From Candidatus Shapirobacteria bacterium (lineage in GTDB: Bacteria; Patescibacteriota; Microgenomatia; UM-FILTER-40-11), in NCBI GenBank assembly GCA_020059745.1, contig JAGVBK010000001.1, forward strand, positions 1-57,931: a stretch of 57,931 bases of DNA, in the 5' to 3' direction. A program made the translations under genes and the position numbers. Under the pieces are notes generated by a model. The model made no database searches. It was not told where the DNA came from and was given only the letters and a program-made list of their open reading frames with translations. Of this stretch, positions 1 through 57,931 are shown piece after piece (the first letter of the stretch is position 1; each line of letters opens with the position of its first letter).

Positions 1-53
1 GGGGCTCGAACCCGCAACCTGTCCGATGGACATCGGACTGCTCTAGCCAGTTG
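1..53 (-). pseudogene. tRNA-Asp-like 3' fragment, cut by window edge
   Basis: Read on the minus strand, this matches the D-arm, anticodon-arm position and T-arm of the tRNA-Asp at 70-143. The 5' acceptor strand is missing and is replaced by unrelated sequence at 54-69. The normal anticodon arm is replaced by a near-perfect palindrome (8-bp arms, 2-nt loop). Bases 9-53 are a 45-bp direct repeat, with one mismatch, of 411-455. The window ends inside the T-arm, so the 3' end is unseen. It is unlikely to work as a tRNA because it lacks the 5' acceptor strand. Confidence 0.7.
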
Positions 54-69
54 CCTTTTAGTTTTTAGG

Positions 70-143
70 CGGGATTGACGGGGCTCGAACCCGCAACCTT
101 CCGCGTGACAGGCGGATGCTCTAACCAGTTGAGCTACAACCCC
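70..143 (-). tRNA. tRNA-Asp (GTC)
   Basis: A complete cloverleaf is visible on the minus strand: a 7-bp acceptor stem with one G-T pair, a D-arm, an anticodon stem TCCGC/GCGGA with loop CTGTCAC giving anticodon GTC, and a T-arm with TTCGAGC. The discriminator base is G, as expected for tRNA-Asp. CCA is not encoded. Its bases T8-A9-G10 also form the stop codon of the GIY-YIG ORF that runs into it. Confidence 0.95.
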
Positions 144-403
144 AAGGCTATTTTTTGGTCTTTAATTATTTTTTCAATTATATTCCGATTGGCAAAACTT
201 TTTAGTTTATACTCAATTTTCCTGGCGGTTTTAAGATCAGGAAATTCTTGACTAAAAACTAAAACAACCGGTCTAATGTTTCGTGTAAATTTTGATTTAC
301 CATTCAAATGATCGTTTAGCCTTCTATTTAGGTTATTTGTGCTTCCTAAATAGTATCGGCCATTCTTTTCAGATTTAAGAATATAAACGAAACCTTTAGT
401 CAT
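134..403 (-). CDS. Single-domain GIY-YIG endonuclease (UPF0213/YhbQ-like), copy 1
   Basis: An 89-residue protein consisting of one GIY-YIG fold. It has the N-terminal FVYILKS strand, YYLGSTNNL as the YIG motif, the conserved Arg in NRRL about ten residues later, and a later Glu (KIEYKLKSF) in the metal-site position. No DNA-binding extension of the homing-endonuclease type is present. The ATG lies 7 nt after a truncated tRNA-Asp-like sequence on the same strand. The TAG stop lies inside the downstream tRNA-Asp gene, so the last residues (ALGL) are encoded by tRNA sequence. No Shine-Dalgarno is seen; it is probably made from the tRNA transcript. The family is structure-specific nuclease-like; the actual substrate is unknown. 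Confidence 0.85.
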   Translation of the reverse strand: MTKGFVYILKSEKNGRYYLGSTNNLNRRLNDHLNGKSKFTRNIRPVVLVFSQEFPDLKTARKIEYKLKSFANRNIIEKIIKDQKIALGL

Positions 404-410
404 TTCGTTT

Positions 411-467
411 AACCCGCAACCTGTCCGATGGACATCGGACTGCTCTAACCAGTTGAGCTACAACCCC
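411..467 (-). pseudogene. tRNA-Asp-like 5' fragment with palindromic anticodon arm
   Basis: On the minus strand this begins like tRNA-Asp (acceptor 5' strand, TAGCTC, D-arm) and continues to the T-stem, then breaks in the T-loop, 7 nt before the GIY-YIG start codon. The anticodon arm is a palindrome at 423-440 (GTCCGATG and CATCGGAC around 2 nt), one nucleotide longer than the arm of the intact tRNA-Asp. GTC still sits near the anticodon position, but the loop would have 8 nt. With no 3' acceptor strand it cannot fold as a tRNA. Confidence 0.7.
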
Positions 468-474
468 CAATATT

Positions 475-507
475 AAACTCAAAACTCTAAATCCTAAACT
501 CTAAATT
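475..507 (-). repeat. Degenerate TTTAGAG heptad array
   Basis: On the minus strand this AT-rich stretch repeats variants of TTTAGAG and TTTAGGA every 6-8 nt just upstream of the tRNA-Asp-like fragment. An almost identical array lies at 12949-12977 just upstream of tRNA-Lys. The shared position suggests a common tRNA leader or a spreading low-complexity element. Confidence 0.5.
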
Positions 508-584
508 ACGATTCAAAAGATTATTCACAAGGCCTAGAACTTGGTGTTTTGAGCTTAGAGTTTACACTCATATTATATTTTAGC

Positions 585-613
585 TTGCCTCTTTCGTCAA
601 CTAATTCTAATAT
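585..613 (+). promoter_or_regulatory. Promoter of the PolX gene
   Basis: TTGCCT (585-590), a 17-bp spacer and TAATAT (608-613). The ATG at 623 would lie close to the transcription start, so the mRNA would be leaderless. Confidence 0.45.
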
Positions 614-622
614 ATGAATAGA

Positions 623-2431
623 ATGCCAAAAAGCAAATATATTACAAACAAAGAAATTGTTTCCCTGCTTCAAAAAATGATTACCGCCTATTCGGTAAAG
701 GGCGAGAACCGTTTCAGAATTCAGGCTTACGAAAATGCAGCCGTTTCGGTTGAACATGCGACCAGCGAGCTTAAGGATCTTTGGGATGAGGGAAAACTTG
801 AGGAAGTTCCCGGCGTTGGCTCGGGAATTGCTTCATATTTAGATGAGCTTTTTAGGACGGGAGAAGTAAAACATTTTAACGAAGTTTTATCAGGACTGCC
901 TCCCTCGCTTTTTGTCTTTGAGAAAATCCCCGGAATAGGCCCAAAAAGGGCTTTAGCCTTGGCAGAGGAACTTAATATAAAAAGCGAGGAAAATGCCCTA
1001 GAGAGGCTTAAGAAAGCCGCAGAGGAGCAAAAAATCAGGGAACTTGAAAACTTTGGCGAAGTTTTAGAGCAGGAGCTTATTAAAGGAATTGAAAGCCTTA
1101 AAAAAGGTGAAGGCAAAAAACCAAGAATGCCGCTTTACAAAGCAGATGAGGTTGCAGACGACCTAATTTCCTACTTGCTTAAAAACAAGGAAGTTCTTGA
1201 GGCTCACCCTTTAGGCAGTTTAAGAAGGAGGCTGCCCACTGTTGGCGATATTGACATAAGCGTTGCTTCAAGTGACCCTAAAGAAGTTTTGGATCACTTT
1301 TTTAAATACGAAAAGATAAGAAAAGAGGTGAGCAGGGGAGAGGAGGCTCTGGGAAGGGCAATTTTAGTTAGCGGTCAGCAAGTTGATATAAGGATTTCCT
1401 CGCCGGAAAAATACGGGTCAATGCTTCAGTATTTCACCGGCAGCAAACAGCATAACATTAATCTTAGGGATTTTGCCTTAAAGAAAGGCCTTTCTCTCTC
1501 TGAATATGGCATTAAGAATCTTAAAACAGAAAAGCTTAAAACTTACAAAAAAGAGGAAGACTTTTACAATGACTTAGGTCTTGAGTGGATTCCGCCTGAG
1601 ATTAGGGAAGGGCTTGATGAAATAAACGCAGCAAAAGAAAAAAATCTGCCTGAACTTATTGGCCTAAAAGACATCAAGGGTGATCTTCATATTCATTCAG
1701 ACTTTAAGATTGAGCCAAGCCATGACCTGGGAGGCTCAAGCGTGGGAGAAATGATTAAGCTGGCTTTGGAAATGGGGTATGAGTACTTGGGCTTTTCTGA
1801 GCATAATCCCTCTGTTTCCCAGCACTCAGATAAGGAAATCATTGATTTGTTAAAAAAGAAGAAAGAATATCTTGAGGAATATATTTACTCAGATGAAAAC
1901 GGGGTGAAAATTGGAGTAAATAAATTACCCATAAGGGTATATAACGGTTTGGAAATAGACATTAAGCCAGATGGCTCGCTGGCTATTCCTGAAAAGGGAT
2001 TTGAATTTCTTGATTTTGCCGTTGTTTCGGTTCATTCGAGCTTTGATCTTAACCGCCAAAAAATGACCGACAGAGTAATAAAAGGGCTTTCACATCCCAA
2101 AGCCAAAATCCTAGGGCACCCGACAGGGAGGATGATTGGCAGCAGAGAAGGATACGAGCTTGATTGGGACCGGCTCTTTGACTTTTGCCTTCAAAGTAAA
2201 AAAGTTCTTGAAATTGATGCCTGGCCAAACAGGCTTGATTTGCCTGACTTTATTGTCAGAGAGGCAGTTAAAGCAGGGGTAATGCTAGTAATTGATTCCG
2301 ACGCGCATCTGGCTGATCAAATGAGGCTGATGGAATATGGCGTTTCTGTTGCCAGGCGCGGCTGGGCTGAAAAAAAAGATATTATAAATTCTTTACCTAA
2401 AGACAGGCTTGATGATATACTTCTTAAATAA
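623..2431 (+). CDS. polX: DNA polymerase X family protein with PHP domain (PolX)
   Basis: A repair DNA polymerase with an associated phosphoesterase, about 602 residues and close to the usual length of bacterial PolX (about 570-600). In order: two helix-hairpin-helix motifs (PGVGSGIASYL near 63 and IPGIGPKRALAL near 102), the polX nucleotidyltransferase core with GSLRRR and GDIDIS (two catalytic Asp near 209 and 211) and a third Asp in QVDIR near 255, then a C-terminal PHP domain opening with GDLHIHSDF near 353 and ending with IDSDAH. It likely fills gaps in base-excision repair and trims 3' ends. An ATG at 614 is in frame, but 623 fits the promoter better. Confidence 0.93.
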   Translation: MPKSKYITNKEIVSLLQKMITAYSVKGENRFRIQAYENAAVSVEHATSELKDLWDEGKLEEVPGVGSGIASYLDELFRTGEVKHFNEVLSGLPPSLFVFEKIPGIGPKRALALAEELNIKSEENALERLKKAAEEQKIRELENFGEVLEQELIKGIESLKKGEGKKPRMPLYKADEVADDLISYLLKNKEVLEAHPLGSLRRRLPTVGDIDISVASSDPKEVLDHFFKYEKIRKEVSRGEEALGRAILVSGQQVDIRISSPEKYGSMLQYFTGSKQHNINLRDFALKKGLSLSEYGIKNLKTEKLKTYKKEEDFYNDLGLEWIPPEIREGLDEINAAKEKNLPELIGLKDIKGDLHIHSDFKIEPSHDLGGSSVGEMIKLALEMGYEYLGFSEHNPSVSQHSDKEIIDLLKKKKEYLEEYIYSDENGVKIGVNKLPIRVYNGLEIDIKPDGSLAIPEKGFEFLDFAVVSVHSSFDLNRQKMTDRVIKGLSHPKAKILGHPTGRMIGSREGYELDWDRLFDFCLQSKKVLEIDAWPNRLDLPDFIVREAVKAGVMLVIDSDAHLADQMRLMEYGVSVARRGWAEKKDIINSLPKDRLDDILLK

Positions 2432-2457
2432 TATTTACCTTTAAAGGAGGTGAAAAA

Positions 2458-3036
2458 ATGTTAGTATTCTTAGCAGTTTTAGCTATAATCGCCCTTTATT
2501 TTCTTTCCATTTATAACCGTTTGGTAACCTTAAGGACGAGGATAAGAGCTTCAATTCAGGAAATCGGAAACCAGCTTAAAAGGCAAGCGGAGCTGATTCC
2601 AAACCTGGTTGAGTCTGTTAAAGGTTACATGAAGCACGAAAAGGAGATCTTTAAAAGCCTGACAGATGCCAGGAAAGCAATCATGGAGGCTACTTCGAAG
2701 AATGACCCCCAGATGATGGTCGAGGCCAGCGACATGCTTACTAAAACCATTGGCGGCTTTAGGGCGCTTATGGAAAGCACCCCTGAAATTAAAGCCTCGG
2801 AAACTGTAAACAGGCTGATGGAGGAGCTTCGTGATACAGCTGACAAAGTAATGTATGCCAGAAGGACATTAATTGATCTTTCAGCTGATTACAATGTTAA
2901 TGTTGTCACTTTTCCGAGCAACATTGTTGCCAACATTTTCGGGTTTAAGGAGGAAAAAGGCTTAGTGACTCCCATGGAAGGCGCTCATGTTGAAGTTAAA
3001 AGCGCAGAAACGGAAACACCCAAGGTAAGCCTTTGA
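2458..3036 (+). CDS. lemA: LemA family membrane protein
   Basis: 192 residues: an N-terminal membrane helix (about residues 1-19), then long amphipathic helices typical of LemA, including the NRLVTLRTRIRASIQEI segment. A strong Shine-Dalgarno (AAAGGAGGTG) lies 5 nt before the ATG, which is unusual among its neighbours and suggests high translation. It is followed within a few bases by an HtpX-like protease gene. LemA-HtpX pairs are common in bacteria, and a shared envelope quality-control role is plausible but not proven for LemA. Confidence 0.92.
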   Translation: MLVFLAVLAIIALYFLSIYNRLVTLRTRIRASIQEIGNQLKRQAELIPNLVESVKGYMKHEKEIFKSLTDARKAIMEATSKNDPQMMVEASDMLTKTIGGFRALMESTPEIKASETVNRLMEELRDTADKVMYARRTLIDLSADYNVNVVTFPSNIVANIFGFKEEKGLVTPMEGAHVEVKSAETETPKVSL

Positions 3037-3043
3037 GATTTTG

Positions 3044-3937
3044 ATGCTTAATGTTTATGAACAGGTTGACGCCAATAAAAGGCGCTCTAGCCTGATTATT
3101 ATCATCTTTGCTTTATTTATTGCCACTGTCTCATATTTTATTGGCAGAGCTTTAGGCTATGGTCCGGGTTTTATTGGTCTTGCGCTCATCATTTCCGGAA
3201 TAACTACCTTTATTGGTTACTGGAATTCTGACTTAATTATCCTTGCTGTTTCCCGTGCCAGGCCGGCAGAAAAAGACAAAGACAGGCTCTTTTACTCTGT
3301 TGCCGAAAACATAAGTCTTGCTGCCGGTATTCCTGTGCCCAAGCTTTATGTGATTGAGGATAGCGCTCCGAATGCTTTTGCTGCAGGCAGAGATGTTGAG
3401 CATGCGTCAGTGGCAGTTACTACCGGGCTTTTAGACAAACTTGACCGTACCGAACTTGAAGGAGTGATTGCGCACGAAATTTCCCATGTCAAAAATTATG
3501 ACATGAGGCTTATGTCTGTAGTTGTGGTTTTGATTGGCATGGTTACCCTGCTTTCAGACTGGTTGCTTCACAGCACTTTTGGCATAAGAAGGGAAAAAAA
3601 CCAGATAAGCGGAATTCTTTTCATTGTCGGCCTGGTTTTGGCCTTGCTTTCGCCCTTAATAGGAAAACTGATACAATTAGCGTTATCAAGAAGAAGGGAA
3701 CTTTTGGCTGATGCCGGAGCGGTCTTTATTACCAGACAACCAGCCGGTTTAACGAGTGCCCTGATTAAAATATCCAGGGACACTGAGCCGCTTGAGGCAG
3801 CCAATAAAGCCACTGCCCCTTTGTATATTGTCAATCCTTTAAAAGGAAATGAAGGCCGAGTTGACTGGTTTGCCAATCTTTTTAGGACGCATCCGCCTAT
3901 TGAGCAAAGGATAAAACTTCTTCAGGAGATGATGTAA
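3044..3937 (+). CDS. htpX: HtpX-like membrane zinc metalloprotease
   Basis: About 297 residues. Two N-terminal membrane helices (about 17-60) are followed by an M48 peptidase domain with HEISH at about 144-148 (two zinc-binding His and the catalytic Glu). A second pair of hydrophobic helices follows, and then RRRELLADAGA, which carries the third zinc ligand region. It degrades misfolded membrane proteins. A TTG lies one codon upstream of the chosen ATG. The stop codon overlaps the start of gatC by one base, so the genes are co-transcribed. Confidence 0.93.
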   Translation: MLNVYEQVDANKRRSSLIIIIFALFIATVSYFIGRALGYGPGFIGLALIISGITTFIGYWNSDLIILAVSRARPAEKDKDRLFYSVAENISLAAGIPVPKLYVIEDSAPNAFAAGRDVEHASVAVTTGLLDKLDRTELEGVIAHEISHVKNYDMRLMSVVVVLIGMVTLLSDWLLHSTFGIRREKNQISGILFIVGLVLALLSPLIGKLIQLALSRRRELLADAGAVFITRQPAGLTSALIKISRDTEPLEAANKATAPLYIVNPLKGNEGRVDWFANLFRTHPPIEQRIKLLQEMM

Positions 3938-4236
3938 TGCCAAAACAGGTTTTAACCGAAAAAGAAGTAAAGCATATTGGAAAGCTCTCGAACCTTGAGC
4001 TTTCAGAAAAAGAAACCCAAAAGTTCAGCGCTGAGCTAACCGATATCCTCGATTTTGTGGAGAATCTTTCTGCTGTCGATACCGGGGAAACTCCAGCCCT
4101 TTCCAACATTAATGAAAAAACAAATGTTTTCAGGGAAGATGAAGTTAGACCCGGGCTGACTCAGAAGCAAGCTCTTAAGAATGCAAAAGAAGCCCACAAG
4201 GGATTTTTTAAAGTACCGGCAATTTTAAAAGAATAA
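3937..4236 (+). CDS. gatC: Asp/Glu-tRNA amidotransferase subunit C
   Basis: 99 residues, the usual GatC length. The family pattern is clear: an N-terminal helix (VKHIGKLSNLELSEKE), a central FVENLSAVDT segment, and the C-terminal FREDEVRPGLTQKQAL motif that wraps around GatA. It stabilises GatA in the GatCAB complex, which converts Glu-tRNA(Gln) and Asp-tRNA(Asn) to the correct amidated forms. It starts on the last base of the htpX stop and lies 2 nt before gatA. Confidence 0.95.
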   Translation: MPKQVLTEKEVKHIGKLSNLELSEKETQKFSAELTDILDFVENLSAVDTGETPALSNINEKTNVFREDEVRPGLTQKQALKNAKEAHKGFFKVPAILKE

Positions 4237-4238
4237 AA

Positions 4239-5624
4239 ATGGACAGCCTTTACCAGCTATCAATTTTAGAAGCAAAAGAAGGAATTAAAAAAGGTTCTTT
4301 TAGCAGAGAAGAGCTGGTTAAGTCAGTGCTTTCAAGGATTGAAGAAGTTGAACCCAAGCTCAACTCTTTTGTTTCCGTTAATAAAGAAGCAGTCAAAGAT
4401 GCAAGAAAAAAAGACCAGGAAAAAGAAGACAAAGCTCTTTCCGGTATTCCAGTTGCTATTAAAGAAGTGCTTTCAACAATTGATATAAAGACGACTGCCT
4501 CTTCCAGGGTTCTTGAAAATTACTATCCAGCGTATGACGCAACCGTTGTCGCAAAACTTAAGGAAAACGGAGCCATTTTAATTGGCAAGACAAATTGCGA
4601 TGCTTTTGCTTTTGGCGCTTCCACGGAAAATTCCGGTTTTGGGGTTTCCAAAAACCCTTATGATCTTGAAAGAGTTCCAGGCGGTTCAAGTGGCGGTTCA
4701 GCTTCGGCAGTGGCGGCTGGTGAAACAATTTTTGCTTTAGGCACTGATACTGGCGGCTCAATCAGGCAGCCTGCTTCTTTTTGCAGCATTACCGGGCTTA
4801 AGCCGACTTATGGCGCTTGTTCAAGGTACGGCCTTTTGGCAATGGCTTCCTCGCTTGATTGCCCCGGCCCAATGACCAAAACAGCAGAAGATGCGGAGAC
4901 GGTTTTTAATCTGATAAAAGGCAAAGACCCTAAAGATGCCACTTCAGTTGACTTTCCAGAGAAAAAACTTCAGACAGGAAAAATAAGAATTGGTTTGCCT
5001 AAAGAATATTTTTCTGATGGCATTGACAAAGAAGTAAAAGAGGCAGTTCTAAAAGCTGTTAAATCCTTTCCGGAAAAAGATTTTGAGTTTACTTATGTTT
5101 CTCTTCCCAATACTGGCTATGCAATAGAGGTTTACTATATAATTACGCCTTCAGAAATTTCTTCGAATATGGCAAGGTATGATGGAATTAGGTTTGGCAA
5201 AGAAAGAAAATATTTTGAGGATGAAGTGAAAAGAAGAATTATGCTTGGCACTTATACTTTGTCGGCTGGATATATTGACCAGTTCTACCTTAAGGCATCA
5301 AAAGTAAGAAGGTTGATTACAAATGACCTGGAAAATGCCTTTAAAAAAGTTGATCTTATTATCGGCCCTGTCTCGCCGACTCCGCCCTTTAAAATTGGCG
5401 AAAAAACTGATGATCCTTTGAAAATGTACCTGGGAGACATTTTAACCGCAAGCGCCAACCTGGCCGGAATTCCCGGCATTTCTGTTCCCTGCGGGTTTGC
5501 GGATAAAGGTTTGCCAATTGGAATGCAGATAATGGGACCGCGCTTTTCGGAAGAGCTTATTTTTTTCGTTTCCAAAACCTTTCAAACTCTTACTAATTGG
5601 CACAAGGCCAGGCCAAAAATTTAA
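4239..5624 (+). CDS. gatA: Asp/Glu-tRNA amidotransferase subunit A
   Basis: 461 residues of the amidase-signature family. The catalytic triad is visible: Lys75 in VAIKEV, the cis-Ser in VPGGSSGGSASA (about 150-151), and the nucleophile Ser174 in TDTGGSIRQP. It releases ammonia from glutamine and passes it to GatB. The segment after the catalytic Lys (KEVLST) differs from the common KDNI form, a mild divergence. It is followed closely by a transporter gene and then gatB, so the gat genes are split by an MFS gene. Confidence 0.96.
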   Translation: MDSLYQLSILEAKEGIKKGSFSREELVKSVLSRIEEVEPKLNSFVSVNKEAVKDARKKDQEKEDKALSGIPVAIKEVLSTIDIKTTASSRVLENYYPAYDATVVAKLKENGAILIGKTNCDAFAFGASTENSGFGVSKNPYDLERVPGGSSGGSASAVAAGETIFALGTDTGGSIRQPASFCSITGLKPTYGACSRYGLLAMASSLDCPGPMTKTAEDAETVFNLIKGKDPKDATSVDFPEKKLQTGKIRIGLPKEYFSDGIDKEVKEAVLKAVKSFPEKDFEFTYVSLPNTGYAIEVYYIITPSEISSNMARYDGIRFGKERKYFEDEVKRRIMLGTYTLSAGYIDQFYLKASKVRRLITNDLENAFKKVDLIIGPVSPTPPFKIGEKTDDPLKMYLGDILTASANLAGIPGISVPCGFADKGLPIGMQIMGPRFSEELIFFVSKTFQTLTNWHKARPKI

Positions 5625-5626
5625 AA

Positions 5627-6874
5627 ATGGAGTCAAGAAAAATAATTCAGTTTTTAAAGAGAAATAAGTATTTTGTTCTTTTGTGGATATCGCAAATTTT
5701 CTCTCAGGTGACCATTAACATGATGAATTTTGTCATGGCCACTAAAATCTTTGAAAAAACCGGCTCAACCATTGCTGTTTCTTTTCTTTGGGTTTTTTAC
5801 TACATGCCTTCGTTTTTAATCGGTCCTTTTTCCGGGTTTTTAGTTGATCTTTTAAACAGAAGAAGCGTTCTTTTGGCCTCAAATCTTTTTCATGCTTTTA
5901 TTGTCCTTCTTTATCTGCCGGCCGGAGAAAGAATTTTTATCATCTATTTTGTTGCTTTTCTCTATGCCTTGGTTAACCAGTTTAATTATCCGGCCGAGTC
6001 GGCATCTGTTCCCTCGCTGGTTAAAAAAGAAGATTTAACTTTGGCAAACAGCTTGCTTATGTTTACTTCCCAGACTGCCCTTGTTGTAGGGTTGGGAGTT
6101 AGCGGTGTTATTATGAGGCTTTTTGGCGAAAACAAACCAATTTTGATTTCTTCAATTTTGCTTTTTTTGGCCGCTATTGCTGTTTATTTGCTCCCTAAAA
6201 CTGAACAGCTTAAAAAACCACTTAAGTCTGGTTTTTCTGATTTTTGGGAAGAGATTAAAACGGGCTATCTTTTTATTAAAGACAACACTCTGGTTTTATT
6301 TCCTATTCTTTTAGTAATTTTTTTTCAAATACTGATTGTTATCCTGGGAGTTTCTCTTCCTAGCATTTCTTCAAAGCTTTTGGCGATTAACATTAAAGAC
6401 GCTGGTCCGGCTTTGATTATTCCTTTGGGACTGGGAGCTCTTTGCGGCGCTTATTTTATAAACAAAAAAAAGGAGAGAAGAAAGAAAACGTGGATAAAGA
6501 CAGGGCTTATCCTGTCTTTTTTGGTTTTTGTTTTTCTTTCCGGCCTGATTCCGCTTCTATTGCCGGGCTTAAGAGTGGCAGTTGCAGTTTTCCTAATGTT
6601 TGTTTTGGGCATTGCTGGATTTATGATTTTTATTCCCAACCAAACTTTAATCCAGCTTAACACCCCCATTTCCCTGAGGGGCAGGGTGTTTGGGACATTG
6701 GCTTTTTTGACAACCGCGGTTACCATGCCTTTGGTTTTATTTGCTGCAATCGTTGTTGATGTAGTGGGAATTCAGCTATTTTTGTTTATAATTGCCTTAT
6801 TCTTGCTTTTAGGCCTTGTCTTTTTTGAAAAAGCGGAAAACTTTGTTTTAAGCAGGGTGATAATTAAAAACTAA
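5627..6874 (+). CDS. MFS transporter
   Basis: About 415 residues with roughly 12 hydrophobic segments. After the first helices it has the MFS loop signature in the form GFLVDLLNRRSVLLAS, and a basic central loop (KKKERRKK). It resembles the MFS_3/EntS-like exporters; the substrate cannot be told from sequence. The in-frame start at 5597 would overlap gatA by 28 bp, whereas the ATG at 5627 lies just after the gatA stop. It sits between gatA and gatB and overlaps neither, which suggests an insertion into an ancestral gatCAB operon. Confidence 0.85.
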   Translation: MESRKIIQFLKRNKYFVLLWISQIFSQVTINMMNFVMATKIFEKTGSTIAVSFLWVFYYMPSFLIGPFSGFLVDLLNRRSVLLASNLFHAFIVLLYLPAGERIFIIYFVAFLYALVNQFNYPAESASVPSLVKKEDLTLANSLLMFTSQTALVVGLGVSGVIMRLFGENKPILISSILLFLAAIAVYLLPKTEQLKKPLKSGFSDFWEEIKTGYLFIKDNTLVLFPILLVIFFQILIVILGVSLPSISSKLLAINIKDAGPALIIPLGLGALCGAYFINKKKERRKKTWIKTGLILSFLVFVFLSGLIPLLLPGLRVAVAVFLMFVLGIAGFMIFIPNQTLIQLNTPISLRGRVFGTLAFLTTAVTMPLVLFAAIVVDVVGIQLFLFIIALFLLLGLVFFEKAENFVLSRVIIKN

Positions 6875-6875
6875 A

Positions 6876-8204
6876 ATGGAATTATCGAAAACAATCATTG
6901 GTCTTGAAGTCCATATTGAGCTGAGGACAAAATCAAAAATGTTTTGCAGTTGCAGCGCTGATCATTTTGGCGTTGAACCAAACACCCAAACTTGTCCTGT
7001 TTGTCTGGGCTTGCCTGGCGCTTTACCGGTTCCTAACGAAAAAGCTATCAAAGACACAATTGTTATCGGTCTTTCTTTGGGAAGTACTATTCCCAAAAGC
7101 ACCTGGTTTGACCGAAAAAACTATTTTTATCCGGATCTTCCTAAGGGCTACCAGATAAGCCAGTATAAAAATCCACTTTGTGTGGGCGGTTCACTGGAGC
7201 TAGACAGCGGTAAGAAAATTGGCATTACAAGAGCGCATCTTGAAGAAGATACTGCCAAACTCCAGCATGCCACAATATCAGGCGAAGAGGTTTCCTTAAT
7301 TGACTTTAATCGAAGCGGAGTGCCTTTGGTGGAAATTGTTTCTGAGCCTGTTTTGAGCACTTCAGACGAGGCAAAGGAATACTTGGAAAAGCTTCAGCAG
7401 TTAGTCCGGTACTTGGGGGTTTCTGATGCAGACATGGAAAAAGGCAGCATGCGCTGTGAGCCCAATGTAAACATTGAGATAAAAGAAAGCGGGAAACTTT
7501 ACAGAACCCCGATTACCGAGCTTAAAAACATTAATTCTTTCAGGTTTGCCAAAAGAGCGATTGACTATGAAGTGCAGAGGCAGTTTGAGGAATTCAAAGA
7601 AAAAAGAGAAGAAATGACCCCAGGCAATAAACAAACCAGGGGGTGGGATGAGACTAAAGGAATTACTGTTTTACAAAGACAAAAAGAAGAAGCCAAAGAT
7701 TACCGCTATTTCCCGGAGCCAGACATACCGCCAATTGTATGGACAGACGAAGATTTGAAATCTTTTGCCACAAGAATTAAAGAAATTGAGTTGCCAAAAG
7801 AAAAAAGGCAAAGATTTTTAAGAGAATACAGCCTTTCCGATTATCAGGCAAGAATACTTACTGATCTTAAAGAGCAGGCTGAATACTATGAAGCCAGCGT
7901 CAGGGCGGGCAAAGAAAAAGGCGTTTCGCCACTTGAAATTGCCAATGTAGTTATAAACAAAAGAGCGGGAAAAGACCTCTCGCCGGAGGAACTGGTTGAA
8001 TTCATTGCCAGAGAAAAAGAGATTAAGGAAGTTCCTGAAGAAGAAATTAACAGTTTGATTGAGAAATATTTGGAAGAAAATCCAGACATTGTAAGATCAT
8101 TTAAAGAAGGAAAACCCCAAGCTTTGGGGAAAATAATTGGTTTGGTTAAAAAAGAGCTGGGAGTAATTGTTTCAGCCGACAAAATTGCTTCTTTGATAAA
8201 ATAA
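6876..8204 (+). CDS. gatB: Asp/Glu-tRNA amidotransferase subunit B
   Basis: 442 residues, slightly shorter than the usual 470-480. It begins with the family hallmark IIGLEVHIELRTKSKMFC, and has the Cys cluster CSCSADHF plus CPVCLGLPGALP that forms the zinc site. The kinase/transferase core includes DFNRSGVPLVEIVSEP and RCEPNVNIEI, and a C-terminal YqeY-like tRNA-binding tail follows. It activates the misacylated tRNA and transfers ammonia supplied by GatA. A terminator follows at 8230-8254. Confidence 0.96.
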   Translation: MELSKTIIGLEVHIELRTKSKMFCSCSADHFGVEPNTQTCPVCLGLPGALPVPNEKAIKDTIVIGLSLGSTIPKSTWFDRKNYFYPDLPKGYQISQYKNPLCVGGSLELDSGKKIGITRAHLEEDTAKLQHATISGEEVSLIDFNRSGVPLVEIVSEPVLSTSDEAKEYLEKLQQLVRYLGVSDADMEKGSMRCEPNVNIEIKESGKLYRTPITELKNINSFRFAKRAIDYEVQRQFEEFKEKREEMTPGNKQTRGWDETKGITVLQRQKEEAKDYRYFPEPDIPPIVWTDEDLKSFATRIKEIELPKEKRQRFLREYSLSDYQARILTDLKEQAEYYEASVRAGKEKGVSPLEIANVVINKRAGKDLSPEELVEFIAREKEIKEVPEEEINSLIEKYLEENPDIVRSFKEGKPQALGKIIGLVKKELGVIVSADKIASLIK

Positions 8205-8229
8205 AGCTTTCATTCTTTTAAGGCTGAAG

Positions 8230-8254
8230 ACACTTCATTTTTAGGTGTTTTTTT
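8230..8254 (+). terminator. Intrinsic terminator after gatB
   Basis: ACACTT and AGGTGT can form a 6-bp stem around a 7-nt loop, followed directly by a run of seven T. It closes the lemA-to-gatB operon before the dnaE promoter. Confidence 0.65.
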
Positions 8255-8256
8255 GG

Positions 8257-8263
8257 TATAAAT
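8257..8263 (+). promoter_or_regulatory. -10 box of dnaE
   Basis: TATAAAT ends 7 nt before the dnaE ATG, so the transcript would begin at or next to the start codon (leaderless). The -35 region overlaps the terminator stem. Confidence 0.5.
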
Positions 8264-8270
8264 TAGGTAG

Positions 8271-11200
8271 ATGGCAGGATTTATTCACCTTCATGTTCAT
8301 ACGGAATACTCTCTTCTTGATGGTCTTCCGAAGATTAAAAACCTGGTTAAAATGGCCAAAGAACTAGGCATGCCTGCCGTGGCTTTAACAGACCACGGAG
8401 TGATGTACGGCGCCATTGAATTTTACAAAGAATGCAAAGCCCAGGGCATTAAACCTTTGATTGGCATTGAAGCCTATACTGTTAATCACGACCACAAACT
8501 AAAAGAAGGAAAAGAAAACAAAGATAATAACCACCTTGTTTTAATTGCAAAAAACCATAAAGGTTACCAGAACTTGATGAAACTGACTTCCATTGCTCAC
8601 CTTGAAGGTTTTTATTACCGCCCGAGATTTGATAAAGAAACTTTAGAAAAATACAGCGAAGGTCTTATTGCTCTGTCGGCTTGCCCGGCCGGGGAGTTGG
8701 GAGAGCTTTTAATAAACGGCCAGGAAGCAAAAGCCAGACAAACCGCACTCTGGTTTGCTGAGACTTTTGAAAAAGGAAGCTACTTTTTGGAAATCCAAAG
8801 ACACCAGTATAAAGACTATATCGAAAAAAGCCCGGACAGGAAAGTCAAAGAGAGTTTAAGGCAAAATCAGAAAAGCGAGGACGTTTGGGTTAAGGGAATT
8901 ATTAAGCTGAGCCGCGAGCTGGGGCTTCCGCTTGTCGCCACCAATGATGTACATTACCTTAAAAAATCTGATGCCAAGGCTCAAGATGCTTTAGTTTGCA
9001 TTTCAACCGGAAAGAATGTTAGCGATATCGAGAGGCTTAGGTATGTTGACACTCCTACCTTTTACTTTAGGACAGAGGAAGAAATGAGAGAAATTTTCAG
9101 AGATGTTCCCGATGCCGTTGATAACACCACAAAAATTCCCGAAATGGTCGATGTTGAAATTGAGCTTGGAAAATGGTTTTTCCCCAAATATCAGCTTCCT
9201 GAAGGAAAAAATGCTGCCAACCAACTTAGGGATTTGTGCAATCAAAGACTTAAGGAACGCTATCCTGGGGCAGATGAGGAAACCAAGCAAAGGCTTGAAT
9301 ACGAGCTTGGTGTCATTATTGACAAAGGCTATGCTCCTTACTTTTTAATGATGGCAGACATGGTTAACTGGTGTACTGGCCAGGGTATTATTACCAACAC
9401 CAGGGGTTCAGCTGCCGGCTCTCTTGTTTCTTATGTGATGGGAATAACAACCATTGACCCCTTGCGCTATGGCCTTCCATTTGAAAGATTTTTAAATCCT
9501 TTCAGGCCAAAGCCGCCAGATATCGATCTTGATATTGCAGACGACCGCAGAGAAGAGCTTATTGCCCATGTGACAGAGGAATATGGTTATGACAAGGTTG
9601 CCCAGATCTGCACTTTCGGAAGAATGCTAGCCCGGGCAGCAGTCAGAGATGTGGGTCGGGTTTTAGGACATCCTTATTCTTTTCCCGACAAGATTGCCAA
9701 GCTTATCCCCATGGGTTCGCAGGGCTTTCCAATGACCATTAAACATGCTTTGGAAATTACCCCCGAACTTCAAAGCCTTTATGATTCAGACAGCGAGGCC
9801 AAAGAAGTTTTAAATCTGGCCCAGGAAATTGAGGGGAATGCCCGCCACACTTCTGTGCACGCAGCCGCCATAGTGGTTTCACCAACCGAAATTACAGATT
9901 TCACTCCTCTTCAGCTTGAGCCAGGCGGAGAAAAAGTCATTACACAATATGAAATGCATGCCAGTGAAGATGTTGGTTTGGTTAAATTTGATATCTTGGG
10001 GATAAGAAATCTTTCCATTTTAGGAGAAGCAGTTAGGATAGTTAAGGAGGTAAGCGGCGAGAAAATTGACCTTTCAAAAATCCCAATTGACGACAAAAAA
10101 ACTTATGACATGCTGGCCAGGGGAGACACTATGGGTGTTTTTCAGCTTGGCGGTTCAGGTATGACCAAGTGGTTAAAAGAGCTAAAACCCAACCGGCTTG
10201 AGGATATCATGGTGATGATTGCCCTTTTCAGGCCTGGCCCAATGGCAAATATTCCTGAGTTTATTGACCGGAAAAATAATAAAAGCAGAATTACATACAT
10301 GCATCCAAAAATGGAGAAGTTTTTGGATAAGTCATACGGAATTTTGGTTTATCAAGAAGATATTCTTTTTACTGCTCTGGAGCTTGCAGGTTATAACTGG
10401 GAATCTGTGGACAAGCTAAGAACTGCCATTGGCAAGAAAATTCCCACGGAAATGGCTAAACAGCATGAAATCTTTGTCCAAGGCTGCGTTGACAATTCGG
10501 GCATGTCCAAAGAAGAAGCGGAAGAAATCTGGGAGCTTTTTGTTCCTTTCCAAGGGTATGGTTTTAACAAAGCTCATGCTGCCTCTTACGGAATTGTTTC
10601 CTATCAAACCGCCTATATGAAAGCCAACTTTCCGGTTGAATACATGACTGCGCTTTTAACTGCGGAAGCTACGGATACTGACAAGGTTGTTGAGGCAATT
10701 GAAGAATGCAAAAAAATGGGAATCGTGGTTTTACCCCCTGACATTAACAAGTCTTTTTCCGGGTTCACCATCGAAGAAAACTCAGACTCGCTTGAAGGAA
10801 AAGCAATTAGATTTGGACTTAACGCCATTAAAAATGTCGGAGGTGCAGCTTTGGATGAAATTTTGACTGCCAGAAAAGACGGAGATTTTAAGAGCTTCTG
10901 CGACTTCTATATGAGAGTCAACGGCCAAAAAGTGAACAGAAAGGTTCTTGAAAGCCTTATTAAAGCCGGAGCCATGGACAAATTTGGAAAGCGCTCTGCC
11001 ATGCTTGCCGGCCTTGACAGCTTGCGCCAAAAATGTGACGCCTTAACTAAGCAAAGGTCCCAAGGGCAGGTTGGGCTTTTTGATTCAGATGATGAGGGTT
11101 CAAGCCATGCAGTTCCTGATGACAATTTTCCCGGCATTGACGAGTTTAAAAAAGAAGAGCTTATGCAATTTGAAAAAGAACTTTTAGGCTTTTATCTTAC

Positions 11201-11762
11201 TGACCATCCGCTTTCTGCCATGTTTATGGCTCTGGAAACATCGGTAGGCACAAAAATAAAAGAGCTTCTTGATTCAGAAGAAACCCTTGTTGGCCAAAAA
11301 GTAAGCGTCGGAGGGGTTATAAGTGCGGTCAGGGTGGTTATGACCAAAAAGAACAATTCTGAAATGGCTTTTGCCACAATTGAAGACGGCACCGGCAGGA
11401 TTGAAGTTGTTGTTTTTCCTAAAGCTTTTGCAGCCGACAAAAGCATTTGGGAAAAAGACAAAGTTGTTGCCATCAGAGGAAAACTCGAAAAAAGAGACGA
11501 GGAGTTTTCAGTTATTGTTGACGAAGGTAGAAGAATTAATGGCGATGAGGGTGAAGGCTATGACTTTGTTGTCCGCGTCCCCAAAGGCACAACCTCAAAG
11601 ACCCTTATGGAATTAAACAGGCTTCTAAAAACAAGCCCTGGAGAGAAAATGGGAGTTTTGGTTTTTGAAAACGGCGGTGCTCCCAAGAAACTGGAACTTT
11701 CTTTTGGAGTTGACTATAACAGGGAACTTCAGGCGGAAATAAAATCGCTGTTGAATATTTAA
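8271..11762 (+). CDS. dnaE: DNA polymerase III alpha subunit
   Basis: 1163 residues, full length for DnaE. The N-terminal PHP domain begins FIHLHVHTEYSLLDG and keeps ALTDHG, so metal-binding residues appear intact and intrinsic proofreading is possible. The polymerase core has PDIDLDIADDRR with catalytic Asp at 417 and 419. Tandem HhH and an OB-fold (about residue 1000, VSVGGVISAV) follow. It is the replicative polymerase. It has its own promoter and is followed by rplS. Confidence 0.97.
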   Translation: MAGFIHLHVHTEYSLLDGLPKIKNLVKMAKELGMPAVALTDHGVMYGAIEFYKECKAQGIKPLIGIEAYTVNHDHKLKEGKENKDNNHLVLIAKNHKGYQNLMKLTSIAHLEGFYYRPRFDKETLEKYSEGLIALSACPAGELGELLINGQEAKARQTALWFAETFEKGSYFLEIQRHQYKDYIEKSPDRKVKESLRQNQKSEDVWVKGIIKLSRELGLPLVATNDVHYLKKSDAKAQDALVCISTGKNVSDIERLRYVDTPTFYFRTEEEMREIFRDVPDAVDNTTKIPEMVDVEIELGKWFFPKYQLPEGKNAANQLRDLCNQRLKERYPGADEETKQRLEYELGVIIDKGYAPYFLMMADMVNWCTGQGIITNTRGSAAGSLVSYVMGITTIDPLRYGLPFERFLNPFRPKPPDIDLDIADDRREELIAHVTEEYGYDKVAQICTFGRMLARAAVRDVGRVLGHPYSFPDKIAKLIPMGSQGFPMTIKHALEITPELQSLYDSDSEAKEVLNLAQEIEGNARHTSVHAAAIVVSPTEITDFTPLQLEPGGEKVITQYEMHASEDVGLVKFDILGIRNLSILGEAVRIVKEVSGEKIDLSKIPIDDKKTYDMLARGDTMGVFQLGGSGMTKWLKELKPNRLEDIMVMIALFRPGPMANIPEFIDRKNNKSRITYMHPKMEKFLDKSYGILVYQEDILFTALELAGYNWESVDKLRTAIGKKIPTEMAKQHEIFVQGCVDNSGMSKEEAEEIWELFVPFQGYGFNKAHAASYGIVSYQTAYMKANFPVEYMTALLTAEATDTDKVVEAIEECKKMGIVVLPPDINKSFSGFTIEENSDSLEGKAIRFGLNAIKNVGGAALDEILTARKDGDFKSFCDFYMRVNGQKVNRKVLESLIKAGAMDKFGKRSAMLAGLDSLRQKCDALTKQRSQGQVGLFDSDDEGSSHAVPDDNFPGIDEFKKEELMQFEKELLGFYLTDHPLSAMFMALETSVGTKIKELLDSEETLVGQKVSVGGVISAVRVVMTKKNNSEMAFATIEDGTGRIEVVVFPKAFAADKSIWEKDKVVAIRGKLEKRDEEFSVIVDEGRRINGDEGEGYDFVVRVPKGTTSKTLMELNRLLKTSPGEKMGVLVFENGGAPKKLELSFGVDYNRELQAEIKSLLNI

Positions 11763-11779
11763 GCAATTTGAACTAAAAT
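11751..11779 (+). promoter_or_regulatory. Promoter of rplS
   Basis: TTGAAT (11751-11756), 17-bp spacer, TAAAAT (11774-11779), then 7 nt to the ATG. This again implies a leaderless mRNA. The -35 box lies inside the last codons of dnaE. Confidence 0.6.
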
Positions 11780-11786
11780 ACGCTCT

Positions 11787-12080
11787 ATGGCAAACCAGAT
11801 CACAATAAAAGACACAAATATAAAAGTAGGCGACATTATTGCCGTCCATCAAGCAGTGGCAGACAAAGACCGCGAAAAAACCCAGATTTTTGAAGGAAGG
11901 GTAATTTCTATTAAAGGAAGAGAGCCTAATAAAACCTTTATTGTCAGAAAAATTGCCTCAGGAAAGATTGGTGTAGAAAAAATTTTCCCTGCTTCACTTC
12001 CTTCAATTACCAAGGTGGAGGTGAAAAAAACAATCCCTGTAAGAAGAGCGAAGCTTTACTACTTAAGGCCAACAAAATAA
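11787..12080 (+). CDS. rplS: 50S ribosomal protein L19
   Basis: 97 residues, slightly shorter than the common 113-120. It has the L19 motifs VGDIIAVHQAV, RVQIFEG-like KTQIFEGRVISIKG, and the C-terminal VRRAKLYYLRP. It sits at the 30S-50S interface. It is not beside rpsP, rimM or trmD, the usual neighbours. It converges on lgt with 2 nt between the stop codons. Confidence 0.95.
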   Translation: MANQITIKDTNIKVGDIIAVHQAVADKDREKTQIFEGRVISIKGREPNKTFIVRKIASGKIGVEKIFPASLPSITKVEVKKTIPVRRAKLYYLRPTK

Positions 12081-12082
12081 CC

Positions 12083-12835
12083 TTAATCCCTCCTTTTCCT
12101 TAAAAAAAGGTAAAACCCCGCGATTACCATTACAAGCGATAAAACTTGTGCCACTCTTATATTGGAAACCTGCCAGGTGTCAATTCTAAACATCTCTGAA
12201 AACAGTCTTATTAAACCATAAGAAACAAGGTAAAAAGCAAACCCTTTTTCTTCCAATGAAAATTTTTTCTTAAAACTCCTAAAGATAACAAAGGCAAATA
12301 TGCAAAGAAGGGCTTCGTAAAAAAAGGTGGGATGAAAATAGGAAAAAGAAAGGTATTCGAGAGGCCTTTCGAAAACAGGAACATAATATTTCCAGGGGAG
12401 GCTGGTTGGTGGGCCAAAGCCTTCAAAATTAAAGAAATTACCGGCTCTTCCGATTGCTTGGGCAAGAAGCAGAGGAGGAAAAAGAAGGTTAAGGAGCGAG
12501 AGAGGTTTTACTTTTTTAAGAAGCGAATAAAGCAAAATACCAAAAAAAGCGCCGATTATGGCACCAAAAATTCCCAGGCCTCCTTGCCATACAAAAAAAG
12601 CCTCAATTGGGAATTGATTATAGTAGCTTAAATTATCTAAAATATGATATACTCTAGCGCCTATAAGAGAGAAGATTAGAGAATAAGCTAGGGATGATAA
12701 AGCGCTTTGGGAAGAGAGACTGTAGTTTTTGCTGTTTTTCTTAGCGTAAGAATAAAGAAAGACAAGGGACAAACTGATAAGTACGCCGTAAAAGTAAATT
12801 TTTACCGGTCCGACTTGCAAAAATGGTTGTGGCAT
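12083..12835 (-). CDS. lgt: Prolipoprotein diacylglyceryl transferase
   Basis: 250 residues with about seven membrane helices. The Lgt signature GRAGNFFNFEGFG (130-142) carries the conserved Arg130, Asn133 and Glu138. The earlier QGGLGIFGAIIG segment corresponds to the GGxxxHGG region, with the His replaced by Phe. It moves diacylglycerol from phosphatidylglycerol to the lipobox Cys of secreted lipoproteins, such as the cyclophilin lipoprotein at 37706-38347. A smaller protein than the enterobacterial form, as is common in CPR. Confidence 0.93.
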   Translation of the reverse strand: MPQPFLQVGPVKIYFYGVLISLSLVFLYSYAKKNSKNYSLSSQSALSSLAYSLIFSLIGARVYHILDNLSYYNQFPIEAFFVWQGGLGIFGAIIGAFFGILLYSLLKKVKPLSLLNLLFPPLLLAQAIGRAGNFFNFEGFGPPTSLPWKYYVPVFERPLEYLSFSYFHPTFFYEALLCIFAFVIFRSFKKKFSLEEKGFAFYLVSYGLIRLFSEMFRIDTWQVSNIRVAQVLSLVMVIAGFYLFLRKRRD

Positions 12836-12915
12836 AGGCTCAATTGTGCTAAAATTTAAATAGATTTTAACACAAAAAAATAATTCATATATACGGCAAG
12901 AAGCGAAAAGCTTTT

Positions 12916-12945
12916 TTGAAGGGAAAGTTTTTGTCGGGTTAAAAT
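12916..12945 (+). promoter_or_regulatory. Putative promoter of tRNA-Lys
   Basis: TTGAAG (12916-12921), 18-bp spacer and TAAAAT (12940-12945), about 40 nt before the tRNA. Confidence 0.45.
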
Positions 12946-12948
12946 ATT

Positions 12949-12977
12949 TAGAGTTTAGAATTTAGGGTTTAGAGTTT
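12949..12977 (+). repeat. Degenerate TTTAGAG heptad array
   Basis: Variants of TTTAGAG, TTTAGAA and TTTAGGG follow one another just before tRNA-Lys. It closely matches the array at 475-507, which also precedes a tRNA(-like) sequence on its own strand. Confidence 0.5.
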
Positions 12978-12984
12978 GATTTTT

Positions 12985-13056
12985 GGGGCTGTAGCTCAGT
13001 GGTAGAGCAGTTGCCTTTTAAGCAATTGGTCGAAGGTTCGATCCCTTCCAGCCTCA
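12985..13056 (+). tRNA. tRNA-Lys (TTT)
   Basis: Complete cloverleaf: acceptor GGGGCTG with CAGCCTC, D-arm GCTCAGTGGTAGAGC, anticodon stem GTTGC/GCAAT with loop CTTTTAA (anticodon TTT), T-arm with GGTTCGATCCC. Discriminator A. The next bases read CCG, not CCA. A palindrome begins at the discriminator base. Confidence 0.95.
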
Positions 13057-13134
13057 CCGCGTAAAATCCGCTTCGCGGATCACGCGGTAAACCATGCGGA
13101 TCACGCGGTAAACCATGCGGATCACGCGGTAAAC
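13056..13134 (+). repeat. Nested palindrome and 21-bp tandem repeats before GIY-YIG copy 2
   Basis: ACCGCGT (13056-13062) pairs with ACGCGGT (13082-13088), enclosing ATCCGC-TTC-GCGGAT (13066-13080). The right half is then repeated as a 21-bp unit at 13075-13095 and 13096-13116, with a third partial copy at 13117-13134. Each unit contains GGTAAAC; the last lies 5 nt before the ATG of the GIY-YIG reading frame. Confidence 0.75.
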
Positions 13135-13139
13135 AGTAC

Positions 13140-13393
13140 ATGTATTATGTTTATATAATTGAAAGCATAAAGGACAGTTCCTGGTACATTGGTTATACAC
13201 CCGACAGTCCTTTAAAAGATTAGAAAAACATAATTCAGGAACAGAATATTATTCTAAAAGAAAAATTCACTGGAGACTTATTTACTTTGAGGCATATATA
13301 AAGCAAGAAGATGCTACATATAGAGAGAAATTTCTCAAAAGTGGTGCGGGGAGAGTTTTTCTAAAAAAGCAGTTAAAAAATTATTTAGGTTAA
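13140..13393 (+). pseudogene. Frameshifted GIY-YIG endonuclease, copy 2
   Basis: The frame starts MYYVYIIESIKDSSWYIGYTPD, a typical GIY-YIG N-terminus, but after about 25 codons it runs into a stop. The rest of the domain continues in another frame with FKRLEKHNSG, WRLIYFEAYIKQEDATYREK and FLKSGAGRVFLKK to a stop at 13391-13393. One single-base change near 13210 restores a normal protein of about 84 residues. It is either a decayed gene or a sequencing error. It lies between tRNA-Lys and tRNA-Glu on their strand. Confidence 0.8.
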
Positions 13394-13403
13394 TCGGCTT
13401 GCC

Positions 13404-13420
13404 GTCGCGTAGAACGCGAC
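13404..13420. repeat. Palindrome after GIY-YIG copy 2
   Basis: GTCGCGT, AGA, ACGCGAC: a perfect 7-bp palindrome with a 3-nt loop, just after the end of the GIY-YIG pseudogene. Confidence 0.7.
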
Positions 13421-13435
13421 AAACGTACGATCAAG

Positions 13436-13495
13436 GAAGCTATACCGGCTTGCCGCGTGCGAAGCTATACCGGCTTGCCGCGTGCGAAGCTATAC
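13436..13495 (+). repeat. 25-bp tandem repeat, 2.4 copies
   Basis: Two identical 25-bp units (13436-13460, 13461-13485) beginning GAAGCTATACCGGC, plus 10 bp of a third unit that runs into tRNA-Glu. Part of the unit (CGGCTTGCCG) also occurs at 13395-13404. There are no spacers, so it is not a CRISPR array. Confidence 0.85.
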
Positions 13496-13497
13496 GC

Positions 13498-13570
13498 GGC
13501 CCCATCGTCTAGAGGCCTAGGACACGAGGTTTTCAGCCTTGTAACCCCGGTTCGAATCCGGGTGGGGTCA
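13498..13570 (+). tRNA. tRNA-Glu (TTC)
   Basis: Complete cloverleaf: GGCCCCA acceptor with TGGGGTC, anticodon loop TTTTCAG (TTC) on a CGAGG/CCTTG stem, T-arm CCCGGTTCGAATCCGGG. Discriminator A; CCA not encoded. Confidence 0.93.
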
Positions 13571-13743
13571 CAAATTGATATTGTTAGTTCCTTTCTAACT
13601 CGTCGCCGGCTCTTCTAAAAATTATTCTAAATGAGTTAATTCAATAAACTGCAATAAGATATTTTGTGCATAATTTATTTGAAATAGTTTAATGTTGCGA
13701 TTATTGCCTTATAATATTAGGTATAAAGCAGTTAATTTTTAAC

Positions 13744-14139
13744 ATGACAAGAATTTCAGTAAAAGCCTTAATTGTTAAAGGTAACAATGTTCTGCTTTTG
13801 AAACCTAAAAATCTTCAAGGAAGTTTTAAGGGTTGGGATGGTCCAGGCGGGCATGTTGAAGAGGGAGAACCAATTTTAGAAGCTCTTAAACGAGAAGTTC
13901 TTGAAGAAACCAAACTTATAATTGATAAAGCTTATCCAATAAAAATAATGAAAGTTCCGGGCGTAAGTACGGATTACATGATCTTTCTTTGTACTGTTAT
14001 TAATGATGAAGTTATACTGTCTCCTGAACATACAGAATATACATGGATGGATATTTCCTCATTTAATAAGTTTTTAGGTGAATATTTAAGAGAAGACCTT
14101 AGGTTTATAAACGAAATAGTTTCTCGGCTGCTAGAGTAG
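13744..14139 (+). CDS. Nudix hydrolase
   Basis: 131 residues. The Nudix box runs from about 36 to 58: GHVEEGE, then REVLEE, giving the G(x5)E(x7)RE(x2)EE pattern. The usual Gly after EE is replaced by Lys. It would hydrolyse a nucleoside diphosphate linked to another moiety; the substrate cannot be predicted. A TATAAT box at 13710-13715 precedes it by 28 nt. It opens the accessory region and is followed by a small gene on the other strand. Confidence 0.9.
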   Translation: MTRISVKALIVKGNNVLLLKPKNLQGSFKGWDGPGGHVEEGEPILEALKREVLEETKLIIDKAYPIKIMKVPGVSTDYMIFLCTVINDEVILSPEHTEYTWMDISSFNKFLGEYLREDLRFINEIVSRLLE

Positions 14140-14153
14140 AATCTCTTTTACTT

Positions 14154-14378
14154 TCATTCTTTCTTGTGGGGTAGCTTTCCTGCCAACCAGTCAATTAAGA
14201 ATGCTAACGGAAGCGAGATAACTAAAAAATTAAATAATTGAAAACGGGTTCTTGTAGCGAAAAATTCATAAACAAAAAGAAATAGATAAATTACCCAAAT
14301 TAACTTCTGAAAAAGAGTTTTCCTGTTAAACCAACCAAGCGTATGTTTGTAAAAATCCTTAATGTCTAGGTCCTGCAT
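14154..14378 (-). CDS. Small two-helix membrane protein, function unknown
   Basis: 74 residues, not recognised. Two hydrophobic segments (about 26-40 and 48-66) are separated by a short basic loop, and the tail is charged (GKLPHKKE). On its strand a TATAAT box (14389-14394) ends 10 nt before the ATG, supporting a real, near-leaderless gene. It converges with the Nudix gene, with 14 nt between them. Confidence 0.55.
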   Translation of the reverse strand: MQDLDIKDFYKHTLGWFNRKTLFQKLIWVIYLFLFVYEFFATRTRFQLFNFLVISLPLAFLIDWLAGKLPHKKE

Positions 14379-14439
14379 ATTTCATTCGATTATATTTTAT
14401 TTTTCTTAAAAAATCTTTAATAAATATTTTTGGTAACCT

Positions 14440-14527
14440 ATAATATTGCTTTCTTTAAGTTATTCTGGTATTCTTCTTTCATTCAATAAAAACAATCAAG
14501 GCTAAGCGCTGCCTTGTCATTTTTTTG
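14440..14527 (+). promoter_or_regulatory. Promoter box and leader terminator upstream of the 110-aa gene
   Basis: A TATAAT box lies near 14440-14445. About 50 nt further on, CAAGGC (14497-14502) and GCCTTG (14511-14516) form a stem followed by a T-run to 14527. This is a terminator located before, not after, the gene at 14574, so it may act as an attenuator or end a short leader RNA. Confidence 0.45.
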
Positions 14528-14573
14528 CTTGAAGTTTTTGCACTTTAACTTGCCTTAAAGAAGGAGAAAAACA

Positions 14574-14906
14574 ATGCCTGTAAGCTTCAGTGAGCCGTCT
14601 TTTGGAGGGAGAAAGATGTCAACGACTTTAGTGTCGATCAGGGGGCTTTCCCGCCCAGAGGTCCTAGCAGCTCTTTTTAACGCTGCTGAATGCCTTGACA
14701 GAAGACAAGTATCCATGACGGTTGAGCAAGCGGAAGAACTTTTCCGCACCAAGTGGATGTTTGTCGAGTTGGAGGGGAAACGCCTCAATCTTGTTTTTTA
14801 CCAAGGCGATTTTCTCGATGTTTACGGTTACGACAAGTTCAACGGCGGATATGGAACCGCAGAGAAAGTGATAAATGCTCTGCGTGAGTCCAAGCAGGCG
14901 AGTTAG
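14574..14906 (+). CDS. Conserved-looking small protein, function unknown
   Basis: 110 residues, not recognised. It is mixed alpha/beta in appearance: RGLSRPEVLAALFNAAECL helix, a FVELEGKRLNLVFYQGDFLDVYGY strand region and a C-terminal helix. It has no membrane segment. A Shine-Dalgarno (AAGGAG) lies 7 nt before the chosen ATG. A second, also preceded by GGAGG, is at 14616 and would give a protein of 96 residues. Codon use is richer in G and C than that of the neighbours, and a long hairpin terminator follows, so it looks like a separately expressed, possibly acquired gene. Confidence 0.65.
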   Translation: MPVSFSEPSFGGRKMSTTLVSIRGLSRPEVLAALFNAAECLDRRQVSMTVEQAEELFRTKWMFVELEGKRLNLVFYQGDFLDVYGYDKFNGGYGTAEKVINALRESKQAS

Positions 14907-14912
14907 TGCAAA

Positions 14913-14978
14913 GGGCACCAAAGGAAGAGATATCGTGGTTTATACCATGGCTGCAAACTCTTCCCGCGGTGCCTTTTT
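14913..14978 (+). terminator. Long intrinsic terminator
   Basis: GGCACC (14914-14919) pairs with GGTGCC (14968-14973) and is followed by TTTTT. Inside it GGAAGAG pairs with CTCTTCC, and TGGT with ACCA, giving a multi-part rod rather than a simple stem. Confidence 0.75.
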
Positions 14979-15010
14979 GTTTTTGAAAAGTTTGTGTGCT
15001 ATAAGGAGTT

Positions 15011-15280
15011 ATGAAGGAATTTCTATGCAGAGTGGAAGGGCGCTTTTGCATTGAGTGTTGCAAAGAAAGGGATTGTTCACTTTTAGGCCTGCTTAACGAC
15101 GGAACAATCGGTTGCCAGGGACACGAGGTAAAAACCCCTGACGGTATTTCAATTACTCCTTTTTGTCAGGATTTTAACTGTCTTGCCGGAAAAACAGATG
15201 AAGAAATTGAAAAAATAAGGCAAAAAATTCTGTCTCTTCCAAAAGGCCAATTTAAAATGAGCGAGATAATAAAAACTTGA
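15011..15280 (+). CDS. Cys-rich small protein, function unknown
   Basis: 89 residues, not recognised. The N-terminal half has eight Cys, including CIECCKERDC, and later FCQDFNC. This spacing suggests a metal site (zinc or iron-sulfur). The C-terminal part is a charged helix (KTDEEIEKIRQKI). A TATAAG box at 15000-15005 ends 5 nt before the ATG, with TTGTTT 17 nt further upstream, so it is probably leaderless. Confidence 0.6.
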   Translation: MKEFLCRVEGRFCIECCKERDCSLLGLLNDGTIGCQGHEVKTPDGISITPFCQDFNCLAGKTDEEIEKIRQKILSLPKGQFKMSEIIKT

Positions 15281-15392
15281 TAAATTAGTTAAGCTCCTTT
15301 TCCCATTCCGATCTACTAAAAATACCGATTAAGCAAATGTGGTCTTCCCCGCTTTTTACTTAAATACCTTCAAGCTTTTTCTTTCACTGCAA

Positions 15393-16052
15393 CTAGATTT
15401 GAATAATTGCTTCATTTAAATTTGCATACGAAAGATAATTACCCAAAGAATGGATTAGACTTGCCCTTTCTTCTTCTACTGAAAAGTTATCACGATTAAA
15501 GGGCTCGTCGTATATTTTTATGTGTTTGGAAAACCTAGAAAGATCCCTATTAACGGGAACTATTTCAGCGTGGGCACTTATTCTACCCTCTTTTCTAAGG
15601 TCGTTATTTGTTAAATATTCTCTCTTTCCAAGCAGGTCCCCCATATATTTAGGCCCATTTATGTCTTCAAAGCCTGCGTAAACGCCAATAGTTAAAAAAT
15701 GGTAGCCTTCACATTCAAAGCCGGGAACCGACTCATATCGAACTATTTGCTCTTCGTATCTTGGTCCTTCATAAATAGCTCTTGTTGTTGGGGAAATAAC
15801 TATTTTTATACCAGACCTTAATGAACTCTCCAAAGAAACACCTATAGGAGTTAATAGATAAAGGCTCCTTTCGACCTTAGATTTATATCCAAGAATTTGA
15901 CCGTTTCTGTTGAAAAACAGATTATTAGCACGGGCAAGAATTCTTTCGGCTTCAAGTTGACTTCTCAAGTCAAGAGATTCTTTTCTTAAAAGTTCAACCC
16001 TTACATCTTCTCTGTTTACAAATTGGACGCGATCAATCTCTTTATTTGGCAT
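15393..16052 (-). CDS. Hypothetical protein next to the methyltransferase gene
   Basis: 219 residues, not recognised. The N-terminal 45 residues are charged and probably helical (LLRKESLDLRSQLEAERIL). The centre is beta-rich (SLYLLTPIGVSLES, IKIVISPTTRAIYEG, YHFLTIGVYAGFED). There is no signal peptide or membrane helix. It lies downstream of the methyltransferase gene on the same strand after a gap of 185 bp. A shared defence role is possible but rests only on position. Confidence 0.55.
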   Translation of the reverse strand: MPNKEIDRVQFVNREDVRVELLRKESLDLRSQLEAERILARANNLFFNRNGQILGYKSKVERSLYLLTPIGVSLESSLRSGIKIVISPTTRAIYEGPRYEEQIVRYESVPGFECEGYHFLTIGVYAGFEDINGPKYMGDLLGKREYLTNNDLRKEGRISAHAEIVPVNRDLSRFSKHIKIYDEPFNRDNFSVEEERASLIHSLGNYLSYANLNEAIIQI

Positions 16053-16237
16053 AACTGCTTATTTCGATAATTTATTATCCTATATAGAAATTATACAACT
16101 TAAGTCAAATCTATGGTTTAATTATTCATTTAATTTGTTTCCGCCCTCCCGCACCGATATGTGGTTCTACCAGTATCTGCAATAATATTTATTTCCACCC
16201 CATAAAGTGCTATAAATATAGCTATTAACAGTAGTTT

Positions 16238-18532
16238 TTATATCTCGGGAGAAGAAGTAATATTGTCAACGTCAGAAATTTGTGGGCCTGGGAAATTAAT
16301 TAGCCTTAAATAATGCTTCTGGAGATCTTCTTTAAAAATATATCTTACTTTATTTTCCATGAACTGAGGATGTCCAATGAAGCTAGAAGATGTAAGCTCT
16401 TGATTTAGTTTTTTCTTTCTAGACAGTGGACAGACGATAACAAGCCTCTTCGTGTTTCCAATTTCTGTACTGATTTCCAGTAAAGACCAAAACCTTTCTA
16501 AGGCAGAAAGAATGCTTGTAGATATTTCAATCTCAAATGCATAGGCAGGCAATCCATCTTTATATAACCATATACAATCAATTTGTTCTATTCTTTTCCG
16601 TTGCGTGTCATTTTTATATTCATAAGGTAAATTTTTAATTTGGGTGAATTCCGTAAGCAGGGGATCATTTTGTTCCCTCCCGCCAATCTTTATAAGAAAA
16701 CCAAGCTTTTTCCCCAGAGAGGCTATTTCATAAATAACCTTTGTGTGCTCTGTATTAATTGATTCATCTGCGGGATCTTGAGTAATGGTTCCTTTGGCAG
16801 CTTCCAAAAACAATCCTTGTTGAAATGCGACACTTTTAGGATCTTTCAACTCCCAAGTTGTCCCATCTTTAGAAAATGCAATTTCTTCTATCACTGATAG
16901 AATTTCCCGATTAGACGGTTCATGTCCATTGACCAGTAGCGGTAAAAGCCTTACAATTAGGGTGTCAATGTCCAGTCTTCTTTCTCGCCTTAATAAGCTA
17001 GTGGCATAGTAACGAATCCTGTCTCTGGTTGGGATATAGTTACCAATTTTCTGCGAGTTTTCTTCTTTTATTTGCCACCTTTTGTCTCGATTGTCAAAGT
17101 AAAACTCAGTTTTTAACATTTCTAGGACATTATCTGTTGTGGTGTTTGCCGCTTTATCAATTAAATTATGTTCAAAAAGATCAGGGACCACGGCTCCCAT
17201 TATTTCCTCAAGAGTAGCTCCTCCTCTTTTGATTATTTCTCTTTCAGCTGCATTCAGAATAACCTTGTGAGCAGAAACTGCACCACTTTCGTAATAAAAG
17301 ATTACCTTAGAGGTTTTTTTGAAGTTAACAATTAGTTCAGTAGATAAAACTTTTAAAGGGTTAGATACCTTGTGCCAAGATTTTAATTTGGTTGGTTGGA
17401 TAACGGTATTGTTATATTCAAAACCAACATCTTTAGCGGCATCTCTGATCCCGTACCATAATCTTGCTTCTTTATGGTGAAAAACGAGAGAGAGCCACGA
17501 ATCATTTTTTGCTACTCTAGCCATTTCCTCGAATGATTTATGAAGTAGATATATATAGTCATCTTTTGAGTGCTTAATATCTCCCCCTTCAATCACTTCT
17601 AGCTTTCTATCCTCGTCAGTGACTTTAAAATTTAACCAGGCGTTCCACATTGTTGATAGATCTAGGTATGCAATGTGAGCACCATAGGGGGGATCTGTAA
17701 ATATATAGTCAACACTTTTTTCGGGAATAATTTCGGAAAGATTAGTTGCAGAATGGCAATAAATTTTGCAGTTTTCGTTTGAATAATAATCACCGATAAG
17801 TTGATTTGTTTCTTTTTTAGCCTCAATCAGGTTAGAAAATCTTGATTCAAATCTATTCCATACATGCGTCATTTCAATATTGGATTCTTCTTTAACCTTC
17901 GGAATCCAATATCTGTATTGAGTGTATGGGCTGCTACCCCTCCTCCTAAACATCTTATTTGTCGTGGATATCGTAGAAGAAAAGGCCAGTAGGAGTAGCT
18001 TTCTTATTACTTCATCTTTAGTTTTTTCAATTTCATTACGAAGGATCGACAGGCCAATAAGTTGATTTTTTGTAAAAAGATCTTCAACATATTCGACGTC
18101 TGAGTTCGAAGGAAGCTTAACCTTTTTAGGATACCAGTAGGGAATTTCCTTACTAGTAACTTTTTCTTCTGGAAGTAAGTCAATTTCAGAAATTTCCTTT
18201 CCAACTTTATTCTTAATTTCAGTAAATCTTTTGAGTAGGGCATTAATGTCCACCGGAGACACACAAGACATTTCGGTTATAAAGCAAGAGAGGGGAGAAA
18301 TGTCAACTCCTATTGTTTTCCTTTTTAATATAAGGGATTCTACGTTAGTTACCCCTGAACCCGTAAAAGGATCGAGGACAATATCTCCACTTTTCGAGAA
18401 TCTTGAAACGTAATTTTGAACTACATTAAAAGGTCTTTTTGTAAAGTAGGGATGAAGTCCGTAATGTCTCTTGGCTGCTTGTTTCGTCGGTTCAATGGGC
18501 TCGTCTATCGGTTTGATATATTCTTGAGGCAT
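16238..18532 (-). CDS. DNA methyltransferase fused to a PD-(D/E)XK-like nuclease domain
   Basis: 764 residues. The N-terminal methyltransferase has the SAM-binding motif LDPFTGSG near residue 54 and the catalytic DPPYG near 279; DPPY points to N6-adenine or N4-cytosine methylation. The 220-residue gap between them resembles the DUF1156-type or alpha-class arrangement. After a middle region (about 400-620) comes IDCIW then AYAFEIEIST and a long helix, the D...ExE pattern of a PD-(D/E)XK-like restriction fold. It may be a single-chain modification-restriction enzyme. A DUF3800 gene diverges from it. Confidence 0.8.
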   Translation of the reverse strand: MPQEYIKPIDEPIEPTKQAAKRHYGLHPYFTKRPFNVVQNYVSRFSKSGDIVLDPFTGSGVTNVESLILKRKTIGVDISPLSCFITEMSCVSPVDINALLKRFTEIKNKVGKEISEIDLLPEEKVTSKEIPYWYPKKVKLPSNSDVEYVEDLFTKNQLIGLSILRNEIEKTKDEVIRKLLLLAFSSTISTTNKMFRRRGSSPYTQYRYWIPKVKEESNIEMTHVWNRFESRFSNLIEAKKETNQLIGDYYSNENCKIYCHSATNLSEIIPEKSVDYIFTDPPYGAHIAYLDLSTMWNAWLNFKVTDEDRKLEVIEGGDIKHSKDDYIYLLHKSFEEMARVAKNDSWLSLVFHHKEARLWYGIRDAAKDVGFEYNNTVIQPTKLKSWHKVSNPLKVLSTELIVNFKKTSKVIFYYESGAVSAHKVILNAAEREIIKRGGATLEEIMGAVVPDLFEHNLIDKAANTTTDNVLEMLKTEFYFDNRDKRWQIKEENSQKIGNYIPTRDRIRYYATSLLRRERRLDIDTLIVRLLPLLVNGHEPSNREILSVIEEIAFSKDGTTWELKDPKSVAFQQGLFLEAAKGTITQDPADESINTEHTKVIYEIASLGKKLGFLIKIGGREQNDPLLTEFTQIKNLPYEYKNDTQRKRIEQIDCIWLYKDGLPAYAFEIEISTSILSALERFWSLLEISTEIGNTKRLVIVCPLSRKKKLNQELTSSSFIGHPQFMENKVRYIFKEDLQKHYLRLINFPGPQISDVDNITSSPEI

Positions 18533-18616
18533 TTCTTTTTTTATTCTAACATAATTTATTTTTTAAGCAGAAAGTAGTAGAATTTGTGCAAGTGAGATAT
18601 TTCACTCTTTTAGAAA

Positions 18617-19390
18617 ATGTATCTATTGGTTACAGATGAAACAAACGCCGAACCGACGACAGAAGGAGAATTCTTCATTTTTGGGGGGATAATCTTCGAG
18701 GATAAAAACTTACTTTTTTTAGACGAAGAAATTAGAAAGATTAGAGAGGGGGCGGGTTATAAGAAAAGTGACTTGTTTAAATTTGACACTCGTTTAAGAC
18801 CCACTTATGTATCTAAAGAGAAATTCAATGAAGCCAAGGACAGAGTTCTCGATATTTGTGTAAAGAATGGGGTCAACTTCATCGCTTATCTTATTCATCA
18901 CGGAATAGTTGACAAAACCTTGAAGATTGAATCAGCGATTAATCACTTGACTAGTGGATTTAATAAATTTCTGAATGAAAAAGATGCTTTTGGAGCATGT
19001 TTTTATGATAGGATGCCTAAGATTGAGAATCAGTTTAACCTTTTGAGAGATAACTTTTCTAATGGTTTAAGATTTCCTAATGGCAAAAGGATAAAACTAG
19101 AAAAGATAAAGTTACATGGAATAACCTGTTCTGGAGCATCTAACATTTATTCGGCTACGGATATAGTTTTGGGATCTTTTCGCTACTGTGTAAACAAACC
19201 AAGGAGTGAAAAGCTGGCGAGTTATATGATTAAAAAAATAAGCGATATGGTTTGGGGGGATAGAGAAGGAAGAAGCATTCGCTGTGTCGGAAAGGGCATA
19301 ATTCTACGACCCCAAAAACCTGGCATAAAGTATAAGAAAGATTATTCAGGCTTGATTGAAAATATAAATTCACTACTTAGACGTGAGTGA
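18617..19390 (+). CDS. DUF3800-like protein
   Basis: 257 residues. It opens MYLLVTDETN followed by FFIFGGIIF, the DUF3800 pattern of an acidic pair on the first strand and a GG turn on the second (RNase H-like fold). A later HGITCSGASNIYSATDIVLG segment fits the family's second acidic region. DUF3800 genes often sit in defence or mobile loci; their biochemical role is not settled. It diverges from the methyltransferase-nuclease gene with an 84-bp gap that should hold both promoters, and its stop overlaps the next frame. Confidence 0.65.
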   Translation: MYLLVTDETNAEPTTEGEFFIFGGIIFEDKNLLFLDEEIRKIREGAGYKKSDLFKFDTRLRPTYVSKEKFNEAKDRVLDICVKNGVNFIAYLIHHGIVDKTLKIESAINHLTSGFNKFLNEKDAFGACFYDRMPKIENQFNLLRDNFSNGLRFPNGKRIKLEKIKLHGITCSGASNIYSATDIVLGSFRYCVNKPRSEKLASYMIKKISDMVWGDREGRSIRCVGKGIILRPQKPGIKYKKDYSGLIENINSLLRRE

Positions 19391-19394
19391 TTAT

Positions 19395-19640
19395 ATGCCA
19401 TATTTTGACCAAACTACCATTATTACCAATAATGCCTTAAAGAAAATGAGGGATTATGGGCTTAAGCATGAAGTTGTTAGGGATGCTTTTAATCATCCTA
19501 CCAAAGAAGAATGGTCAAAAATTCCTGGCTGCAAAAGCTATATAAAGACAAGAAAAGAGGATGAGGTAGGAGTAATTGCTAAACAAAACGAGCAGGGTTT
19601 TTGGGTTATTATTTCTGTATGGTGGAGAAAGCTTTTTTAG
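19395..19640 (+). CDS. DUF4258-like small protein
   Basis: 81 residues from the ATG chosen here; a GTG 12 nt upstream overlaps the DUF3800 stop. It has the pattern of DUF4258-type proteins: ITNNALKKMRDYGLKHEVVRDAFNHP, a central beta hairpin, and a strand ending in VIISVWWR. Some relatives are RNase-like toxins or phage-linked proteins, but no antitoxin gene is seen beside it. Co-transcription with the DUF3800 gene is likely. Confidence 0.55.
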   Translation: MPYFDQTTIITNNALKKMRDYGLKHEVVRDAFNHPTKEEWSKIPGCKSYIKTRKEDEVGVIAKQNEQGFWVIISVWWRKLF

Positions 19641-19682
19641 TAGTTTGTAGTTCGTAGCTTGTAGTAAGTAGCAAGCCAATAT
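19641..19682 (+). repeat. Degenerate TAG-rich array
   Basis: Short units TAGTTTG, TAGTTCG, TAGCTTG, TAGTAAG end in GTAGCAAGCCAATA. The same arrangement ending in GTAGCAAGCTAATA occurs at 30083-30121 before lexA. Confidence 0.5.
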
Positions 19683-19699
19683 TGTTATAATAAACACAC

Positions 19700-19978
19700 A
19701 TGCCAGATGATATAAATTCCAAAGTAAAAGACCTTGAGAAAAGGGTTAAGGCTTTGGAGAAAATTGTTTTGAAGCCTGAGTATCTGGATTCCGGGAAAGA
19801 TGAGCTTTTTGACGATGCACTAAGAGCTGTTCGCCAGTTTGGACGCGCTTCAACTTCCTTGCTTCAGCGAAGGCTTTCCATTGGCTATAATCGGGCTGTT
19901 AGAATTTTAGACCAACTTGCTCAAGAAGGTTATATTGAAGACAGGAATGACAGCAAGCCCCGGAAGCTTTTAGTCTAG
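19700..19978 (+). CDS. Stand-alone FtsK gamma (winged-helix) domain protein
   Basis: 92 residues. Residues 1-30 form a short coiled coil (VKDLEKRVKALEKIV). The rest (about 35-92) matches the FtsK/SpoIIIE gamma domain: DELFDDALRAV, then ASTSLLQRRLSIGYNRAVRILDQL, then the SKPRKLLV end. In FtsK this domain reads the KOPS polarity sequences and contacts XerD. Here it has no motor domain. It could be a DNA-binding regulator or partner of a separate FtsK. A TATAAT box (19686-19691) ends 8 nt before the ATG. Confidence 0.8.
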   Translation: MPDDINSKVKDLEKRVKALEKIVLKPEYLDSGKDELFDDALRAVRQFGRASTSLLQRRLSIGYNRAVRILDQLAQEGYIEDRNDSKPRKLLV

Positions 19979-19997
19979 ACAGTTTGAGAAAGTTCAG

Positions 19998-20071
19998 GAG
20001 TGCGGGGCTTGGGATTATTTTTGGGTGACGCGATTGTCACTTTATTTTTTTCCCTTTTTTGCCCCGCACTC
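19998..20071. terminator. Large inverted repeat containing a plus-strand terminator
   Basis: GAGTGCGGGGC (19998-20008) is perfectly inverted at 20061-20071. Between the arms, GTGAC (20025-20029) and GTCAC (20036-20040) form a second stem followed by a T-rich run to 20051. The inner hairpin would terminate the FtsK-gamma transcript. The outer arms could fold in RNA from either strand and lie just beyond the stop of the convergent gene at 20089. Confidence 0.6.
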
Positions 20072-20088
20072 AGGTGTCCTCCGAACTG

Positions 20089-20436
20089 TTACCCGACCTC
20101 GTCTGATTTGAGCAGCTTTTCTATCAACGAGACAGGGATAACAATGACGATGTTGTCGCCTTGTCTTTGAACAAGAGGAGCTTCACCGGCTCTGGCTGCT
20201 TCCAGCGTGACTGCCGGGTACCACTTTCCAAGGATGTCGCGTTTTAGCAACCCCCTGGATTCTAGGTGCTCAAGCTCAGACCTCACGTTTTTTTCGAAAC
20301 GTGTTACCCTCCTGTCAAAGTACTTTCCCGGATTTTGCCTTACCTCCTCAATGATTTCCTCAAGGGTAAGTCCTTCAGGAAAACCCATGATGAAACTCAA
20401 AAGGTTTTCTTCTCTCTTGCGGGTAGGAAAGTACAT
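20089..20436 (-). CDS. Small winged-helix-like protein, function unknown
   Basis: 115 residues. The N-terminal part (GLTLEEIIEEVRQNP, then FEKNVRSELEHLESRGLLKR) has the spacing of a winged helix, with a wing near WYPAVTLEAAR. The C-terminus is hydrophobic-charged (IVIVIPVSLIEKLL). It is plausibly a DNA-binding regulator. It has a strong Shine-Dalgarno (AAAGGAGG) 6 nt before the ATG and codon use richer in G and C than that of neighbours, like the gene at 14574. Confidence 0.6.
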   Translation of the reverse strand: MYFPTRKREENLLSFIMGFPEGLTLEEIIEEVRQNPGKYFDRRVTRFEKNVRSELEHLESRGLLKRDILGKWYPAVTLEAARAGEAPLVQRQGDNIVIVIPVSLIEKLLKSDEVG

Positions 20437-20566
20437 TATTACCTCCTTTTTTAAGGAACAATCCGCTCGCCGAGGACATTGACATTATAACCCTGAAATC
20501 AAGCTGGTTTGAAAAAAAATACTTAACTGCTTGAAAAATTACTCCTTTTGTAAGAAAATCCGCTTA

Positions 20567-20842
20567 ATGGAAAGGCAATCGCCTGAAAGAGGGCAATCTG
20601 CAGAAATTTCCTTTGGCACGGTTTATACATTCAAAGACAAGGAAGAAAGGCGCGAAATCATAATTGATATCGGCGAAAATAATACCTTTCACTCCTCAAG
20701 GCTTTTTAGAACCAAAGACGGCACTTTCGGCTTTCTTTTTCCCGGTACTTCTAACCCGAGAAACATCAGAAGAATTGAATGTGTTTGGAGTATAGAGGAA
20801 GTAATTGAAGCCGCAATAAAAGGGTATCTTGAAAAAAAATGA
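20567..20842 (+). CDS. Hypothetical protein
   Basis: 91 residues from this ATG, not recognised. It is mostly beta: ISFGTVYTFKDK, REIIIDIGENNTFHSSRLF, TFGFLFPGTS, then a C-terminal helix (SIEEVIEAAIKGYLEKK). A TTG 36 nt upstream is in frame, but that TTG is part of TTGAAA, a likely -35 box with GAAAAT 17 nt later, so the leaderless ATG is preferred. Confidence 0.55.
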   Translation: MERQSPERGQSAEISFGTVYTFKDKEERREIIIDIGENNTFHSSRLFRTKDGTFGFLFPGTSNPRNIRRIECVWSIEEVIEAAIKGYLEKK

Positions 20843-20998
20843 ATTTAAGCCCCCTGAAAGCTACATAAACATGTTAAGAAAGCTTTCCCGCCAAGGTTCT
20901 CGGATTATCCGCTTTTAAAAACTTTCAAAAACCATACCTTCTTTTTAATATTTCCCAACAATTAGAAACTAAATTTCGATGTAAAGGAGGTGATAAAT

Positions 20999-21220
20999 AT
21001 GGACACAGGTAATGGCAACATGGCGGATATGTCAAAAATGGGAAGCATGCTTGACAACCTTAAGGCTATGATAGACTTTCCCGCTACCAAGGAAAGAATA
21101 GTTGAGGAGGCAAACAAAATGGAAGGGATGGCAGATGAACATAAAAGTTGGCTCAAAGACAATCTTCCTGAGGGCATGTATAACACAATGGAAGAGGTGA
21201 AAGATGCTCTCGGAATGTAA
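20999..21220 (+). CDS. DUF2795 family protein
   Basis: 73 residues. It matches the DUF2795 pattern: a helix with LKAMIDFPATKERIVEEA, a middle helix, then LPEGMYNTMEEVKDALG. These small acidic proteins occur widely and have no settled function. The Shine-Dalgarno (AAAGGAGGTGAT) is fully complementary to the canonical 16S tail, 5 nt before the ATG. A GTG within it (20990) is in frame but would use up the ribosome site. Confidence 0.75.
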   Translation: MDTGNGNMADMSKMGSMLDNLKAMIDFPATKERIVEEANKMEGMADEHKSWLKDNLPEGMYNTMEEVKDALGM

Positions 21221-21808
21221 TCAGTAGTAAAATTCAATTATCCTTAAGGGTTCGACTTGTTCGGGGTAGTTTTCAAGGCTGGGATCATCTTTTACCCTGC
21301 CGACTGTGCCTTGCCTTTCCAGCCAGGGAACCAAGTCTTTTCTTTCCTCCAGGGCCTCTTTAAAATTGGGGGTATTGGTTATAGTGTCGTCAGGCTGGAT
21401 TGTTTCTCCCTTTTTAACAATGTAGCCCGGAGCATAGACTGTTTGCCCGTTTACCTTAATATGTTTGTGGGTGACAAGCTGCCTTGCCGCGGGACGCGAC
21501 TTGGCAAAACCAAGCCGGTAAACCACGTTATCGAGCCTTTTTTCAAGCATGGAAATAAGGGCTTCACCGGTATTTCCTTTTTGTTCTCTTGCTTCATTCA
21601 CATAATTTTTAAACTGGGTTTCCCTGAGGCCATAAATTCTTTTCGCTTTTTGCTTTTCCCTGAGCTGAAGTCCGTATTCTGACATTTTTTTTCTTTTTCT
21701 AAGGCCTCCGGGCGGTACCCCAAGCCTTTTTAGCTTTTCTCCTTTGCCAAAAATGTCAACTCCTTCCCTTCTTGAAAGTTTGTCTTTCGGTCCTCTGTAT
21801 CTTGGCAT
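21221..21808 (-). CDS. rpsD: 30S ribosomal protein S4
   Basis: 195 residues, slightly short for S4. It has MPRYRGPKDKLSRREG, the RLDNVVYRLGFAKSR motif that opens the S4 RNA-binding domain (about 94 on), and a VNG..V.APGY turn. The N-terminal zinc Cys residues found in some S4 proteins are absent. It nucleates 30S assembly on 16S rRNA. It stands alone here, away from rpsM, rpsK and rpoA, which is unusual outside CPR. It converges with the DUF2795 gene with no gap. Confidence 0.96.
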   Translation of the reverse strand: MPRYRGPKDKLSRREGVDIFGKGEKLKRLGVPPGGLRKRKKMSEYGLQLREKQKAKRIYGLRETQFKNYVNEAREQKGNTGEALISMLEKRLDNVVYRLGFAKSRPAARQLVTHKHIKVNGQTVYAPGYIVKKGETIQPDDTITNTPNFKEALEERKDLVPWLERQGTVGRVKDDPSLENYPEQVEPLRIIEFYY

Positions 21809-21899
21809 AATTACAAATTAGCTCTTTAAATTAAAAATGGTATGAAAAGAAAGTAATATCAAGGTTAATTTTCTTTTGCCTTTTTGAGAGTAGCCTGAG

Positions 21900-22430
21900 T
21901 TAAATGGAAAGCTCTATCAGACTGTAGCTTAACCTGGGCTTAAAGTTCTCAATTTTTTGCATCACACTTAATACTTTTCCGGCCCAAGCTTTGTTAGGCG
22001 GGCAGTAAACAGGGTTCATTTTTTGAGGAGTGTTTAAACCTCTGGCATAATACTTTTCTGCCAAGGCTTCGGAAACTTTTTCTATCGAGTCTTCCCAGGA
22101 GGCAAACTTAATCTTGCCGCCTCCCCAGCCGTAAGCATTAAAGGAGTTGGGAATTATTCTTTTTCCATAAGAAGACTCAATGCCTGAAATAGCGGGAAGA
22201 AGCCTCCAGTCAATTCCATATTTGTCCGCTTCCTCAATAAACTTGTCAGAATGAACAGCCAAAGGAGAGTTTTGTGCTCTTAGAAAGCTTTTAAGCTTGG
22301 TTTTTCTTTGGTCTTGTTTTTGAGTTTCCTCTTTTAGAACTCCCGATTGTCCCGCCACGCTGTATGCTTCAACGGGTTTAGGAAATAAAAGAGAAAGTAT
22401 TACTGCAAAAATGGTAAGAATAATACTCAT
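21900..22430 (-). CDS. Secreted lysozyme/transglycosylase-like protein
   Basis: 176 residues. A signal peptide (about 1-22, ending VEAYS) is followed by a charged linker. The domain at about 60-165 reads AISGIESSYGKR, NAYGWGGG, and a helix with SEALAEKYYARG. The Glu in GIESSYGK fits the catalytic acid of goose-type or SLT folds and of LytD/FlgJ-like glucosaminidases. It would cut peptidoglycan glycan strands. A promoter and a leader terminator precede it. Confidence 0.75.
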   Translation of the reverse strand: MSIILTIFAVILSLLFPKPVEAYSVAGQSGVLKEETQKQDQRKTKLKSFLRAQNSPLAVHSDKFIEEADKYGIDWRLLPAISGIESSYGKRIIPNSFNAYGWGGGKIKFASWEDSIEKVSEALAEKYYARGLNTPQKMNPVYCPPNKAWAGKVLSVMQKIENFKPRLSYSLIELSI

Positions 22431-22450
22431 TTCGGCCTTTTATTTTGGCC

Positions 22451-22526
22451 AAAAAAAATCCTAAGAAACACACAAGGTATTTCTTAGGATAAAAAGCATT
22501 ATAGCAAAATAACCCATAAAAATCAA
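22451..22526 (-). promoter_or_regulatory. Promoter followed at once by a leader terminator
   Basis: On the minus strand TTGATT (22521-22526), a 17-bp spacer and TATAAT (22498-22503) form a strong promoter. Transcription would start about 22491, directly into an 11-bp perfect stem (22458-22490) followed by a run of eight U. The hydrolase ATG lies 20 nt beyond. A second small hairpin (GGCC/GGCC, 22438-22450) lies against the start codon. This layout fits premature termination control or a very short RNA. Confidence 0.65.
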
Positions 22527-22560
22527 GCATTCACGCTTAAAACACAGCCTCAGAACATGT

Positions 22561-22566
22561 TATACT
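22561..22566 (+). promoter_or_regulatory. Extended -10 box of ruvC
   Basis: TATACT preceded by TGT gives an extended -10. It ends 6 nt before the ruvC ATG, implying a leaderless mRNA. Confidence 0.5.
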
Positions 22567-22572
22567 TTATTA

Positions 22573-23199
22573 ATGAAGATTTTAGGCATTGATCCGGGCA
22601 CTGCCACCATTGGGATCGGAATAGTTGAATGTAATGGAGAGAGCGTTTGTTCCCTTCATTCAGGCTGGATCCAAACCTCAAAAGACGACTCTCCGGAAAA
22701 AAGGCTTTCGCAGATACACCTTGAAACCACCAGCCTTATTAAAGAGCATAAACCTGATGTGGTGGCTATTGAAAGGCTTTTTTTCTTCATTAATTACAAA
22801 ACTGCCATGGCCGTATCTGAATCAATCGGGGTTATTAAGCTGGCTTGCCAAAACCAGGGCATCCCCATATCCACCTTTGCTCCGCTTGAGATAAAGTCTA
22901 CCGTGGCCGGTAACGGCAAAGCCAAAAAAGACGAGATGCAGGTCGCAGTTAAAAAAATGCTTAACATTAAAACGCCTAAAAAGAAAAAGACCCATTTTGA
23001 CGATTTGTGTGATGCTTTGGCTGTGGCTATTTGTTATGCTAAAAAGAACCTGATGCAACCTGAGACCGGAGTAGGCTATAATAAAAAAAGAAAATTAGGT
23101 TCTAAACTTAAAACAACCAAAAAGAAAGGTTATAAAGGGATAACCAAAAGAAGAAAACCCTCCTCTGCTGAAGCTGCGGAGGGCGAGGAAAGGGGGTGA
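22573..23199 (+). CDS. ruvC: Holliday junction resolvase RuvC
   Basis: 208 residues, longer than the usual 160-175. The core has the catalytic acids: Asp7 in LGIDPGTA, Glu67 in AIERLFF, and the C-terminal HFDDLCDALA acid cluster (about 141-149). It cuts Holliday junctions with RuvAB. Residues from about 165 form a Lys/Arg-rich tail, and the last part (PSSAEAAEGE) is encoded by a palindrome at 23159-23184. The tail is therefore probably a later addition. The stop overlaps the upstream GTG of the next frame. Confidence 0.95.
   Translation: MKILGIDPGTATIGIGIVECNGESVCSLHSGWIQTSKDDSPEKRLSQIHLETTSLIKEHKPDVVAIERLFFFINYKTAMAVSESIGVIKLACQNQGIPISTFAPLEIKSTVAGNGKAKKDEMQVAVKKMLNIKTPKKKKTHFDDLCDALAVAICYAKKNLMQPETGVGYNKKRKLGSKLKTTKKKGYKGITKRRKPSSAEAAEGEERG
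23159..23184. repeat. Palindromic element inside the ruvC tail
   Basis: CCCTCC is inverted as GGAGGG, with CTGC and GC(T)GC arms inside around a TGAA loop. It is translated in frame as PSSAEAAEGE. The composition is much more G+C-rich than the surrounding Lys/Arg-rich codons. Confidence 0.6.
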
Positions 23200-23207
23200 A
23201 GAAATTA

Positions 23208-23459
23208 ATGCCGGATTTTAAAGTAGGTACCGTTACCCACTATTTTGATAAAATCGGAGTTGCCGTTGTTGAACTGACTGATAATTTGGCTGTGGGAGAA
23301 AAAATAAGAATCCAGGGAAACGGCGGAGATTTTACCCAAGAGGTAGACTCAATGCAAATTGAGCATGAGCAAATTCAAAATGCCAAAAAAGGTGATACGG
23401 TTGGTATGAAAGTTAACCAGGAAGTTCAGCAAGGAGACGAAGTCTATAAAGTAGCCTAA
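23208..23459 (+). CDS. Translation-factor-like beta-barrel protein
   Basis: 83 residues. It reads as a single EF-Tu domain-2-type beta barrel: VGTVTHYFDKIGVAVVEL, LAVGEKIRIQG, FTQEVDSMQIEH, then KGDTVGMKVNQEVQQGDEVYKV. Such isolated domains occur alone or fused to U32 peptidases and may bind tRNA or RNA. A GTG at 23196 overlapping the ruvC stop is in frame, but a GGGGGTG ribosome site lies before this ATG. It lies between ruvC and a metallopeptidase gene, probably in one operon. Confidence 0.8.
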   Translation: MPDFKVGTVTHYFDKIGVAVVELTDNLAVGEKIRIQGNGGDFTQEVDSMQIEHEQIQNAKKGDTVGMKVNQEVQQGDEVYKVA

Positions 23460-23460
23460 A

Positions 23461-23835
23461 ATGGATTTTATACTTGCTCCAGACATTGATTCCGAAATAA
23501 AGCGGATTGTAAATATTTTGGGGTTTTTGCATGTAAAACCTGAAAACATTGTCTCCTTCAGAAGCACCGGCTCAAAGTCACGAGCCATTGCTAGAATTTG
23601 GTCTTTGCCCAGAATCTGGCAGATTGCCCTCAAAAAAGAAGCCCATTACTGCATTGAGGTGATTTCCGAGAGGTTTGACCGGTTGACACCGGAAAACAAA
23701 GAAAAAGTTCTTATTCACGAGCTTCTTCATATTCCCAAAAACTTTTCCGGAGCCTTGCTTCCCCACAGACAGAAAACAAAGAGAATTGACAGCAGAACGG
23801 TTGATAAATGGCACAACCTATTAAAAAACACTTAA
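23461..23835 (+). CDS. Putative phage-type metallopeptidase
   Basis: 124 residues. The zinc site is seen as HELLHIP (His-Glu-x-x-His, about 88-94), followed by a further His in LLPHRQ and the C-terminal DKWHNLL. The upstream ARIWSLPRIWQIAL and YCIEVISERFDRL segments fit the putative phage metallopeptidase family. It has no signal peptide, so it should act in the cytoplasm. The substrate is unknown. It starts 1 nt after the previous stop. Confidence 0.8.
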   Translation: MDFILAPDIDSEIKRIVNILGFLHVKPENIVSFRSTGSKSRAIARIWSLPRIWQIALKKEAHYCIEVISERFDRLTPENKEKVLIHELLHIPKNFSGALLPHRQKTKRIDSRTVDKWHNLLKNT

Positions 23836-23950
23836 TCCTAAATCAAAGTTCTAATTTAAAAAACCATTATAATGTCACTAAAATATAATTTAATTCTTTA
23901 AATTTTAGTATTATTTAGAATTTTGTGTTTTAGAACACAGAATTAAAAAA

Positions 23951-24634
23951 ATGAATATTTTTGTTTTTTCCGGTGACGACATTGTTTCTTCAAGAAAAGC
24001 CTTTTTAGAACAGTCTGAAAGCTTAAGACAAAAAGGCTATGAAATTGAAAAAATATCAGGCAAGGATTTGAGCATGGAAAAGCTGGAGAGCTCGCTTGGG
24101 GCAAAAACTCTTTTTGGTGAAAAAAGAGCGCTCGCAATTGAAGGCTTTCTTTCTTTAACAAAATCAAAAGAAAAAGATGAAGTTTTAAAGAAAATTTCTT
24201 CTTTTGACGAGGCAGTTTTGATTTTTTGGGAAGGAAAAGAATTTTCCAAGGCAGACCAGCAAAAATTTCCCAAAGAATTTGTTTTTAAAAACTTTAAGCT
24301 TCCCTCAAGCCTTTTTTCTTTTCTTGACTCACTTAAGCCGAACCAGAAAAAAACTAACCTTGAAAACTTTAGAAAAGTGATTGAAGAAGTTGACGAATTT
24401 TTCCTTTTTGCCATGCTTGCAAGGCAAGTAAGGCTTCTTATTCTTGCCCAAGAAAAATCTCTCAATGTTTTGCCCTGGCAAAAAGCCAAACTTGAAAAAC
24501 AGGCTAAAGAGTTTGACAAAGAAAATCTTTTATCGCTTTACAAAAAAATGCTTGAACTTGATTTTAAACAAAAAACTTCACAAACGCCTTTTTCTTTTAA
24601 AGAATCACTTGAACTTTTAATAGCAGAAATATAG
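23951..24634 (+). CDS. holA: DNA polymerase III delta subunit (HolA-like), short form
   Basis: 227 residues, well below the usual 330-340. The N-terminal part has a Rossmann-like start (MNIFVFSGDDIVSSRKAF) and the LFGEKRALAIEGFLSL segment typical of delta. The C-terminal helices include LFAMLARQVRLLILAQE, the clamp-loader collar signature. It would open the beta clamp during loading. A TATAAT-like box is present near 23871. Assigned from these signatures and the frequent short form in CPR; an alternative is a diverged delta-prime. Confidence 0.75.
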   Translation: MNIFVFSGDDIVSSRKAFLEQSESLRQKGYEIEKISGKDLSMEKLESSLGAKTLFGEKRALAIEGFLSLTKSKEKDEVLKKISSFDEAVLIFWEGKEFSKADQQKFPKEFVFKNFKLPSSLFSFLDSLKPNQKKTNLENFRKVIEEVDEFFLFAMLARQVRLLILAQEKSLNVLPWQKAKLEKQAKEFDKENLLSLYKKMLELDFKQKTSQTPFSFKESLELLIAEI

Positions 24635-24643
24635 AATAAATTT

Positions 24644-26020
24644 ATGAACATCTCCCGCGACATCTTCAGAACCTACGACATAAGAGGTATATACGGCGAG
24701 GATTTAACAGATGAGATAGCCAAAATTATCGGAAAAGCTTCAGGACAATTTTTTCTTCAAAATAACCAAAAAAAGGTAGTGGTGGGTATGGACAACAGAA
24801 TAAGCGGTCCCGCTGTTTTTGAATCTTTTTGCTCAGGGCTTTTAGAGTCTGGCTGTGATGTTTTGGATGCCGGCTTAAGCCAAAGCCCGATTGTTTACTA
24901 TTCTTGGTATGGGTTTGATGCCAATGCCTCGGTAATGGTTACTGCCTCTCATAATCCGGCCAAATATAACGGCTTTAAAATGGCTTTAAATAAAAAGCCT
25001 TTAACTGGAGATGATTACCAAAAAATTTACGAGCTTTGCAATTTAGGGAGGTTTCCCAAGGAACCAGGCACTCGAGAAAAAATTGATCTTTGGACAAAAT
25101 ACAAGGAAGAAATTAAAAAAAACATCAAACTGCAAAAAAAACTTAAAGTGGTGGTTGACTGTGCCAACGGCGCTTCTGCTGCTTTCGCCCCTGAGCTTTT
25201 AACCGAGCTAGGATGTGAAGTTATTCCGATTTATTGTGAGCTTGACGGCCGTTTTCCCAACCACGACCCTTACCCTCAAAAAGTCGAATATTACACCGAA
25301 CTTATAAAAGCGGTAAAAGAAAAAGGCGCTGATGCCGGTCTTTCTTTTGACGGAGACGGTGACCGGTTAGGCGTTTATGATGAAAAGGGAAATTTTGTGG
25401 AAAACGACAGGCTGGCCATGATTTTCAGCGAAGACATTTGCCTTAAAAATCCCAATCCAAAAATTGTTATGAATATTTCCACCTCTCTTTCCGTAATTGA
25501 ACACATTGAAAACTGCGGCGGCACCTTTATTCTTTGGAAAACCGGCTACCCCAACATTACCGAGAAAATGAGGGAAGAAAACGCCATTTTCGGCGGAGAA
25601 ATAAGCGGCCACTTCTTCTTCAGAGACCGTTACTTTGGTTATGACGATGCTTTGTATGCTGCTTTCCGCACCTTAGAAATTATCTCAAATTCAAGCGAAC
25701 CGCTTTCACTTCTAATTGAAAAACTGCCTCGGTATTTTGAGACCAGAGAAATTAGGGTTCAGGTTCCTGAAGGAAAAGACAAGTTTGCTATCTCCAACGC
25801 CGCAGCTGAGGAAATTAAAAATGAGTTTCCAGAGGCAAAGTTTTATGATTTTGACGGCATCAGATTTGACTTGGGCGACGGCTGGGGTCTAATCAGGCCA
25901 TCAAACACAGAACCCGTTATTGGCACCAGGGCAGAGGCAAAGTCAATGGAGAAACTTGAGGAAATAAAAGACTTAATTAAAAACAAGCTTAAAAAGCACG
26001 AAGTTAATCTTAGTTGGTAA
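24644..26020 (+). CDS. manB: Phosphomannomutase/phosphoglucomutase
   Basis: 458 residues of the alpha-D-phosphohexomutase family. The catalytic Ser102 sits in TASHNPAKYNGFK. The metal site DGDGDR starts at Asp236. The sugar-recognition GGEISGH and the phosphate-binding RPSNTEPVIGTR near the C-terminus are present. It interconverts hexose 1- and 6-phosphates for nucleotide-sugar synthesis. A mannose-isomerase-like cupin follows after 3 nt, supporting a mannose route feeding the glycosyltransferases at 39-43 kb. Confidence 0.95.
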   Translation: MNISRDIFRTYDIRGIYGEDLTDEIAKIIGKASGQFFLQNNQKKVVVGMDNRISGPAVFESFCSGLLESGCDVLDAGLSQSPIVYYSWYGFDANASVMVTASHNPAKYNGFKMALNKKPLTGDDYQKIYELCNLGRFPKEPGTREKIDLWTKYKEEIKKNIKLQKKLKVVVDCANGASAAFAPELLTELGCEVIPIYCELDGRFPNHDPYPQKVEYYTELIKAVKEKGADAGLSFDGDGDRLGVYDEKGNFVENDRLAMIFSEDICLKNPNPKIVMNISTSLSVIEHIENCGGTFILWKTGYPNITEKMREENAIFGGEISGHFFFRDRYFGYDDALYAAFRTLEIISNSSEPLSLLIEKLPRYFETREIRVQVPEGKDKFAISNAAAEEIKNEFPEAKFYDFDGIRFDLGDGWGLIRPSNTEPVIGTRAEAKSMEKLEEIKDLIKNKLKKHEVNLSW

Positions 26021-26023
26021 ATT

Positions 26024-26431
26024 ATGCCTAGCCAAAATCCTTATCTTTTAAGAGTTGAAAAGCCTTGGGGGTATGAGCTTATTTTGTCTCCTCCGGAAGC
26101 TTCGGCAGTGGCAAAAATCCTTCATTTAAATCAAGGTTGCCGTTTTTCACTACAGTACCACGAGATAAAAGAGGAAACTCTTATTCTTGTAAACGGAGAA
26201 GCAAACATTATTTGGGGAAAAGAAAAAGAAAATTTAACAACTGAAAAAATGGAAAAGAAAAAAGGGTATTTTATCTCTAAAGGCACAATACATCGTTGCC
26301 AGGCTCTTTCTGACTGTGATATCTTTGAATCGTCCACCAAAGAAGAAGGAACAACCGTAAGGCTAGAGGATGACTATAAAAGGCCGGACGAAACCGAAGA
26401 AGCAAGGGAAAAAGAAAGAAACACATCTTAA
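26024..26431 (+). CDS. Cupin, mannose-6-phosphate isomerase type II-like
   Basis: 135 residues, one cupin domain. VEKPWGYE opens the fold, and QYHEIKEETLILVNGEA carries the metal-binding His and Glu. A second motif, GTIHRCQAL, supplies another His. It corresponds to the isomerase domain of the ManC-type bifunctional protein without the GDP-mannose pyrophosphorylase half. It probably interconverts fructose- and mannose-6-phosphate and supplies the mutase just upstream. Confidence 0.85.
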   Translation: MPSQNPYLLRVEKPWGYELILSPPEASAVAKILHLNQGCRFSLQYHEIKEETLILVNGEANIIWGKEKENLTTEKMEKKKGYFISKGTIHRCQALSDCDIFESSTKEEGTTVRLEDDYKRPDETEEAREKERNTS

Positions 26432-26436
26432 AAAAT

Positions 26437-28770
26437 ATGCCTGCCCAAAAAAAAGAAAAATTTGTTTACTGGTTTAAGGAAATAGACAAAAAAGACGGGG
26501 ATATTGTTGGAGGAAAAGGGGCTAATCTTGGGGAAATGTATAACCTTGGCATCCCTGTCCCTCCGGGTTTTATCATTACCTCCGGTGCCTACTTTCACTT
26601 CATTGAAAAAAACAGCCTGCTTCCTAAGATAAAAGAGTTACTTTCAGACACAAACAAAGACAGACCAGAGACCTATACCGCCGCTTCGGGGAAAATTAAA
26701 AAACTAATTAATGATGCTCCAATTCCGAAAGAGATTTCCCTTGAGGTAATTAAAGCTTACATAAAACTTGGCGGAGTTTTTAAAAACCCGCTGGTTGCGG
26801 TCAGATCTTCGGCCACTGCCGAAGATTTGCCGGACGCTTCTTTTGCAGGACAGCAAAGAACTTTTTTAAACATCAAAGGCGAGTCTGAGCTTGTGGAATG
26901 CGTTAGAGAGTGCTGGGCTTCCCTTTTTGAGCCCAGGGCTATTTTTTATCGTGAAGAAAAAGGCTTTGACCATTTTAAGGTGGGCTTGGCGATTCCTGTC
27001 CAGGAAATGGTGCAATCAGTTGCTTCTGGAGTCATGTTTACTTGTGATCCGGTAACTGGCGAGAAAAACAGGATAATTGTTGATGCTATTTATGGGTTGG
27101 GGGAACTTATTGTCCAAGGAGAAGTAACGCCAGATCATTTTGTCATAGACAAAAAAGACTTTAAAATAACACAAAAAATCATCTCTAATCAAAAAGTTCA
27201 GCTTATAAAGAAAAACGGAGTTACTAAAAAATTCACTGTTCCTGCTTCAAAGCAAGAAAAGCAAAAAATTTCCGATAAAGAAGCGGTCAAAATTGCCAAG
27301 CTGGGAGCAAAGCTCCATGAACACTATTATTTTCCCCAGGATTGCGAGTTTGCTGTTGACCGCAAAAGAAAAATCTTTATTGTCCAAACCAGGCCGGTAA
27401 CAACTCTTGAAAAGGCAGAAGACAAAAAAGAGCTAAAAGAAGAAAAGAAGGAGATAAAAGAGGCAATAAGCGAGATAAAAGAGAAAAAAGAGATTTTAAA
27501 GGGTTCTCCTGCCAGTCCTGGCATTGGTTGGGGCTCAGTGGTAAAAGTCAAATCAAAAAGCGAGATTGGTAAAGTAAAACAAGGCAATGTTCTTGTTACT
27601 TCAATGACAACACCGGACTTTGTTCCGGCAATGAAAAAAGTTTCTGCCATTGTCACCGATAAAGGCGGCCTGACTTCACATGCCGCTATTGTTTCAAGGG
27701 AACTTGGCGTTCCCTGCGTTGTCGGCACGGAAAACGCTACCCAGGTTTTGAAAGATAAAGAAGTCATAACCGTCGACGGCACCAAGGGAGCAATCTATAA
27801 AGGCGGCCTTGACATCAAGTCGAAAATAATTGAGCCACATTTAGTTCACCATTCAGATGAGGAAAGCCGGCTTCTTCAAACCGCAACCAAGCTTTATGTT
27901 AACTTGGCTGATTATTCTCTTGCTAAAGAGGTGGGTGAAAAAAATGTTGACGGCGTTGGGCTTTTAAGAGCAGAGTTTATGATGGCAGAAATAGGGGAGC
28001 ATCCTAAAAAAATGATCAAGGAAAAGCGAGAGAAAGAATTTATTGAAAAACTCTCTGAAAGAATGGCCGCATTTTGCCAAGCTTTTAACCCAAGGCCGGT
28101 TATTTACCGGGCCACTGATTTTAAAACCAATGAATACAGAAGCCTAAAAGGCGGCGACCTTTATGAGCCTAAAGAATCAAACCCGATGCTTGGCTACCGC
28201 GGCGCTTACCGCTACATTGTAGACGAAAAAGTTTTTGCCATGGAGCTTTCCGCCATTAAAAGGGTCAGAAACAAGCTTGGGCTTAAAAATTTATGGCTAA
28301 TGATCCCTTTTGTCAGAACACCGGAAGAGCTTTTAGAGGTTAAAAAAATTATTACCTCAAACAAGCTTTTCCGCTCAAGTTCTTTTAAGCTTTTAATGAT
28401 GGTTGAAATTCCTTCAAATGTAATTCTTTTGGAAGAATTTTTGAAAGTTGGCATTGACGGCGTTTCTATTGGCTCAAACGACTTAACCATGCTTATCATG
28501 GGTACTGACCGCGACAACAGTGAAGTGGCCACCGTGTTTGACGAAAGAAACCCGGCTGTTTTATGGGCATTGGAAAAAACAGTGAAAACCTGCAAAAAAG
28601 AAGGCGTCACCTGCTCAATCTGTGGCCAGGGTCCAAGCCAATACCCAGATTTAGTAGAAAAACTGGTTGAATACGGCATCACCAGCATTTCCGTTAACCC
28701 TGACGCAATTGAAAGAACCAGAGAACTTATTTACAGAGCAGAATCCAAAAGAGTTACCGGTAAAGATTAA
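26437..28770 (+). CDS. ppsA: Phosphoenolpyruvate synthase
   Basis: 777 residues. It has the N-terminal ATP-grasp domain (VGGKGANLGEM, AVRSSATAEDLPDASFAGQ), a lysine-rich linker (about 325-350), the phosphohistidine swivel domain GGLTSHAAIVSREL with His415, and a C-terminal PEP/pyruvate barrel ending with CSICGQGPS (catalytic Cys). It converts pyruvate and ATP to PEP, AMP and phosphate. With enolase and phosphoglycerate mutase elsewhere in the window it supports lower glycolysis or gluconeogenesis. Its last 4 bp overlap the end of rsmI on the other strand. Confidence 0.96.
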   Translation: MPAQKKEKFVYWFKEIDKKDGDIVGGKGANLGEMYNLGIPVPPGFIITSGAYFHFIEKNSLLPKIKELLSDTNKDRPETYTAASGKIKKLINDAPIPKEISLEVIKAYIKLGGVFKNPLVAVRSSATAEDLPDASFAGQQRTFLNIKGESELVECVRECWASLFEPRAIFYREEKGFDHFKVGLAIPVQEMVQSVASGVMFTCDPVTGEKNRIIVDAIYGLGELIVQGEVTPDHFVIDKKDFKITQKIISNQKVQLIKKNGVTKKFTVPASKQEKQKISDKEAVKIAKLGAKLHEHYYFPQDCEFAVDRKRKIFIVQTRPVTTLEKAEDKKELKEEKKEIKEAISEIKEKKEILKGSPASPGIGWGSVVKVKSKSEIGKVKQGNVLVTSMTTPDFVPAMKKVSAIVTDKGGLTSHAAIVSRELGVPCVVGTENATQVLKDKEVITVDGTKGAIYKGGLDIKSKIIEPHLVHHSDEESRLLQTATKLYVNLADYSLAKEVGEKNVDGVGLLRAEFMMAEIGEHPKKMIKEKREKEFIEKLSERMAAFCQAFNPRPVIYRATDFKTNEYRSLKGGDLYEPKESNPMLGYRGAYRYIVDEKVFAMELSAIKRVRNKLGLKNLWLMIPFVRTPEELLEVKKIITSNKLFRSSSFKLLMMVEIPSNVILLEEFLKVGIDGVSIGSNDLTMLIMGTDRDNSEVATVFDERNPAVLWALEKTVKTCKKEGVTCSICGQGPSQYPDLVEKLVEYGITSISVNPDAIERTRELIYRAESKRVTGKD

Positions 28771-29459
28771 GAAGCCTTGAGGTTAAAAAGAATTATAAAT
28801 TCTCCTTTAGGTTCTTTTTGTTTGTATAGAGAAGAAAAATAGGAGATTTTCTCTTTTTTAATTTCCTCATAAATCTTAGTCAGCTCCCTTGCTACCACAA
28901 CCTCAATGTCGCCAAAAACGCTTAAAAGGTCTTCAAATGATTTAAGCAAGCGGTAAGGCGATTCCATAAAAATTACGGTTGAAGGCAAAACCTCAAGGCT
29001 TTTTTCAACTTTTTTAAGTAAATTAAGCCTTTGGCTTTGCTTTGAGGGCAAAAAACCTACAAACAAAAACTTGTCAGTAGCCAAACCAGAAGAAGAAAGA
29101 GCCACAATAGGCGATGATGGGCCGGGGACAGGCACAACTTTTATCCCCTGCATTCCACACTCCCTGACCAGCTTAAAGCCGGGATCGCTGATTGTAGGAG
29201 TGCCGGCATTGGTAACTAGAGCAATTTCTTTACCCTCCTTAAGCTTTGAGATAACCTCTGGAATTCTTGCCAATTCGTTCTCTTCATAAAAAGATAAAAG
29301 CTCGGGAATTCTTAGACCTTCTTTCTGGTAATTCTTAAGAAGGTTAAGAGTTTTCCTGGTATCTTCGCAGTAAATTAAGTCCATGGAAAAAAGTGTGTTT
29401 AAGGCTCTTAAGGTAATGTCTTCAAGATTGCCGATAGGAGTGGAAACTAGATAAAGCAT
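28767..29459 (-). CDS. rsmI: 16S rRNA 2'-O-methyltransferase RsmI
   Basis: 230 residues from the ATG at 29459. It begins MLYLVSTPIGNLEDIT, the RsmI hallmark, followed by CEDTR, ALVTNAGTPTISDPG and PGPSSPIVALSSSG (SAM-binding knot of the tetrapyrrole methylase fold). It methylates C1402 of 16S rRNA. A longer frame to 29534 exists but would overlap lexA. It starts 1 nt after the lexA stop, so the two are likely one transcript. Confidence 0.95.
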   Translation of the reverse strand: MLYLVSTPIGNLEDITLRALNTLFSMDLIYCEDTRKTLNLLKNYQKEGLRIPELLSFYEENELARIPEVISKLKEGKEIALVTNAGTPTISDPGFKLVRECGMQGIKVVPVPGPSSPIVALSSSGLATDKFLFVGFLPSKQSQRLNLLKKVEKSLEVLPSTVIFMESPYRLLKSFEDLLSVFGDIEVVVARELTKIYEEIKKEKISYFSSLYKQKEPKGEFIILFNLKAS

Positions 29460-29460
29460 T

Positions 29461-30075
29461 TTAAAATCGCCTGATGACCCCCACAACTTTACCCTGTATT
29501 CGCACATCTGTTGCATAAATCGGCTGCATGGCACTGTTGGCTGGAGCCAATTTAATTCTGGTGGCTTCTTTAAAGTAGCGCTTGAGAGTTGCCAAGCCGT
29601 TCTCCAAGAGAGCTACTACAATATCACCATTTTTAGCCTCATTTTGTTCCTCCACCACCACAAAATCTCCGTCCAAAATTCCTTCTTCAATCATTGACTC
29701 GCCTTTTACCTGAAGAACAAAAGACCTTTTTTTGCCGGAAAGCATTCCCGGTGCAACATGAATTGAAGCGTTTGGGTCAGTATGTGGCTCAATTGGAGAA
29801 CCAGCTGCAATAAACCCCAATATGGGCAGCTCGATGCCGTTTACATTCTGAAGCTGGCTGCCAGAAACAACTTCAATGCCCCTGACTGAACCCTCATATT
29901 TTTTAACGACGCCCTTTTTAGCCATGGAGTTAATATGCTCATGAACTGTAGCCAGCGAGGAAACACCAATAGCATCGGCAATTTGCTGCAGGGTGGGAGA
30001 GTAGCCGTTTTTTTGAATATATTGCTTAATGAAATCTAAAATTTGCTTTTGTCTTTTGTATAAAGTAACTGGCAT
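29461..30075 (-). CDS. lexA: SOS repressor LexA
   Basis: 204 residues. The N-terminal winged helix reads YSPTLQQIADAIGVSSLATVHEHI in two helices. The self-cleavage site is Ala91-Gly92 in FIAAGSP. The serine-lysine dyad is Ser127 in KGESMI and Lys165 in LATLKRYF. It represses DNA-damage genes until RecA-triggered cleavage. Upstream on its strand is a strong promoter with an inverted repeat that could be its own operator. Confidence 0.96.
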   Translation of the reverse strand: MPVTLYKRQKQILDFIKQYIQKNGYSPTLQQIADAIGVSSLATVHEHINSMAKKGVVKKYEGSVRGIEVVSGSQLQNVNGIELPILGFIAAGSPIEPHTDPNASIHVAPGMLSGKKRSFVLQVKGESMIEEGILDGDFVVVEEQNEAKNGDIVVALLENGLATLKRYFKEATRIKLAPANSAMQPIYATDVRIQGKVVGVIRRF

Positions 30076-30082
30076 TTTCTAG

Positions 30083-30121
30083 TTAATAGCTAATAGTTAG
30101 TAGTAGGTAGCAAGCTAATAA
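30083..30121 (-). repeat. Degenerate TAG-rich array in the lexA leader
   Basis: On the plus strand TAGTTAA, TAGCTAA, TAGTTAG, TAGTAGG lead into GTAGCAAGCTAATA. It matches the array at 19641-19682. Confidence 0.5.
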
Positions 30122-30123
30122 TC

Positions 30124-30160
30124 AATTTACACCAAAGAAAACCCGAATGTCAATAGGTGT
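30124..30160 (-). promoter_or_regulatory. lexA promoter and possible operator
   Basis: Minus strand: TTGACA (30148-30153), 18-bp spacer, TAAATT (30124-30129). ACACC (30129-30133) and GGTGT (30156-30160) form an inverted repeat spanning the promoter, a candidate LexA site, though it does not match the E. coli or Bacillus consensus. Confidence 0.5.
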
Positions 30161-30190
30161 TTTACATTTAAGAAGAAATTAATTTAAAAT
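30161..30190 (+). promoter_or_regulatory. Promoter of the transglutaminase-like gene
   Basis: TTTACA (30161-30166), 18-bp spacer, TAAAAT (30185-30190), then 6 nt to the ATG: leaderless. It diverges from the lexA promoter. Confidence 0.5.
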
Positions 30191-30196
30191 AAAATT

Positions 30197-32068
30197 ATGA
30201 AAAGGATTTTTTTTATAATCTCTTTACTTTTTTTATCCTTTTTCTTTCCTAAACCAACCCTTGCCAAAGATTTTGACACCTTTTTTAATACCACTTACAA
30301 GTTTGACAAAGATGGGGCATGTTTTGTCACTCATGAAATCTCTCTTGTCAATAAAACTGCCAATTATTATGTCTCTGAGTACACCTTAAGCGTAATTAGC
30401 GGCGAAATAACTGATATTGAGGCTTTTGACAAAGTAGGACCGGTTAAAGCGGAAAAATGGATAAAAGATAAAACAACTCTTATAACCCTTTCTTTTAACG
30501 AAAAGGTTGTCGGACAGGATAAAGTGCTTTCTTTTATCTTAAAGTACAAAGCTGACAAAATCGCCAAAAAAGAAGGAAACCTCTGGCAAATATCCCTGCC
30601 AAAACTGGCAAACTTTGACCCTACGGACGAGTATGACCTTAGCATGCTTATTCCTTTTTCTATGGGCAAAATCGCCTTTATTAACCCTAACCCAAAATCT
30701 GAACAAAAAGAAGGGGAGTACTATAAACTTGGTTTTAATAGAGAAGACCTTCTTAAATATGGAGTTTTGGTCACCATTGGCCAATACCAAACTTTTAATT
30801 TTGAAATAAGCTATGATCTCGAAAACCCCAACTCCTCTCCTGCCTACACCAAAATCGCTCTGCCCCCAGATACGGCCAATCAAACGGTTTATTATTCAAT
30901 TTTGGAGCCTGAACCTGCTAACGTTGAGTTTGACAAAGACGGAAATTGGCTGGCCATTTATAACCTTAAACCCAAACAAAAATTAACTATCAAGGCCAAA
31001 GGAGTAGCTAACATTTTTTCAAAACCGATAAGAAAACTAAGCGTTCCTTTTGACAACCCAAAAGAATATCTCAAAGAAACCAAATACTGGCAAAAAGAAA
31101 ACGAAAAAATAAAGTCTTTGGCAAGTACCCTTAAAACACCGGAAAACATTTATAAATATGTTGTTTCCAGCTTAAATTACGATTATTCGGAGCTTACAAA
31201 GCCCTCTCTAAGAAAAGGAGCTCTTAAGACTCTGGAAAACCCGGATAACGCTGTCTGTACTGATTTTTCCGACTTATTCATTGCCATTGCCAGGTCGGCC
31301 GGCATTCCGGCACGGCAAATTAACGGGTACGCTTACTCAGACGACCCTAAGCTAAAGGAACTTTCTAAAAACATGGACAGCCTGCATTCCTGGGCTGAGT
31401 ACTTTGATTCAGAGAAAAATGAATGGATAATGGTTGATCCCACCTGGGAAAATACCTCAGGCGGACTTGATTACTTTAATAAGTTTGACATGTCCCACTT
31501 TGCTTTTGTGATCCACGGGATAGGGGACGATTCTCCCTTAACGCCTGGCTCCTATAAACCTGAAAATGACAAAAAAAGACAGGTTTTTATAAGCTTAGGC
31601 GAAGACGAATTTATTAATCATCCGGAATACTTTGCCATAAGTGAAATCAAACCAAGAAAAATTTTTTCTTTTATAAACAACAAAGTCGAGGTGGAATTCG
31701 TTAACCAAAGCGGTTTTGCTTTTTATGACAAAGAGCTTTTTGTTGAGTCCGAAGAAAGTGCCTATCCTTCCTCAAAGAAAATTGGCTTTTTACCGCCCTA
31801 TTCAAGATTCAACTTTTCTTTTCTTTTAAAACCCAAAGAGCAACTGAGAGACTACCAAACAAGCCTTAACTTTTCTCTGGGAAGCTCAAAGATTGAAAAC
31901 TCGGTTTTAATTAATTCTCTTTTGGTTAGGTTAATCATGGTGCTTGGTGGACTTTTTTCAGCAATTATTATTTTGCTTTTACGGAACTTAAAAAAAAGAA
32001 GTTGCAATGATAAAGCCGCAAATGATACTGTTTTAATAGAAAACCACAATAATGAACCTAAAACATAG
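30197..32068 (+). CDS. Transglutaminase-like membrane-anchored protein
   Basis: 623 residues. A signal peptide (about 1-24, TLAKD) leads an extracellular beta-rich region. A transglutaminase core follows at about 345-430 with the Cys in AVCTDFSDLF, the His in SLHSWAEYF and the Asp in MVDPTWEN. A membrane helix (about 580-600) is followed by a short basic cytoplasmic tail. The catalytic triad looks intact, so it may cross-link or cleave proteins at the cell surface. It is probably co-transcribed with the next two genes. Confidence 0.88.
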   Translation: MKRIFFIISLLFLSFFFPKPTLAKDFDTFFNTTYKFDKDGACFVTHEISLVNKTANYYVSEYTLSVISGEITDIEAFDKVGPVKAEKWIKDKTTLITLSFNEKVVGQDKVLSFILKYKADKIAKKEGNLWQISLPKLANFDPTDEYDLSMLIPFSMGKIAFINPNPKSEQKEGEYYKLGFNREDLLKYGVLVTIGQYQTFNFEISYDLENPNSSPAYTKIALPPDTANQTVYYSILEPEPANVEFDKDGNWLAIYNLKPKQKLTIKAKGVANIFSKPIRKLSVPFDNPKEYLKETKYWQKENEKIKSLASTLKTPENIYKYVVSSLNYDYSELTKPSLRKGALKTLENPDNAVCTDFSDLFIAIARSAGIPARQINGYAYSDDPKLKELSKNMDSLHSWAEYFDSEKNEWIMVDPTWENTSGGLDYFNKFDMSHFAFVIHGIGDDSPLTPGSYKPENDKKRQVFISLGEDEFINHPEYFAISEIKPRKIFSFINNKVEVEFVNQSGFAFYDKELFVESEESAYPSSKKIGFLPPYSRFNFSFLLKPKEQLRDYQTSLNFSLGSSKIENSVLINSLLVRLIMVLGGLFSAIIILLLRNLKKRSCNDKAANDTVLIENHNNEPKT

Positions 32069-32476
32069 ATGAGATCTTTTATCAGAAACATTTCAGTTAA
32101 TTTTTTTTCCATTTTCCTTGTTTCAAGGATTACTTCAGCTATTAGTTATTCAGAAAACCTGGTTATTCTTTTTTGGGCCGCTTTAAGCCTAACCCTTCTA
32201 AACTTAATCGTAAAACCGGTTCTTAACTTACTTTTGACACCTATAAACTTAATCACCTTGGGCGCTTTCAGGTGGGTAGTGAATGTGCTGGTGCTTTTCA
32301 TAGTCCCTATTCTTATCTCTGAGTTTAAAATCACTGGTTTTACCTTTGAAGGCCTCTCTTTTGCCGGTTTTGTTATTCCCCAAATCAGCCTCTCTTTCTT
32401 TTGGGCTCTTGTTTTGGTATCATTCTTAATTGAAATTGTTGCTGCGGGTGTTTCCTGGATTTTCGCATGCAAATAA
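32069..32476 (+). CDS. YvlD/phage-holin-4-like membrane protein
   Basis: 135 residues with four hydrophobic helices. NLIVKPVLNLLLTPINLITL is the hallmark of the YvlD/phage holin family 4 group. These proteins are common in bacteria outside phages and their role is unknown. It starts directly after the preceding TAG and is followed 4 nt later by secG. Confidence 0.85.
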   Translation: MRSFIRNISVNFFSIFLVSRITSAISYSENLVILFWAALSLTLLNLIVKPVLNLLLTPINLITLGAFRWVVNVLVLFIVPILISEFKITGFTFEGLSFAGFVIPQISLSFFWALVLVSFLIEIVAAGVSWIFACK

Positions 32477-32480
32477 AAAA

Positions 32481-32696
32481 ATGAATACTGTTTTACTGAT
32501 TGTCCAGATTGTTCTAAGCCTTATTCTTGTAGTACTTATTGTTTTGCAATCAAGAGGAGGGGGTTTGGGAAGCGCTTTTGGCGGCAGTTTAGCTGCCTAC
32601 TCTACAAGAAGAGGAGTTGAAAAAGCTGTTCACCGGGCAACAATTGTAATCTCGATCCTTTTTTTCATCTCCTCAATTGTTCAGCTTGTCATTTAA
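32481..32696 (+). CDS. secG: Preprotein translocase subunit SecG
   Basis: 71 residues. Two membrane helices (about 3-22 and 50-70) flank the loop LQSRGGGLGSAFGGS, the SecG signature. It assists SecYEG protein export. A longer in-frame start at 32430 lies inside the previous gene; the ATG chosen follows its stop and gives a normal SecG N-terminus. It lies within an export/envelope-related run of genes. Confidence 0.94.
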   Translation: MNTVLLIVQIVLSLILVVLIVLQSRGGGLGSAFGGSLAAYSTRRGVEKAVHRATIVISILFFISSIVQLVI

Positions 32697-32705
32697 TCTA
32701 ATTAA

Positions 32706-34037
32706 ATGAATCTTTTAAAAAAACTTCGTTTTGCCTTAAGGTTTCTTTCGGCAATATTCAGAAAGCAATACCGCACGATTTTTGTCGGCTTGCTTTTGGG
32801 AGCTTCCTTTTATTTGGTTATCCCTAGGATTGCATCCACTATCCCCAAACCAATCGGCACCCAGAAAATCGGCGTTATCGGCCAATATTCCACCAATGAG
32901 CTTCCTGATCAGGTTTTAAAGGAGCTTTCATACGGACTTACACAGTTTGACACAAAAGGCGAAGTTATTCCGGCCCTTTGTGAAAGCTGGACTGTTGCTG
33001 ACGAAGGAAAAACCTATATTTTTAATATTAAAAAAGATGACATTTATTGGCATGACGGAAAAAAGTTTGAAACTTCAGACATAAACTATAACTTTAAAGA
33101 AATTGGATTCACTATAAACCAAAACCAAGTGACCTTTTCTCTTAAAGAACCTTATTCCCCGTTTCCGGGAATTGTTTCAAAACCTCTTTTCAAAAAAGGG
33201 CTAATCGGGCTTGGGAACTATAAAATAAAAAGAATTGAAAGAAGCGGTAAAGCTGTTAAAAGCGTTCATCTTGTTCCAGCTTGGGACAATAGCCTTCCTA
33301 AAAAAATCTTCAGGTTTTATCACACAGAAAACGAGCTTAAAACAGCCTTTAATTTAGGAGAGATAAACAAAATTGAAGGTATTTTTGATATTGAAAATCT
33401 TTATTTTAACGACTCGGTGAACATTACTAAAAATGTGATGAATGATGCTTATTTGGGAATTTTCTTTGACACAAGAAAAGCTCCTTTTTCCGAAAAAACT
33501 TTCCGTCAGGCGCTTTCCTACGCCATCCCTAAAGAAAACTCTTTAATAAGAGCTTTAGGGCCGATTAATCCTGATTCCTGGGCTTATAATCCTGATGTTA
33601 AGCCTTACAACCAAGATTTAACCAGAGCAAAAGAGCTTTTGGGCAATGACGAATCTCTTAAAAATCTTAAAATTAAAATTTCCACTTTGCCTCAGCATGA
33701 AAAAGTGGCAAACACGATCAAGGAAAGCTGGGACCAGCTCGGAATCGAATCTTCCGTTCAAATTGTTACTTTTATTCCTGAAAGTTTCGATGTTCTTATT
33801 GCTGCCAGAGAAATTCCCAAAGACCCTGACCAATACATTCTTTGGCATTCAAACCAACCCGCTAATCTTTCCGGGTTCACCAGCTTAAGAATTGATAAGC
33901 TTTTAGAAGACGGCAGAATTACTGTTGATAAAGAGGAAAGAAAAGACATCTATTTTGATTTTCAAAGGTTTTTAGTTGAAGAAAGCCCTGTTATTTTTTT
34001 GTCTCATCCAATCACATACACGGTTGAAAGAAAATAA
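32706..34037 (+). CDS. Membrane-anchored family 5 solute-binding protein
   Basis: 443 residues, shorter than typical oligopeptide-binding proteins (about 500-600). A single N-terminal membrane helix (about 26-46) replaces a lipobox. The family 5 features are visible: ALCESWTVADEGKTYIFNI, DIYWHDGKKFETSDI, RQALSYAIPKEN, and DPDQYILWHS. It should bind peptides or similar ligands outside the cell. No permease or ATPase gene lies beside it, so its transport partner is unknown. Confidence 0.87.
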   Translation: MNLLKKLRFALRFLSAIFRKQYRTIFVGLLLGASFYLVIPRIASTIPKPIGTQKIGVIGQYSTNELPDQVLKELSYGLTQFDTKGEVIPALCESWTVADEGKTYIFNIKKDDIYWHDGKKFETSDINYNFKEIGFTINQNQVTFSLKEPYSPFPGIVSKPLFKKGLIGLGNYKIKRIERSGKAVKSVHLVPAWDNSLPKKIFRFYHTENELKTAFNLGEINKIEGIFDIENLYFNDSVNITKNVMNDAYLGIFFDTRKAPFSEKTFRQALSYAIPKENSLIRALGPINPDSWAYNPDVKPYNQDLTRAKELLGNDESLKNLKIKISTLPQHEKVANTIKESWDQLGIESSVQIVTFIPESFDVLIAAREIPKDPDQYILWHSNQPANLSGFTSLRIDKLLEDGRITVDKEERKDIYFDFQRFLVEESPVIFLSHPITYTVERK

Positions 34038-34070
34038 TGCTATTATTGATATACCAAAAAGGAGTAAATA

Positions 34071-35330
34071 ATGAAAATAACTGATGTAACTGCCCGGGAA
34101 ATTCTTGATTCCAGAGGAGTTCCCACAATCGAAGCTGAAGTTCACCTTGAAGACGGCACTACTGCTTTGGGAGGTGTTCCCTCCGGCGCTTCAACCGGCA
34201 GCACAGAAGCCCTAGAGCTAAGAGACAAAGATGAAAAAAGATATTTTGGTAAGGGTGTTTTAAAAGCAGTTGAAAACATCAAAGGCCCGATAAAAAACGC
34301 CTTAATCGGCCTTGACGCTTATGATCAGAAAACAGTTGATAGCACCATGGTTAAACTTGACGGAACGGAAAATAAATCTAAGCTCGGCGGCAACGCCACG
34401 GTTGGCGTTTCTATGGCAGTTTGCCGAGCAGCGGCCCGCTCAAAAAAAATTCCTCTTTATGAATATTTCGGAGAACTAACCGGTAACAGTAATTTTGAGC
34501 TTCCTCAGCCCCTTATTCTTGTTCTTGAAGGTGGGAAACACGGCAATTGGTCAACTGACTGCCAGGAATATTTTGTTATTCCCAAAAAAGAAGCTTTTGA
34601 CTCTTTCGGGGAAAGGCTTAGAGTAGGAGCTGAAATTTTCCACCAGCTTGAGAAAATTCTCGTAGAAAAAAAATATGCCACCGGAGTTGGGTTTGAAGGT
34701 GCTTTTATGCCCAAAGAAATAAAGTCAAACGAGGAGGCGTTTGAGCTTATGATTGAGGCTACCAAAAAAGCCGGCTACAACCTGCCCGGCCAGGTTGTCT
34801 TGGGCCTGGATGCTGCTTCTTCCGAATTTTACAAAGACGGTAAGTATGTTTTAAAAAGCGAAGGAAACCTTGAACTTGATAAAAAAGAATGGCTTAAAAA
34901 GGTTTTAGGCTGGGCTGAAAAATATCCCATTTGGTCAATGGAGGATATGTTTGCTGAAGAAGATTGGGATTCCTGGGCTGAATTCAACCGCCTTGTTGGA
35001 GACAAAGTTCAAGTTGTCGGAGATGACCTTTTAACTACCAATGTTAAAAGAATAGAGAAAGCCATTAACCTTAAGGCTGTTAACAGTGTTTTGATAAAAT
35101 TAAACCAAATCGGCACGGTTATGGAAACGCTTCAGGCGATTTTGCTTTCGGAAAAAGCCGGTTTTACCACCATTATTTCCCATCGGGGAGGAGAAACAAA
35201 CGATGACCTTATTGCAGATTTGACTGTCGGTTCGCCTTCTTTCCAAAGTAAGTTTGGCGGGCCAGACCGCGGTGAAAGGGTGGCAAAATATAACCGTCTT
35301 CTTAGAATTGAAGAAAAACTTTCCAAATGA
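34071..35330 (+). CDS. eno: Enolase
   Basis: 419 residues. It has the N-terminal TAREILDSRGVPTIEAEV, the loop GVPSGASTGSTEALELRD, the signature LIKLNQIGTVMETLQ (catalytic Lys), and SHRGGETNDDLIADL, where the usual SHRSGET has Ser replaced by Gly. DMFAEEDWDSW stands in place of the common EDPFxExDW. It converts 2-phosphoglycerate to PEP. A Shine-Dalgarno (AAGGAG) lies 6 nt upstream. It overlaps the next gene by 4 bp. Confidence 0.95.
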   Translation: MKITDVTAREILDSRGVPTIEAEVHLEDGTTALGGVPSGASTGSTEALELRDKDEKRYFGKGVLKAVENIKGPIKNALIGLDAYDQKTVDSTMVKLDGTENKSKLGGNATVGVSMAVCRAAARSKKIPLYEYFGELTGNSNFELPQPLILVLEGGKHGNWSTDCQEYFVIPKKEAFDSFGERLRVGAEIFHQLEKILVEKKYATGVGFEGAFMPKEIKSNEEAFELMIEATKKAGYNLPGQVVLGLDAASSEFYKDGKYVLKSEGNLELDKKEWLKKVLGWAEKYPIWSMEDMFAEEDWDSWAEFNRLVGDKVQVVGDDLLTTNVKRIEKAINLKAVNSVLIKLNQIGTVMETLQAILLSEKAGFTTIISHRGGETNDDLIADLTVGSPSFQSKFGGPDRGERVAKYNRLLRIEEKLSK

Positions 35331-36550
35331 GTAAGTTTGTTTTGGTTATCTGCGACGGAATGGGTGATCTGCCTATAGCTTCTTTTGGCAATCAAACCCC
35401 ACTTGAGAAAGCCGAAACCCCAAACATGGATTTTCTATCAAAAAAGGGCATTAACGGCATTATCTATGTCTTGGGAAAAGGGGTAAGACCAAACAGCGAC
35501 GAAGCCCATTTAACCCTTTTTGGCTACAATCTTGAAACTGATTACCCCGGCAGGGGGCCAATTGAGGCAGCTGGCTTAGGTATAAAGCTTGAAGAAGGGG
35601 ATATTGCCATAAGAGGTAACCTTGCCACAGTTGATGAAAAGTTAAGAGTTCTGGACAGAAGAGCCGGAAGAATAGGAAACTCGAGTGATTTTGTAAACGA
35701 GCTTAACGGTATGGAAATTGATGGAGTCAGATTTGTTGTTAAGCCAGGGACAGGCCACCGCCTGGCCATTGTTATGAAAGGAAAAGGTCTTTCCGATAAA
35801 ATCTCAAATTCAGATGTTCATTATGTTACTGAAGATAAGGTTGTCTCTGATTGGGAAAACCGGATAGCTAATGAAATTGAAGCCCTGGACGGTTCCCAAG
35901 AAGCCCAATTTACTGCTCGTGTTCTTGAAGAATTTCTTAAAAGAAGCCATCGGATTTTAGAAAGAAACCAGCTTAATCAAAAAAGAAAAGAGCAAAACTT
36001 GCCTAAAGGAAACTATATTCTCACCCGCGGGCCAGGTTACTTTAAGGCGCTTCCAGGTTTCGAGTCAAAATACGGCCTTAAAGCAGCCTGTGTTGCCGGA
36101 GCAGGCCTTTACAAAGGTCTAGGCAGAATTGCCGGTATGGATATAATTGAAGCCAAGGGTGCTACCGGCATGCCGGACACTGACCTTTCTTCAAAGGTTG
36201 AAGCTGCCAAAAATGCTTTAAATAATCACGATTTTGTTTTTCTTCATATTAAAGCTACTGATATCTTTGGTGAAAACGGAGATTGTGAAGGCAAAAAGGC
36301 CTTTATTGAAAAAATTGACCAGTCCTTTAGCGATTTAAAAAACCTTGAGGCGGCCATAGCCATTACTGCTGACCATTCAACACCCTGCAGCTTAAAAGAC
36401 CACTCAGAAGACCCGGTGCCTTTGCTAATTTATAAAAAGGGACTTGAGGCAGACCCTGTGGAAAAGTTTGGGGAAAGGTATACTAAAGATGGGAAACTTG
36501 GCGAAATAGAAGGAAAAGATTTCATGAAACTTTTTCTCAGCTTCAAATAA
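35327..36550 (+). CDS. apgM: Archaeal-type cofactor-independent phosphoglycerate mutase
   Basis: 407 residues. It belongs to the ApgM group of the alkaline phosphatase superfamily: VLVICDGMGDLP supplies the first metal Asp, PNSDEAHLTLFGYN the serine nucleophile, LHIKATDIFGENGD and ITADHSTPCSLKDHS further metal ligands. It interconverts 3- and 2-phosphoglycerate, the step before enolase, and overlaps eno by ATGA. ApgM is shorter than the bacterial GpmI type (about 510) and is best known from archaea, so ancient transfer is possible. Confidence 0.93.
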   Translation: MSKFVLVICDGMGDLPIASFGNQTPLEKAETPNMDFLSKKGINGIIYVLGKGVRPNSDEAHLTLFGYNLETDYPGRGPIEAAGLGIKLEEGDIAIRGNLATVDEKLRVLDRRAGRIGNSSDFVNELNGMEIDGVRFVVKPGTGHRLAIVMKGKGLSDKISNSDVHYVTEDKVVSDWENRIANEIEALDGSQEAQFTARVLEEFLKRSHRILERNQLNQKRKEQNLPKGNYILTRGPGYFKALPGFESKYGLKAACVAGAGLYKGLGRIAGMDIIEAKGATGMPDTDLSSKVEAAKNALNNHDFVFLHIKATDIFGENGDCEGKKAFIEKIDQSFSDLKNLEAAIAITADHSTPCSLKDHSEDPVPLLIYKKGLEADPVEKFGERYTKDGKLGEIEGKDFMKLFLSFK

Positions 36551-36552
36551 GG

Positions 36553-37701
36553 CTAGCAAAGCTCTCTTCGGGTAGTCTCGGAAAGGTTGACCAGTGTTTC
36601 ATAAGGCGACTTGCCGGCTGACAAAGAAGCAGCCTTGACAGAGACTGGAGAATCTTTAGAATCTGAAAAAATAATCACTTTTTCTCCGACTTTTAGGTTA
36701 TTAACTTTTGTAGCATCAACCATAGTAATATTCATGCAAACTTTTCCAATAACAGAACAAAGCTTGTCTTTGATTAGCACCTTTCCTTTACCGCCGAAAC
36801 GGCGGTCAATGCCGTCATAATAACCAATCGGAAGAATTGCCAACTTCATGTCGACATCAGCTTTAAAAGAAAGGTTATAGCCGATTTCTTCTCCTTTTTT
36901 AACTTTTTTTATTGCCGCCACATGAGTAAGCAGCCTCAAGCTCGGGCTTATTTTTGAAGATAAACCCTTGTTCAATGCCGACCCTTCAGGAAAAGGGGAT
37001 ATGCCGTAAAAACCAATACCCAGTCTTGTTAAATTAAAGACAGGGTCATTAAAAAGAACGCTTCCAGCCGTAGCGCAGATGTGTTTGTATTTAAAATTAA
37101 AACCTTTTTCCTCAAAAAATTTTATTGCTTTTTTGAATCTTTCAATCTGTTTAAGGGAAAACTCTTGACTTTGGTGGTTGTCGGCGTCAGCAAGGTGCGA
37201 ATAAATACCCTCGATTTTAAGATGTTTAACTTTTTTTAACTCTCTAGCAAAAACCTCAAACTCATTTTCTTTTATTCCCAGCCTGTTCATGCCTGTGTCA
37301 ATTTTAAGATGAACTTTGGCTTCAGGCTGGTATTTGGCCAAAACCTTAAGCGTCTCGAGATCAAACAAAGGTATTCTAAAGTTAATTTTTTTAAATTTGA
37401 AGTTTTCGGGAAAAGTATAGCCCATAATAAGTATTTTTGTTTTCAGACCGGCTTTATAAAGGCCATAAGCTTCATATAAGCTGTCAACGCAAACAAACTC
37501 TGGCCTAAGCTGCCTATCAACAAATCTACCAATTAAGCAAAGTCCGTGGCCATAAGCATTGCTTTTAAGTACCGGGCAAACTTTTGATGCAGGATTTAAG
37601 GAAGAAAAATAATCAAAGTTATCACTTAAAGATTTTTTGGAAATTTCAATAAGGTTTAAGGTTTTATATCGACCGCCTAAACTTTTAAGACGTAAAGGCA
37701 T
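36553..37701 (-). CDS. alr: Alanine racemase
   Basis: 382 residues. The PLP lysine is Lys46 in VLKSNAYGHGL. The barrel motifs HLKIDTGMNRLGI and the C-terminal catalytic Tyr in EIGYNLSF are present, then LPIGYYDGIDRR and VCMNITMVD. It makes D-alanine for peptidoglycan, which indicates that the cell builds or remodels its own wall. It lies 4 nt downstream of the cyclophilin gene and converges on apgM. Confidence 0.95.
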   Translation of the reverse strand: MPLRLKSLGGRYKTLNLIEISKKSLSDNFDYFSSLNPASKVCPVLKSNAYGHGLCLIGRFVDRQLRPEFVCVDSLYEAYGLYKAGLKTKILIMGYTFPENFKFKKINFRIPLFDLETLKVLAKYQPEAKVHLKIDTGMNRLGIKENEFEVFARELKKVKHLKIEGIYSHLADADNHQSQEFSLKQIERFKKAIKFFEEKGFNFKYKHICATAGSVLFNDPVFNLTRLGIGFYGISPFPEGSALNKGLSSKISPSLRLLTHVAAIKKVKKGEEIGYNLSFKADVDMKLAILPIGYYDGIDRRFGGKGKVLIKDKLCSVIGKVCMNITMVDATKVNNLKVGEKVIIFSDSKDSPVSVKAASLSAGKSPYETLVNLSETTRRELC

Positions 37702-37705
37702 AAGC

Positions 37706-38347
37706 TTACTCTTCAGTTATTTCAACCGCCTTCACTACTACCGGATTAATCGGTTTTGACATTTCACCCATGGAGTTTTCTTTAACCGGAGTTTCGGCAA
37801 TTTTATCAACAACTTCCAATCCGGAAATTACCTGGCCAAAAATAACATAGTTTTTTGGAAGTGGATAATCTTTGTGCATAATAAAAAATTGGCTGCCGTT
37901 TGTATTTGGGCCTGCGTTAGCCATGGCAACTGTACCTCTTAAATATTCGCCTTCAAAGGGTTCGTCCTTAAAAGTGTATCCAGGTCCTCCGGTACCGTCG
38001 CCTTTTGGATCACCGCCTTGGATCATAAAACCATTTACGGCCCGGTGGAAGATTGTATTAGTATAAAAACCTTTTCTAGCGAGAGAGACAAAGTTATTTA
38101 CCGTTATGGGTGTTTTGTCGGCAAAAAGGCTTAGGGTAATTTTGCCGGCAGAGGTATCTAAAACCGCTTTATATTTATTTTCAGTATTAATTTCCATTTC
38201 CGGAATCCCAGACCTTTCTAAAGCAGGGGAAGGAGAAAGAGGTTCTTGGGCATTGCTTAGGTCAATATCGTTTTGGGTGTTACTTTTTTTAGTACAGCCG
38301 GTCATAACAAATAAAGAAATAATAATAAAGAAAAGAACTTTTTTCAT
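37706..38347 (-). CDS. Cyclophilin-type peptidyl-prolyl isomerase, lipoprotein
   Basis: 213 residues from the ATG at 38347. A signal peptide ends in the lipobox MTGC (Cys at about 17), so the mature protein is lipid-anchored by the Lgt found in this window. After a linker, the cyclophilin domain (about 54-210) has FHRAVNGFMIQGGDPKGDGTG and MANAGPNTNGSQFFI, containing the active-site Arg, Phe, Met and Gln. It would fold exported proteins at the cell surface. An upstream in-frame extension to 38392 would destroy the signal peptide. Confidence 0.94.
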   Translation of the reverse strand: MKKVLFFIIISLFVMTGCTKKSNTQNDIDLSNAQEPLSPSPALERSGIPEMEINTENKYKAVLDTSAGKITLSLFADKTPITVNNFVSLARKGFYTNTIFHRAVNGFMIQGGDPKGDGTGGPGYTFKDEPFEGEYLRGTVAMANAGPNTNGSQFFIMHKDYPLPKNYVIFGQVISGLEVVDKIAETPVKENSMGEMSKPINPVVVKAVEITEE

Positions 38348-38348
38348 T

Positions 38349-38843
38349 TTAGCTTTTCGGAGAACCTTTAACCAGCCTAGCAGAATTAACAATAATCATT
38401 GTCTCGCCGTCGCCAACTTCAATTTCGTTAAAACCAGTCATTTTCTGGTATTGGACCAAGTAATCAGAAAGCGTGACCTGTAGTTCCTTAAGCTGAGTCT
38501 TTAAGTCGTCAATTTTTTCACCCAAGGCCGCAAGTGTCGGCTGTTTTAGAATTTGCTGTTTGGTTTCTGATTTAATTTTTGCCGCCTCCTTGGCTTTCTC
38601 CTCATGCTCTCGGTAAACCACATCACTTTCAAAAGAGTCTTCGAAGAGGTCTTTTTGTTTTTTTATCTCTTTTCTTAAGTTTTCAATCTGGCTTACATAG
38701 TTTTTGATTAAATCTTCAAGATTAAGAAGCTCGTTAACGTTTTCATTTATTGGCTCATCTGTGTCGGGAGAATCGGTTTTAACTGTGTCCACGGTATCGG
38801 TAATATCCAAAACCTGAGGATTGTCATCGGCATAGTTATCCAT
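38349..38843 (-). CDS. Coiled-coil protein, function unknown
   Basis: 164 residues, not recognised. An acidic N-terminus (about 1-45) is followed by two coiled-coil segments (VSQIENLRKEIKKQKDLF; EKIDDLKTQLKELQVTLSDYL). The C-terminal part is beta-like (EIEVGDGETMIIVNSARLV). It lies 1 nt upstream of the cyclophilin gene and is probably in the same transcript. Similar small coiled-coil proteins are common beside envelope genes in CPR. Confidence 0.65.
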   Translation of the reverse strand: MDNYADDNPQVLDITDTVDTVKTDSPDTDEPINENVNELLNLEDLIKNYVSQIENLRKEIKKQKDLFEDSFESDVVYREHEEKAKEAAKIKSETKQQILKQPTLAALGEKIDDLKTQLKELQVTLSDYLVQYQKMTGFNEIEVGDGETMIIVNSARLVKGSPKS

Positions 38844-38974
38844 GGTTTTTTTACTATACAAGATTGAATCTTTAAAGGTCAATAGCTTTTTTACAATCCT
38901 CTTACTGATTTATGTATTGCCCGTAAATCTAGCTGTCTATTTTTATATCACCAATACCCTAGAGGAGAATCATT

Positions 38975-41203
38975 ATGAAAAAAAATATATCAATCGTGAT
39001 TTCTTCAATTGGGGAAGAAGATGGATTTGATAAATACCTAAAGAAGCTGGACAAAATTTTAAGAAAAAAAAGAGTTTCCTACGAAATAATCATTCACGCT
39101 TTGGAAATAGGGGAAACAAACTTAAAAAAAGCAATTGAACTAAAATGTCTTCCTTTAATGATAATCAAAGAAAACAAAGATAAAGATCGTCTCCTTTACT
39201 GCCTTAAAAAAGCCAAAAACGAAGAGCTTTTATTAATTGATTATGATAAAAACTTTGACCCGGAAACAATCCCCTTAATCCTTAGCTTAAGGGAAAAAGG
39301 GGCAGACATTGTCATTACAAACGGAGTTGGCTGCAAAAACGAGACGCTCTTAAACAGGTATTACTGTAAATTTATTAAAACATTTTTGGTCAAGCTTGGT
39401 CATAACCTTGATATTGACCCTTTTTCAGGAATAAGGTTTTTTACCAAAGAAATCATTGAAAGACTTGAGCTTAAACCGAAAGAGCATTTTTTTAATCTGC
39501 AACTGGCAATTGAAGGTATTGGCGCAGGATATGAGCTTAGTATTGTTGAAAACAAAATCAAAAAGCCGCAAAAAGAGAAAAAATTTTCCGAAAGGCTAAA
39601 TACTTTTAAAAAATTTATCAATTATTCATTTGCTAATTTGCTCAGTCCGGCTAAAATTTTTCCATTTCATAAAAACATTCAAAAAAATAAAGGAATAGGT
39701 TTTCACTACAACGGGGTTGAATTTGTGCCCCATACAGATCTTCCCAATAGGGAAACCGCCTTTATTTCCGCTTTTTTGGAACAAAAGGTTTTAATCGTTT
39801 CCTTTCTTTCTTTAATCACTTTTTCTTTTATCAGAGATTGGCACGCCACCCTGAAATTCATTATCGGCTCAATTACGGTTTTTTATTTTGCCGATCTTTT
39901 TTTCGGCATTTTTTTAATTGTCAGAAGCTTTGTTAAAAATCCGGAAATAAAAATTACCAGAAACGAAATTGAAAAGATAAAAGAAAAAGATTTGCCTCGA
40001 TACACCATTTTTTGTCCGCTTTACAAAGAATGGCAGGTCTTAAGGCAATTTGTAAATGCCATAAGCAAACTTGATTACCCAAAAAATAAACTGCAAGTTC
40101 TTTTGCTTTTGGAAGAAAACGACGAAAGAACAATCGAAGAAGCAAAAAAGGCCAATTTGCCAGAGTATTTCAATGTTCTTGTTGTTCCTCATTCACAGCC
40201 AAAAACAAAACCTAAAGCTTTAAATTACGGCCTTAAATATGCAAACGGCAAGTATGCGGTAATTTACGATGCCGAGGATGTTCCGGAAAAAGACCAGCTT
40301 AAAAAAGCTTTTCTTGCTTTTCAAAAGATAGAAAACAATACAATTTGTGTTCAGGCAAAGCTTAACTATTATAATCCCAACCAGAACCTTCTTACCAAGC
40401 TTTTTACGGCCGAGTATTCTCTTTGGTTTGACTTAACCCTAACCGGCCTTCAGTCCATAAACGCGCCAATCCCCTTAGGGGGAACCTCAAACCATTTTCG
40501 AGTGACTGAGCTAAAAAAACTTAAAGGCTGGGACCCTTTTAATGTTACCGAGGACTGCGATTTGGGCATCAGGCTGGCTAAAAGAGGATATACAACTAAG
40601 ATAATCAACTCAACCACTTACGAGGAAGCAAACAGCAACTACCTAAATTGGATCAGGCAAAGAAGCCGCTGGATAAAAGGATATATTCAAACATACCTGG
40701 TTCACATGAGAAACCCAAAACAGTTCATCGCCACTCTCAAAAAACCCGACCTTTTAACATTCCAGCTAATTGTAGGCACTAAAATTCTCTCAAATTTCAT
40801 AAACCCCTTTATGTGGCTAACCACGATTTCATATTTTCTTTTCCGGCCTTGGATAGGGACAACCATTGAGTCTTTTTACCCGCCGGTAATTCTTTATCTT
40901 GGCGTCTTTTGTCTTGTTTTCGGCAACTTTGTTTACATTTATTACTACATGATCGGCCTGGCAAAAAGAAACCACTATGAAATTATCAAATATGTTTTCC
41001 TTATCCCTTTTTATTGGTGGGGAATGAGCATTGCCGCCTGGAAAGCTCTCTATGAAATGGTTTACAAACCTCACTATTGGGCAAAAACTGTTCACGGACT
41101 TCATTTCGGAAACAGGAAAAAAATCATTAAAAGTAAAAGCCTTGGGGCCGAACAGGCAGGAGCGCAAATTATATCTCCTAAAGAGCCGGCTACCGTAAAC
41201 TAA
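38975..41203 (+). CDS. Two-domain family 2 glycosyltransferase, BcsA-like
   Basis: 742 residues. Residues 1-230 form a reduced GT2 domain (IVISSIGEEDGFDKYL) with no clear catalytic set. Two membrane helices follow (about 272-318). The second GT2 domain (345-590) has catalytic YDAEDVPEKDQ, TEDCDLGIRLAKRG and the QRSRWIKGY processivity motif. Four more membrane helices end the protein. It probably polymerises and exports a surface polysaccharide. A Shine-Dalgarno (AGGAG) lies 7 nt upstream, and a GT-C gene follows after 1 nt. Confidence 0.9.
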   Translation: MKKNISIVISSIGEEDGFDKYLKKLDKILRKKRVSYEIIIHALEIGETNLKKAIELKCLPLMIIKENKDKDRLLYCLKKAKNEELLLIDYDKNFDPETIPLILSLREKGADIVITNGVGCKNETLLNRYYCKFIKTFLVKLGHNLDIDPFSGIRFFTKEIIERLELKPKEHFFNLQLAIEGIGAGYELSIVENKIKKPQKEKKFSERLNTFKKFINYSFANLLSPAKIFPFHKNIQKNKGIGFHYNGVEFVPHTDLPNRETAFISAFLEQKVLIVSFLSLITFSFIRDWHATLKFIIGSITVFYFADLFFGIFLIVRSFVKNPEIKITRNEIEKIKEKDLPRYTIFCPLYKEWQVLRQFVNAISKLDYPKNKLQVLLLLEENDERTIEEAKKANLPEYFNVLVVPHSQPKTKPKALNYGLKYANGKYAVIYDAEDVPEKDQLKKAFLAFQKIENNTICVQAKLNYYNPNQNLLTKLFTAEYSLWFDLTLTGLQSINAPIPLGGTSNHFRVTELKKLKGWDPFNVTEDCDLGIRLAKRGYTTKIINSTTYEEANSNYLNWIRQRSRWIKGYIQTYLVHMRNPKQFIATLKKPDLLTFQLIVGTKILSNFINPFMWLTTISYFLFRPWIGTTIESFYPPVILYLGVFCLVFGNFVYIYYYMIGLAKRNHYEIIKYVFLIPFYWWGMSIAAWKALYEMVYKPHYWAKTVHGLHFGNRKKIIKSKSLGAEQAGAQIISPKEPATVN

Positions 41204-41204
41204 A

Positions 41205-42911
41205 ATGAAAAAATTTTTTACATTTTCAGACAAAAGACCAAGAACCATAAACCAGGCGGTTAACATGGTAAAAAAAAGAAAGCAAAATCATTTTTTTGGC
41301 CTGGAAAAAAAATTAAGCAGAAACGCTTTTGTTAAAAAAATCCTAAGTTTTTTTTCAAATTTAATTTCAAAAATATCTTGGGAAAAGGCAACTTTAATTC
41401 TTTCAATAATCCTTAGTGTTTCAAGCACAATATTTTTCTACCAGACAAAAGACATAATTGCCTACGGAGACGCAGAATCTCACCTAAACATTGCTAAAAG
41501 GGTAATTCACGGCCTTACGCCCGGAGCGGCACAGCTCGGCGGCGTCTGGCTTCCGCTTCCGCATATTCTTATGATCCCCTTTGTCTATTTTGACTTCTTA
41601 TGGAGAACCGGTCTTGCTGGTTCAATTGTTTCCGGAGTTTCTTATATTTTGAGTGCACTTTTAATTTTCAAGCTTTCCAAAATGCTTACCAAAAATAGCT
41701 TTCTTGCTTTTGTCTCCTCTTTTATTTTTATGTCAAACCCCAATGTTTTATATATGCAGTCAACACCAATGACAGAACTTGTTTTAATTGTTTTTTTTGT
41801 TTTAAATACATACTTTTTTATAAAGTTTTTAAAAAAAGAGGGGGACATTGTTTCTCTGATGCTGGCTGCTTTTTTCGGTTTTTGTTGCACTTTGTCAAGG
41901 TATGACGGCTGGTTTTTGGTTTTAACGGAAGCTTTTGTCATTGTTGTTTATACTTTTATTAATAAAAGGCCTTTAAAAAAACTTGACGGCAGGTTGATTC
42001 TTTATTCAACTCCGGCATTTTATGGAATTTTATTGTGGTTTATCTGGAACTTTTTAATTTTTAATGACCCCTTTTACTTTAATAAAAGCGAGTTTTCGGC
42101 CAGAAGCCAACAACTGGCCTGGATGGCCCGAAATGAGCTTCCGGCTGCAGGTAATTTTACCCTTGCTTTTCTTTATTACCTGGTTACCTCAGCAGCAAAC
42201 AGCGGAAGTTTGTTTTTCGGATTGGCAATTTTAGGCTTAATTTACTTTCTTTATGACAAAGAAGAAAAGCAGAGAAACTTAATTTCCCTGATCTTGGCTG
42301 CTCCTTTTGTTTTTTATGTTATGTCTTTGTATATGGGACAGTCCGTAATTTTTATCCCCCTTTTAACACCCAACACCTTTGAGTGGAGGCTCTTTAATGT
42401 CAGGTATGGGATCATGATGCTTCCGGTGGTTGCACTTCTTATTCCTTTTCTTTTTAAAGAGATTGTTAAAAAGGCAAAATTTCTGTCCTTAGTCATTATT
42501 TTCTTTTTATTTTCTTTGCAGTTTTTCTTATTTTTCCGGGACAAGTCTCCGATAATCACCCTCACGGACGGCGTTGTCGGCCTTTCTTCAGCCAAAAAAG
42601 TTGATGCCCAGGATTGGCTGAAAGAAAACTATGACCATGGTTTAATCTTAATTGACGATTACGCCAGAACCATGAGTATTATAAGGACAAACATAAAAAT
42701 GGAAAATGTCATTTATGTCGGCACCAAGCCTTACTGGGAAGAATCTTTCAAAGAACCGGAAAAATATGCCACCTGGATTATTATGCAAAAGGGAGACCAG
42801 GTTTGGAAAAACATTCTAGAAAACAAAGAAACCGAAGCCAGGCTTTACAAATATTTTAATAAAGTTTATACCTCAGAAGAAATCCTTATCTTCAGAAGAA
42901 TGGGCGACTAA
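41205..42911 (+). CDS. GT-C type glycosyltransferase, multi-pass membrane protein
   Basis: 568 residues with about 10-12 membrane helices. The first outer loop has YGDAESHLNIAKRVIHG, the acidic motif of the PMT/ArnT/PglB-like GT-C fold. A soluble C-terminal segment (about 455-568) follows. It would transfer sugars from a polyprenyl-linked donor outside the membrane to protein or glycan. It pairs with the GT2 upstream, and a bidirectional terminator follows. Confidence 0.85.
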   Translation: MKKFFTFSDKRPRTINQAVNMVKKRKQNHFFGLEKKLSRNAFVKKILSFFSNLISKISWEKATLILSIILSVSSTIFFYQTKDIIAYGDAESHLNIAKRVIHGLTPGAAQLGGVWLPLPHILMIPFVYFDFLWRTGLAGSIVSGVSYILSALLIFKLSKMLTKNSFLAFVSSFIFMSNPNVLYMQSTPMTELVLIVFFVLNTYFFIKFLKKEGDIVSLMLAAFFGFCCTLSRYDGWFLVLTEAFVIVVYTFINKRPLKKLDGRLILYSTPAFYGILLWFIWNFLIFNDPFYFNKSEFSARSQQLAWMARNELPAAGNFTLAFLYYLVTSAANSGSLFFGLAILGLIYFLYDKEEKQRNLISLILAAPFVFYVMSLYMGQSVIFIPLLTPNTFEWRLFNVRYGIMMLPVVALLIPFLFKEIVKKAKFLSLVIIFFLFSLQFFLFFRDKSPIITLTDGVVGLSSAKKVDAQDWLKENYDHGLILIDDYARTMSIIRTNIKMENVIYVGTKPYWEESFKEPEKYATWIIMQKGDQVWKNILENKETEARLYKYFNKVYTSEEILIFRRMGD

Positions 42912-42913
42912 AA

Positions 42914-42942
42914 ACCCCGCCGATTTGGCGGGGTATTTTTAG
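42914..42942. terminator. Bidirectional intrinsic terminator
   Basis: CCCCGCC and GGCGGGG form a 7-bp stem around a 5-nt loop. T-rich runs follow on both strands, ending the GT-C gene and the secreted-protein gene at 42953. Confidence 0.85.
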
Positions 42943-42952
42943 CGTGTGCGAC

Positions 42953-43360
42953 CTATTTTTTTACCTTAAAGTCATTCGTGTGAATGCAATAAGTTCCTGG
43001 CTCAAGGTCTAAATAATCACCCCAAAAATTTCCTCCTCCAGAACCAGCCACTGTCATCTCGAACCAGTTTGCGGGACAGCCATCTGCCGGCTTCCAAACG
43101 CTATGGTGGCCGTGTTTGCCTTCATAGTCTTCGCCTTCACCATAAAACCATTGTTGAAAAACACCGCTTTTCCCCGCCTGCATTACAATATCATCCCCTT
43201 CGTGATAAGCAGAATTTCCGGGAATGCCGTGAGGCCCGTCTTCATAATAGGCGACTACATTGGGGTTTTTGTCCTCTGCTTTAAAAGGGGCTGCTCTAAG
43301 AGGTGAGGCAAAAACAAATGAAAGAGAAACCAATGCTAAAATGACTAAAATATGTTTCAT
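42953..43360 (-). CDS. Secreted protein of a two-member paralogous family (A)
   Basis: 135 residues, not recognised. A signal peptide (about 1-23, LRAAP) leads a compact domain rich in Trp, Gly and His. It shares a pattern with the next gene: NxVAxYExGxHxIPG, GxxFQQWFYG or GxIQYFCG, SVW, CPxxW, WGDYLxxxGxYCxH. A ribosome site (AAAGGTGGTG) lies 9 nt before the ATG. It has its own terminator, so it is separately transcribed. A surface or carbohydrate-related role is guessed only from the neighbours. Confidence 0.75.
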   Translation of the reverse strand: MKHILVILALVSLSFVFASPLRAAPFKAEDKNPNVVAYYEDGPHGIPGNSAYHEGDDIVMQAGKSGVFQQWFYGEGEDYEGKHGHHSVWKPADGCPANWFEMTVAGSGGGNFWGDYLDLEPGTYCIHTNDFKVKK

Positions 43361-43441
43361 TAAACAATCACCACCTTTCGTTATGTTTCATATTTTCTGC
43401 TAAATTTGTTCAGTTTTTGTTAAAGAATTGTAAATAAAATG

Positions 43442-43466
43442 AAAAACCGCGGCTTTCACCGCGGTT
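43442..43466 (-). terminator. Terminator between the two secreted-protein genes
   Basis: AAACCGCGG and CCGCGGTTT form a 9-bp perfect stem around a 6-nt loop, followed on the minus strand by a T-run. Confidence 0.8.
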
Positions 43467-43479
43467 TGTGAAACAAGCC

Positions 43480-43923
43480 TTATCTGCTTAGATTACCTGA
43501 TCCCGGGCAAGGCAGAATAGTGTTATGAACGCAGTAGTCAACCCCCGGGACAAGATAATCTCCCCATTCAGGATGCGGGTCTTCTACTTTTACCCAACCG
43601 TTTGGACAGGTATCTCTTCTGGCAACTTGCCAAACAGAAATAATCCTTTTTTGCTCCCCGCTGGGGGTTGTGCCGCAAAAATACTGGATTATTCCTCCGC
43701 AACCGATGGTTTTAACAACATCTGTACCGTAAAATTCAGAGCCTAGTCCTGGAATCTCGTGCCTTCCAGATTCGTAACAGGCAACAGTGTTTGGCAGCTT
43801 AAAAAGAAAATTGCAATTTACCCGGCAGCAGTCAGTACAGCTATTATTAACAGCCAAAGCGGGGTTAGCGGAAAATAAAAACACCCCTAAAGTTAAAAGA
43901 AACAGAAAAAACAGCTTCTTCAT
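43480..43923 (-). CDS. Secreted protein of a two-member paralogous family (B)
   Basis: 147 residues, paralogous to the preceding gene. The signal peptide (about 1-24, ALAVN) is followed by a Cys-rich stretch (CTDCCRVNC) that the other copy lacks. The shared core runs from NTVACYESGRHEIPG through SVWQVAR and CPNGWVKV to WGDYLVPGVDYCVH. Extra Cys pairs suggest disulfides outside the cell. A strong ribosome site (GGGGGTG) lies 6 nt before the ATG. Confidence 0.75.
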   Translation of the reverse strand: MKKLFFLFLLTLGVFLFSANPALAVNNSCTDCCRVNCNFLFKLPNTVACYESGRHEIPGLGSEFYGTDVVKTIGCGGIIQYFCGTTPSGEQKRIISVWQVARRDTCPNGWVKVEDPHPEWGDYLVPGVDYCVHNTILPCPGSGNLSR

Positions 43924-44059
43924 TTATTTCACCCCCTTCCTTCTTCTACTTCTTCTTTTAGGAAACCGATATTCAGCTTGAGTTAAGTTTCAGTAATAAT
44001 TTCGAAAGAAGAAGTGTAAGAATTTAAAAAATCTATATGAAGCTTGCGCTTGCTTTCTT

Positions 44060-44081
44060 GACGGATTGTGCTAGAATCGCC
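44060..44081 (+). promoter_or_regulatory. Candidate promoter of the PA14 protein gene
   Basis: TTGACGGA and CTAGAATCG are separated by 5 nt. A similar pair lies at 53417-53439 before the KGG gene. TTGCTT (44051-44056), about 16 nt before TAGAAT, could serve as an ordinary -35 box. Confidence 0.35.
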
Positions 44082-44104
44082 GCATTAAATCATTCACTGC
44101 CCGA

Positions 44105-45661
44105 ATGAAAAAAAAGACAGCAAAAATTACCATTTTCGCATTAACGGCAATCATTCTTTTGTTTGCCGGAGCAAAAAATGCTTACGCAATAAGCTTGCCG
44201 AAAAACTTTTTAAGCTTTTTTTACTCTTATTTCCAAAAACCTAAAAAACCAACCGACCCGGCAGTCAGCCCGACTCCAACCTTATCTCCAACCCCAACGC
44301 CCATCGCTGATAATCCTGAATTATACCAAGGAAATTACTTTAACAATAAAGATTTAAGCGGAAGCCCGGTTCTAAAAAGGGGAGACAGTCAAATTAACTT
44401 TGAGTGGCATGAGCATTCTCCGGATTCTTCAGTTCCCAGAGATTTATTCTCAGTCAGATGGGAAAAAATAATTAATTTGGAAAGCGGCAATTATGATTTT
44501 TCTGTCACTGCGGACGACGGAGTAAGACTATATATCAATGGTGAACTTATTTTAGACAAATGGTTTGACCAGCCGGCCACTACTTATAATGTTCAGAAAT
44601 ATCTTGGAAATGGAAGCCACAAAATCGTTTTAGAGTATTATGAAGCATACGGAGGCGCGGTGGTAAAATTTGGTTACGGTTTAAATAACCAGGCTAGCCC
44701 AAACCCAACGCCCACTGCCACACCAACCGCCACACCTATCCCAAGCGGAAAAACATGGGATATTCAAAGCGTTTCTTCAATGAAAGAATCAAAAGACCGC
44801 GTCTGTGGGCCAAGAGACCAGGCTTTTATTGAAAGATGGATTGACACGGCAAAAGAGCTTGGCGCAAATTATGTCGCGGTTGAAACCCCCTACGACAACC
44901 CCGACTGCGGCAATTCGCTTGAATACACAAAAGCTTGGGTTAACACCATCCGCTCAAGGGGGTTAAAAATTTGGCACCGGCATATGTTTCTTTCTTTTGA
45001 GGGAATTTACGGCGCAGCTAAAAACCCGAGCGATGATTTCCTGGGAAAAACATACCGCTACATTAAAGATAACGCCTGGATGTTTGAAGAGGGGGACATT
45101 TTTACCCCTGCCCCTGAGCCGCAAAACGGCGGAATTTCAGGAGTAACATACTGCAGTCAAGGTGTCTGCATTTTTAGAGACATCCCTCATTTTAATCAAT
45201 GGCTGAGAGATTCCATTGATGTTTCGGAAAAAGCTTTTGGCGAAATTGGCTTATCCGGAAAAATGAAATTAGGGTTTTTCGGTTTTGACGGCTTTACGGC
45301 CTGGGGAAGCATGAATCCTGACTGGAACGGCATTCTTGAAGACGCTACCGTTGCCAAAATGGGAAATCTGGCCATTGACCACTACCCCGAGCTCTGCGGC
45401 GATACCATGGAAAATGCCTTAAATGAACTTCAGGCAAGATATCCTGGTGTTCCCATATTCATTAGCGAATGGGGAAGCGTGGGTGATGGCAATATTGAAA
45501 ACCAGGTAATAACCAGTATGGGTGCGGCAAAAAGACCAGAGATAATTGGTTTTAACTATTGGCATATGGGAATGGGAGGAAATGAGTCGCTAATTAACGA
45601 AGATTTTTCTAAAAGGCAGCAATTTGATGAAGTCCAATCCTTTTATAAAGGAAATAGGTAA
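44105..45661 (+). CDS. Secreted PA14-domain protein with glycosidase-like barrel
   Basis: 518 residues. Signal peptide (about 1-28), a Pro/Thr linker of SPTPT type, a PA14 domain (about 70-195, with DFSVTADDGVRLYINGELI), a second Pro/Thr linker, then a region of about 300 residues that reads as a TIM-barrel hydrolase. PIFISEWGSVGDGN holds a Glu placed like the nucleophile of clan GH-A enzymes. PA14 should bind glycans. It lies beside glycosyltransferases and secreted proteins, which suggests surface glycan processing. Confidence 0.8.
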   Translation: MKKKTAKITIFALTAIILLFAGAKNAYAISLPKNFLSFFYSYFQKPKKPTDPAVSPTPTLSPTPTPIADNPELYQGNYFNNKDLSGSPVLKRGDSQINFEWHEHSPDSSVPRDLFSVRWEKIINLESGNYDFSVTADDGVRLYINGELILDKWFDQPATTYNVQKYLGNGSHKIVLEYYEAYGGAVVKFGYGLNNQASPNPTPTATPTATPIPSGKTWDIQSVSSMKESKDRVCGPRDQAFIERWIDTAKELGANYVAVETPYDNPDCGNSLEYTKAWVNTIRSRGLKIWHRHMFLSFEGIYGAAKNPSDDFLGKTYRYIKDNAWMFEEGDIFTPAPEPQNGGISGVTYCSQGVCIFRDIPHFNQWLRDSIDVSEKAFGEIGLSGKMKLGFFGFDGFTAWGSMNPDWNGILEDATVAKMGNLAIDHYPELCGDTMENALNELQARYPGVPIFISEWGSVGDGNIENQVITSMGAAKRPEIIGFNYWHMGMGGNESLINEDFSKRQQFDEVQSFYKGNR

Positions 45662-45666
45662 TTTGT

Positions 45667-45696
45667 TTGACATTTTTTTTTCTGCCGTATTAGACT
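45667..45696 (+). promoter_or_regulatory. Promoter of the gene at 45704
   Basis: TTGACA (45667-45672), 18-bp spacer, TAGACT (45691-45696), then 7 nt to the ATG: leaderless. Confidence 0.6.
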
Positions 45697-45703
45697 TAAC
45701 TAA

Positions 45704-46609
45704 ATGGCCAAGACAGAAAAAAGCATAAACACAAAACTTCTCTCCTCAAAGATAAAAAATCTCCAGCTTCTTTCTGCCCAATCATTGAATAGCAAGCACC
45801 CGCATGCAGTCAAATTTCTAACCGAAGCAGGTGTTAATCCCGGAAAAATCAGAGAACACGCGACAAAGCTGCTTACTTCAGGAGCAATTGCCGGAAGCCT
45901 GCTTCTTTCTTCGCCACAAGTTGGCCTGATTCCGGATTCCAAACCTAGTTCAGCCATTGTTCAAACAAAGGAAAATATTTCCAAATCGCTTGCAAACCAG
46001 CTTTCACAAATACTGCCGGAAAAAATTGGGCCGCTTAACGCTGATCAGGAAACAAAAGTCAGCCACCTTTTATTTGATATTTTCGGAATAACAGCCGTCC
46101 CCAAACTGGGAAGCACTCACCTTAACCAAACATACGGCCTTATTGGCGCAGAGCAACACCTTCCCCGCTATCCGGGAGACACAATAGACCAGCACGATGA
46201 ATATCAAAAGTCCGGAATCACTCCGGGTCTAGGAGCCTGGGGCTACTTTGCCAAGTCCAAAAGAGACCTCACGAAAGAAGACGTCTTAAAGGAAAAATAT
46301 TATGTTGCCGTGCAAACGCTTTACCTTCCTGACTGGAATATCAGAACCCGTTTTCTTTACGAATGGTATAAACACCGAAAAGTGGTTGTTGTTAACCCTG
46401 TAAATGGAAAAGCAGTGGTGGCTGTAGTTGGTGATGCCGGTCCGGCAGAATGGACAGGAAAGCATTTCGGCGGCTCCCCTGAAATAATGGCATATCTTAA
46501 TCTTAATGTCGGTAAACAAAAAGGACCGGTGGTTTTATTCTTTGTTGATGACCCTGAAAATAAAGTTCAGCTTGGACCTTTAGAGTATAATTTAGGAGAG
46601 GAGAAATGA
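45704..46609 (+). CDS. Hypothetical protein with RlpA-like C-terminal barrel
   Basis: 301 residues. A single hydrophobic segment lies at about 58-72 (TSGAIAGSLLLSS) after a basic N-terminus. The C-terminal 90 residues contain VVVNPVNGKAVVAVVGDAGP and the pattern of a double-psi barrel, with the Asp of GDAGP at the place of the RlpA catalytic Asp. It could cut or bind peptidoglycan, but this is only a motif-level match. It overlaps the next gene by 4 bp. Confidence 0.55.
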   Translation: MAKTEKSINTKLLSSKIKNLQLLSAQSLNSKHPHAVKFLTEAGVNPGKIREHATKLLTSGAIAGSLLLSSPQVGLIPDSKPSSAIVQTKENISKSLANQLSQILPEKIGPLNADQETKVSHLLFDIFGITAVPKLGSTHLNQTYGLIGAEQHLPRYPGDTIDQHDEYQKSGITPGLGAWGYFAKSKRDLTKEDVLKEKYYVAVQTLYLPDWNIRTRFLYEWYKHRKVVVVNPVNGKAVVAVVGDAGPAEWTGKHFGGSPEIMAYLNLNVGKQKGPVVLFFVDDPENKVQLGPLEYNLGEEK

Positions 46610-46935
46610 CAAAAATCTTTTATGACCATCTAATAGAAGTTGAAGAAATAATTGCAAAAATTGATTCTCAAGAAATCCGAATCGAAGAAAAAAAAGAGAT
46701 TTTAGCCCTTGTTGACGAAACTTTTCATCACCACACTTTAACAATAATCCTTGACCACCTTCCTTTTTCAAAACATAATGAGTTTCTTGAGAAATTCCAG
46801 CAAAGTCCTTTTGACCTTGAGCTTCTTGAATTTCTTAAAAAAGAAATTGAAGTTGACATTGAAGAAATAATCAGGTCAGAGGCAAAAAAAATTAAAGAAA
46901 AGCTCCTTTGCGAGATTGAAGCAGCCAAAAAATAG
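46606..46935 (+). CDS. Small helical protein, function unknown
   Basis: 109 residues, not recognised. It is almost all helix and strongly charged (EVEEIIAKIDSQEIRIEEKKEIL; IEVDIEEIIRSEAKKIKEKL), with a HHH stretch near residue 42. No membrane segment is present. A ribosome site (GGAGAGGAG) lies before the ATG and the gene overlaps the preceding one, so they are translated together. Confidence 0.7.
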   Translation: MTKIFYDHLIEVEEIIAKIDSQEIRIEEKKEILALVDETFHHHTLTIILDHLPFSKHNEFLEKFQQSPFDLELLEFLKKEIEVDIEEIIRSEAKKIKEKLLCEIEAAKK

Positions 46936-46996
46936 CCTTACCGTTTCATTACCCTCTTTATATTTTCTTTTGTCAGAAATTTAAAAACATGAATAT

Positions 46997-48088
46997 ATGA
47001 AAAGAGCTTTAATTGTCTTTGGAATTATTATTGCTTTCTTGGCATTTTTTTTCTTAACAAGAAACCAACCAACAAATACCGTTAAAGACTCTTCAAAAGA
47101 TTCCTTGCCGGAAAACAAACAGAGTCTTTCGGTTTTTACCGAAAACCTTGAAGTTCCTTGGGAAATAGTATTTTTGCCAAACGAAAATGCTTTAGTTACG
47201 GAAAGGCCGGGAAAAGTAAGGCTTATTGAGAATGGAGTTCTAAGACCAAATCCCGTTGTTTCAATTTCAGAAGTTGAAGCAATCGGAGAAGGAGGGCTTT
47301 TAGGAATGGCCTTGCACCCTGATTTTAAAGACAACAGCTATGTTTATTTGTATTACACCTACCAAAGCAGGGGAAATATTAGAAATAAAGTAGCAAGGTT
47401 TGCATTTGACGGAAATTCTCTTGTCTTTGAGAGAAATATAATTGAAGAAATCCCCGGAAGCAATTTCCACAACGGCGGGAGAATATTATTTGGTCCTGAC
47501 AAACTTTTATACATAACAACAGGCGATGCCCAAAATCCGGCTCTAGCCCAGAATACCTCCTCTCTGGCCGGAAAAATACTGAGAATATCAGATGAAGGAG
47601 ATACTCCTGCTGACAATCCTTTTGGGAATGAAGTTTTTTCTTATGGCCACAGAAACCCCCAAGGACTGGCTTTTGATGAAAACAATATTCTTTGGGCCAC
47701 AGAACACGGGCCTTCAGCCAGAGACGAGATAAACAGAATTGAAAAAGGAGGTAACTACGGCTGGCCGGAGGTTACCGGAAGCGAGGAAAGAAATGGAGTA
47801 ATTTCCCCGGTAGTACAAAGCGGAGGAAACACCTGGGCTCCTTCAGGGATGACATTTTATAACAATTTCCTTTATTTTACCGGACTAAGAGGCCAGGCTT
47901 TATTTAGATTTAATAAAGAAACAAAAGAAATTACCGAAGTTCTTTTAAATGGCTTTGGCCGGCTTAGGACCATTGTTTTAGGTCCAAACGGGCACTTTTA
48001 CATAACCACCAACAATAAAGACGGCAGGGGCATACCAGGACCCGGAGACGATAAAATTATTCAAGCGCTCCCCGACTCTTTGAATTAA
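46997..48088 (+). CDS. PQQ-dependent sugar dehydrogenase-like protein (YliI/sGDH family)
   Basis: 363 residues. An N-terminal anchor helix (about 3-21) precedes a six-bladed beta propeller: LEVPWEIVFLPNENALVTERPG, GLLGMALHPDF, the catalytic-His region FHNGGRILFGPD, YGHRNPQGLAFD and TEHGPSARDEINRI. These fit soluble aldose dehydrogenases that use PQQ. It would oxidise sugars outside the membrane. No PQQ biosynthesis genes are here, so the cofactor would have to be supplied, or the propeller may have another role. It overlaps the DUF72 gene end-to-end by 32 bp. Confidence 0.88.
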   Translation: MKRALIVFGIIIAFLAFFFLTRNQPTNTVKDSSKDSLPENKQSLSVFTENLEVPWEIVFLPNENALVTERPGKVRLIENGVLRPNPVVSISEVEAIGEGGLLGMALHPDFKDNSYVYLYYTYQSRGNIRNKVARFAFDGNSLVFERNIIEEIPGSNFHNGGRILFGPDKLLYITTGDAQNPALAQNTSSLAGKILRISDEGDTPADNPFGNEVFSYGHRNPQGLAFDENNILWATEHGPSARDEINRIEKGGNYGWPEVTGSEERNGVISPVVQSGGNTWAPSGMTFYNNFLYFTGLRGQALFRFNKETKEITEVLLNGFGRLRTIVLGPNGHFYITTNNKDGRGIPGPGDDKIIQALPDSLN

Positions 48089-48797
48089 TTACTTTTAAAA
48101 GATTCCTGGCATTTTCCACTGCATAACCTTTAGCGTCATTGTTAAAATAGCAGTAAACCTCGCTTACTTTTTCTTTAAGACCTAATACTTTTTCGGAAAG
48201 AGCTTCTAATTCTTTTTTTGAATATCTTCCGGTGTAGCTTCCGCTTGGGCCGTGCATTCTCATATAAACTTTGTCTGAGGTCACCCAAAAGGGCGAAGGC
48301 GCTTGGCTGTGGTCGTGAATGCAAAAAATTATCTTTCTTTTTTTTAATAAATCAAAAATATCCTCGGTATACCAATCTTTATTCCTAAACTCGAAAACAA
48401 TCTTAAACTCTTTAGGGATAAGGTTCAAAAAGCCTGAAAGAACTTTGCTTTTGTTTAAGTTAGGGGGCAGCTGGAAAAGAATCGGACCCAAAAAGTCTTC
48501 TAAAAGTAGAACTCTTTTAAAAAATAAATCAACTGATTTTCTTTCCACTTCAAGTCTTCTAGCATGTGTAAGATAGCGATTTGCCTTTACCGAAAAGACA
48601 AAGCCTAAAGGAACTTGCTTTTTCCATCTTTTAAAAATCTCTTCTCCTGGCAGGTTGTAAAAAGTATTATTAATCTCAACAGTTTTAAAAACATTGGAAT
48701 AATAAGAAAGATATTGGTTTGCTTTAATTTCTTTGGGATAAAAGATACCTTTCCAATGCTCATAAGACCATCCGGAGGTGCCAATAAAGACTTTCAT
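48057..48797 (-). CDS. DUF72 family protein
   Basis: 246 residues of the DUF72 TIM-barrel family. It opens VFIGTSGWSYEHWKGIFYP, then FKTVEINNTFYNLP, FSVKANRYLTH, FEFRNKDWY, and YMRMHGPSGSYTGRYS. The family is widespread and its reaction is unknown. Its start overlaps the end of the UDG gene by ATGA, and its 3' end overlaps the sugar dehydrogenase gene on the other strand by 32 bp. Confidence 0.93.
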   Translation of the reverse strand: MKVFIGTSGWSYEHWKGIFYPKEIKANQYLSYYSNVFKTVEINNTFYNLPGEEIFKRWKKQVPLGFVFSVKANRYLTHARRLEVERKSVDLFFKRVLLLEDFLGPILFQLPPNLNKSKVLSGFLNLIPKEFKIVFEFRNKDWYTEDIFDLLKKRKIIFCIHDHSQAPSPFWVTSDKVYMRMHGPSGSYTGRYSKKELEALSEKVLGLKEKVSEVYCYFNNDAKGYAVENARNLLKVINSKSRGALE

Positions 48798-49387
48798 ATT
48801 ATTTTTCTTAGTTCTTTAAAATCTTCTTCCAGTACATTTTCCAACTTGGATTGGTGAAGTACGGCTGCAGGATGATAAGAAGTAAATATTTTTATTTTTC
48901 CAAACTCAGAATCTGAATAAAAGCATTTTCCATGGATTTTGGCCATTGTTTTAGGTTTTCCCAGCAAATTTAAAACTCCAAAAAGAGTTTTAAGGGCAAC
49001 TGCTCCTAAAATGACAATTATTCCCGGTTTTATCATTTCAATTTGCCTAACCAAGAAGGGTAGATAAAGACGAATCTCGTCAGACTTTGGAGACCGGTTA
49101 TCAGGTGGTCTGTCTTTAAGAACGCTGGTTATGTAAACTTCTTCTCTTTTAAGCCCGGCAATATTTAAAAGATGGTCAAGAACTTTCCCCGACCTACCCA
49201 CAAACGGCTTGCCAATTTTTGCTTCACTCTCACCCGGAGCTTCGCCAATAAACATTATTCTGGCGTTTAAGTTTCCTTCTCCGATAACTGGTTTATAGTT
49301 ATTTTTCTTTCTAAACCCATAAAGAGGGGAGAGTTCTAAATCTTCAACTTCTTTTTTTATTTTCCTTAATTCCTCTTTCTTATCCAT
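48794..49387 (-). CDS. Family 4-like uracil-DNA glycosylase without Fe-S cysteines
   Basis: 197 residues from the ATG at 49387. The family 4 motifs are FIGEAPGESEAKIGKPFVG and, near the C-terminus, SYHPAAVLHQ. All four usual cluster cysteines are replaced: the N-terminal CxxC region reads LELSPLYGFR, and the usual CRPP...C segment reads KDRPPDNRSPKSDEIRLYL. It should still remove uracil from DNA, but without an iron-sulfur cluster. An upstream ATG at 49450 would add 21 residues with no family match. Confidence 0.88.
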   Translation of the reverse strand: MDKKEELRKIKKEVEDLELSPLYGFRKKNNYKPVIGEGNLNARIMFIGEAPGESEAKIGKPFVGRSGKVLDHLLNIAGLKREEVYITSVLKDRPPDNRSPKSDEIRLYLPFLVRQIEMIKPGIIVILGAVALKTLFGVLNLLGKPKTMAKIHGKCFYSDSEFGKIKIFTSYHPAAVLHQSKLENVLEEDFKELRKII

Positions 49388-49478
49388 AAGAGAAATATTA
49401 TTTTTTTCATTTTCTTTTTCAAGCAAAAAATAATGATGCAAACTTGACATTTATGGCGAATAGTTTAAGAATAAATTT

Positions 49479-50219
49479 ATGAATAGAATTATTTCCTTTC
49501 TCTCGGCAATAGTAATTTTCTTTGTGGCCTTGTTTCTTTACACAAAACTGGCCGGCCCGATTTCTTTTTCAGTAAACAGTGTTTCCACCACTAAAACTGA
49601 CTTTTTTACAGTTACTGGAGAGGGGGAATCTGTAGTTAAGCCGGATATTGCCATGGTAAGCGTGGGGGTTCAAACCAATGGTTCAACGGTGAAAACAGTT
49701 CAAAACAACTTAAACACAAACATTAATGAAGTGATAAAAGCACTTAAATCCCTTGGTGTTGATGAAAAGGACATAAAAACAACCGGTTACAGCATTCATC
49801 CAGCTTACGACTGGACCAGCGGCAGACAAAAAATTACCGGCTACAACGCCAGCACTAACCTTTCGATTAAGGTAAGAAACATTGATAAAGTAAATGAAGT
49901 AATTGATACAGCCTCTGAAAAGGGAGCAAATGTAATAGGCAATATTTCTTTTGATGTTGACGATAGGGCTAAGGCTGAAGATGAGGCAAGAAAAGAAGCA
50001 GTTGAAGAAGCAAAAAGAAAAGCTTCTGAAGCTGCCAAAACAGCAGGGTTTAGACTGGGAAAGATTGTAAGCTATAGCGAGGACAAGGGAGACTCCCCAA
50101 GACCGGTTGCTTATGATTCAATGAGGCTTGAGAGCATGGCAAAGGAAGCACAAACAGATATCCAGACCGGTTCCACGGAAATAAAGATAACCGTTACCCT
50201 GGGATATGAGATTGAGTAA
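49479..50219 (+). CDS. SIMPL domain (DUF541) protein
   Basis: 246 residues. An N-terminal membrane helix (about 3-25) is followed by a SIMPL domain: FTVTGEGESVVKPDIAMVSVGV, NNLNTNINEVIKALKSLGV, YSIHPAYDW, and a long Ala/Lys helix (EAVEEAKRKASEAAKTAGF) leading to LGKIVSY. Related proteins form oligomeric rings in the periplasm; the role is unclear. It diverges from the UDG gene. No terminator is seen after it. Confidence 0.92.
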   Translation: MNRIISFLSAIVIFFVALFLYTKLAGPISFSVNSVSTTKTDFFTVTGEGESVVKPDIAMVSVGVQTNGSTVKTVQNNLNTNINEVIKALKSLGVDEKDIKTTGYSIHPAYDWTSGRQKITGYNASTNLSIKVRNIDKVNEVIDTASEKGANVIGNISFDVDDRAKAEDEARKEAVEEAKRKASEAAKTAGFRLGKIVSYSEDKGDSPRPVAYDSMRLESMAKEAQTDIQTGSTEIKITVTLGYEIE

Positions 50220-50260
50220 GTCTCAAAAAAAACAAAATTTTATTTTATTTAAACTTGGGC

Positions 50261-50467
50261 TTAGGCAGATGGTTGTGGAAGTTTATAAGGTAAACTAATT
50301 GCTTTTTCATCAAAAAAACCTCTAATTTCCAATTCTCTAATTATTCCTTCGATAAAACTACCCGTAAGCTCGGGATGTCTTTTTATTTCATTAATAGCCG
50401 GCTCCAATCCTACAGCTGCAGTAGCAGCTAATTGTGAATGGTGACCATCGAACCTTAACTTCCCCAA
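50261..50467 (-). CDS. Possible small ORF or gene remnant
   Basis: A frame of 68 residues with a TTG start, not recognised (EPAINEIKRHPELTGSFIEGIIRELEIRGFFDEK). It has no ribosome site or clear promoter. It fills most of the gap between the SIMPL gene and tRNA-Gln and may be the remnant of a longer gene. Apart from this I see nothing firm in 50220-50548. Confidence 0.25.
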   Translation of the reverse strand: MGKLRFDGHHSQLAATAAVGLEPAINEIKRHPELTGSFIEGIIRELEIRGFFDEKAISLPYKLPQPSA

Positions 50468-50548
50468 TTCGTAAAGATGTCAACGGCAAGCTCTGCTTTT
50501 GCCTTCACGAAGAACTCCTTTCATGGTTTTAAATATTTTTAAACGCAG

Positions 50549-50619
50549 TTGCCCAGCCAGGATTCGAACCTGGATAACGAGATCCAAAGTCTCGGGTCCT
50601 GCCGTTAGACGACCGGGCA
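50549..50619 (-). tRNA. tRNA-Gln (TTG)
   Basis: Cloverleaf on the minus strand: TGCCCGG acceptor with CTGGGCA, anticodon stem CGAGA/TCTCG with loop CTTTGGA (TTG), T-arm CCAGGTTCGAATCCTGG. Discriminator A. The presence of GatCAB suggests that this tRNA is charged through Glu-tRNA(Gln). Confidence 0.94.
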
Positions 50620-50666
50620 ATGAAAAAACATTTTTAAAATTTTCTTTAGAAGAAGCTTTGTAAAAA

Positions 50667-50742
<76 letters not shown>

Positions 50743-50762
50743 ATTTCACCCTCCTTGAGGCT

Positions 50763-51017
50763 TCAATGTAAACTATTTATCAATAACTCTTTTTTCCTTC
50801 TTCCCCAACCCTTAATCTCTTTTTCTCTTTTCGCTGCTTCAACTCGGTTTAAAAATGATTCTTGATAAACTAATAATACTGGTATTTTAGATTTTTGAAG
50901 GCAACTTTTATACCCATGATTGTGTTGCCAAATCCTTACCTTCAGGTTACTGGTAATTCCTGTGTAATATGAATTATCAGCGCATCTTAGGATATAAACA
51001 TAACATTTTTTAATCAT
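50763..51017 (-). CDS. Single-domain GIY-YIG endonuclease, copy 3
   Basis: 84 residues. CYVYILRCADNSYYTGITSNL gives the two GIY-YIG strands in typical UPF0213 form; the conserved Arg follows in KVRIWQHN, and Glu in RVEAAKREKEI completes the site. No other domain is present. The ATG follows GGTAAAC directly, and 11 nt further upstream lies a palindrome (51029-51045). tRNA-Gly(GCC) follows 20 nt after the TGA. It is probably transcribed from the promoter at 51232-51260. Confidence 0.88.
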   Translation of the reverse strand: MIKKCYVYILRCADNSYYTGITSNLKVRIWQHNHGYKSCLQKSKIPVLLVYQESFLNRVEAAKREKEIKGWGRRKKELLINSLH

Positions 51018-51028
51018 GTTTACCCTGA

Positions 51029-51045
51029 AGCAAGCTTTGCTTGCT
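51029..51045. repeat. Palindrome before GIY-YIG copy 3
   Basis: AGCAAGC, TTT, GCTTGCT: a perfect 7-bp palindrome with a 3-nt loop, flanked by ACCC and GGGT that extend the pairing. It lies 11 nt before the ATG of copy 3. Confidence 0.75.
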
Positions 51046-51122
51046 GAATGGGTGCCAAGAGCGTGAGTTGCACACGCATCTGAGCTTTTTCAGAGCCCCG
51101 CCGTGACTACCTTGGCTATCTT

Positions 51123-51260
51123 GGCATGTATAAATGCTGTTATTCTAATCTTCTTAATTTCAGGTGACAGCTTGATAAATAAAAGAACATCAACCGAGAC
51201 ACCATTTATACATGCCCCGGCAATTTATATTATAGCTAATTTTACCTTTAAACCCAACTT
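51123..51260 (-). promoter_or_regulatory. Strong promoter leading into a long inverted repeat
   Basis: On the minus strand TTGGGT (51255-51260), 17-bp spacer, TATAAT (51232-51237). About 16 nt on, GGCATGTATAAATG (51203-51216 read on the minus strand) is perfectly inverted at 51123-51136, with 66 nt between. Further smaller stems follow at about 51055-51100 (TCTGA/TCAGA and GCGTG/CACGC with a 7-nt loop). The transcript would be a structured leader of about 200 nt before GIY-YIG copy 3, or a separate RNA. Confidence 0.55.
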
Positions 51261-51263
51261 TAT

Positions 51264-51524
51264 TCAAGACTTTAATCTAAGCCAATTCTCCAGTCTTTTC
51301 CTTAAATAATTCTTCCCCAATCTACTTTTAAGATACTTTTCTCTTCTAAAAGCATCTTTTTCGTTTATGCAGGCCTCGTAGTATACAAGATCAAACGGAA
51401 AATAAGGTTTGGTTGAGACTACTTCACCATTATTGTGTTCATTAAGCCTTCTTTTTAAATCATTGGTACAACCCGTGTAAAAGAAGTTTTTGGAAAGACT
51501 TTTTAAGATGTATACAAAATACAT
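51264..51524 (-). CDS. Single-domain GIY-YIG endonuclease, copy 4
   Basis: 86 residues. MYFVYILKSLSKNFFYTGCTN gives the GIY-YIG strands, LKRRLNEHNNG the conserved Arg helix, and DAFRREKYLKSRLG the metal-site Glu helix. It starts 26 nt after tRNA-Val on the same strand with no palindrome between them, so here the tRNA itself takes the upstream position. The two GIY-YIG ORFs in this cluster differ in sequence and are not a recent tandem copy. Confidence 0.88.
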   Translation of the reverse strand: MYFVYILKSLSKNFFYTGCTNDLKRRLNEHNNGEVVSTKPYFPFDLVYYEACINEKDAFRREKYLKSRLGKNYLRKRLENWLRLKS

Positions 51525-51550
51525 TTTATGAAACCAGTGCCAATTTTTTG

Positions 51551-51624
51551 TGGCCGATGAGGGTCTCGAACCCCCGGCCTTCCGGATGTAAACCGGACGC
51601 TCTGACCAACTGAGCTAATCGGCC
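51551..51624 (-). tRNA. tRNA-Val (TAC)
   Basis: Minus strand cloverleaf: GGCCGAT acceptor with ATCGGCC, anticodon stem TCCGG/CCGGA with loop TTTACAT (TAC), T-arm GGGGGTTCGAGACCCTC. Discriminator A, CCA not encoded. Confidence 0.95.
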
Positions 51625-51710
51625 AAAAACCTTAAATCGTGATTTAATTTTATCAAAAATAAAGGTAATTTACCATAAAAATGAGATTAATTAGGTAAAA
51701 AGAAACAAAG

Positions 51711-51799
51711 AAAAAGCCCCTGGAAAATGAGAAGTGAGGAAAAGAAATTACATCAGCTTTACGCTGTCTCCTACCACAACTCACTCTATTCCAGGGGCT
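51711..51799 (-). ncRNA. Rod-like hairpin with poly-U end
   Basis: AGCCCCTGGAA (51715-51725) is perfectly inverted at 51789-51799. Inside, AGTGAG pairs with CTCACT, and a small CAGC/GCTG hairpin forms the tip. On the minus strand it ends in a T-run. It is a long intrinsic terminator or a small rod-shaped RNA. I found no match to 6S, SRP, RNase P or tmRNA signatures. Confidence 0.6.
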
Positions 51800-51801
51800 A
51801 G

Positions 51802-51871
51802 AAAAAAACCAGGTGTATTAGTAAAGGTCCACAATTGGAACCTAGGGCCTAGCCGGTTAGGCAACACCTGG
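51802..51871 (-). ncRNA. Three-way-junction RNA element with poly-U end
   Basis: Minus strand: an 8-bp closing stem CCAGGTGT/ACACCTGG (51809-51871) encloses two hairpins, GCCTA/TAGGC and AGGTTCC/GGACCT, and is followed by seven T. The shape of an aptamer closed by a terminator is suggestive of a riboswitch or attenuator, but I do not recognise the class. No protein gene follows it before tRNA-Val. Confidence 0.55.
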
Positions 51872-51888
51872 TGCGGCCACAACTTCAT

Positions 51889-51910
51889 GCGAGGGGAGTT
51901 CTGCCCTCGC
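51889..51910. repeat. Hairpin after the 15-residue ORF
   Basis: GCGAGGG and CCCTCGC form a 7-bp G+C-rich stem around an 8-nt loop. On the minus strand it starts 10 nt beyond the small ORF's stop codon. Confidence 0.6.
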
Positions 51911-51919
51911 GCCCGCCTG

Positions 51920-51967
51920 TCAGGACGACGATCTCAAGATAAGAAGAGAAAATGTAATAACAATCAT
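51920..51967 (-). CDS. 15-residue leader-peptide-like ORF
   Basis: A frame of 16 codons encoding MIVITFSLLILRSSS, mostly hydrophobic branched residues followed by Arg and three Ser. It has a perfect Shine-Dalgarno (AAGGAGG, 51974-51980) 6 nt before the ATG, rare in this window. It is followed by three strong RNA structures, two ending in poly-U. It resembles an attenuator leader peptide or a tiny type I toxin; nothing proves that it is translated. Confidence 0.45.
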   Translation of the reverse strand: MIVITFSLLILRSSS

Positions 51968-52005
51968 AGACTGCCTCCTTGACCTGAGACCAAATGCTAC
52001 CCCAG

Positions 52006-52055
52006 TTGGCAGCAATTCAAACCTCCTATTTTTAAGAAGTTTAAACTGCTGCCAA
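52006..52055. repeat. 17-bp inverted repeat
   Basis: TTGGCAGCA arms extend to a 17-bp stem (two G-T pairs in the minus-strand RNA) around a 16-nt A/T-rich loop. The loop and its edge hold AGGAGG on the minus strand, so a ribosome site would be partly hidden. It starts the structured region 51711-52055. Confidence 0.6.
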
Positions 52056-52201
52056 AGGGTAATTTTAAAGTACAACAAGCGCTAATGCTTGAAAACTTAA
52101 TCACAATTATATTATGAAATAATAACACCGTCAATAGTTAACACTATAAGGTAAAGAGTGAAATAAATTAACGAAGAACAAAAACAAAAAAATGAAGCTT
52201 G

Positions 52202-52284
52202 TGCGGACGACAGGACTTGAACCTGCAAGCCTTTTGGGCACAGGCCCCTCATGCCTGCGCGTCTACCAATTTCGCCACGTCCGC
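52202..52284 (-). tRNA. tRNA-Leu (GAG)
   Basis: Minus strand class II tRNA with a long variable arm. GCGGACG acceptor with CGTCCGC, anticodon stem CAGGC/GCCTG with loop ATGAGGG (GAG), T-arm GCAGGTTCAAGTCCTGT. Discriminator A. Confidence 0.93.
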
Positions 52285-52291
52285 AAAAAAG

Positions 52292-52374
52292 TGCCAGGAG
52301 GGGGATTTGAACCCCCAATCCTTTAGGGAACACGGTTCTGAACCGTGCGCGTCTACCAATTTCGCCATCCTGGC
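52292..52374 (-). tRNA. tRNA-Leu (CAG)
   Basis: Minus strand class II tRNA. GCCAGGA acceptor with TCCTGGC, anticodon stem CACGG/CCGTG with loop TTCAGAA (CAG), long variable arm, T-arm GGGGGTTCAAATCCCCC. Discriminator A. It lies 7 nt upstream of tRNA-Leu(GAG) in the same transcript. Confidence 0.94.
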
Positions 52375-52507
52375 TAGCCTAATTAGCACGGCCAGTATAG
52401 CTAAATTTTATCAAATTTTCAGTCAATAATCTAGCGTTTCTATTCTTGATTTATCCTTGTTTCGGGTTTAATATGGTTTTCAGCCTTAGAATCGGACAAA
52501 TAATTAT

Positions 52508-52828
52508 ATGGCAAGGGAAACTGTAGAAAACCTCAAAAAAAAACACAAAAAAGAGATTGACGAAATTAAAGAAGCTATGCATCTAAGGTGTGCTGATTGC
52601 ATGGGATATTTTATTGATAGCAAAGAGTGCAAAAATAAAAAATGTCCTCTAAGAAGATATTTCCCGAAAAAACAAACAATTGAAAGTCAGGGCTTCAGAA
52701 AAAAGGTGGCAAAGCTTGCATTAGACAAAAAAAATGACGAGACCCTAATTAATCTCATTGTTCCTCCTGAAAAAAAAGTTGTAAAAAAAATAATTAAAAA
52801 CAAGATAAAAAGAAGGAAAAAAGTTTAG
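52508..52828 (+). CDS. Small basic protein with a four-Cys zinc-finger-like motif
   Basis: 106 residues. A charged N-terminal helix is followed by CADCMGYF, then CKNKKCPLRRYFP, a C-x2-C...C-x4-C arrangement typical of a small zinc site (the rCxxC...CpL pattern seen in phage and bacterial proteins). The C-terminus is Lys-rich (KKVVKKIIKNKIKRRKK). It likely binds nucleic acid. It converges on the next gene with a 4-bp overlap. Confidence 0.7.
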   Translation: MARETVENLKKKHKKEIDEIKEAMHLRCADCMGYFIDSKECKNKKCPLRRYFPKKQTIESQGFRKKVAKLALDKKNDETLINLIVPPEKKVVKKIIKNKIKRRKKV

Positions 52829-53304
52829 CGATACTTTTCCTGTTCGTCTCCTGAAGCCCCCATTTTTTCAAGCATTCTAGAAAGTTCTTTTATATCTGTA
52901 ATCTTTGTCAAATCAATATCCTGGTTTTTAGCAATTATAAGTCCTTGAATAAGTCTTCGGGCCTTCATTGCCTCTTTTTTGTTAAGGTGGGTAAGGGAAA
53001 CTGACTTTTCGTAAAAATATTTGTCAATAATTTCAATTGTGGCAAAAAGCAAGCTTGTGTAAACAAGAACATCGGAAATATCATTGATAAAAACACTATG
53101 AAAGGTGTTTGATAAAAACCCGTGTCTGACGATGCTCACCTTACCGGTATCTATAATTAAATGGTCGGGAAAAATAATGAAAGGAAAAGCCGTTGAGATT
53201 TTATAAAGCTCTCGGTCTGCTTTTTCGGCTTTGTTTTCCACCTTTTCTTTCTCGTTTTTTTGAGAACTTTTACCTGAATCAAACAAAGTTTTCCCTGTGT
53301 TCAT
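52825..53304 (-). CDS. Hypothetical protein, possible PH-like domain
   Basis: 159 residues, not firmly recognised. After a charged N-terminus (about 1-33) comes a beta-rich part, AFPFIIFPDHLIIDTGKVSIVR and HSVFINDISDVLV, which looks like a bacterial PH-type barrel. Helices (KKEAMKARRLIQGLIIAKN) end the protein. It contains no clear signal peptide. The role is unknown. Confidence 0.6.
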   Translation of the reverse strand: MNTGKTLFDSGKSSQKNEKEKVENKAEKADRELYKISTAFPFIIFPDHLIIDTGKVSIVRHGFLSNTFHSVFINDISDVLVYTSLLFATIEIIDKYFYEKSVSLTHLNKKEAMKARRLIQGLIIAKNQDIDLTKITDIKELSRMLEKMGASGDEQEKYR

Positions 53305-53416
53305 CTTAAGATTCTATGAAAACGAAGAAAGAATGAGCTAAGAAAGAGGTTAGAATACCGTAAAAAAAGCGAGCGTAAGTTTATTACAGTTTTCTTTCAA
53401 AATTCTTCTTATGCCT

Positions 53417-53439
53417 TGACGGACAACCCCTAGCATCGT
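53417..53439 (+). promoter_or_regulatory. Candidate promoter of the KGG gene
   Basis: TTGACGGA and CTAGCATCG separated by 6 nt, similar to 44060-44081 before the PA14 gene. The spacing is too short for a standard -35/-10 pair, so it may be another sigma-factor class or chance. Confidence 0.3.
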
Positions 53440-53459
53440 GTCAAAGGAGGTGAAAAAAC

Positions 53460-53657
53460 ATGGCACAGAACAAAGACAATATCGAGTCAATTACTGTTGA
53501 AGAAGCCGGAAGAAGCGGGGGCACAACTACCAGAGACAGATATGGTTCTGAATTTTATAGTGAAATAGGAAGAAAGGGAGGCCAGGCAAGGGCAAAAAGC
53601 CAGAAAAATAAAAAAAGAGCAAGAAAGGCTAATCAAGCAGCTAGGGATAAGGAGTGA
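53460..53657 (+). CDS. KGG-motif stress protein (GsiB/Em-like hydrophilin)
   Basis: 65 residues, very hydrophilic. GRSGGTTTRDRYGSEFYSEI then GRKGGQARAK gives the KGG repeat found in stress-induced hydrophilins such as GsiB and plant Em/LEA proteins. The tail is Lys/Arg/Ala-rich and may bind nucleic acid. It has a perfect Shine-Dalgarno (AAAGGAGGTG) 7 nt upstream. It may protect against drying or osmotic stress. Its last 25 bp overlap the convergent gene. Confidence 0.85.
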   Translation: MAQNKDNIESITVEEAGRSGGTTTRDRYGSEFYSEIGRKGGQARAKSQKNKKRARKANQAARDKE

Positions 53658-54124
53658 AAATAACTTTTATATATTTTAGGAAAACCTGTTGTCTTACTTT
53701 TAATAATCTTCTCAAGCAGGTAAATACTTTTTTCCAAGGCTAGGTAAAACTCTTTAATGTCGAGCAAGCCGGCACTTACGCTGATGTGGAAGGTGCCAAA
53801 CTTGTCCCTTTTCCAATTCCAGGAGGTTTCACCATTAAAACAAATGTCTTCTGAACCTAAGCTGCATTTTATCTGGCATAGATATTCAAGGAGAATATGC
53901 TCAAAAAGATGGCCAATTTCCGTGTTTTTAGCCTCTATTTCAAAAGGAATATCTTTATTATTAAAGCATTCGGTTTCAAAAATCCCTGGAAGTTCCTGCC
54001 TAAGTATTGACAGGGTTTGGGGAATCTCGTCTGTGTGGGCAAAAGGGAGACCGAGTCTTAGAACAATATTGGTAATGTTTTCCTTATGCCGAATATTTAA
54101 GGAAAAGTAATCTGATAAAGGCAT
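53633..54124 (-). CDS. Stand-alone domain like the cyanophycin synthetase N-terminus
   Basis: 163 residues. GHLFEHILLEYLCQI, then FNGETSWNW, then GTFHISVS match the order GHLxEHxxLE, GxTR and GxYxV of the CphA N-terminal domain. The ATP-grasp and Mur-ligase domains of cyanophycin synthetase are absent, so it cannot polymerise alone. It may bind a related amino-acid polymer or partner with another enzyme. A terminator separates it from the response regulator upstream. Confidence 0.6.
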   Translation of the reverse strand: MPLSDYFSLNIRHKENITNIVLRLGLPFAHTDEIPQTLSILRQELPGIFETECFNNKDIPFEIEAKNTEIGHLFEHILLEYLCQIKCSLGSEDICFNGETSWNWKRDKFGTFHISVSAGLLDIKEFYLALEKSIYLLEKIIKSKTTGFPKIYKSYFHSLSLAA

Positions 54125-54134
54125 TAAATAAAAA

Positions 54135-54168
54135 AATTTACAAATTTCTTACTTAATCTTTGTAAATT
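54135..54168 (-). terminator. Intrinsic terminator after the response regulator gene
   Basis: AATTTACAAA and TTTGTAAATT form a 10-bp stem around a 14-nt loop, with T-runs on both strands. Confidence 0.65.
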
Positions 54169-54222
54169 TTTTACATAATATCAAAGGAAGGCTCAGAAAT
54201 AAAGGGGAGTATTGTAAGAATT

Positions 54223-54588
54223 TTAGACCGAAAGGGTTTTGTTAACAACTGAAAGAAGCTCGTCAAGATCAAAAGGTTTACACAAGTAGTTATCTGCTTC
54301 AGACTCTTTGCTTATTTGGCAAATGTCCCTGCTTGCGGAAATTATAATAATTGGAATTGTGCTTGTTTCTTTATTTCTTTTTAATTTCTTAATAATCTCG
54401 TCTCCGCTTATTTTAGGCATCCAAAGATCAATAAGCAAAAGATCTGGTTTTTCAACCTTGAGAATATTAAAGAAATTGTCAAAAGAGGTTAGTGTCTTTA
54501 CTTTATAATATCCTGATGACTCCAAAACTGCTTTCGAAACCTCCAAAATACCCTCATCGTCGTCGCACATTAAAATTTTTCTAGCCAT
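54223..54588 (-). CDS. Single-domain response regulator (CheY-like)
   Basis: 121 residues, receiver domain only. Acidic pocket Asp9-Asp10, phosphorylated Asp54 in LLLIDLWMP, the Ser85 switch in IIISAS and Lys104 in YLCKPF are all present. There is no output domain. It would act through protein contact. No histidine kinase gene is in the window. Confidence 0.93.
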   Translation of the reverse strand: MARKILMCDDDEGILEVSKAVLESSGYYKVKTLTSFDNFFNILKVEKPDLLLIDLWMPKISGDEIIKKLKRNKETSTIPIIIISASRDICQISKESEADNYLCKPFDLDELLSVVNKTLSV

Positions 54589-54739
54589 TGTTTCCTCTAT
54601 CTTATAATATTAATGGTTATTTTCAAGCAGTTCAATGTGTTAAAAGCATACGGTACTTCTTTCCTTGTTCTTACCTTACCTTATTCCTGCTCATATCTGT
54701 GTTTAATAGATTGAGGGTAATAATATTATTAACTTAAAA

Positions 54740-55246
54740 ATGGCTCGAAAAGCAAGTGATGTAATCGGACTTAAGGTAATCTCCCTGGATAAGGGTGAAG
54801 AAGTCGGAGAAATTAACGACATTATTTATGATCCGGTAAGCCAGAGAATAAAAGCCTTTCTTCTCGACGAGGGAGGCTGGTTTTCTGAAGCCAAGGTAAT
54901 TCCTTTTGAGGGGATTGAGAAAATAGGAGAAGACGCCGCAACCATAAACTCTTCTCAGAAAATAGAAAAAGCCTCGGATGTTCCTGATCCCTATTCAAGC
55001 GTTTCTGAAAGAAATTCAAAAATAAGAAAAATGAATGTGGTCTCGGAAAACGGAAATAACATCGGCAAAGTCTCTGATGTAATTTTTGATGAGCAATCTG
55101 GAGAGGTAATAGAATACGAAATCACAAAAGGGCCAATTGAAGACCTGAAAACAGGGAGAAACAAAATATCAAAAGAAGACATCAGCCGTGTCGGGCAAGA
55201 CGATATTATTGTTAAAAGCGAGGCAGAAGAAAAACTAAAAAAATGA
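54740..55246 (+). CDS. Protein with two PRC-barrel domains
   Basis: 168 residues. Two PRC-barrel units: KASDVIGLKVISLDKGEEVGEINDIIYDP (about 4-32) and MNVVSENGNNIGKVSDVIFDE (about 98-118), each with the G.v.Dvi.d pattern. PRC barrels bind RNA or proteins (as in RimM) or photosynthetic complexes; here the role is unknown. It is followed after 1 nt by two fasciclin-like genes. Confidence 0.88.
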   Translation: MARKASDVIGLKVISLDKGEEVGEINDIIYDPVSQRIKAFLLDEGGWFSEAKVIPFEGIEKIGEDAATINSSQKIEKASDVPDPYSSVSERNSKIRKMNVVSENGNNIGKVSDVIFDEQSGEVIEYEITKGPIEDLKTGRNKISKEDISRVGQDDIIVKSEAEEKLKK

Positions 55247-55247
55247 A

Positions 55248-55649
55248 ATGGACGGAATTATTGAGCAATTAAAAAAAATTGGTTCTCTAAACACTTTTAT
55301 CGGACTTATTGAAAAAGCTGAAGTCGAAGACAAACTAAACGAAGAAGGACCTTTTACGGTTTTTGCCCCTAATGACGAAGCTTTTGGAGAGCTTCCCGAA
55401 AGCACGGTTAATGAACTTGCTACTAATTCAAAAGGCCTTGAGGAAATCATAAACTATCATGTTGTAAGCGGAGAATTTTCAAAAAAAGATTTGGAAAGCA
55501 TTCCTATTCTTGAAACTCTCCAGGGCGAAAGTCTTCTTGTTGAATCTGAAAACGGAAACATCACGATAAATGATGCCGCCTTATTAAAATCAGACATTGA
55601 ATATTCCGGAGGAATACTACACCTAATTGATTCCGTGCTTATGCCCTAA
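55248..55649 (+). CDS. Fasciclin (FAS1) domain protein, copy A
   Basis: 133 residues, one FAS1 domain and nothing else. GPFTVFAPNDEAFGELP is the first conserved box, INYHVVSGEFS the second, and GGILHLIDSVLMP the last. There is no signal peptide, which is odd for a domain normally found outside the cell. FAS1 domains mediate adhesion. It overlaps the next FAS1 gene by 1 bp (TAATG). Confidence 0.9.
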   Translation: MDGIIEQLKKIGSLNTFIGLIEKAEVEDKLNEEGPFTVFAPNDEAFGELPESTVNELATNSKGLEEIINYHVVSGEFSKKDLESIPILETLQGESLLVESENGNITINDAALLKSDIEYSGGILHLIDSVLMP

Positions 55650-56104
55650 TGAAAAACATATATGAAACAATCGAAGAGCGAGAATATCTTAAAAATATCT
55701 CCCAAATAATAGAAAAGGCAGAAAAGAAAGAATTTTTGGAAAAAGAACAGGGGATTACCTTGTTTTGCCCAAACGACAGTGCTTTTGGCACATACACCAG
55801 TTTTTCGAGATATGGTCTTGACGAAGCACTTTATGAAATAAACCCAATTGGAAAAATTGAAGACATCCTAGAAACCAAAGAAACAGCCCTGGAGACTCTC
55901 AATAACCACTTAATCCCAAAAAAAATAAGCACCGAAGAGTTAAAAAAACTTGAGATAATTGCCACAATAAACAAAAGGGATCTTCCCATTGTTTTGTCTT
56001 TTGAAGAGGTAATGGTTGGAAACGCCTCAATCATAATTCCTGATATTGAGTGTTCCAACGGTTACATTCATGTCATAAACATCGTTCTTATGCCTTCATA
56101 TTAA
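55649..56104 (+). CDS. Fasciclin (FAS1) domain protein, copy B
   Basis: 151 residues, a diverged paralog of the gene just upstream. GITLFCPNDSAFGTYTSF is box one, LETLNNHLIPKKIS box two, and NGYIHVINIVLMP the end. It has an insert after box one (about 55-75) that copy A lacks and also lacks a signal peptide. The pair probably arose by tandem duplication. A terminator follows immediately. Confidence 0.85.
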   Translation: MKNIYETIEEREYLKNISQIIEKAEKKEFLEKEQGITLFCPNDSAFGTYTSFSRYGLDEALYEINPIGKIEDILETKETALETLNNHLIPKKISTEELKKLEIIATINKRDLPIVLSFEEVMVGNASIIIPDIECSNGYIHVINIVLMPSY

Positions 56105-56126
56105 CCTATAGTAGGTTTATTTTTTT
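56103..56126 (+). terminator. Intrinsic terminator after the FAS1 pair
   Basis: AACCTA and TAGGTT form a 6-bp stem around a 3-nt loop, followed by a T-rich run. Confidence 0.7.
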
Positions 56127-56259
56127 CTCCTTCTAAAGTATAATTGGTTTAGTAATAACAACCTCAATCTTTTCACGACACAGTTTGAAATGCATATTTG
56201 TATTAATATGTATTAATATATGTATTGTTGTTTTTTGAAATATTAATTTAAATATTGAT

Positions 56260-57210
56260 ATGTTTTGGCAAAAAATTAAGAAACCAATAATCGGCCTTGC
56301 ACCAATGGATGGAGTAACCGATAAACCAGCAAGGCAAATACAATGTAATGTTGCCAAGCCGGATGTGCTCTTTACTGAATTTATTTCAGCCGAGGGGTTT
56401 ATCAGAAATCCTGCTGTTTTTAAAAAAACCCTTGCTTTTGATGTAGCTCAAAGACCGATAGTAGCTCAAGTTTTTGGCTACTCATCCGAAGCAATTTATG
56501 AAGCAGTAAAAATAATTTCAAAAATGGGATTTGACGGCATTGACATTAACATGGGCTGTCCTGCCAGAAAGATACTTTTTAGGGGAGGAGGGGGAGCTTT
56601 AATTGGAAACTATAAACAAGCTGATAAAATCCTCAAAAAAGCAGCAGAGGCAATAAAAGAATCAAAAACAAATCTACCATTGTCTGTTAAAACAAGAATC
56701 GGCCAGAAGACGTCTATAGCTAAAGAATGGTGTCAATTCCTTTCCGATTACCCGCTTTCGGCAATTATTATGCATGGAAGGCTCCTTTCTCAAGGCTTGT
56801 CAGGAGAAGTATGTTGGAATGAGATTAAAAATGCTGCTAAAATTGCTAAAGACAAAAACATTGTCTTCGTGGGAAACGGGGGAATAAAAACACTCGAGGA
56901 AGCAATAAAAAAGACCGAAGAAAACAGAATTGACGGTGTTTTAATTGGCCAGGCGGCAATGGGAAATCCCTGGGTTTTTAAAAAAAATTATAAACCGTCA
57001 AAAGAAGAGCTCTTTGAAACAATTAAAATTCATGCAGAATCAGCAGAGAACTTTTACGGCAAAAAAGGGTTTAATAAGGTCTTAAGGCATTTCAGCTGGT
57101 ATCCAAGAGGATTTAAAAACTGCAAACAGCTTAAAATAATGCTCTTAAAATCAAAAAGCGCAAGCGAAGTGGGGAAAATACTTGCAGAATTTTCTGCCAT
57201 TTCCGATTGA
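56260..57210 (+). CDS. dus: tRNA-dihydrouridine synthase
   Basis: 316 residues. FMN barrel with IIGLAPMDGVTDKPAR at the start, DIDINMGCPARK carrying the catalytic Cys, LSVKTRIG, MHGR, VFVGNGGI and the GQAAMGNPWVF phosphate-binding end. The C-terminal helices bind tRNA. It reduces uridines in the D-loop. It lies 35 nt upstream of tRNA-Leu and tRNA-Pro on the same strand, a fitting neighbourhood. A very A/T-rich region precedes it. Confidence 0.95.
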   Translation: MFWQKIKKPIIGLAPMDGVTDKPARQIQCNVAKPDVLFTEFISAEGFIRNPAVFKKTLAFDVAQRPIVAQVFGYSSEAIYEAVKIISKMGFDGIDINMGCPARKILFRGGGGALIGNYKQADKILKKAAEAIKESKTNLPLSVKTRIGQKTSIAKEWCQFLSDYPLSAIIMHGRLLSQGLSGEVCWNEIKNAAKIAKDKNIVFVGNGGIKTLEEAIKKTEENRIDGVLIGQAAMGNPWVFKKNYKPSKEELFETIKIHAESAENFYGKKGFNKVLRHFSWYPRGFKNCKQLKIMLLKSKSASEVGKILAEFSAISD

Positions 57211-57245
57211 TATTTGAGGCTAAATAAATTAAAATATAGAGGTAT

Positions 57246-57329
57246 GCCGTGGTGGCGGAATGGTAGACGCGCAGGACTTAAAATCCTGTGCCCTTTAAAG
57301 GCGTGAGGGTTCGAGTCCCTCCCTCGGCA
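57246..57329 (+). tRNA. tRNA-Leu (TAA)
   Basis: Class II tRNA. GCCGTGG acceptor with CCTCGGC (one mismatch), anticodon stem CAGGA/TCCTG with loop CTTAAAA (TAA), long variable arm, T-arm GAGGGTTCGAGTCCCTC. Discriminator A. Confidence 0.93.
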
Positions 57330-57383
57330 CAGAAGCTAAACTTTTCGCTCGGCAAGAAGTAAAGAACAAGTAAAAATGAATGA

Positions 57384-57456
57384 CGGGGACTAGCTCAGTT
57401 GGTAGAGCGCACGGTTTGGGACCGTGAGGCCAGCAGTTCAAGTCTGCTGTCCCCGA
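57384..57456 (+). tRNA. tRNA-Pro (TGG)
   Basis: CGGGGAC acceptor with GTCCCCG, anticodon stem CACGG/CCGTG with loop TTTGGGA (TGG), T-arm GCAGTTCAAGTCTGC. Discriminator A, CCA not encoded. Confidence 0.95.
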
Positions 57457-57486
57457 CACTATAATATAAAACAAAAAGTTAATGAT

Positions 57487-57544
57487 GCGGTGGTAGTTCA
57501 GATGGTAGAATGTCTCTCCCGCCAAAGGCGGGATCGAGGGTTCG
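57487..57544 (+). pseudogene. tRNA-Gly-like 5' fragment with palindromic anticodon arm
   Basis: It is identical to the tRNA-Gly at 57789 for the acceptor 5' strand and D-arm. The anticodon arm is replaced by TCCCGCC-AAA-GGCGGGA (57517-57533), which leaves no normal 7-nt loop. The match resumes into the T-stem and stops at TTCG of the T-loop, 2 nt before the GIY-YIG ATG. Bases 57504-57544 are repeated at 57879-57919 with three mismatches. It cannot fold as a tRNA. Confidence 0.7.
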
Positions 57545-57546
57545 TT

Positions 57547-57798
57547 ATGTATTTCGTATATATTTTAAGAAGTACAAAAGACGGAAAGTATTATATAGGT
57601 TCTACTAAAAACATAGAACAAAGATTATATAGACATAACAGGGGGTTGGTAAAGTCAACCACGAGAAGAGCACCTTTAAAGTTGATATACTACGAAGAAT
57701 ACAAAACATTATCAGAAGCTCTAAAACGAGAGAGCAAAATCAAAAGCTACAAAGGAGGAGAAGCGTTTAAAAGACTTTTGAAAAATTCGCGGTGGTAG
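57547..57798 (+). CDS. Single-domain GIY-YIG endonuclease, copy 5
   Basis: 83 residues. MYFVYILRSTKDGKYYIGST is a textbook GIY-YIG start; IEQRLYRHNRG carries the Arg and EALKRESKIKSYKGG the Glu. The ATG lies 2 nt after the truncated tRNA-Gly-like sequence. The TAG stop is formed by T8-A9-G10 of the next, intact tRNA-Gly, so the last residues (SRW) come from tRNA sequence. This is the same arrangement as copy 1 at the other end of the window. A longer frame reaches back through tRNA-Pro but is not plausible. Confidence 0.88.
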   Translation: MYFVYILRSTKDGKYYIGSTKNIEQRLYRHNRGLVKSTTRRAPLKLIYYEEYKTLSEALKRESKIKSYKGGEAFKRLLKNSRW

Positions 57799-57864
57799 TT
57801 CAGATGGTAGAATGTCTCCCTTCCAAGGAGAAGGTCGCCGGTTCGAATCCGGTCCACCGCTCCA
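57789..57864 (+). tRNA. tRNA-Gly (TCC), CCA encoded
   Basis: GCGGTGG acceptor with CCACCGC, anticodon stem TCTCC/GGAGA with loop CTTCCAA (TCC), T-arm CCGGTTCGAATCCGG, discriminator T and an encoded CCA (57862-57864). Its first ten bases overlap the end of the GIY-YIG ORF. Confidence 0.95.
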
Positions 57865-57878
57865 TTTATTACTCGAGC

Positions 57879-57931
57879 GGTAGAATGTCTCTCCCGCCAA
57901 AGGCGGGGTCGCCGGTTCGAATCCGGTCCAC
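57879..57931 (+). pseudogene. tRNA-Gly-like 3' fragment, cut by window edge
   Basis: It begins in the D-arm (GGTAGAATG), carries the same AAA-loop palindrome as 57517-57533, and continues through a good T-arm toward the acceptor, where the window ends. The 5' acceptor strand is replaced by other sequence. It mirrors the fragment at 1-53. Confidence 0.65.

Follow-up and report, generated by a model that had tools for sequence, protein, structure and literature searches.

Why should the gene for a small GIY-YIG nuclease and an intact tRNA-Asp gene lie together between two broken copies of that tRNA? The question arises at the left end of the window, the whole stretch of 57,931 nt of Candidatus Shapirobacteria DNA analysed here, which is one entire contig (C4 of genome G000) of an 857-kb genome in five contigs.

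Layout of the unit at tRNA-Asp

All stranded parts of the locus lie on the minus strand and follow one another in the order 5' piece, GIY-YIG ORF, intact tRNA-Asp, spacer and 3' piece:

411..467, minus strand: 5' piece of the split tRNA, covering nt 1 up to the T-loop, with a palindrome for its anticodon arm (from the sequence and the match of the reconstituted tRNA)
411..455, minus strand: 45-bp direct repeat, copy A (from the sequence)
423..440, no strand: palindrome GTCCGATGTCCATCGGAC, copy 1, 8-bp arms
134..403, minus strand: GIY-YIG nuclease ORF, 89 aa (ORF list, PF01541)
68..143, minus strand: intact tRNA-Asp(GTC), with no second intact copy found in the genome
54..67, minus strand: spacer of 14 nt from the intact tRNA-Asp to the 3' piece (from the sequence)
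1..53, minus strand: 3' piece of the split tRNA, D-loop onward, with its last 12 nt on contig C2 (C2:25727-25738)
9..53, minus strand: 45-bp direct repeat, copy B, spanning D-loop and T-loop sequence, one mismatch against 411-455
21..38, no strand: palindrome GTCCGATGTCCATCGGAC, copy 2

An earlier note on this DNA had read 9-53 and 411-455 as the same 45 bp with one mismatch, enclosing the ORF and an intact tRNA-Asp, with the upstream copy broken in the T-loop. All of this is borne out by the sequence, in which the break falls between GCGGGTT and AAACGAAATG. Its description of the copies as tRNA halves stands only in part: they are pieces of a tRNA, but not complementary halves, since one runs from the 5' end as far as the T-loop and the other begins in the D-loop and continues to the 3' end. 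The 45-bp repeat is the overlap between both pieces of one split tRNA. The missing acceptor end of the 3' piece is supplied by contig C2 (C2:25727-25791), whose last 84 bases are identical to window bases 1-84 and form a dovetail with them.

The copies had also been taken for plain truncated tRNA-Asp, and this has to be given up. Outside the anticodon arm both pieces match the intact tRNA-Asp almost perfectly, and in both the arm is replaced by the same 18-nt perfect palindrome with its 8-bp arms. Because the palindrome stands in the position of the anticodon arm, the pieces could not decode Asp; the intact tRNA-Asp was a single copy in a search of the genome.

The ORF, which comprises hardly more than the Pfam domain itself, matches PF01541 with an E-value of 1.8e-17, its catalytic residues Y7, Y18, R28, H32 and E64 are invariant within its clade, and its stop codon TAG coincides with nt 8-10 of tRNA-Asp. 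It is the sole ORF between the tRNA pieces, and no tyrosine or serine recombinase gene was found in the unit. A group I or group II intron with a GIY-YIG gene was rejected on the grounds that no Rfam intron is matched anywhere in the window, that a complete tRNA is carried and that the pieces overlap by 45 bp. A target-site duplication by a single staggered cut would fit the overlap, but fails for loci with a different intact allele and for tandem pieces upstream of an intact tRNA (L168).

The near-identity of the 45-bp repeats suggests recent formation or gene conversion. In G001 an orthologue of the ORF occupies the same polX locus, with no tRNA piece upstream of it, from which it follows that the Asp copy is old and vertically inherited across at least two genera. 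No empty allele is available for the Asp site, where the comparison was limited to a single genome of the genus and three of the order, all with contigs that end nearby. In the Asp unit, whose broken and intact tRNAs differ almost only in the anticodon arm, a takeover by a foreign allele cannot be seen.

The close match of broken and intact tRNA outside that arm and the G001 orthologue are also what one would expect if the ORF were a resident housekeeping-type gene, similar to UPF0213, that happens to stand beside tRNAs, the pieces having arisen by tandem duplication or recombination without any insertion. The closest solved structures, which are of UPF0213 proteins, point the same way. The evidence on the other side comes from other loci and is given in the next section.

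The right end of the window lies within a second such unit, at tRNA-Gly(TCC), which extends from 57487-57931 to C5:1-99 and has the same three-part layout:

57487..57544, plus strand: 5' piece of the split tRNA-Gly; its palindrome, TCCCGCCAAAGGCGGGA, occupies 57517-57533
57547..57798, plus strand: GIY-YIG ORF
57789..57864, plus strand: intact tRNA-Gly(TCC)
57879..57931, plus strand: 3' piece of the split tRNA-Gly, whose remainder lies on contig C5, joined by a 94-bp dovetail

The 3' piece carries a palindrome as well. With both ends of the contig inside units and the joins to the next contigs made by dovetails of 84-94 bp, the layout could be suspected of being a contig-end assembly error, a worry that the earlier note had raised. 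It is answered by mid-contig examples of the three-part layout in other genomes (L125/L240 and L164/L186), at 71 kb of 291 kb in contig C1 of G058 and at 135 kb of 233 kb in contig C1 of G293, and we give such an error almost no credence.

Elsewhere in the genome, contig C5 holds two tandem units before tRNA-Lys(CTT), and all seven of the seven small GIY-YIG ORFs or remnants found adjoin tRNA genes.

Some tRNA-linked regions of the window are less clear. On the minus strand, 50763-51524 is a row of tRNA-Val, GIY-YIG ORF, tRNA-Phe, GIY-YIG ORF and tRNA-Gly, with no clear tRNA pieces beside either ORF; in G002 (L014) a GIY-YIG ORF likewise lies between tRNA-Phe and tRNA-Gly. A frameshifted GIY-YIG remnant at 13075-13500 (plus strand), between tRNA-Lys and tRNA-Glu, is bordered by short tandem repeats (GGATCACGCGGTAAACCATGC; GAAGCTATACCGGCTTGCCGCGT). 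Between tRNA-Leu and tRNA-Val, about 540 bp (51650-52190, minus strand) contain no convincing ORF; a GC-rich hairpin lies at 51889-51910, and there was no Rfam match at the gathering threshold.

Recurrence, empty sites and probable transfer of the units

We surveyed 76 genomes of the class, which takes in Daviesbacteria and Gottesmanbacteria (L212 in G028; L240 in G058), and read 108 loci, to which a scan of about 85,000 species added 80 loci from Patescibacteria, KSB1, Elusimicrobia, Omnitrophota, Bacteroidota and other phyla. A same-strand tRNA adjoins 151 of the 213 distinct small GIY-YIG ORFs (just downstream of 99, just upstream of 52 more) and is absent at the remaining 62. The stop codon coincides with tRNA nt 8-10 in 32 of the 99 ORFs with a downstream tRNA. 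In 73 of the best 80 relatives a tRNA on the same strand lies no more than 150 bp away, against a background of 0.13 per kb, and a GC-rich palindrome lies near 55 of these 80, compared with 53 of 533 control regions.

The partial tRNA copies are sorted by side. Upstream copies (n = 66) start at nt 1-2 in 59 cases and reach nt 72 in only 2, whereas downstream copies (n = 40) reach nt 72 or beyond in 31 cases and never start at nt 1-2; 20 loci have both, and breaks near the T-loop are common among the surveyed pieces. Such sorting is what an insertion that splits a tRNA gene would produce, and not what random duplication would give. Many GIY-YIG ORFs are found per genome, at many tRNA isotypes.

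The Asp unit is thus one case of a recurrent unit for which we found no earlier description. Our literature search (GIY-YIG with tRNA in Patescibacteria, UPF0213 with tRNA, palindromic elements with tRNA) returned none, many subscription papers lying outside its reach. As a separate observation, a second ORF at L212, a GIY-YIG ORF before tRNA-Gly(CCC), has a 5' tRNA copy that reaches nt 57 and is without a palindrome.

Sequence comparison finds both occupied and empty alleles at one site, which is not the Asp site: tRNA-Val(CAC) upstream of lepB (family f23, loci L270-L284, in Gottesmanbacteria relatives). The tRNA is bare, with no ORF or obvious tRNA piece, in G081, G176, G024, G042, G090, G118 and G167, of which G081 belongs to the same genus as G058. 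G058, G071 and G129 each carry a different GIY-YIG unit there, and in G137, G108 and G098 ORF-less remnants flank the tRNA. The start of the 5' piece in G058 coincides with that of the bare tRNA, and the promoter region ahead of it is recognisably similar.

At the same site the tRNA alleles are strongly discordant with the divergence of lepB. G058 and G081 share 78% identity in lepB and 73% in the tRNA; the corresponding values are 61% and 93% for G058 and G137, and 60% and 96% for G098 and G108. In G137 the broken 5' piece equals the G042 allele over 19 aligned nt and the intact tRNA is another allele, while G108 combines a broken 3' piece that matches the G058 allele at 94% identity with an intact tRNA of a third type.

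Units are also found displaced between genomes and between loci. A block of 451 bp in G052, bounded by nt 1 of tRNA-Ile and by the 3' end of the last tRNA piece, is shared with G154 at 93.6% identity; the two genomes belong to different families (f14 and f16, GTDB-type), and the flanks of the block are unrelated. One of the two contigs may have been mis-binned, in which case the unit would still stand in two different contexts. In G032 a 343-bp unit occurs in two copies (96.5% identity), at tRNA-Gln(CTG) and tRNA-Gln(TTG). Spread of the unit between genomes and between tRNA loci is supported by these comparisons.

The earlier note had allowed two origins for the layout, recombination of tRNA copies or the entry into a tRNA gene of a unit with an ORF and a replacement tRNA; the order of the pieces, the empty sites elsewhere, the mismatched alleles and the 451-bp block favour entry of a unit. 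The same four observations, together with the many ORFs at many isotypes within one genome, speak against a resident gene with duplicated tRNA pieces, an origin that we consider quite unlikely. Our best reading, which we hold to be probable without regarding it as settled, is a selfish or mobile unit of GIY-YIG gene and tRNA that enters and replaces tRNA genes.

The palindrome and its pairing with the nuclease

The palindrome and the generality of the unit go beyond what the earlier note had described. A search pattern that sets the GTCCGA palindrome between tRNA D-stem and variable-loop sequence gave 27 matches in 17 of 374 class genomes, and the reversed-pattern control gave none in the same 374. 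With 27 matches against 0, and with the architecture repeated at many loci, the tRNA-framed palindrome cannot be attributed to chance. In the broken pieces palindromes usually occupy the anticodon arm or the D-loop.

Palindrome and nuclease vary together. All 12 ORFs that adjoin the GTCCGA palindrome fall into one 15-row clade of a 138-row tree (SH-aLRT 96), the other three rows being the G001 orthologue and two ORFs with a near-variant palindrome. Across 55 loci, ORF distance and palindrome distance were correlated with a Mantel r of 0.57 (maximum of 2000 permutations, 0.21), and among pairs at different tRNA isotypes the values were 0.51 against 0.29. tRNA isotype is itself clustered on the ORF tree, with 39 changes compared with 53-62 in shuffles. 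The alignment behind the tree has 88 columns, and many forks are unresolved. Two pairs of ORFs gave dN/dS ratios of about 0.07-0.08, although dS was saturated in one of them, and these ratios indicate purifying selection.

Most likely, the palindrome is a binding site of the nuclease or a cleavage-proof version of its target, an inference made without binding data; it may instead be a joining scar. At L076 and L123 the palindrome is split between both ends of the unit, and some units have inverted repeats on either side of the ORF. At L168 (G251, 1441-1645) three palindrome-bearing tRNA pieces stand in tandem, 59 bp apart, upstream of an intact tRNA-Thr, and at L169 (G053, 1500-1590) two such pieces, 64 bp apart, stand upstream of an intact tRNA-Arg. 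Neither the split palindromes nor these ORF-less tandem pieces are explained by the unit model.

Two further explanations draw in part on these loci. In the first, an integrase or REP-like transposase acting in trans moves the units by way of the palindrome or the tRNA, and the GIY-YIG gene is a mere passenger. Palindromic pieces without an ORF, the tandem ones included, would suit such an enzyme, as would the inverted repeats and split palindromes of some units and the standing of tRNA genes as classic integrase sites. It is countered by the covariation of palindrome and GIY-YIG across isotypes, which is expected if the protein reads the palindrome, and by the lack of a recombinase gene in the units. 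We regard it as unlikely, while leaving it some weight.

In the second, the palindromic tRNA pieces are structured RNAs that neutralise or regulate the nuclease, in the manner of the repeat RNAs of type III toxin-antitoxin systems, and the tRNA neighbourhood reflects shared transcription. The covariation is compatible with this as well, and so are the 59-64-bp tandem pieces at L168 and L169 and the piece placed directly 5' of the ORF at many loci. However, a piece also lies downstream of the ORF at many loci, tandem copies are rare, and neither the allele replacement nor borders that fall precisely on tRNA nt 1 and on the 3' end would be accounted for, which leaves this explanation very improbable.

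A proposed mobile unit with a replacement tRNA, and its known counterparts

Under the preferred reading of a mobile nuclease and tRNA unit, the minimal unit would comprise two genes, one for a GIY-YIG endonuclease and one for a complete tRNA. On entering a tRNA gene it would leave the target in two pieces, 5' and 3', within which the cognate palindrome of the nuclease would sit, while the working tRNA would be supplied by the unit itself. We infer that the GIY-YIG protein cuts or nicks the tRNA gene, no nuclease activity having been observed, that repair then copies the unit into the cut gene, and that the host comes to depend on the tRNA of the unit, which would make the unit hard to lose. 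Mobility and replacement are supported by comparison, whereas the cutting step and the role of the palindrome are inferred. What the comparison itself establishes, at the level of sequence, is the order of the pieces, syntenic empty sites, allele replacement, a unit present in two lineages, the pairing of palindrome and nuclease, and purifying selection. Against the reading stand the absence of any observed nuclease activity or movement, the old, vertically inherited Asp copy and the ORFs without an adjacent tRNA (62 of 213).

Prophages, islands and tycheposons are elements of the integrase type whose attachment sites are tRNA genes, which they restore. The units resemble them in entering at a tRNA, in having direct repeats of tRNA sequence at their borders and in keeping an intact tRNA, but differ in lacking a recombinase gene, in their size of about 350-450 bp, in the palindromes of their broken copies and, in the cases compared, in carrying a complete tRNA. 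REP sequences and Rickettsia palindromic elements are short GC-rich palindromes inserted in genes, RNA genes included. Here, by contrast, the palindromes lie in tRNA copies at the edges of nuclease units and co-vary with the nuclease, and no Y1 transposase (RAYT) is linked to the palindrome within the Asp unit, the rest of the genome not being covered by this statement.

The nearest experimental precedent for the proposed cutting, by analogy, is SegB of phages T4 and T6, a free-standing GIY-YIG homing endonuclease encoded in a tRNA cluster (PMC13096335, PMC2988022). SegB cleaves at RAWTSGAAC within tRNA genes, and a tRNA-bearing segment is amplified through its action (PMC13096335). This motif is the complement of T-loop sequence. 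In both systems a GIY-YIG nuclease gene lies between tRNA genes; SegB, however, is phage-borne, and neither splitting and replacement of a tRNA gene nor a cognate palindrome in a broken tRNA has been reported for it. The window ORF had no match in a phage collection (tblastn, E 1e-5), only weak matches to PHROG homing endonucleases, and five weak, short matches in viral contigs. The units meet the description of a free-standing GIY-YIG homing endonuclease in having the domain with its catalytic residues and, at tRNA-Val(CAC)/lepB, occupied and empty alleles.

Engineered cleave-and-rescue and home-and-rescue drives encode a nuclease that destroys the essential resident copy of a gene and carry a working version of it (PMC7951863, PMC7968924). 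These drives use Cas9 in eukaryotes, whereas the present unit is natural and bacterial and its cutting has not been demonstrated. It does share the central arrangement, a nuclease gene tightly linked to a working tRNA, with the former copy disrupted. The logic would apply here because the broken copy is dead and the tRNA of the unit may be the only one, which remains a hypothesis. A more specific form, possible yet tentative in our estimation, is that of a natural minimal cleave-and-rescue element: the nuclease would disable the sole essential tRNA gene, the palindromic copies would be dead, cleavage-proof and templates for repair, the linked tRNA of different sequence would act as the antidote so that loss of the unit is lethal, and repeated cycles would have swapped alleles across many phyla.

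If the reading is true, units of about 400 bp with a single nuclease domain repeatedly take over essential tRNA genes in reduced bacterial genomes, and would represent a natural counterpart to engineered cleave-and-rescue drives as well as a mechanism for tRNA-gene turnover through horizontal transfer. They would offer many nuclease-palindrome pairs in which the evolution of GIY-YIG specificity can be studied, and would account for the partial tRNA genes and tRNA-linked GIY-YIG ORFs of Patescibacteria and other phyla.
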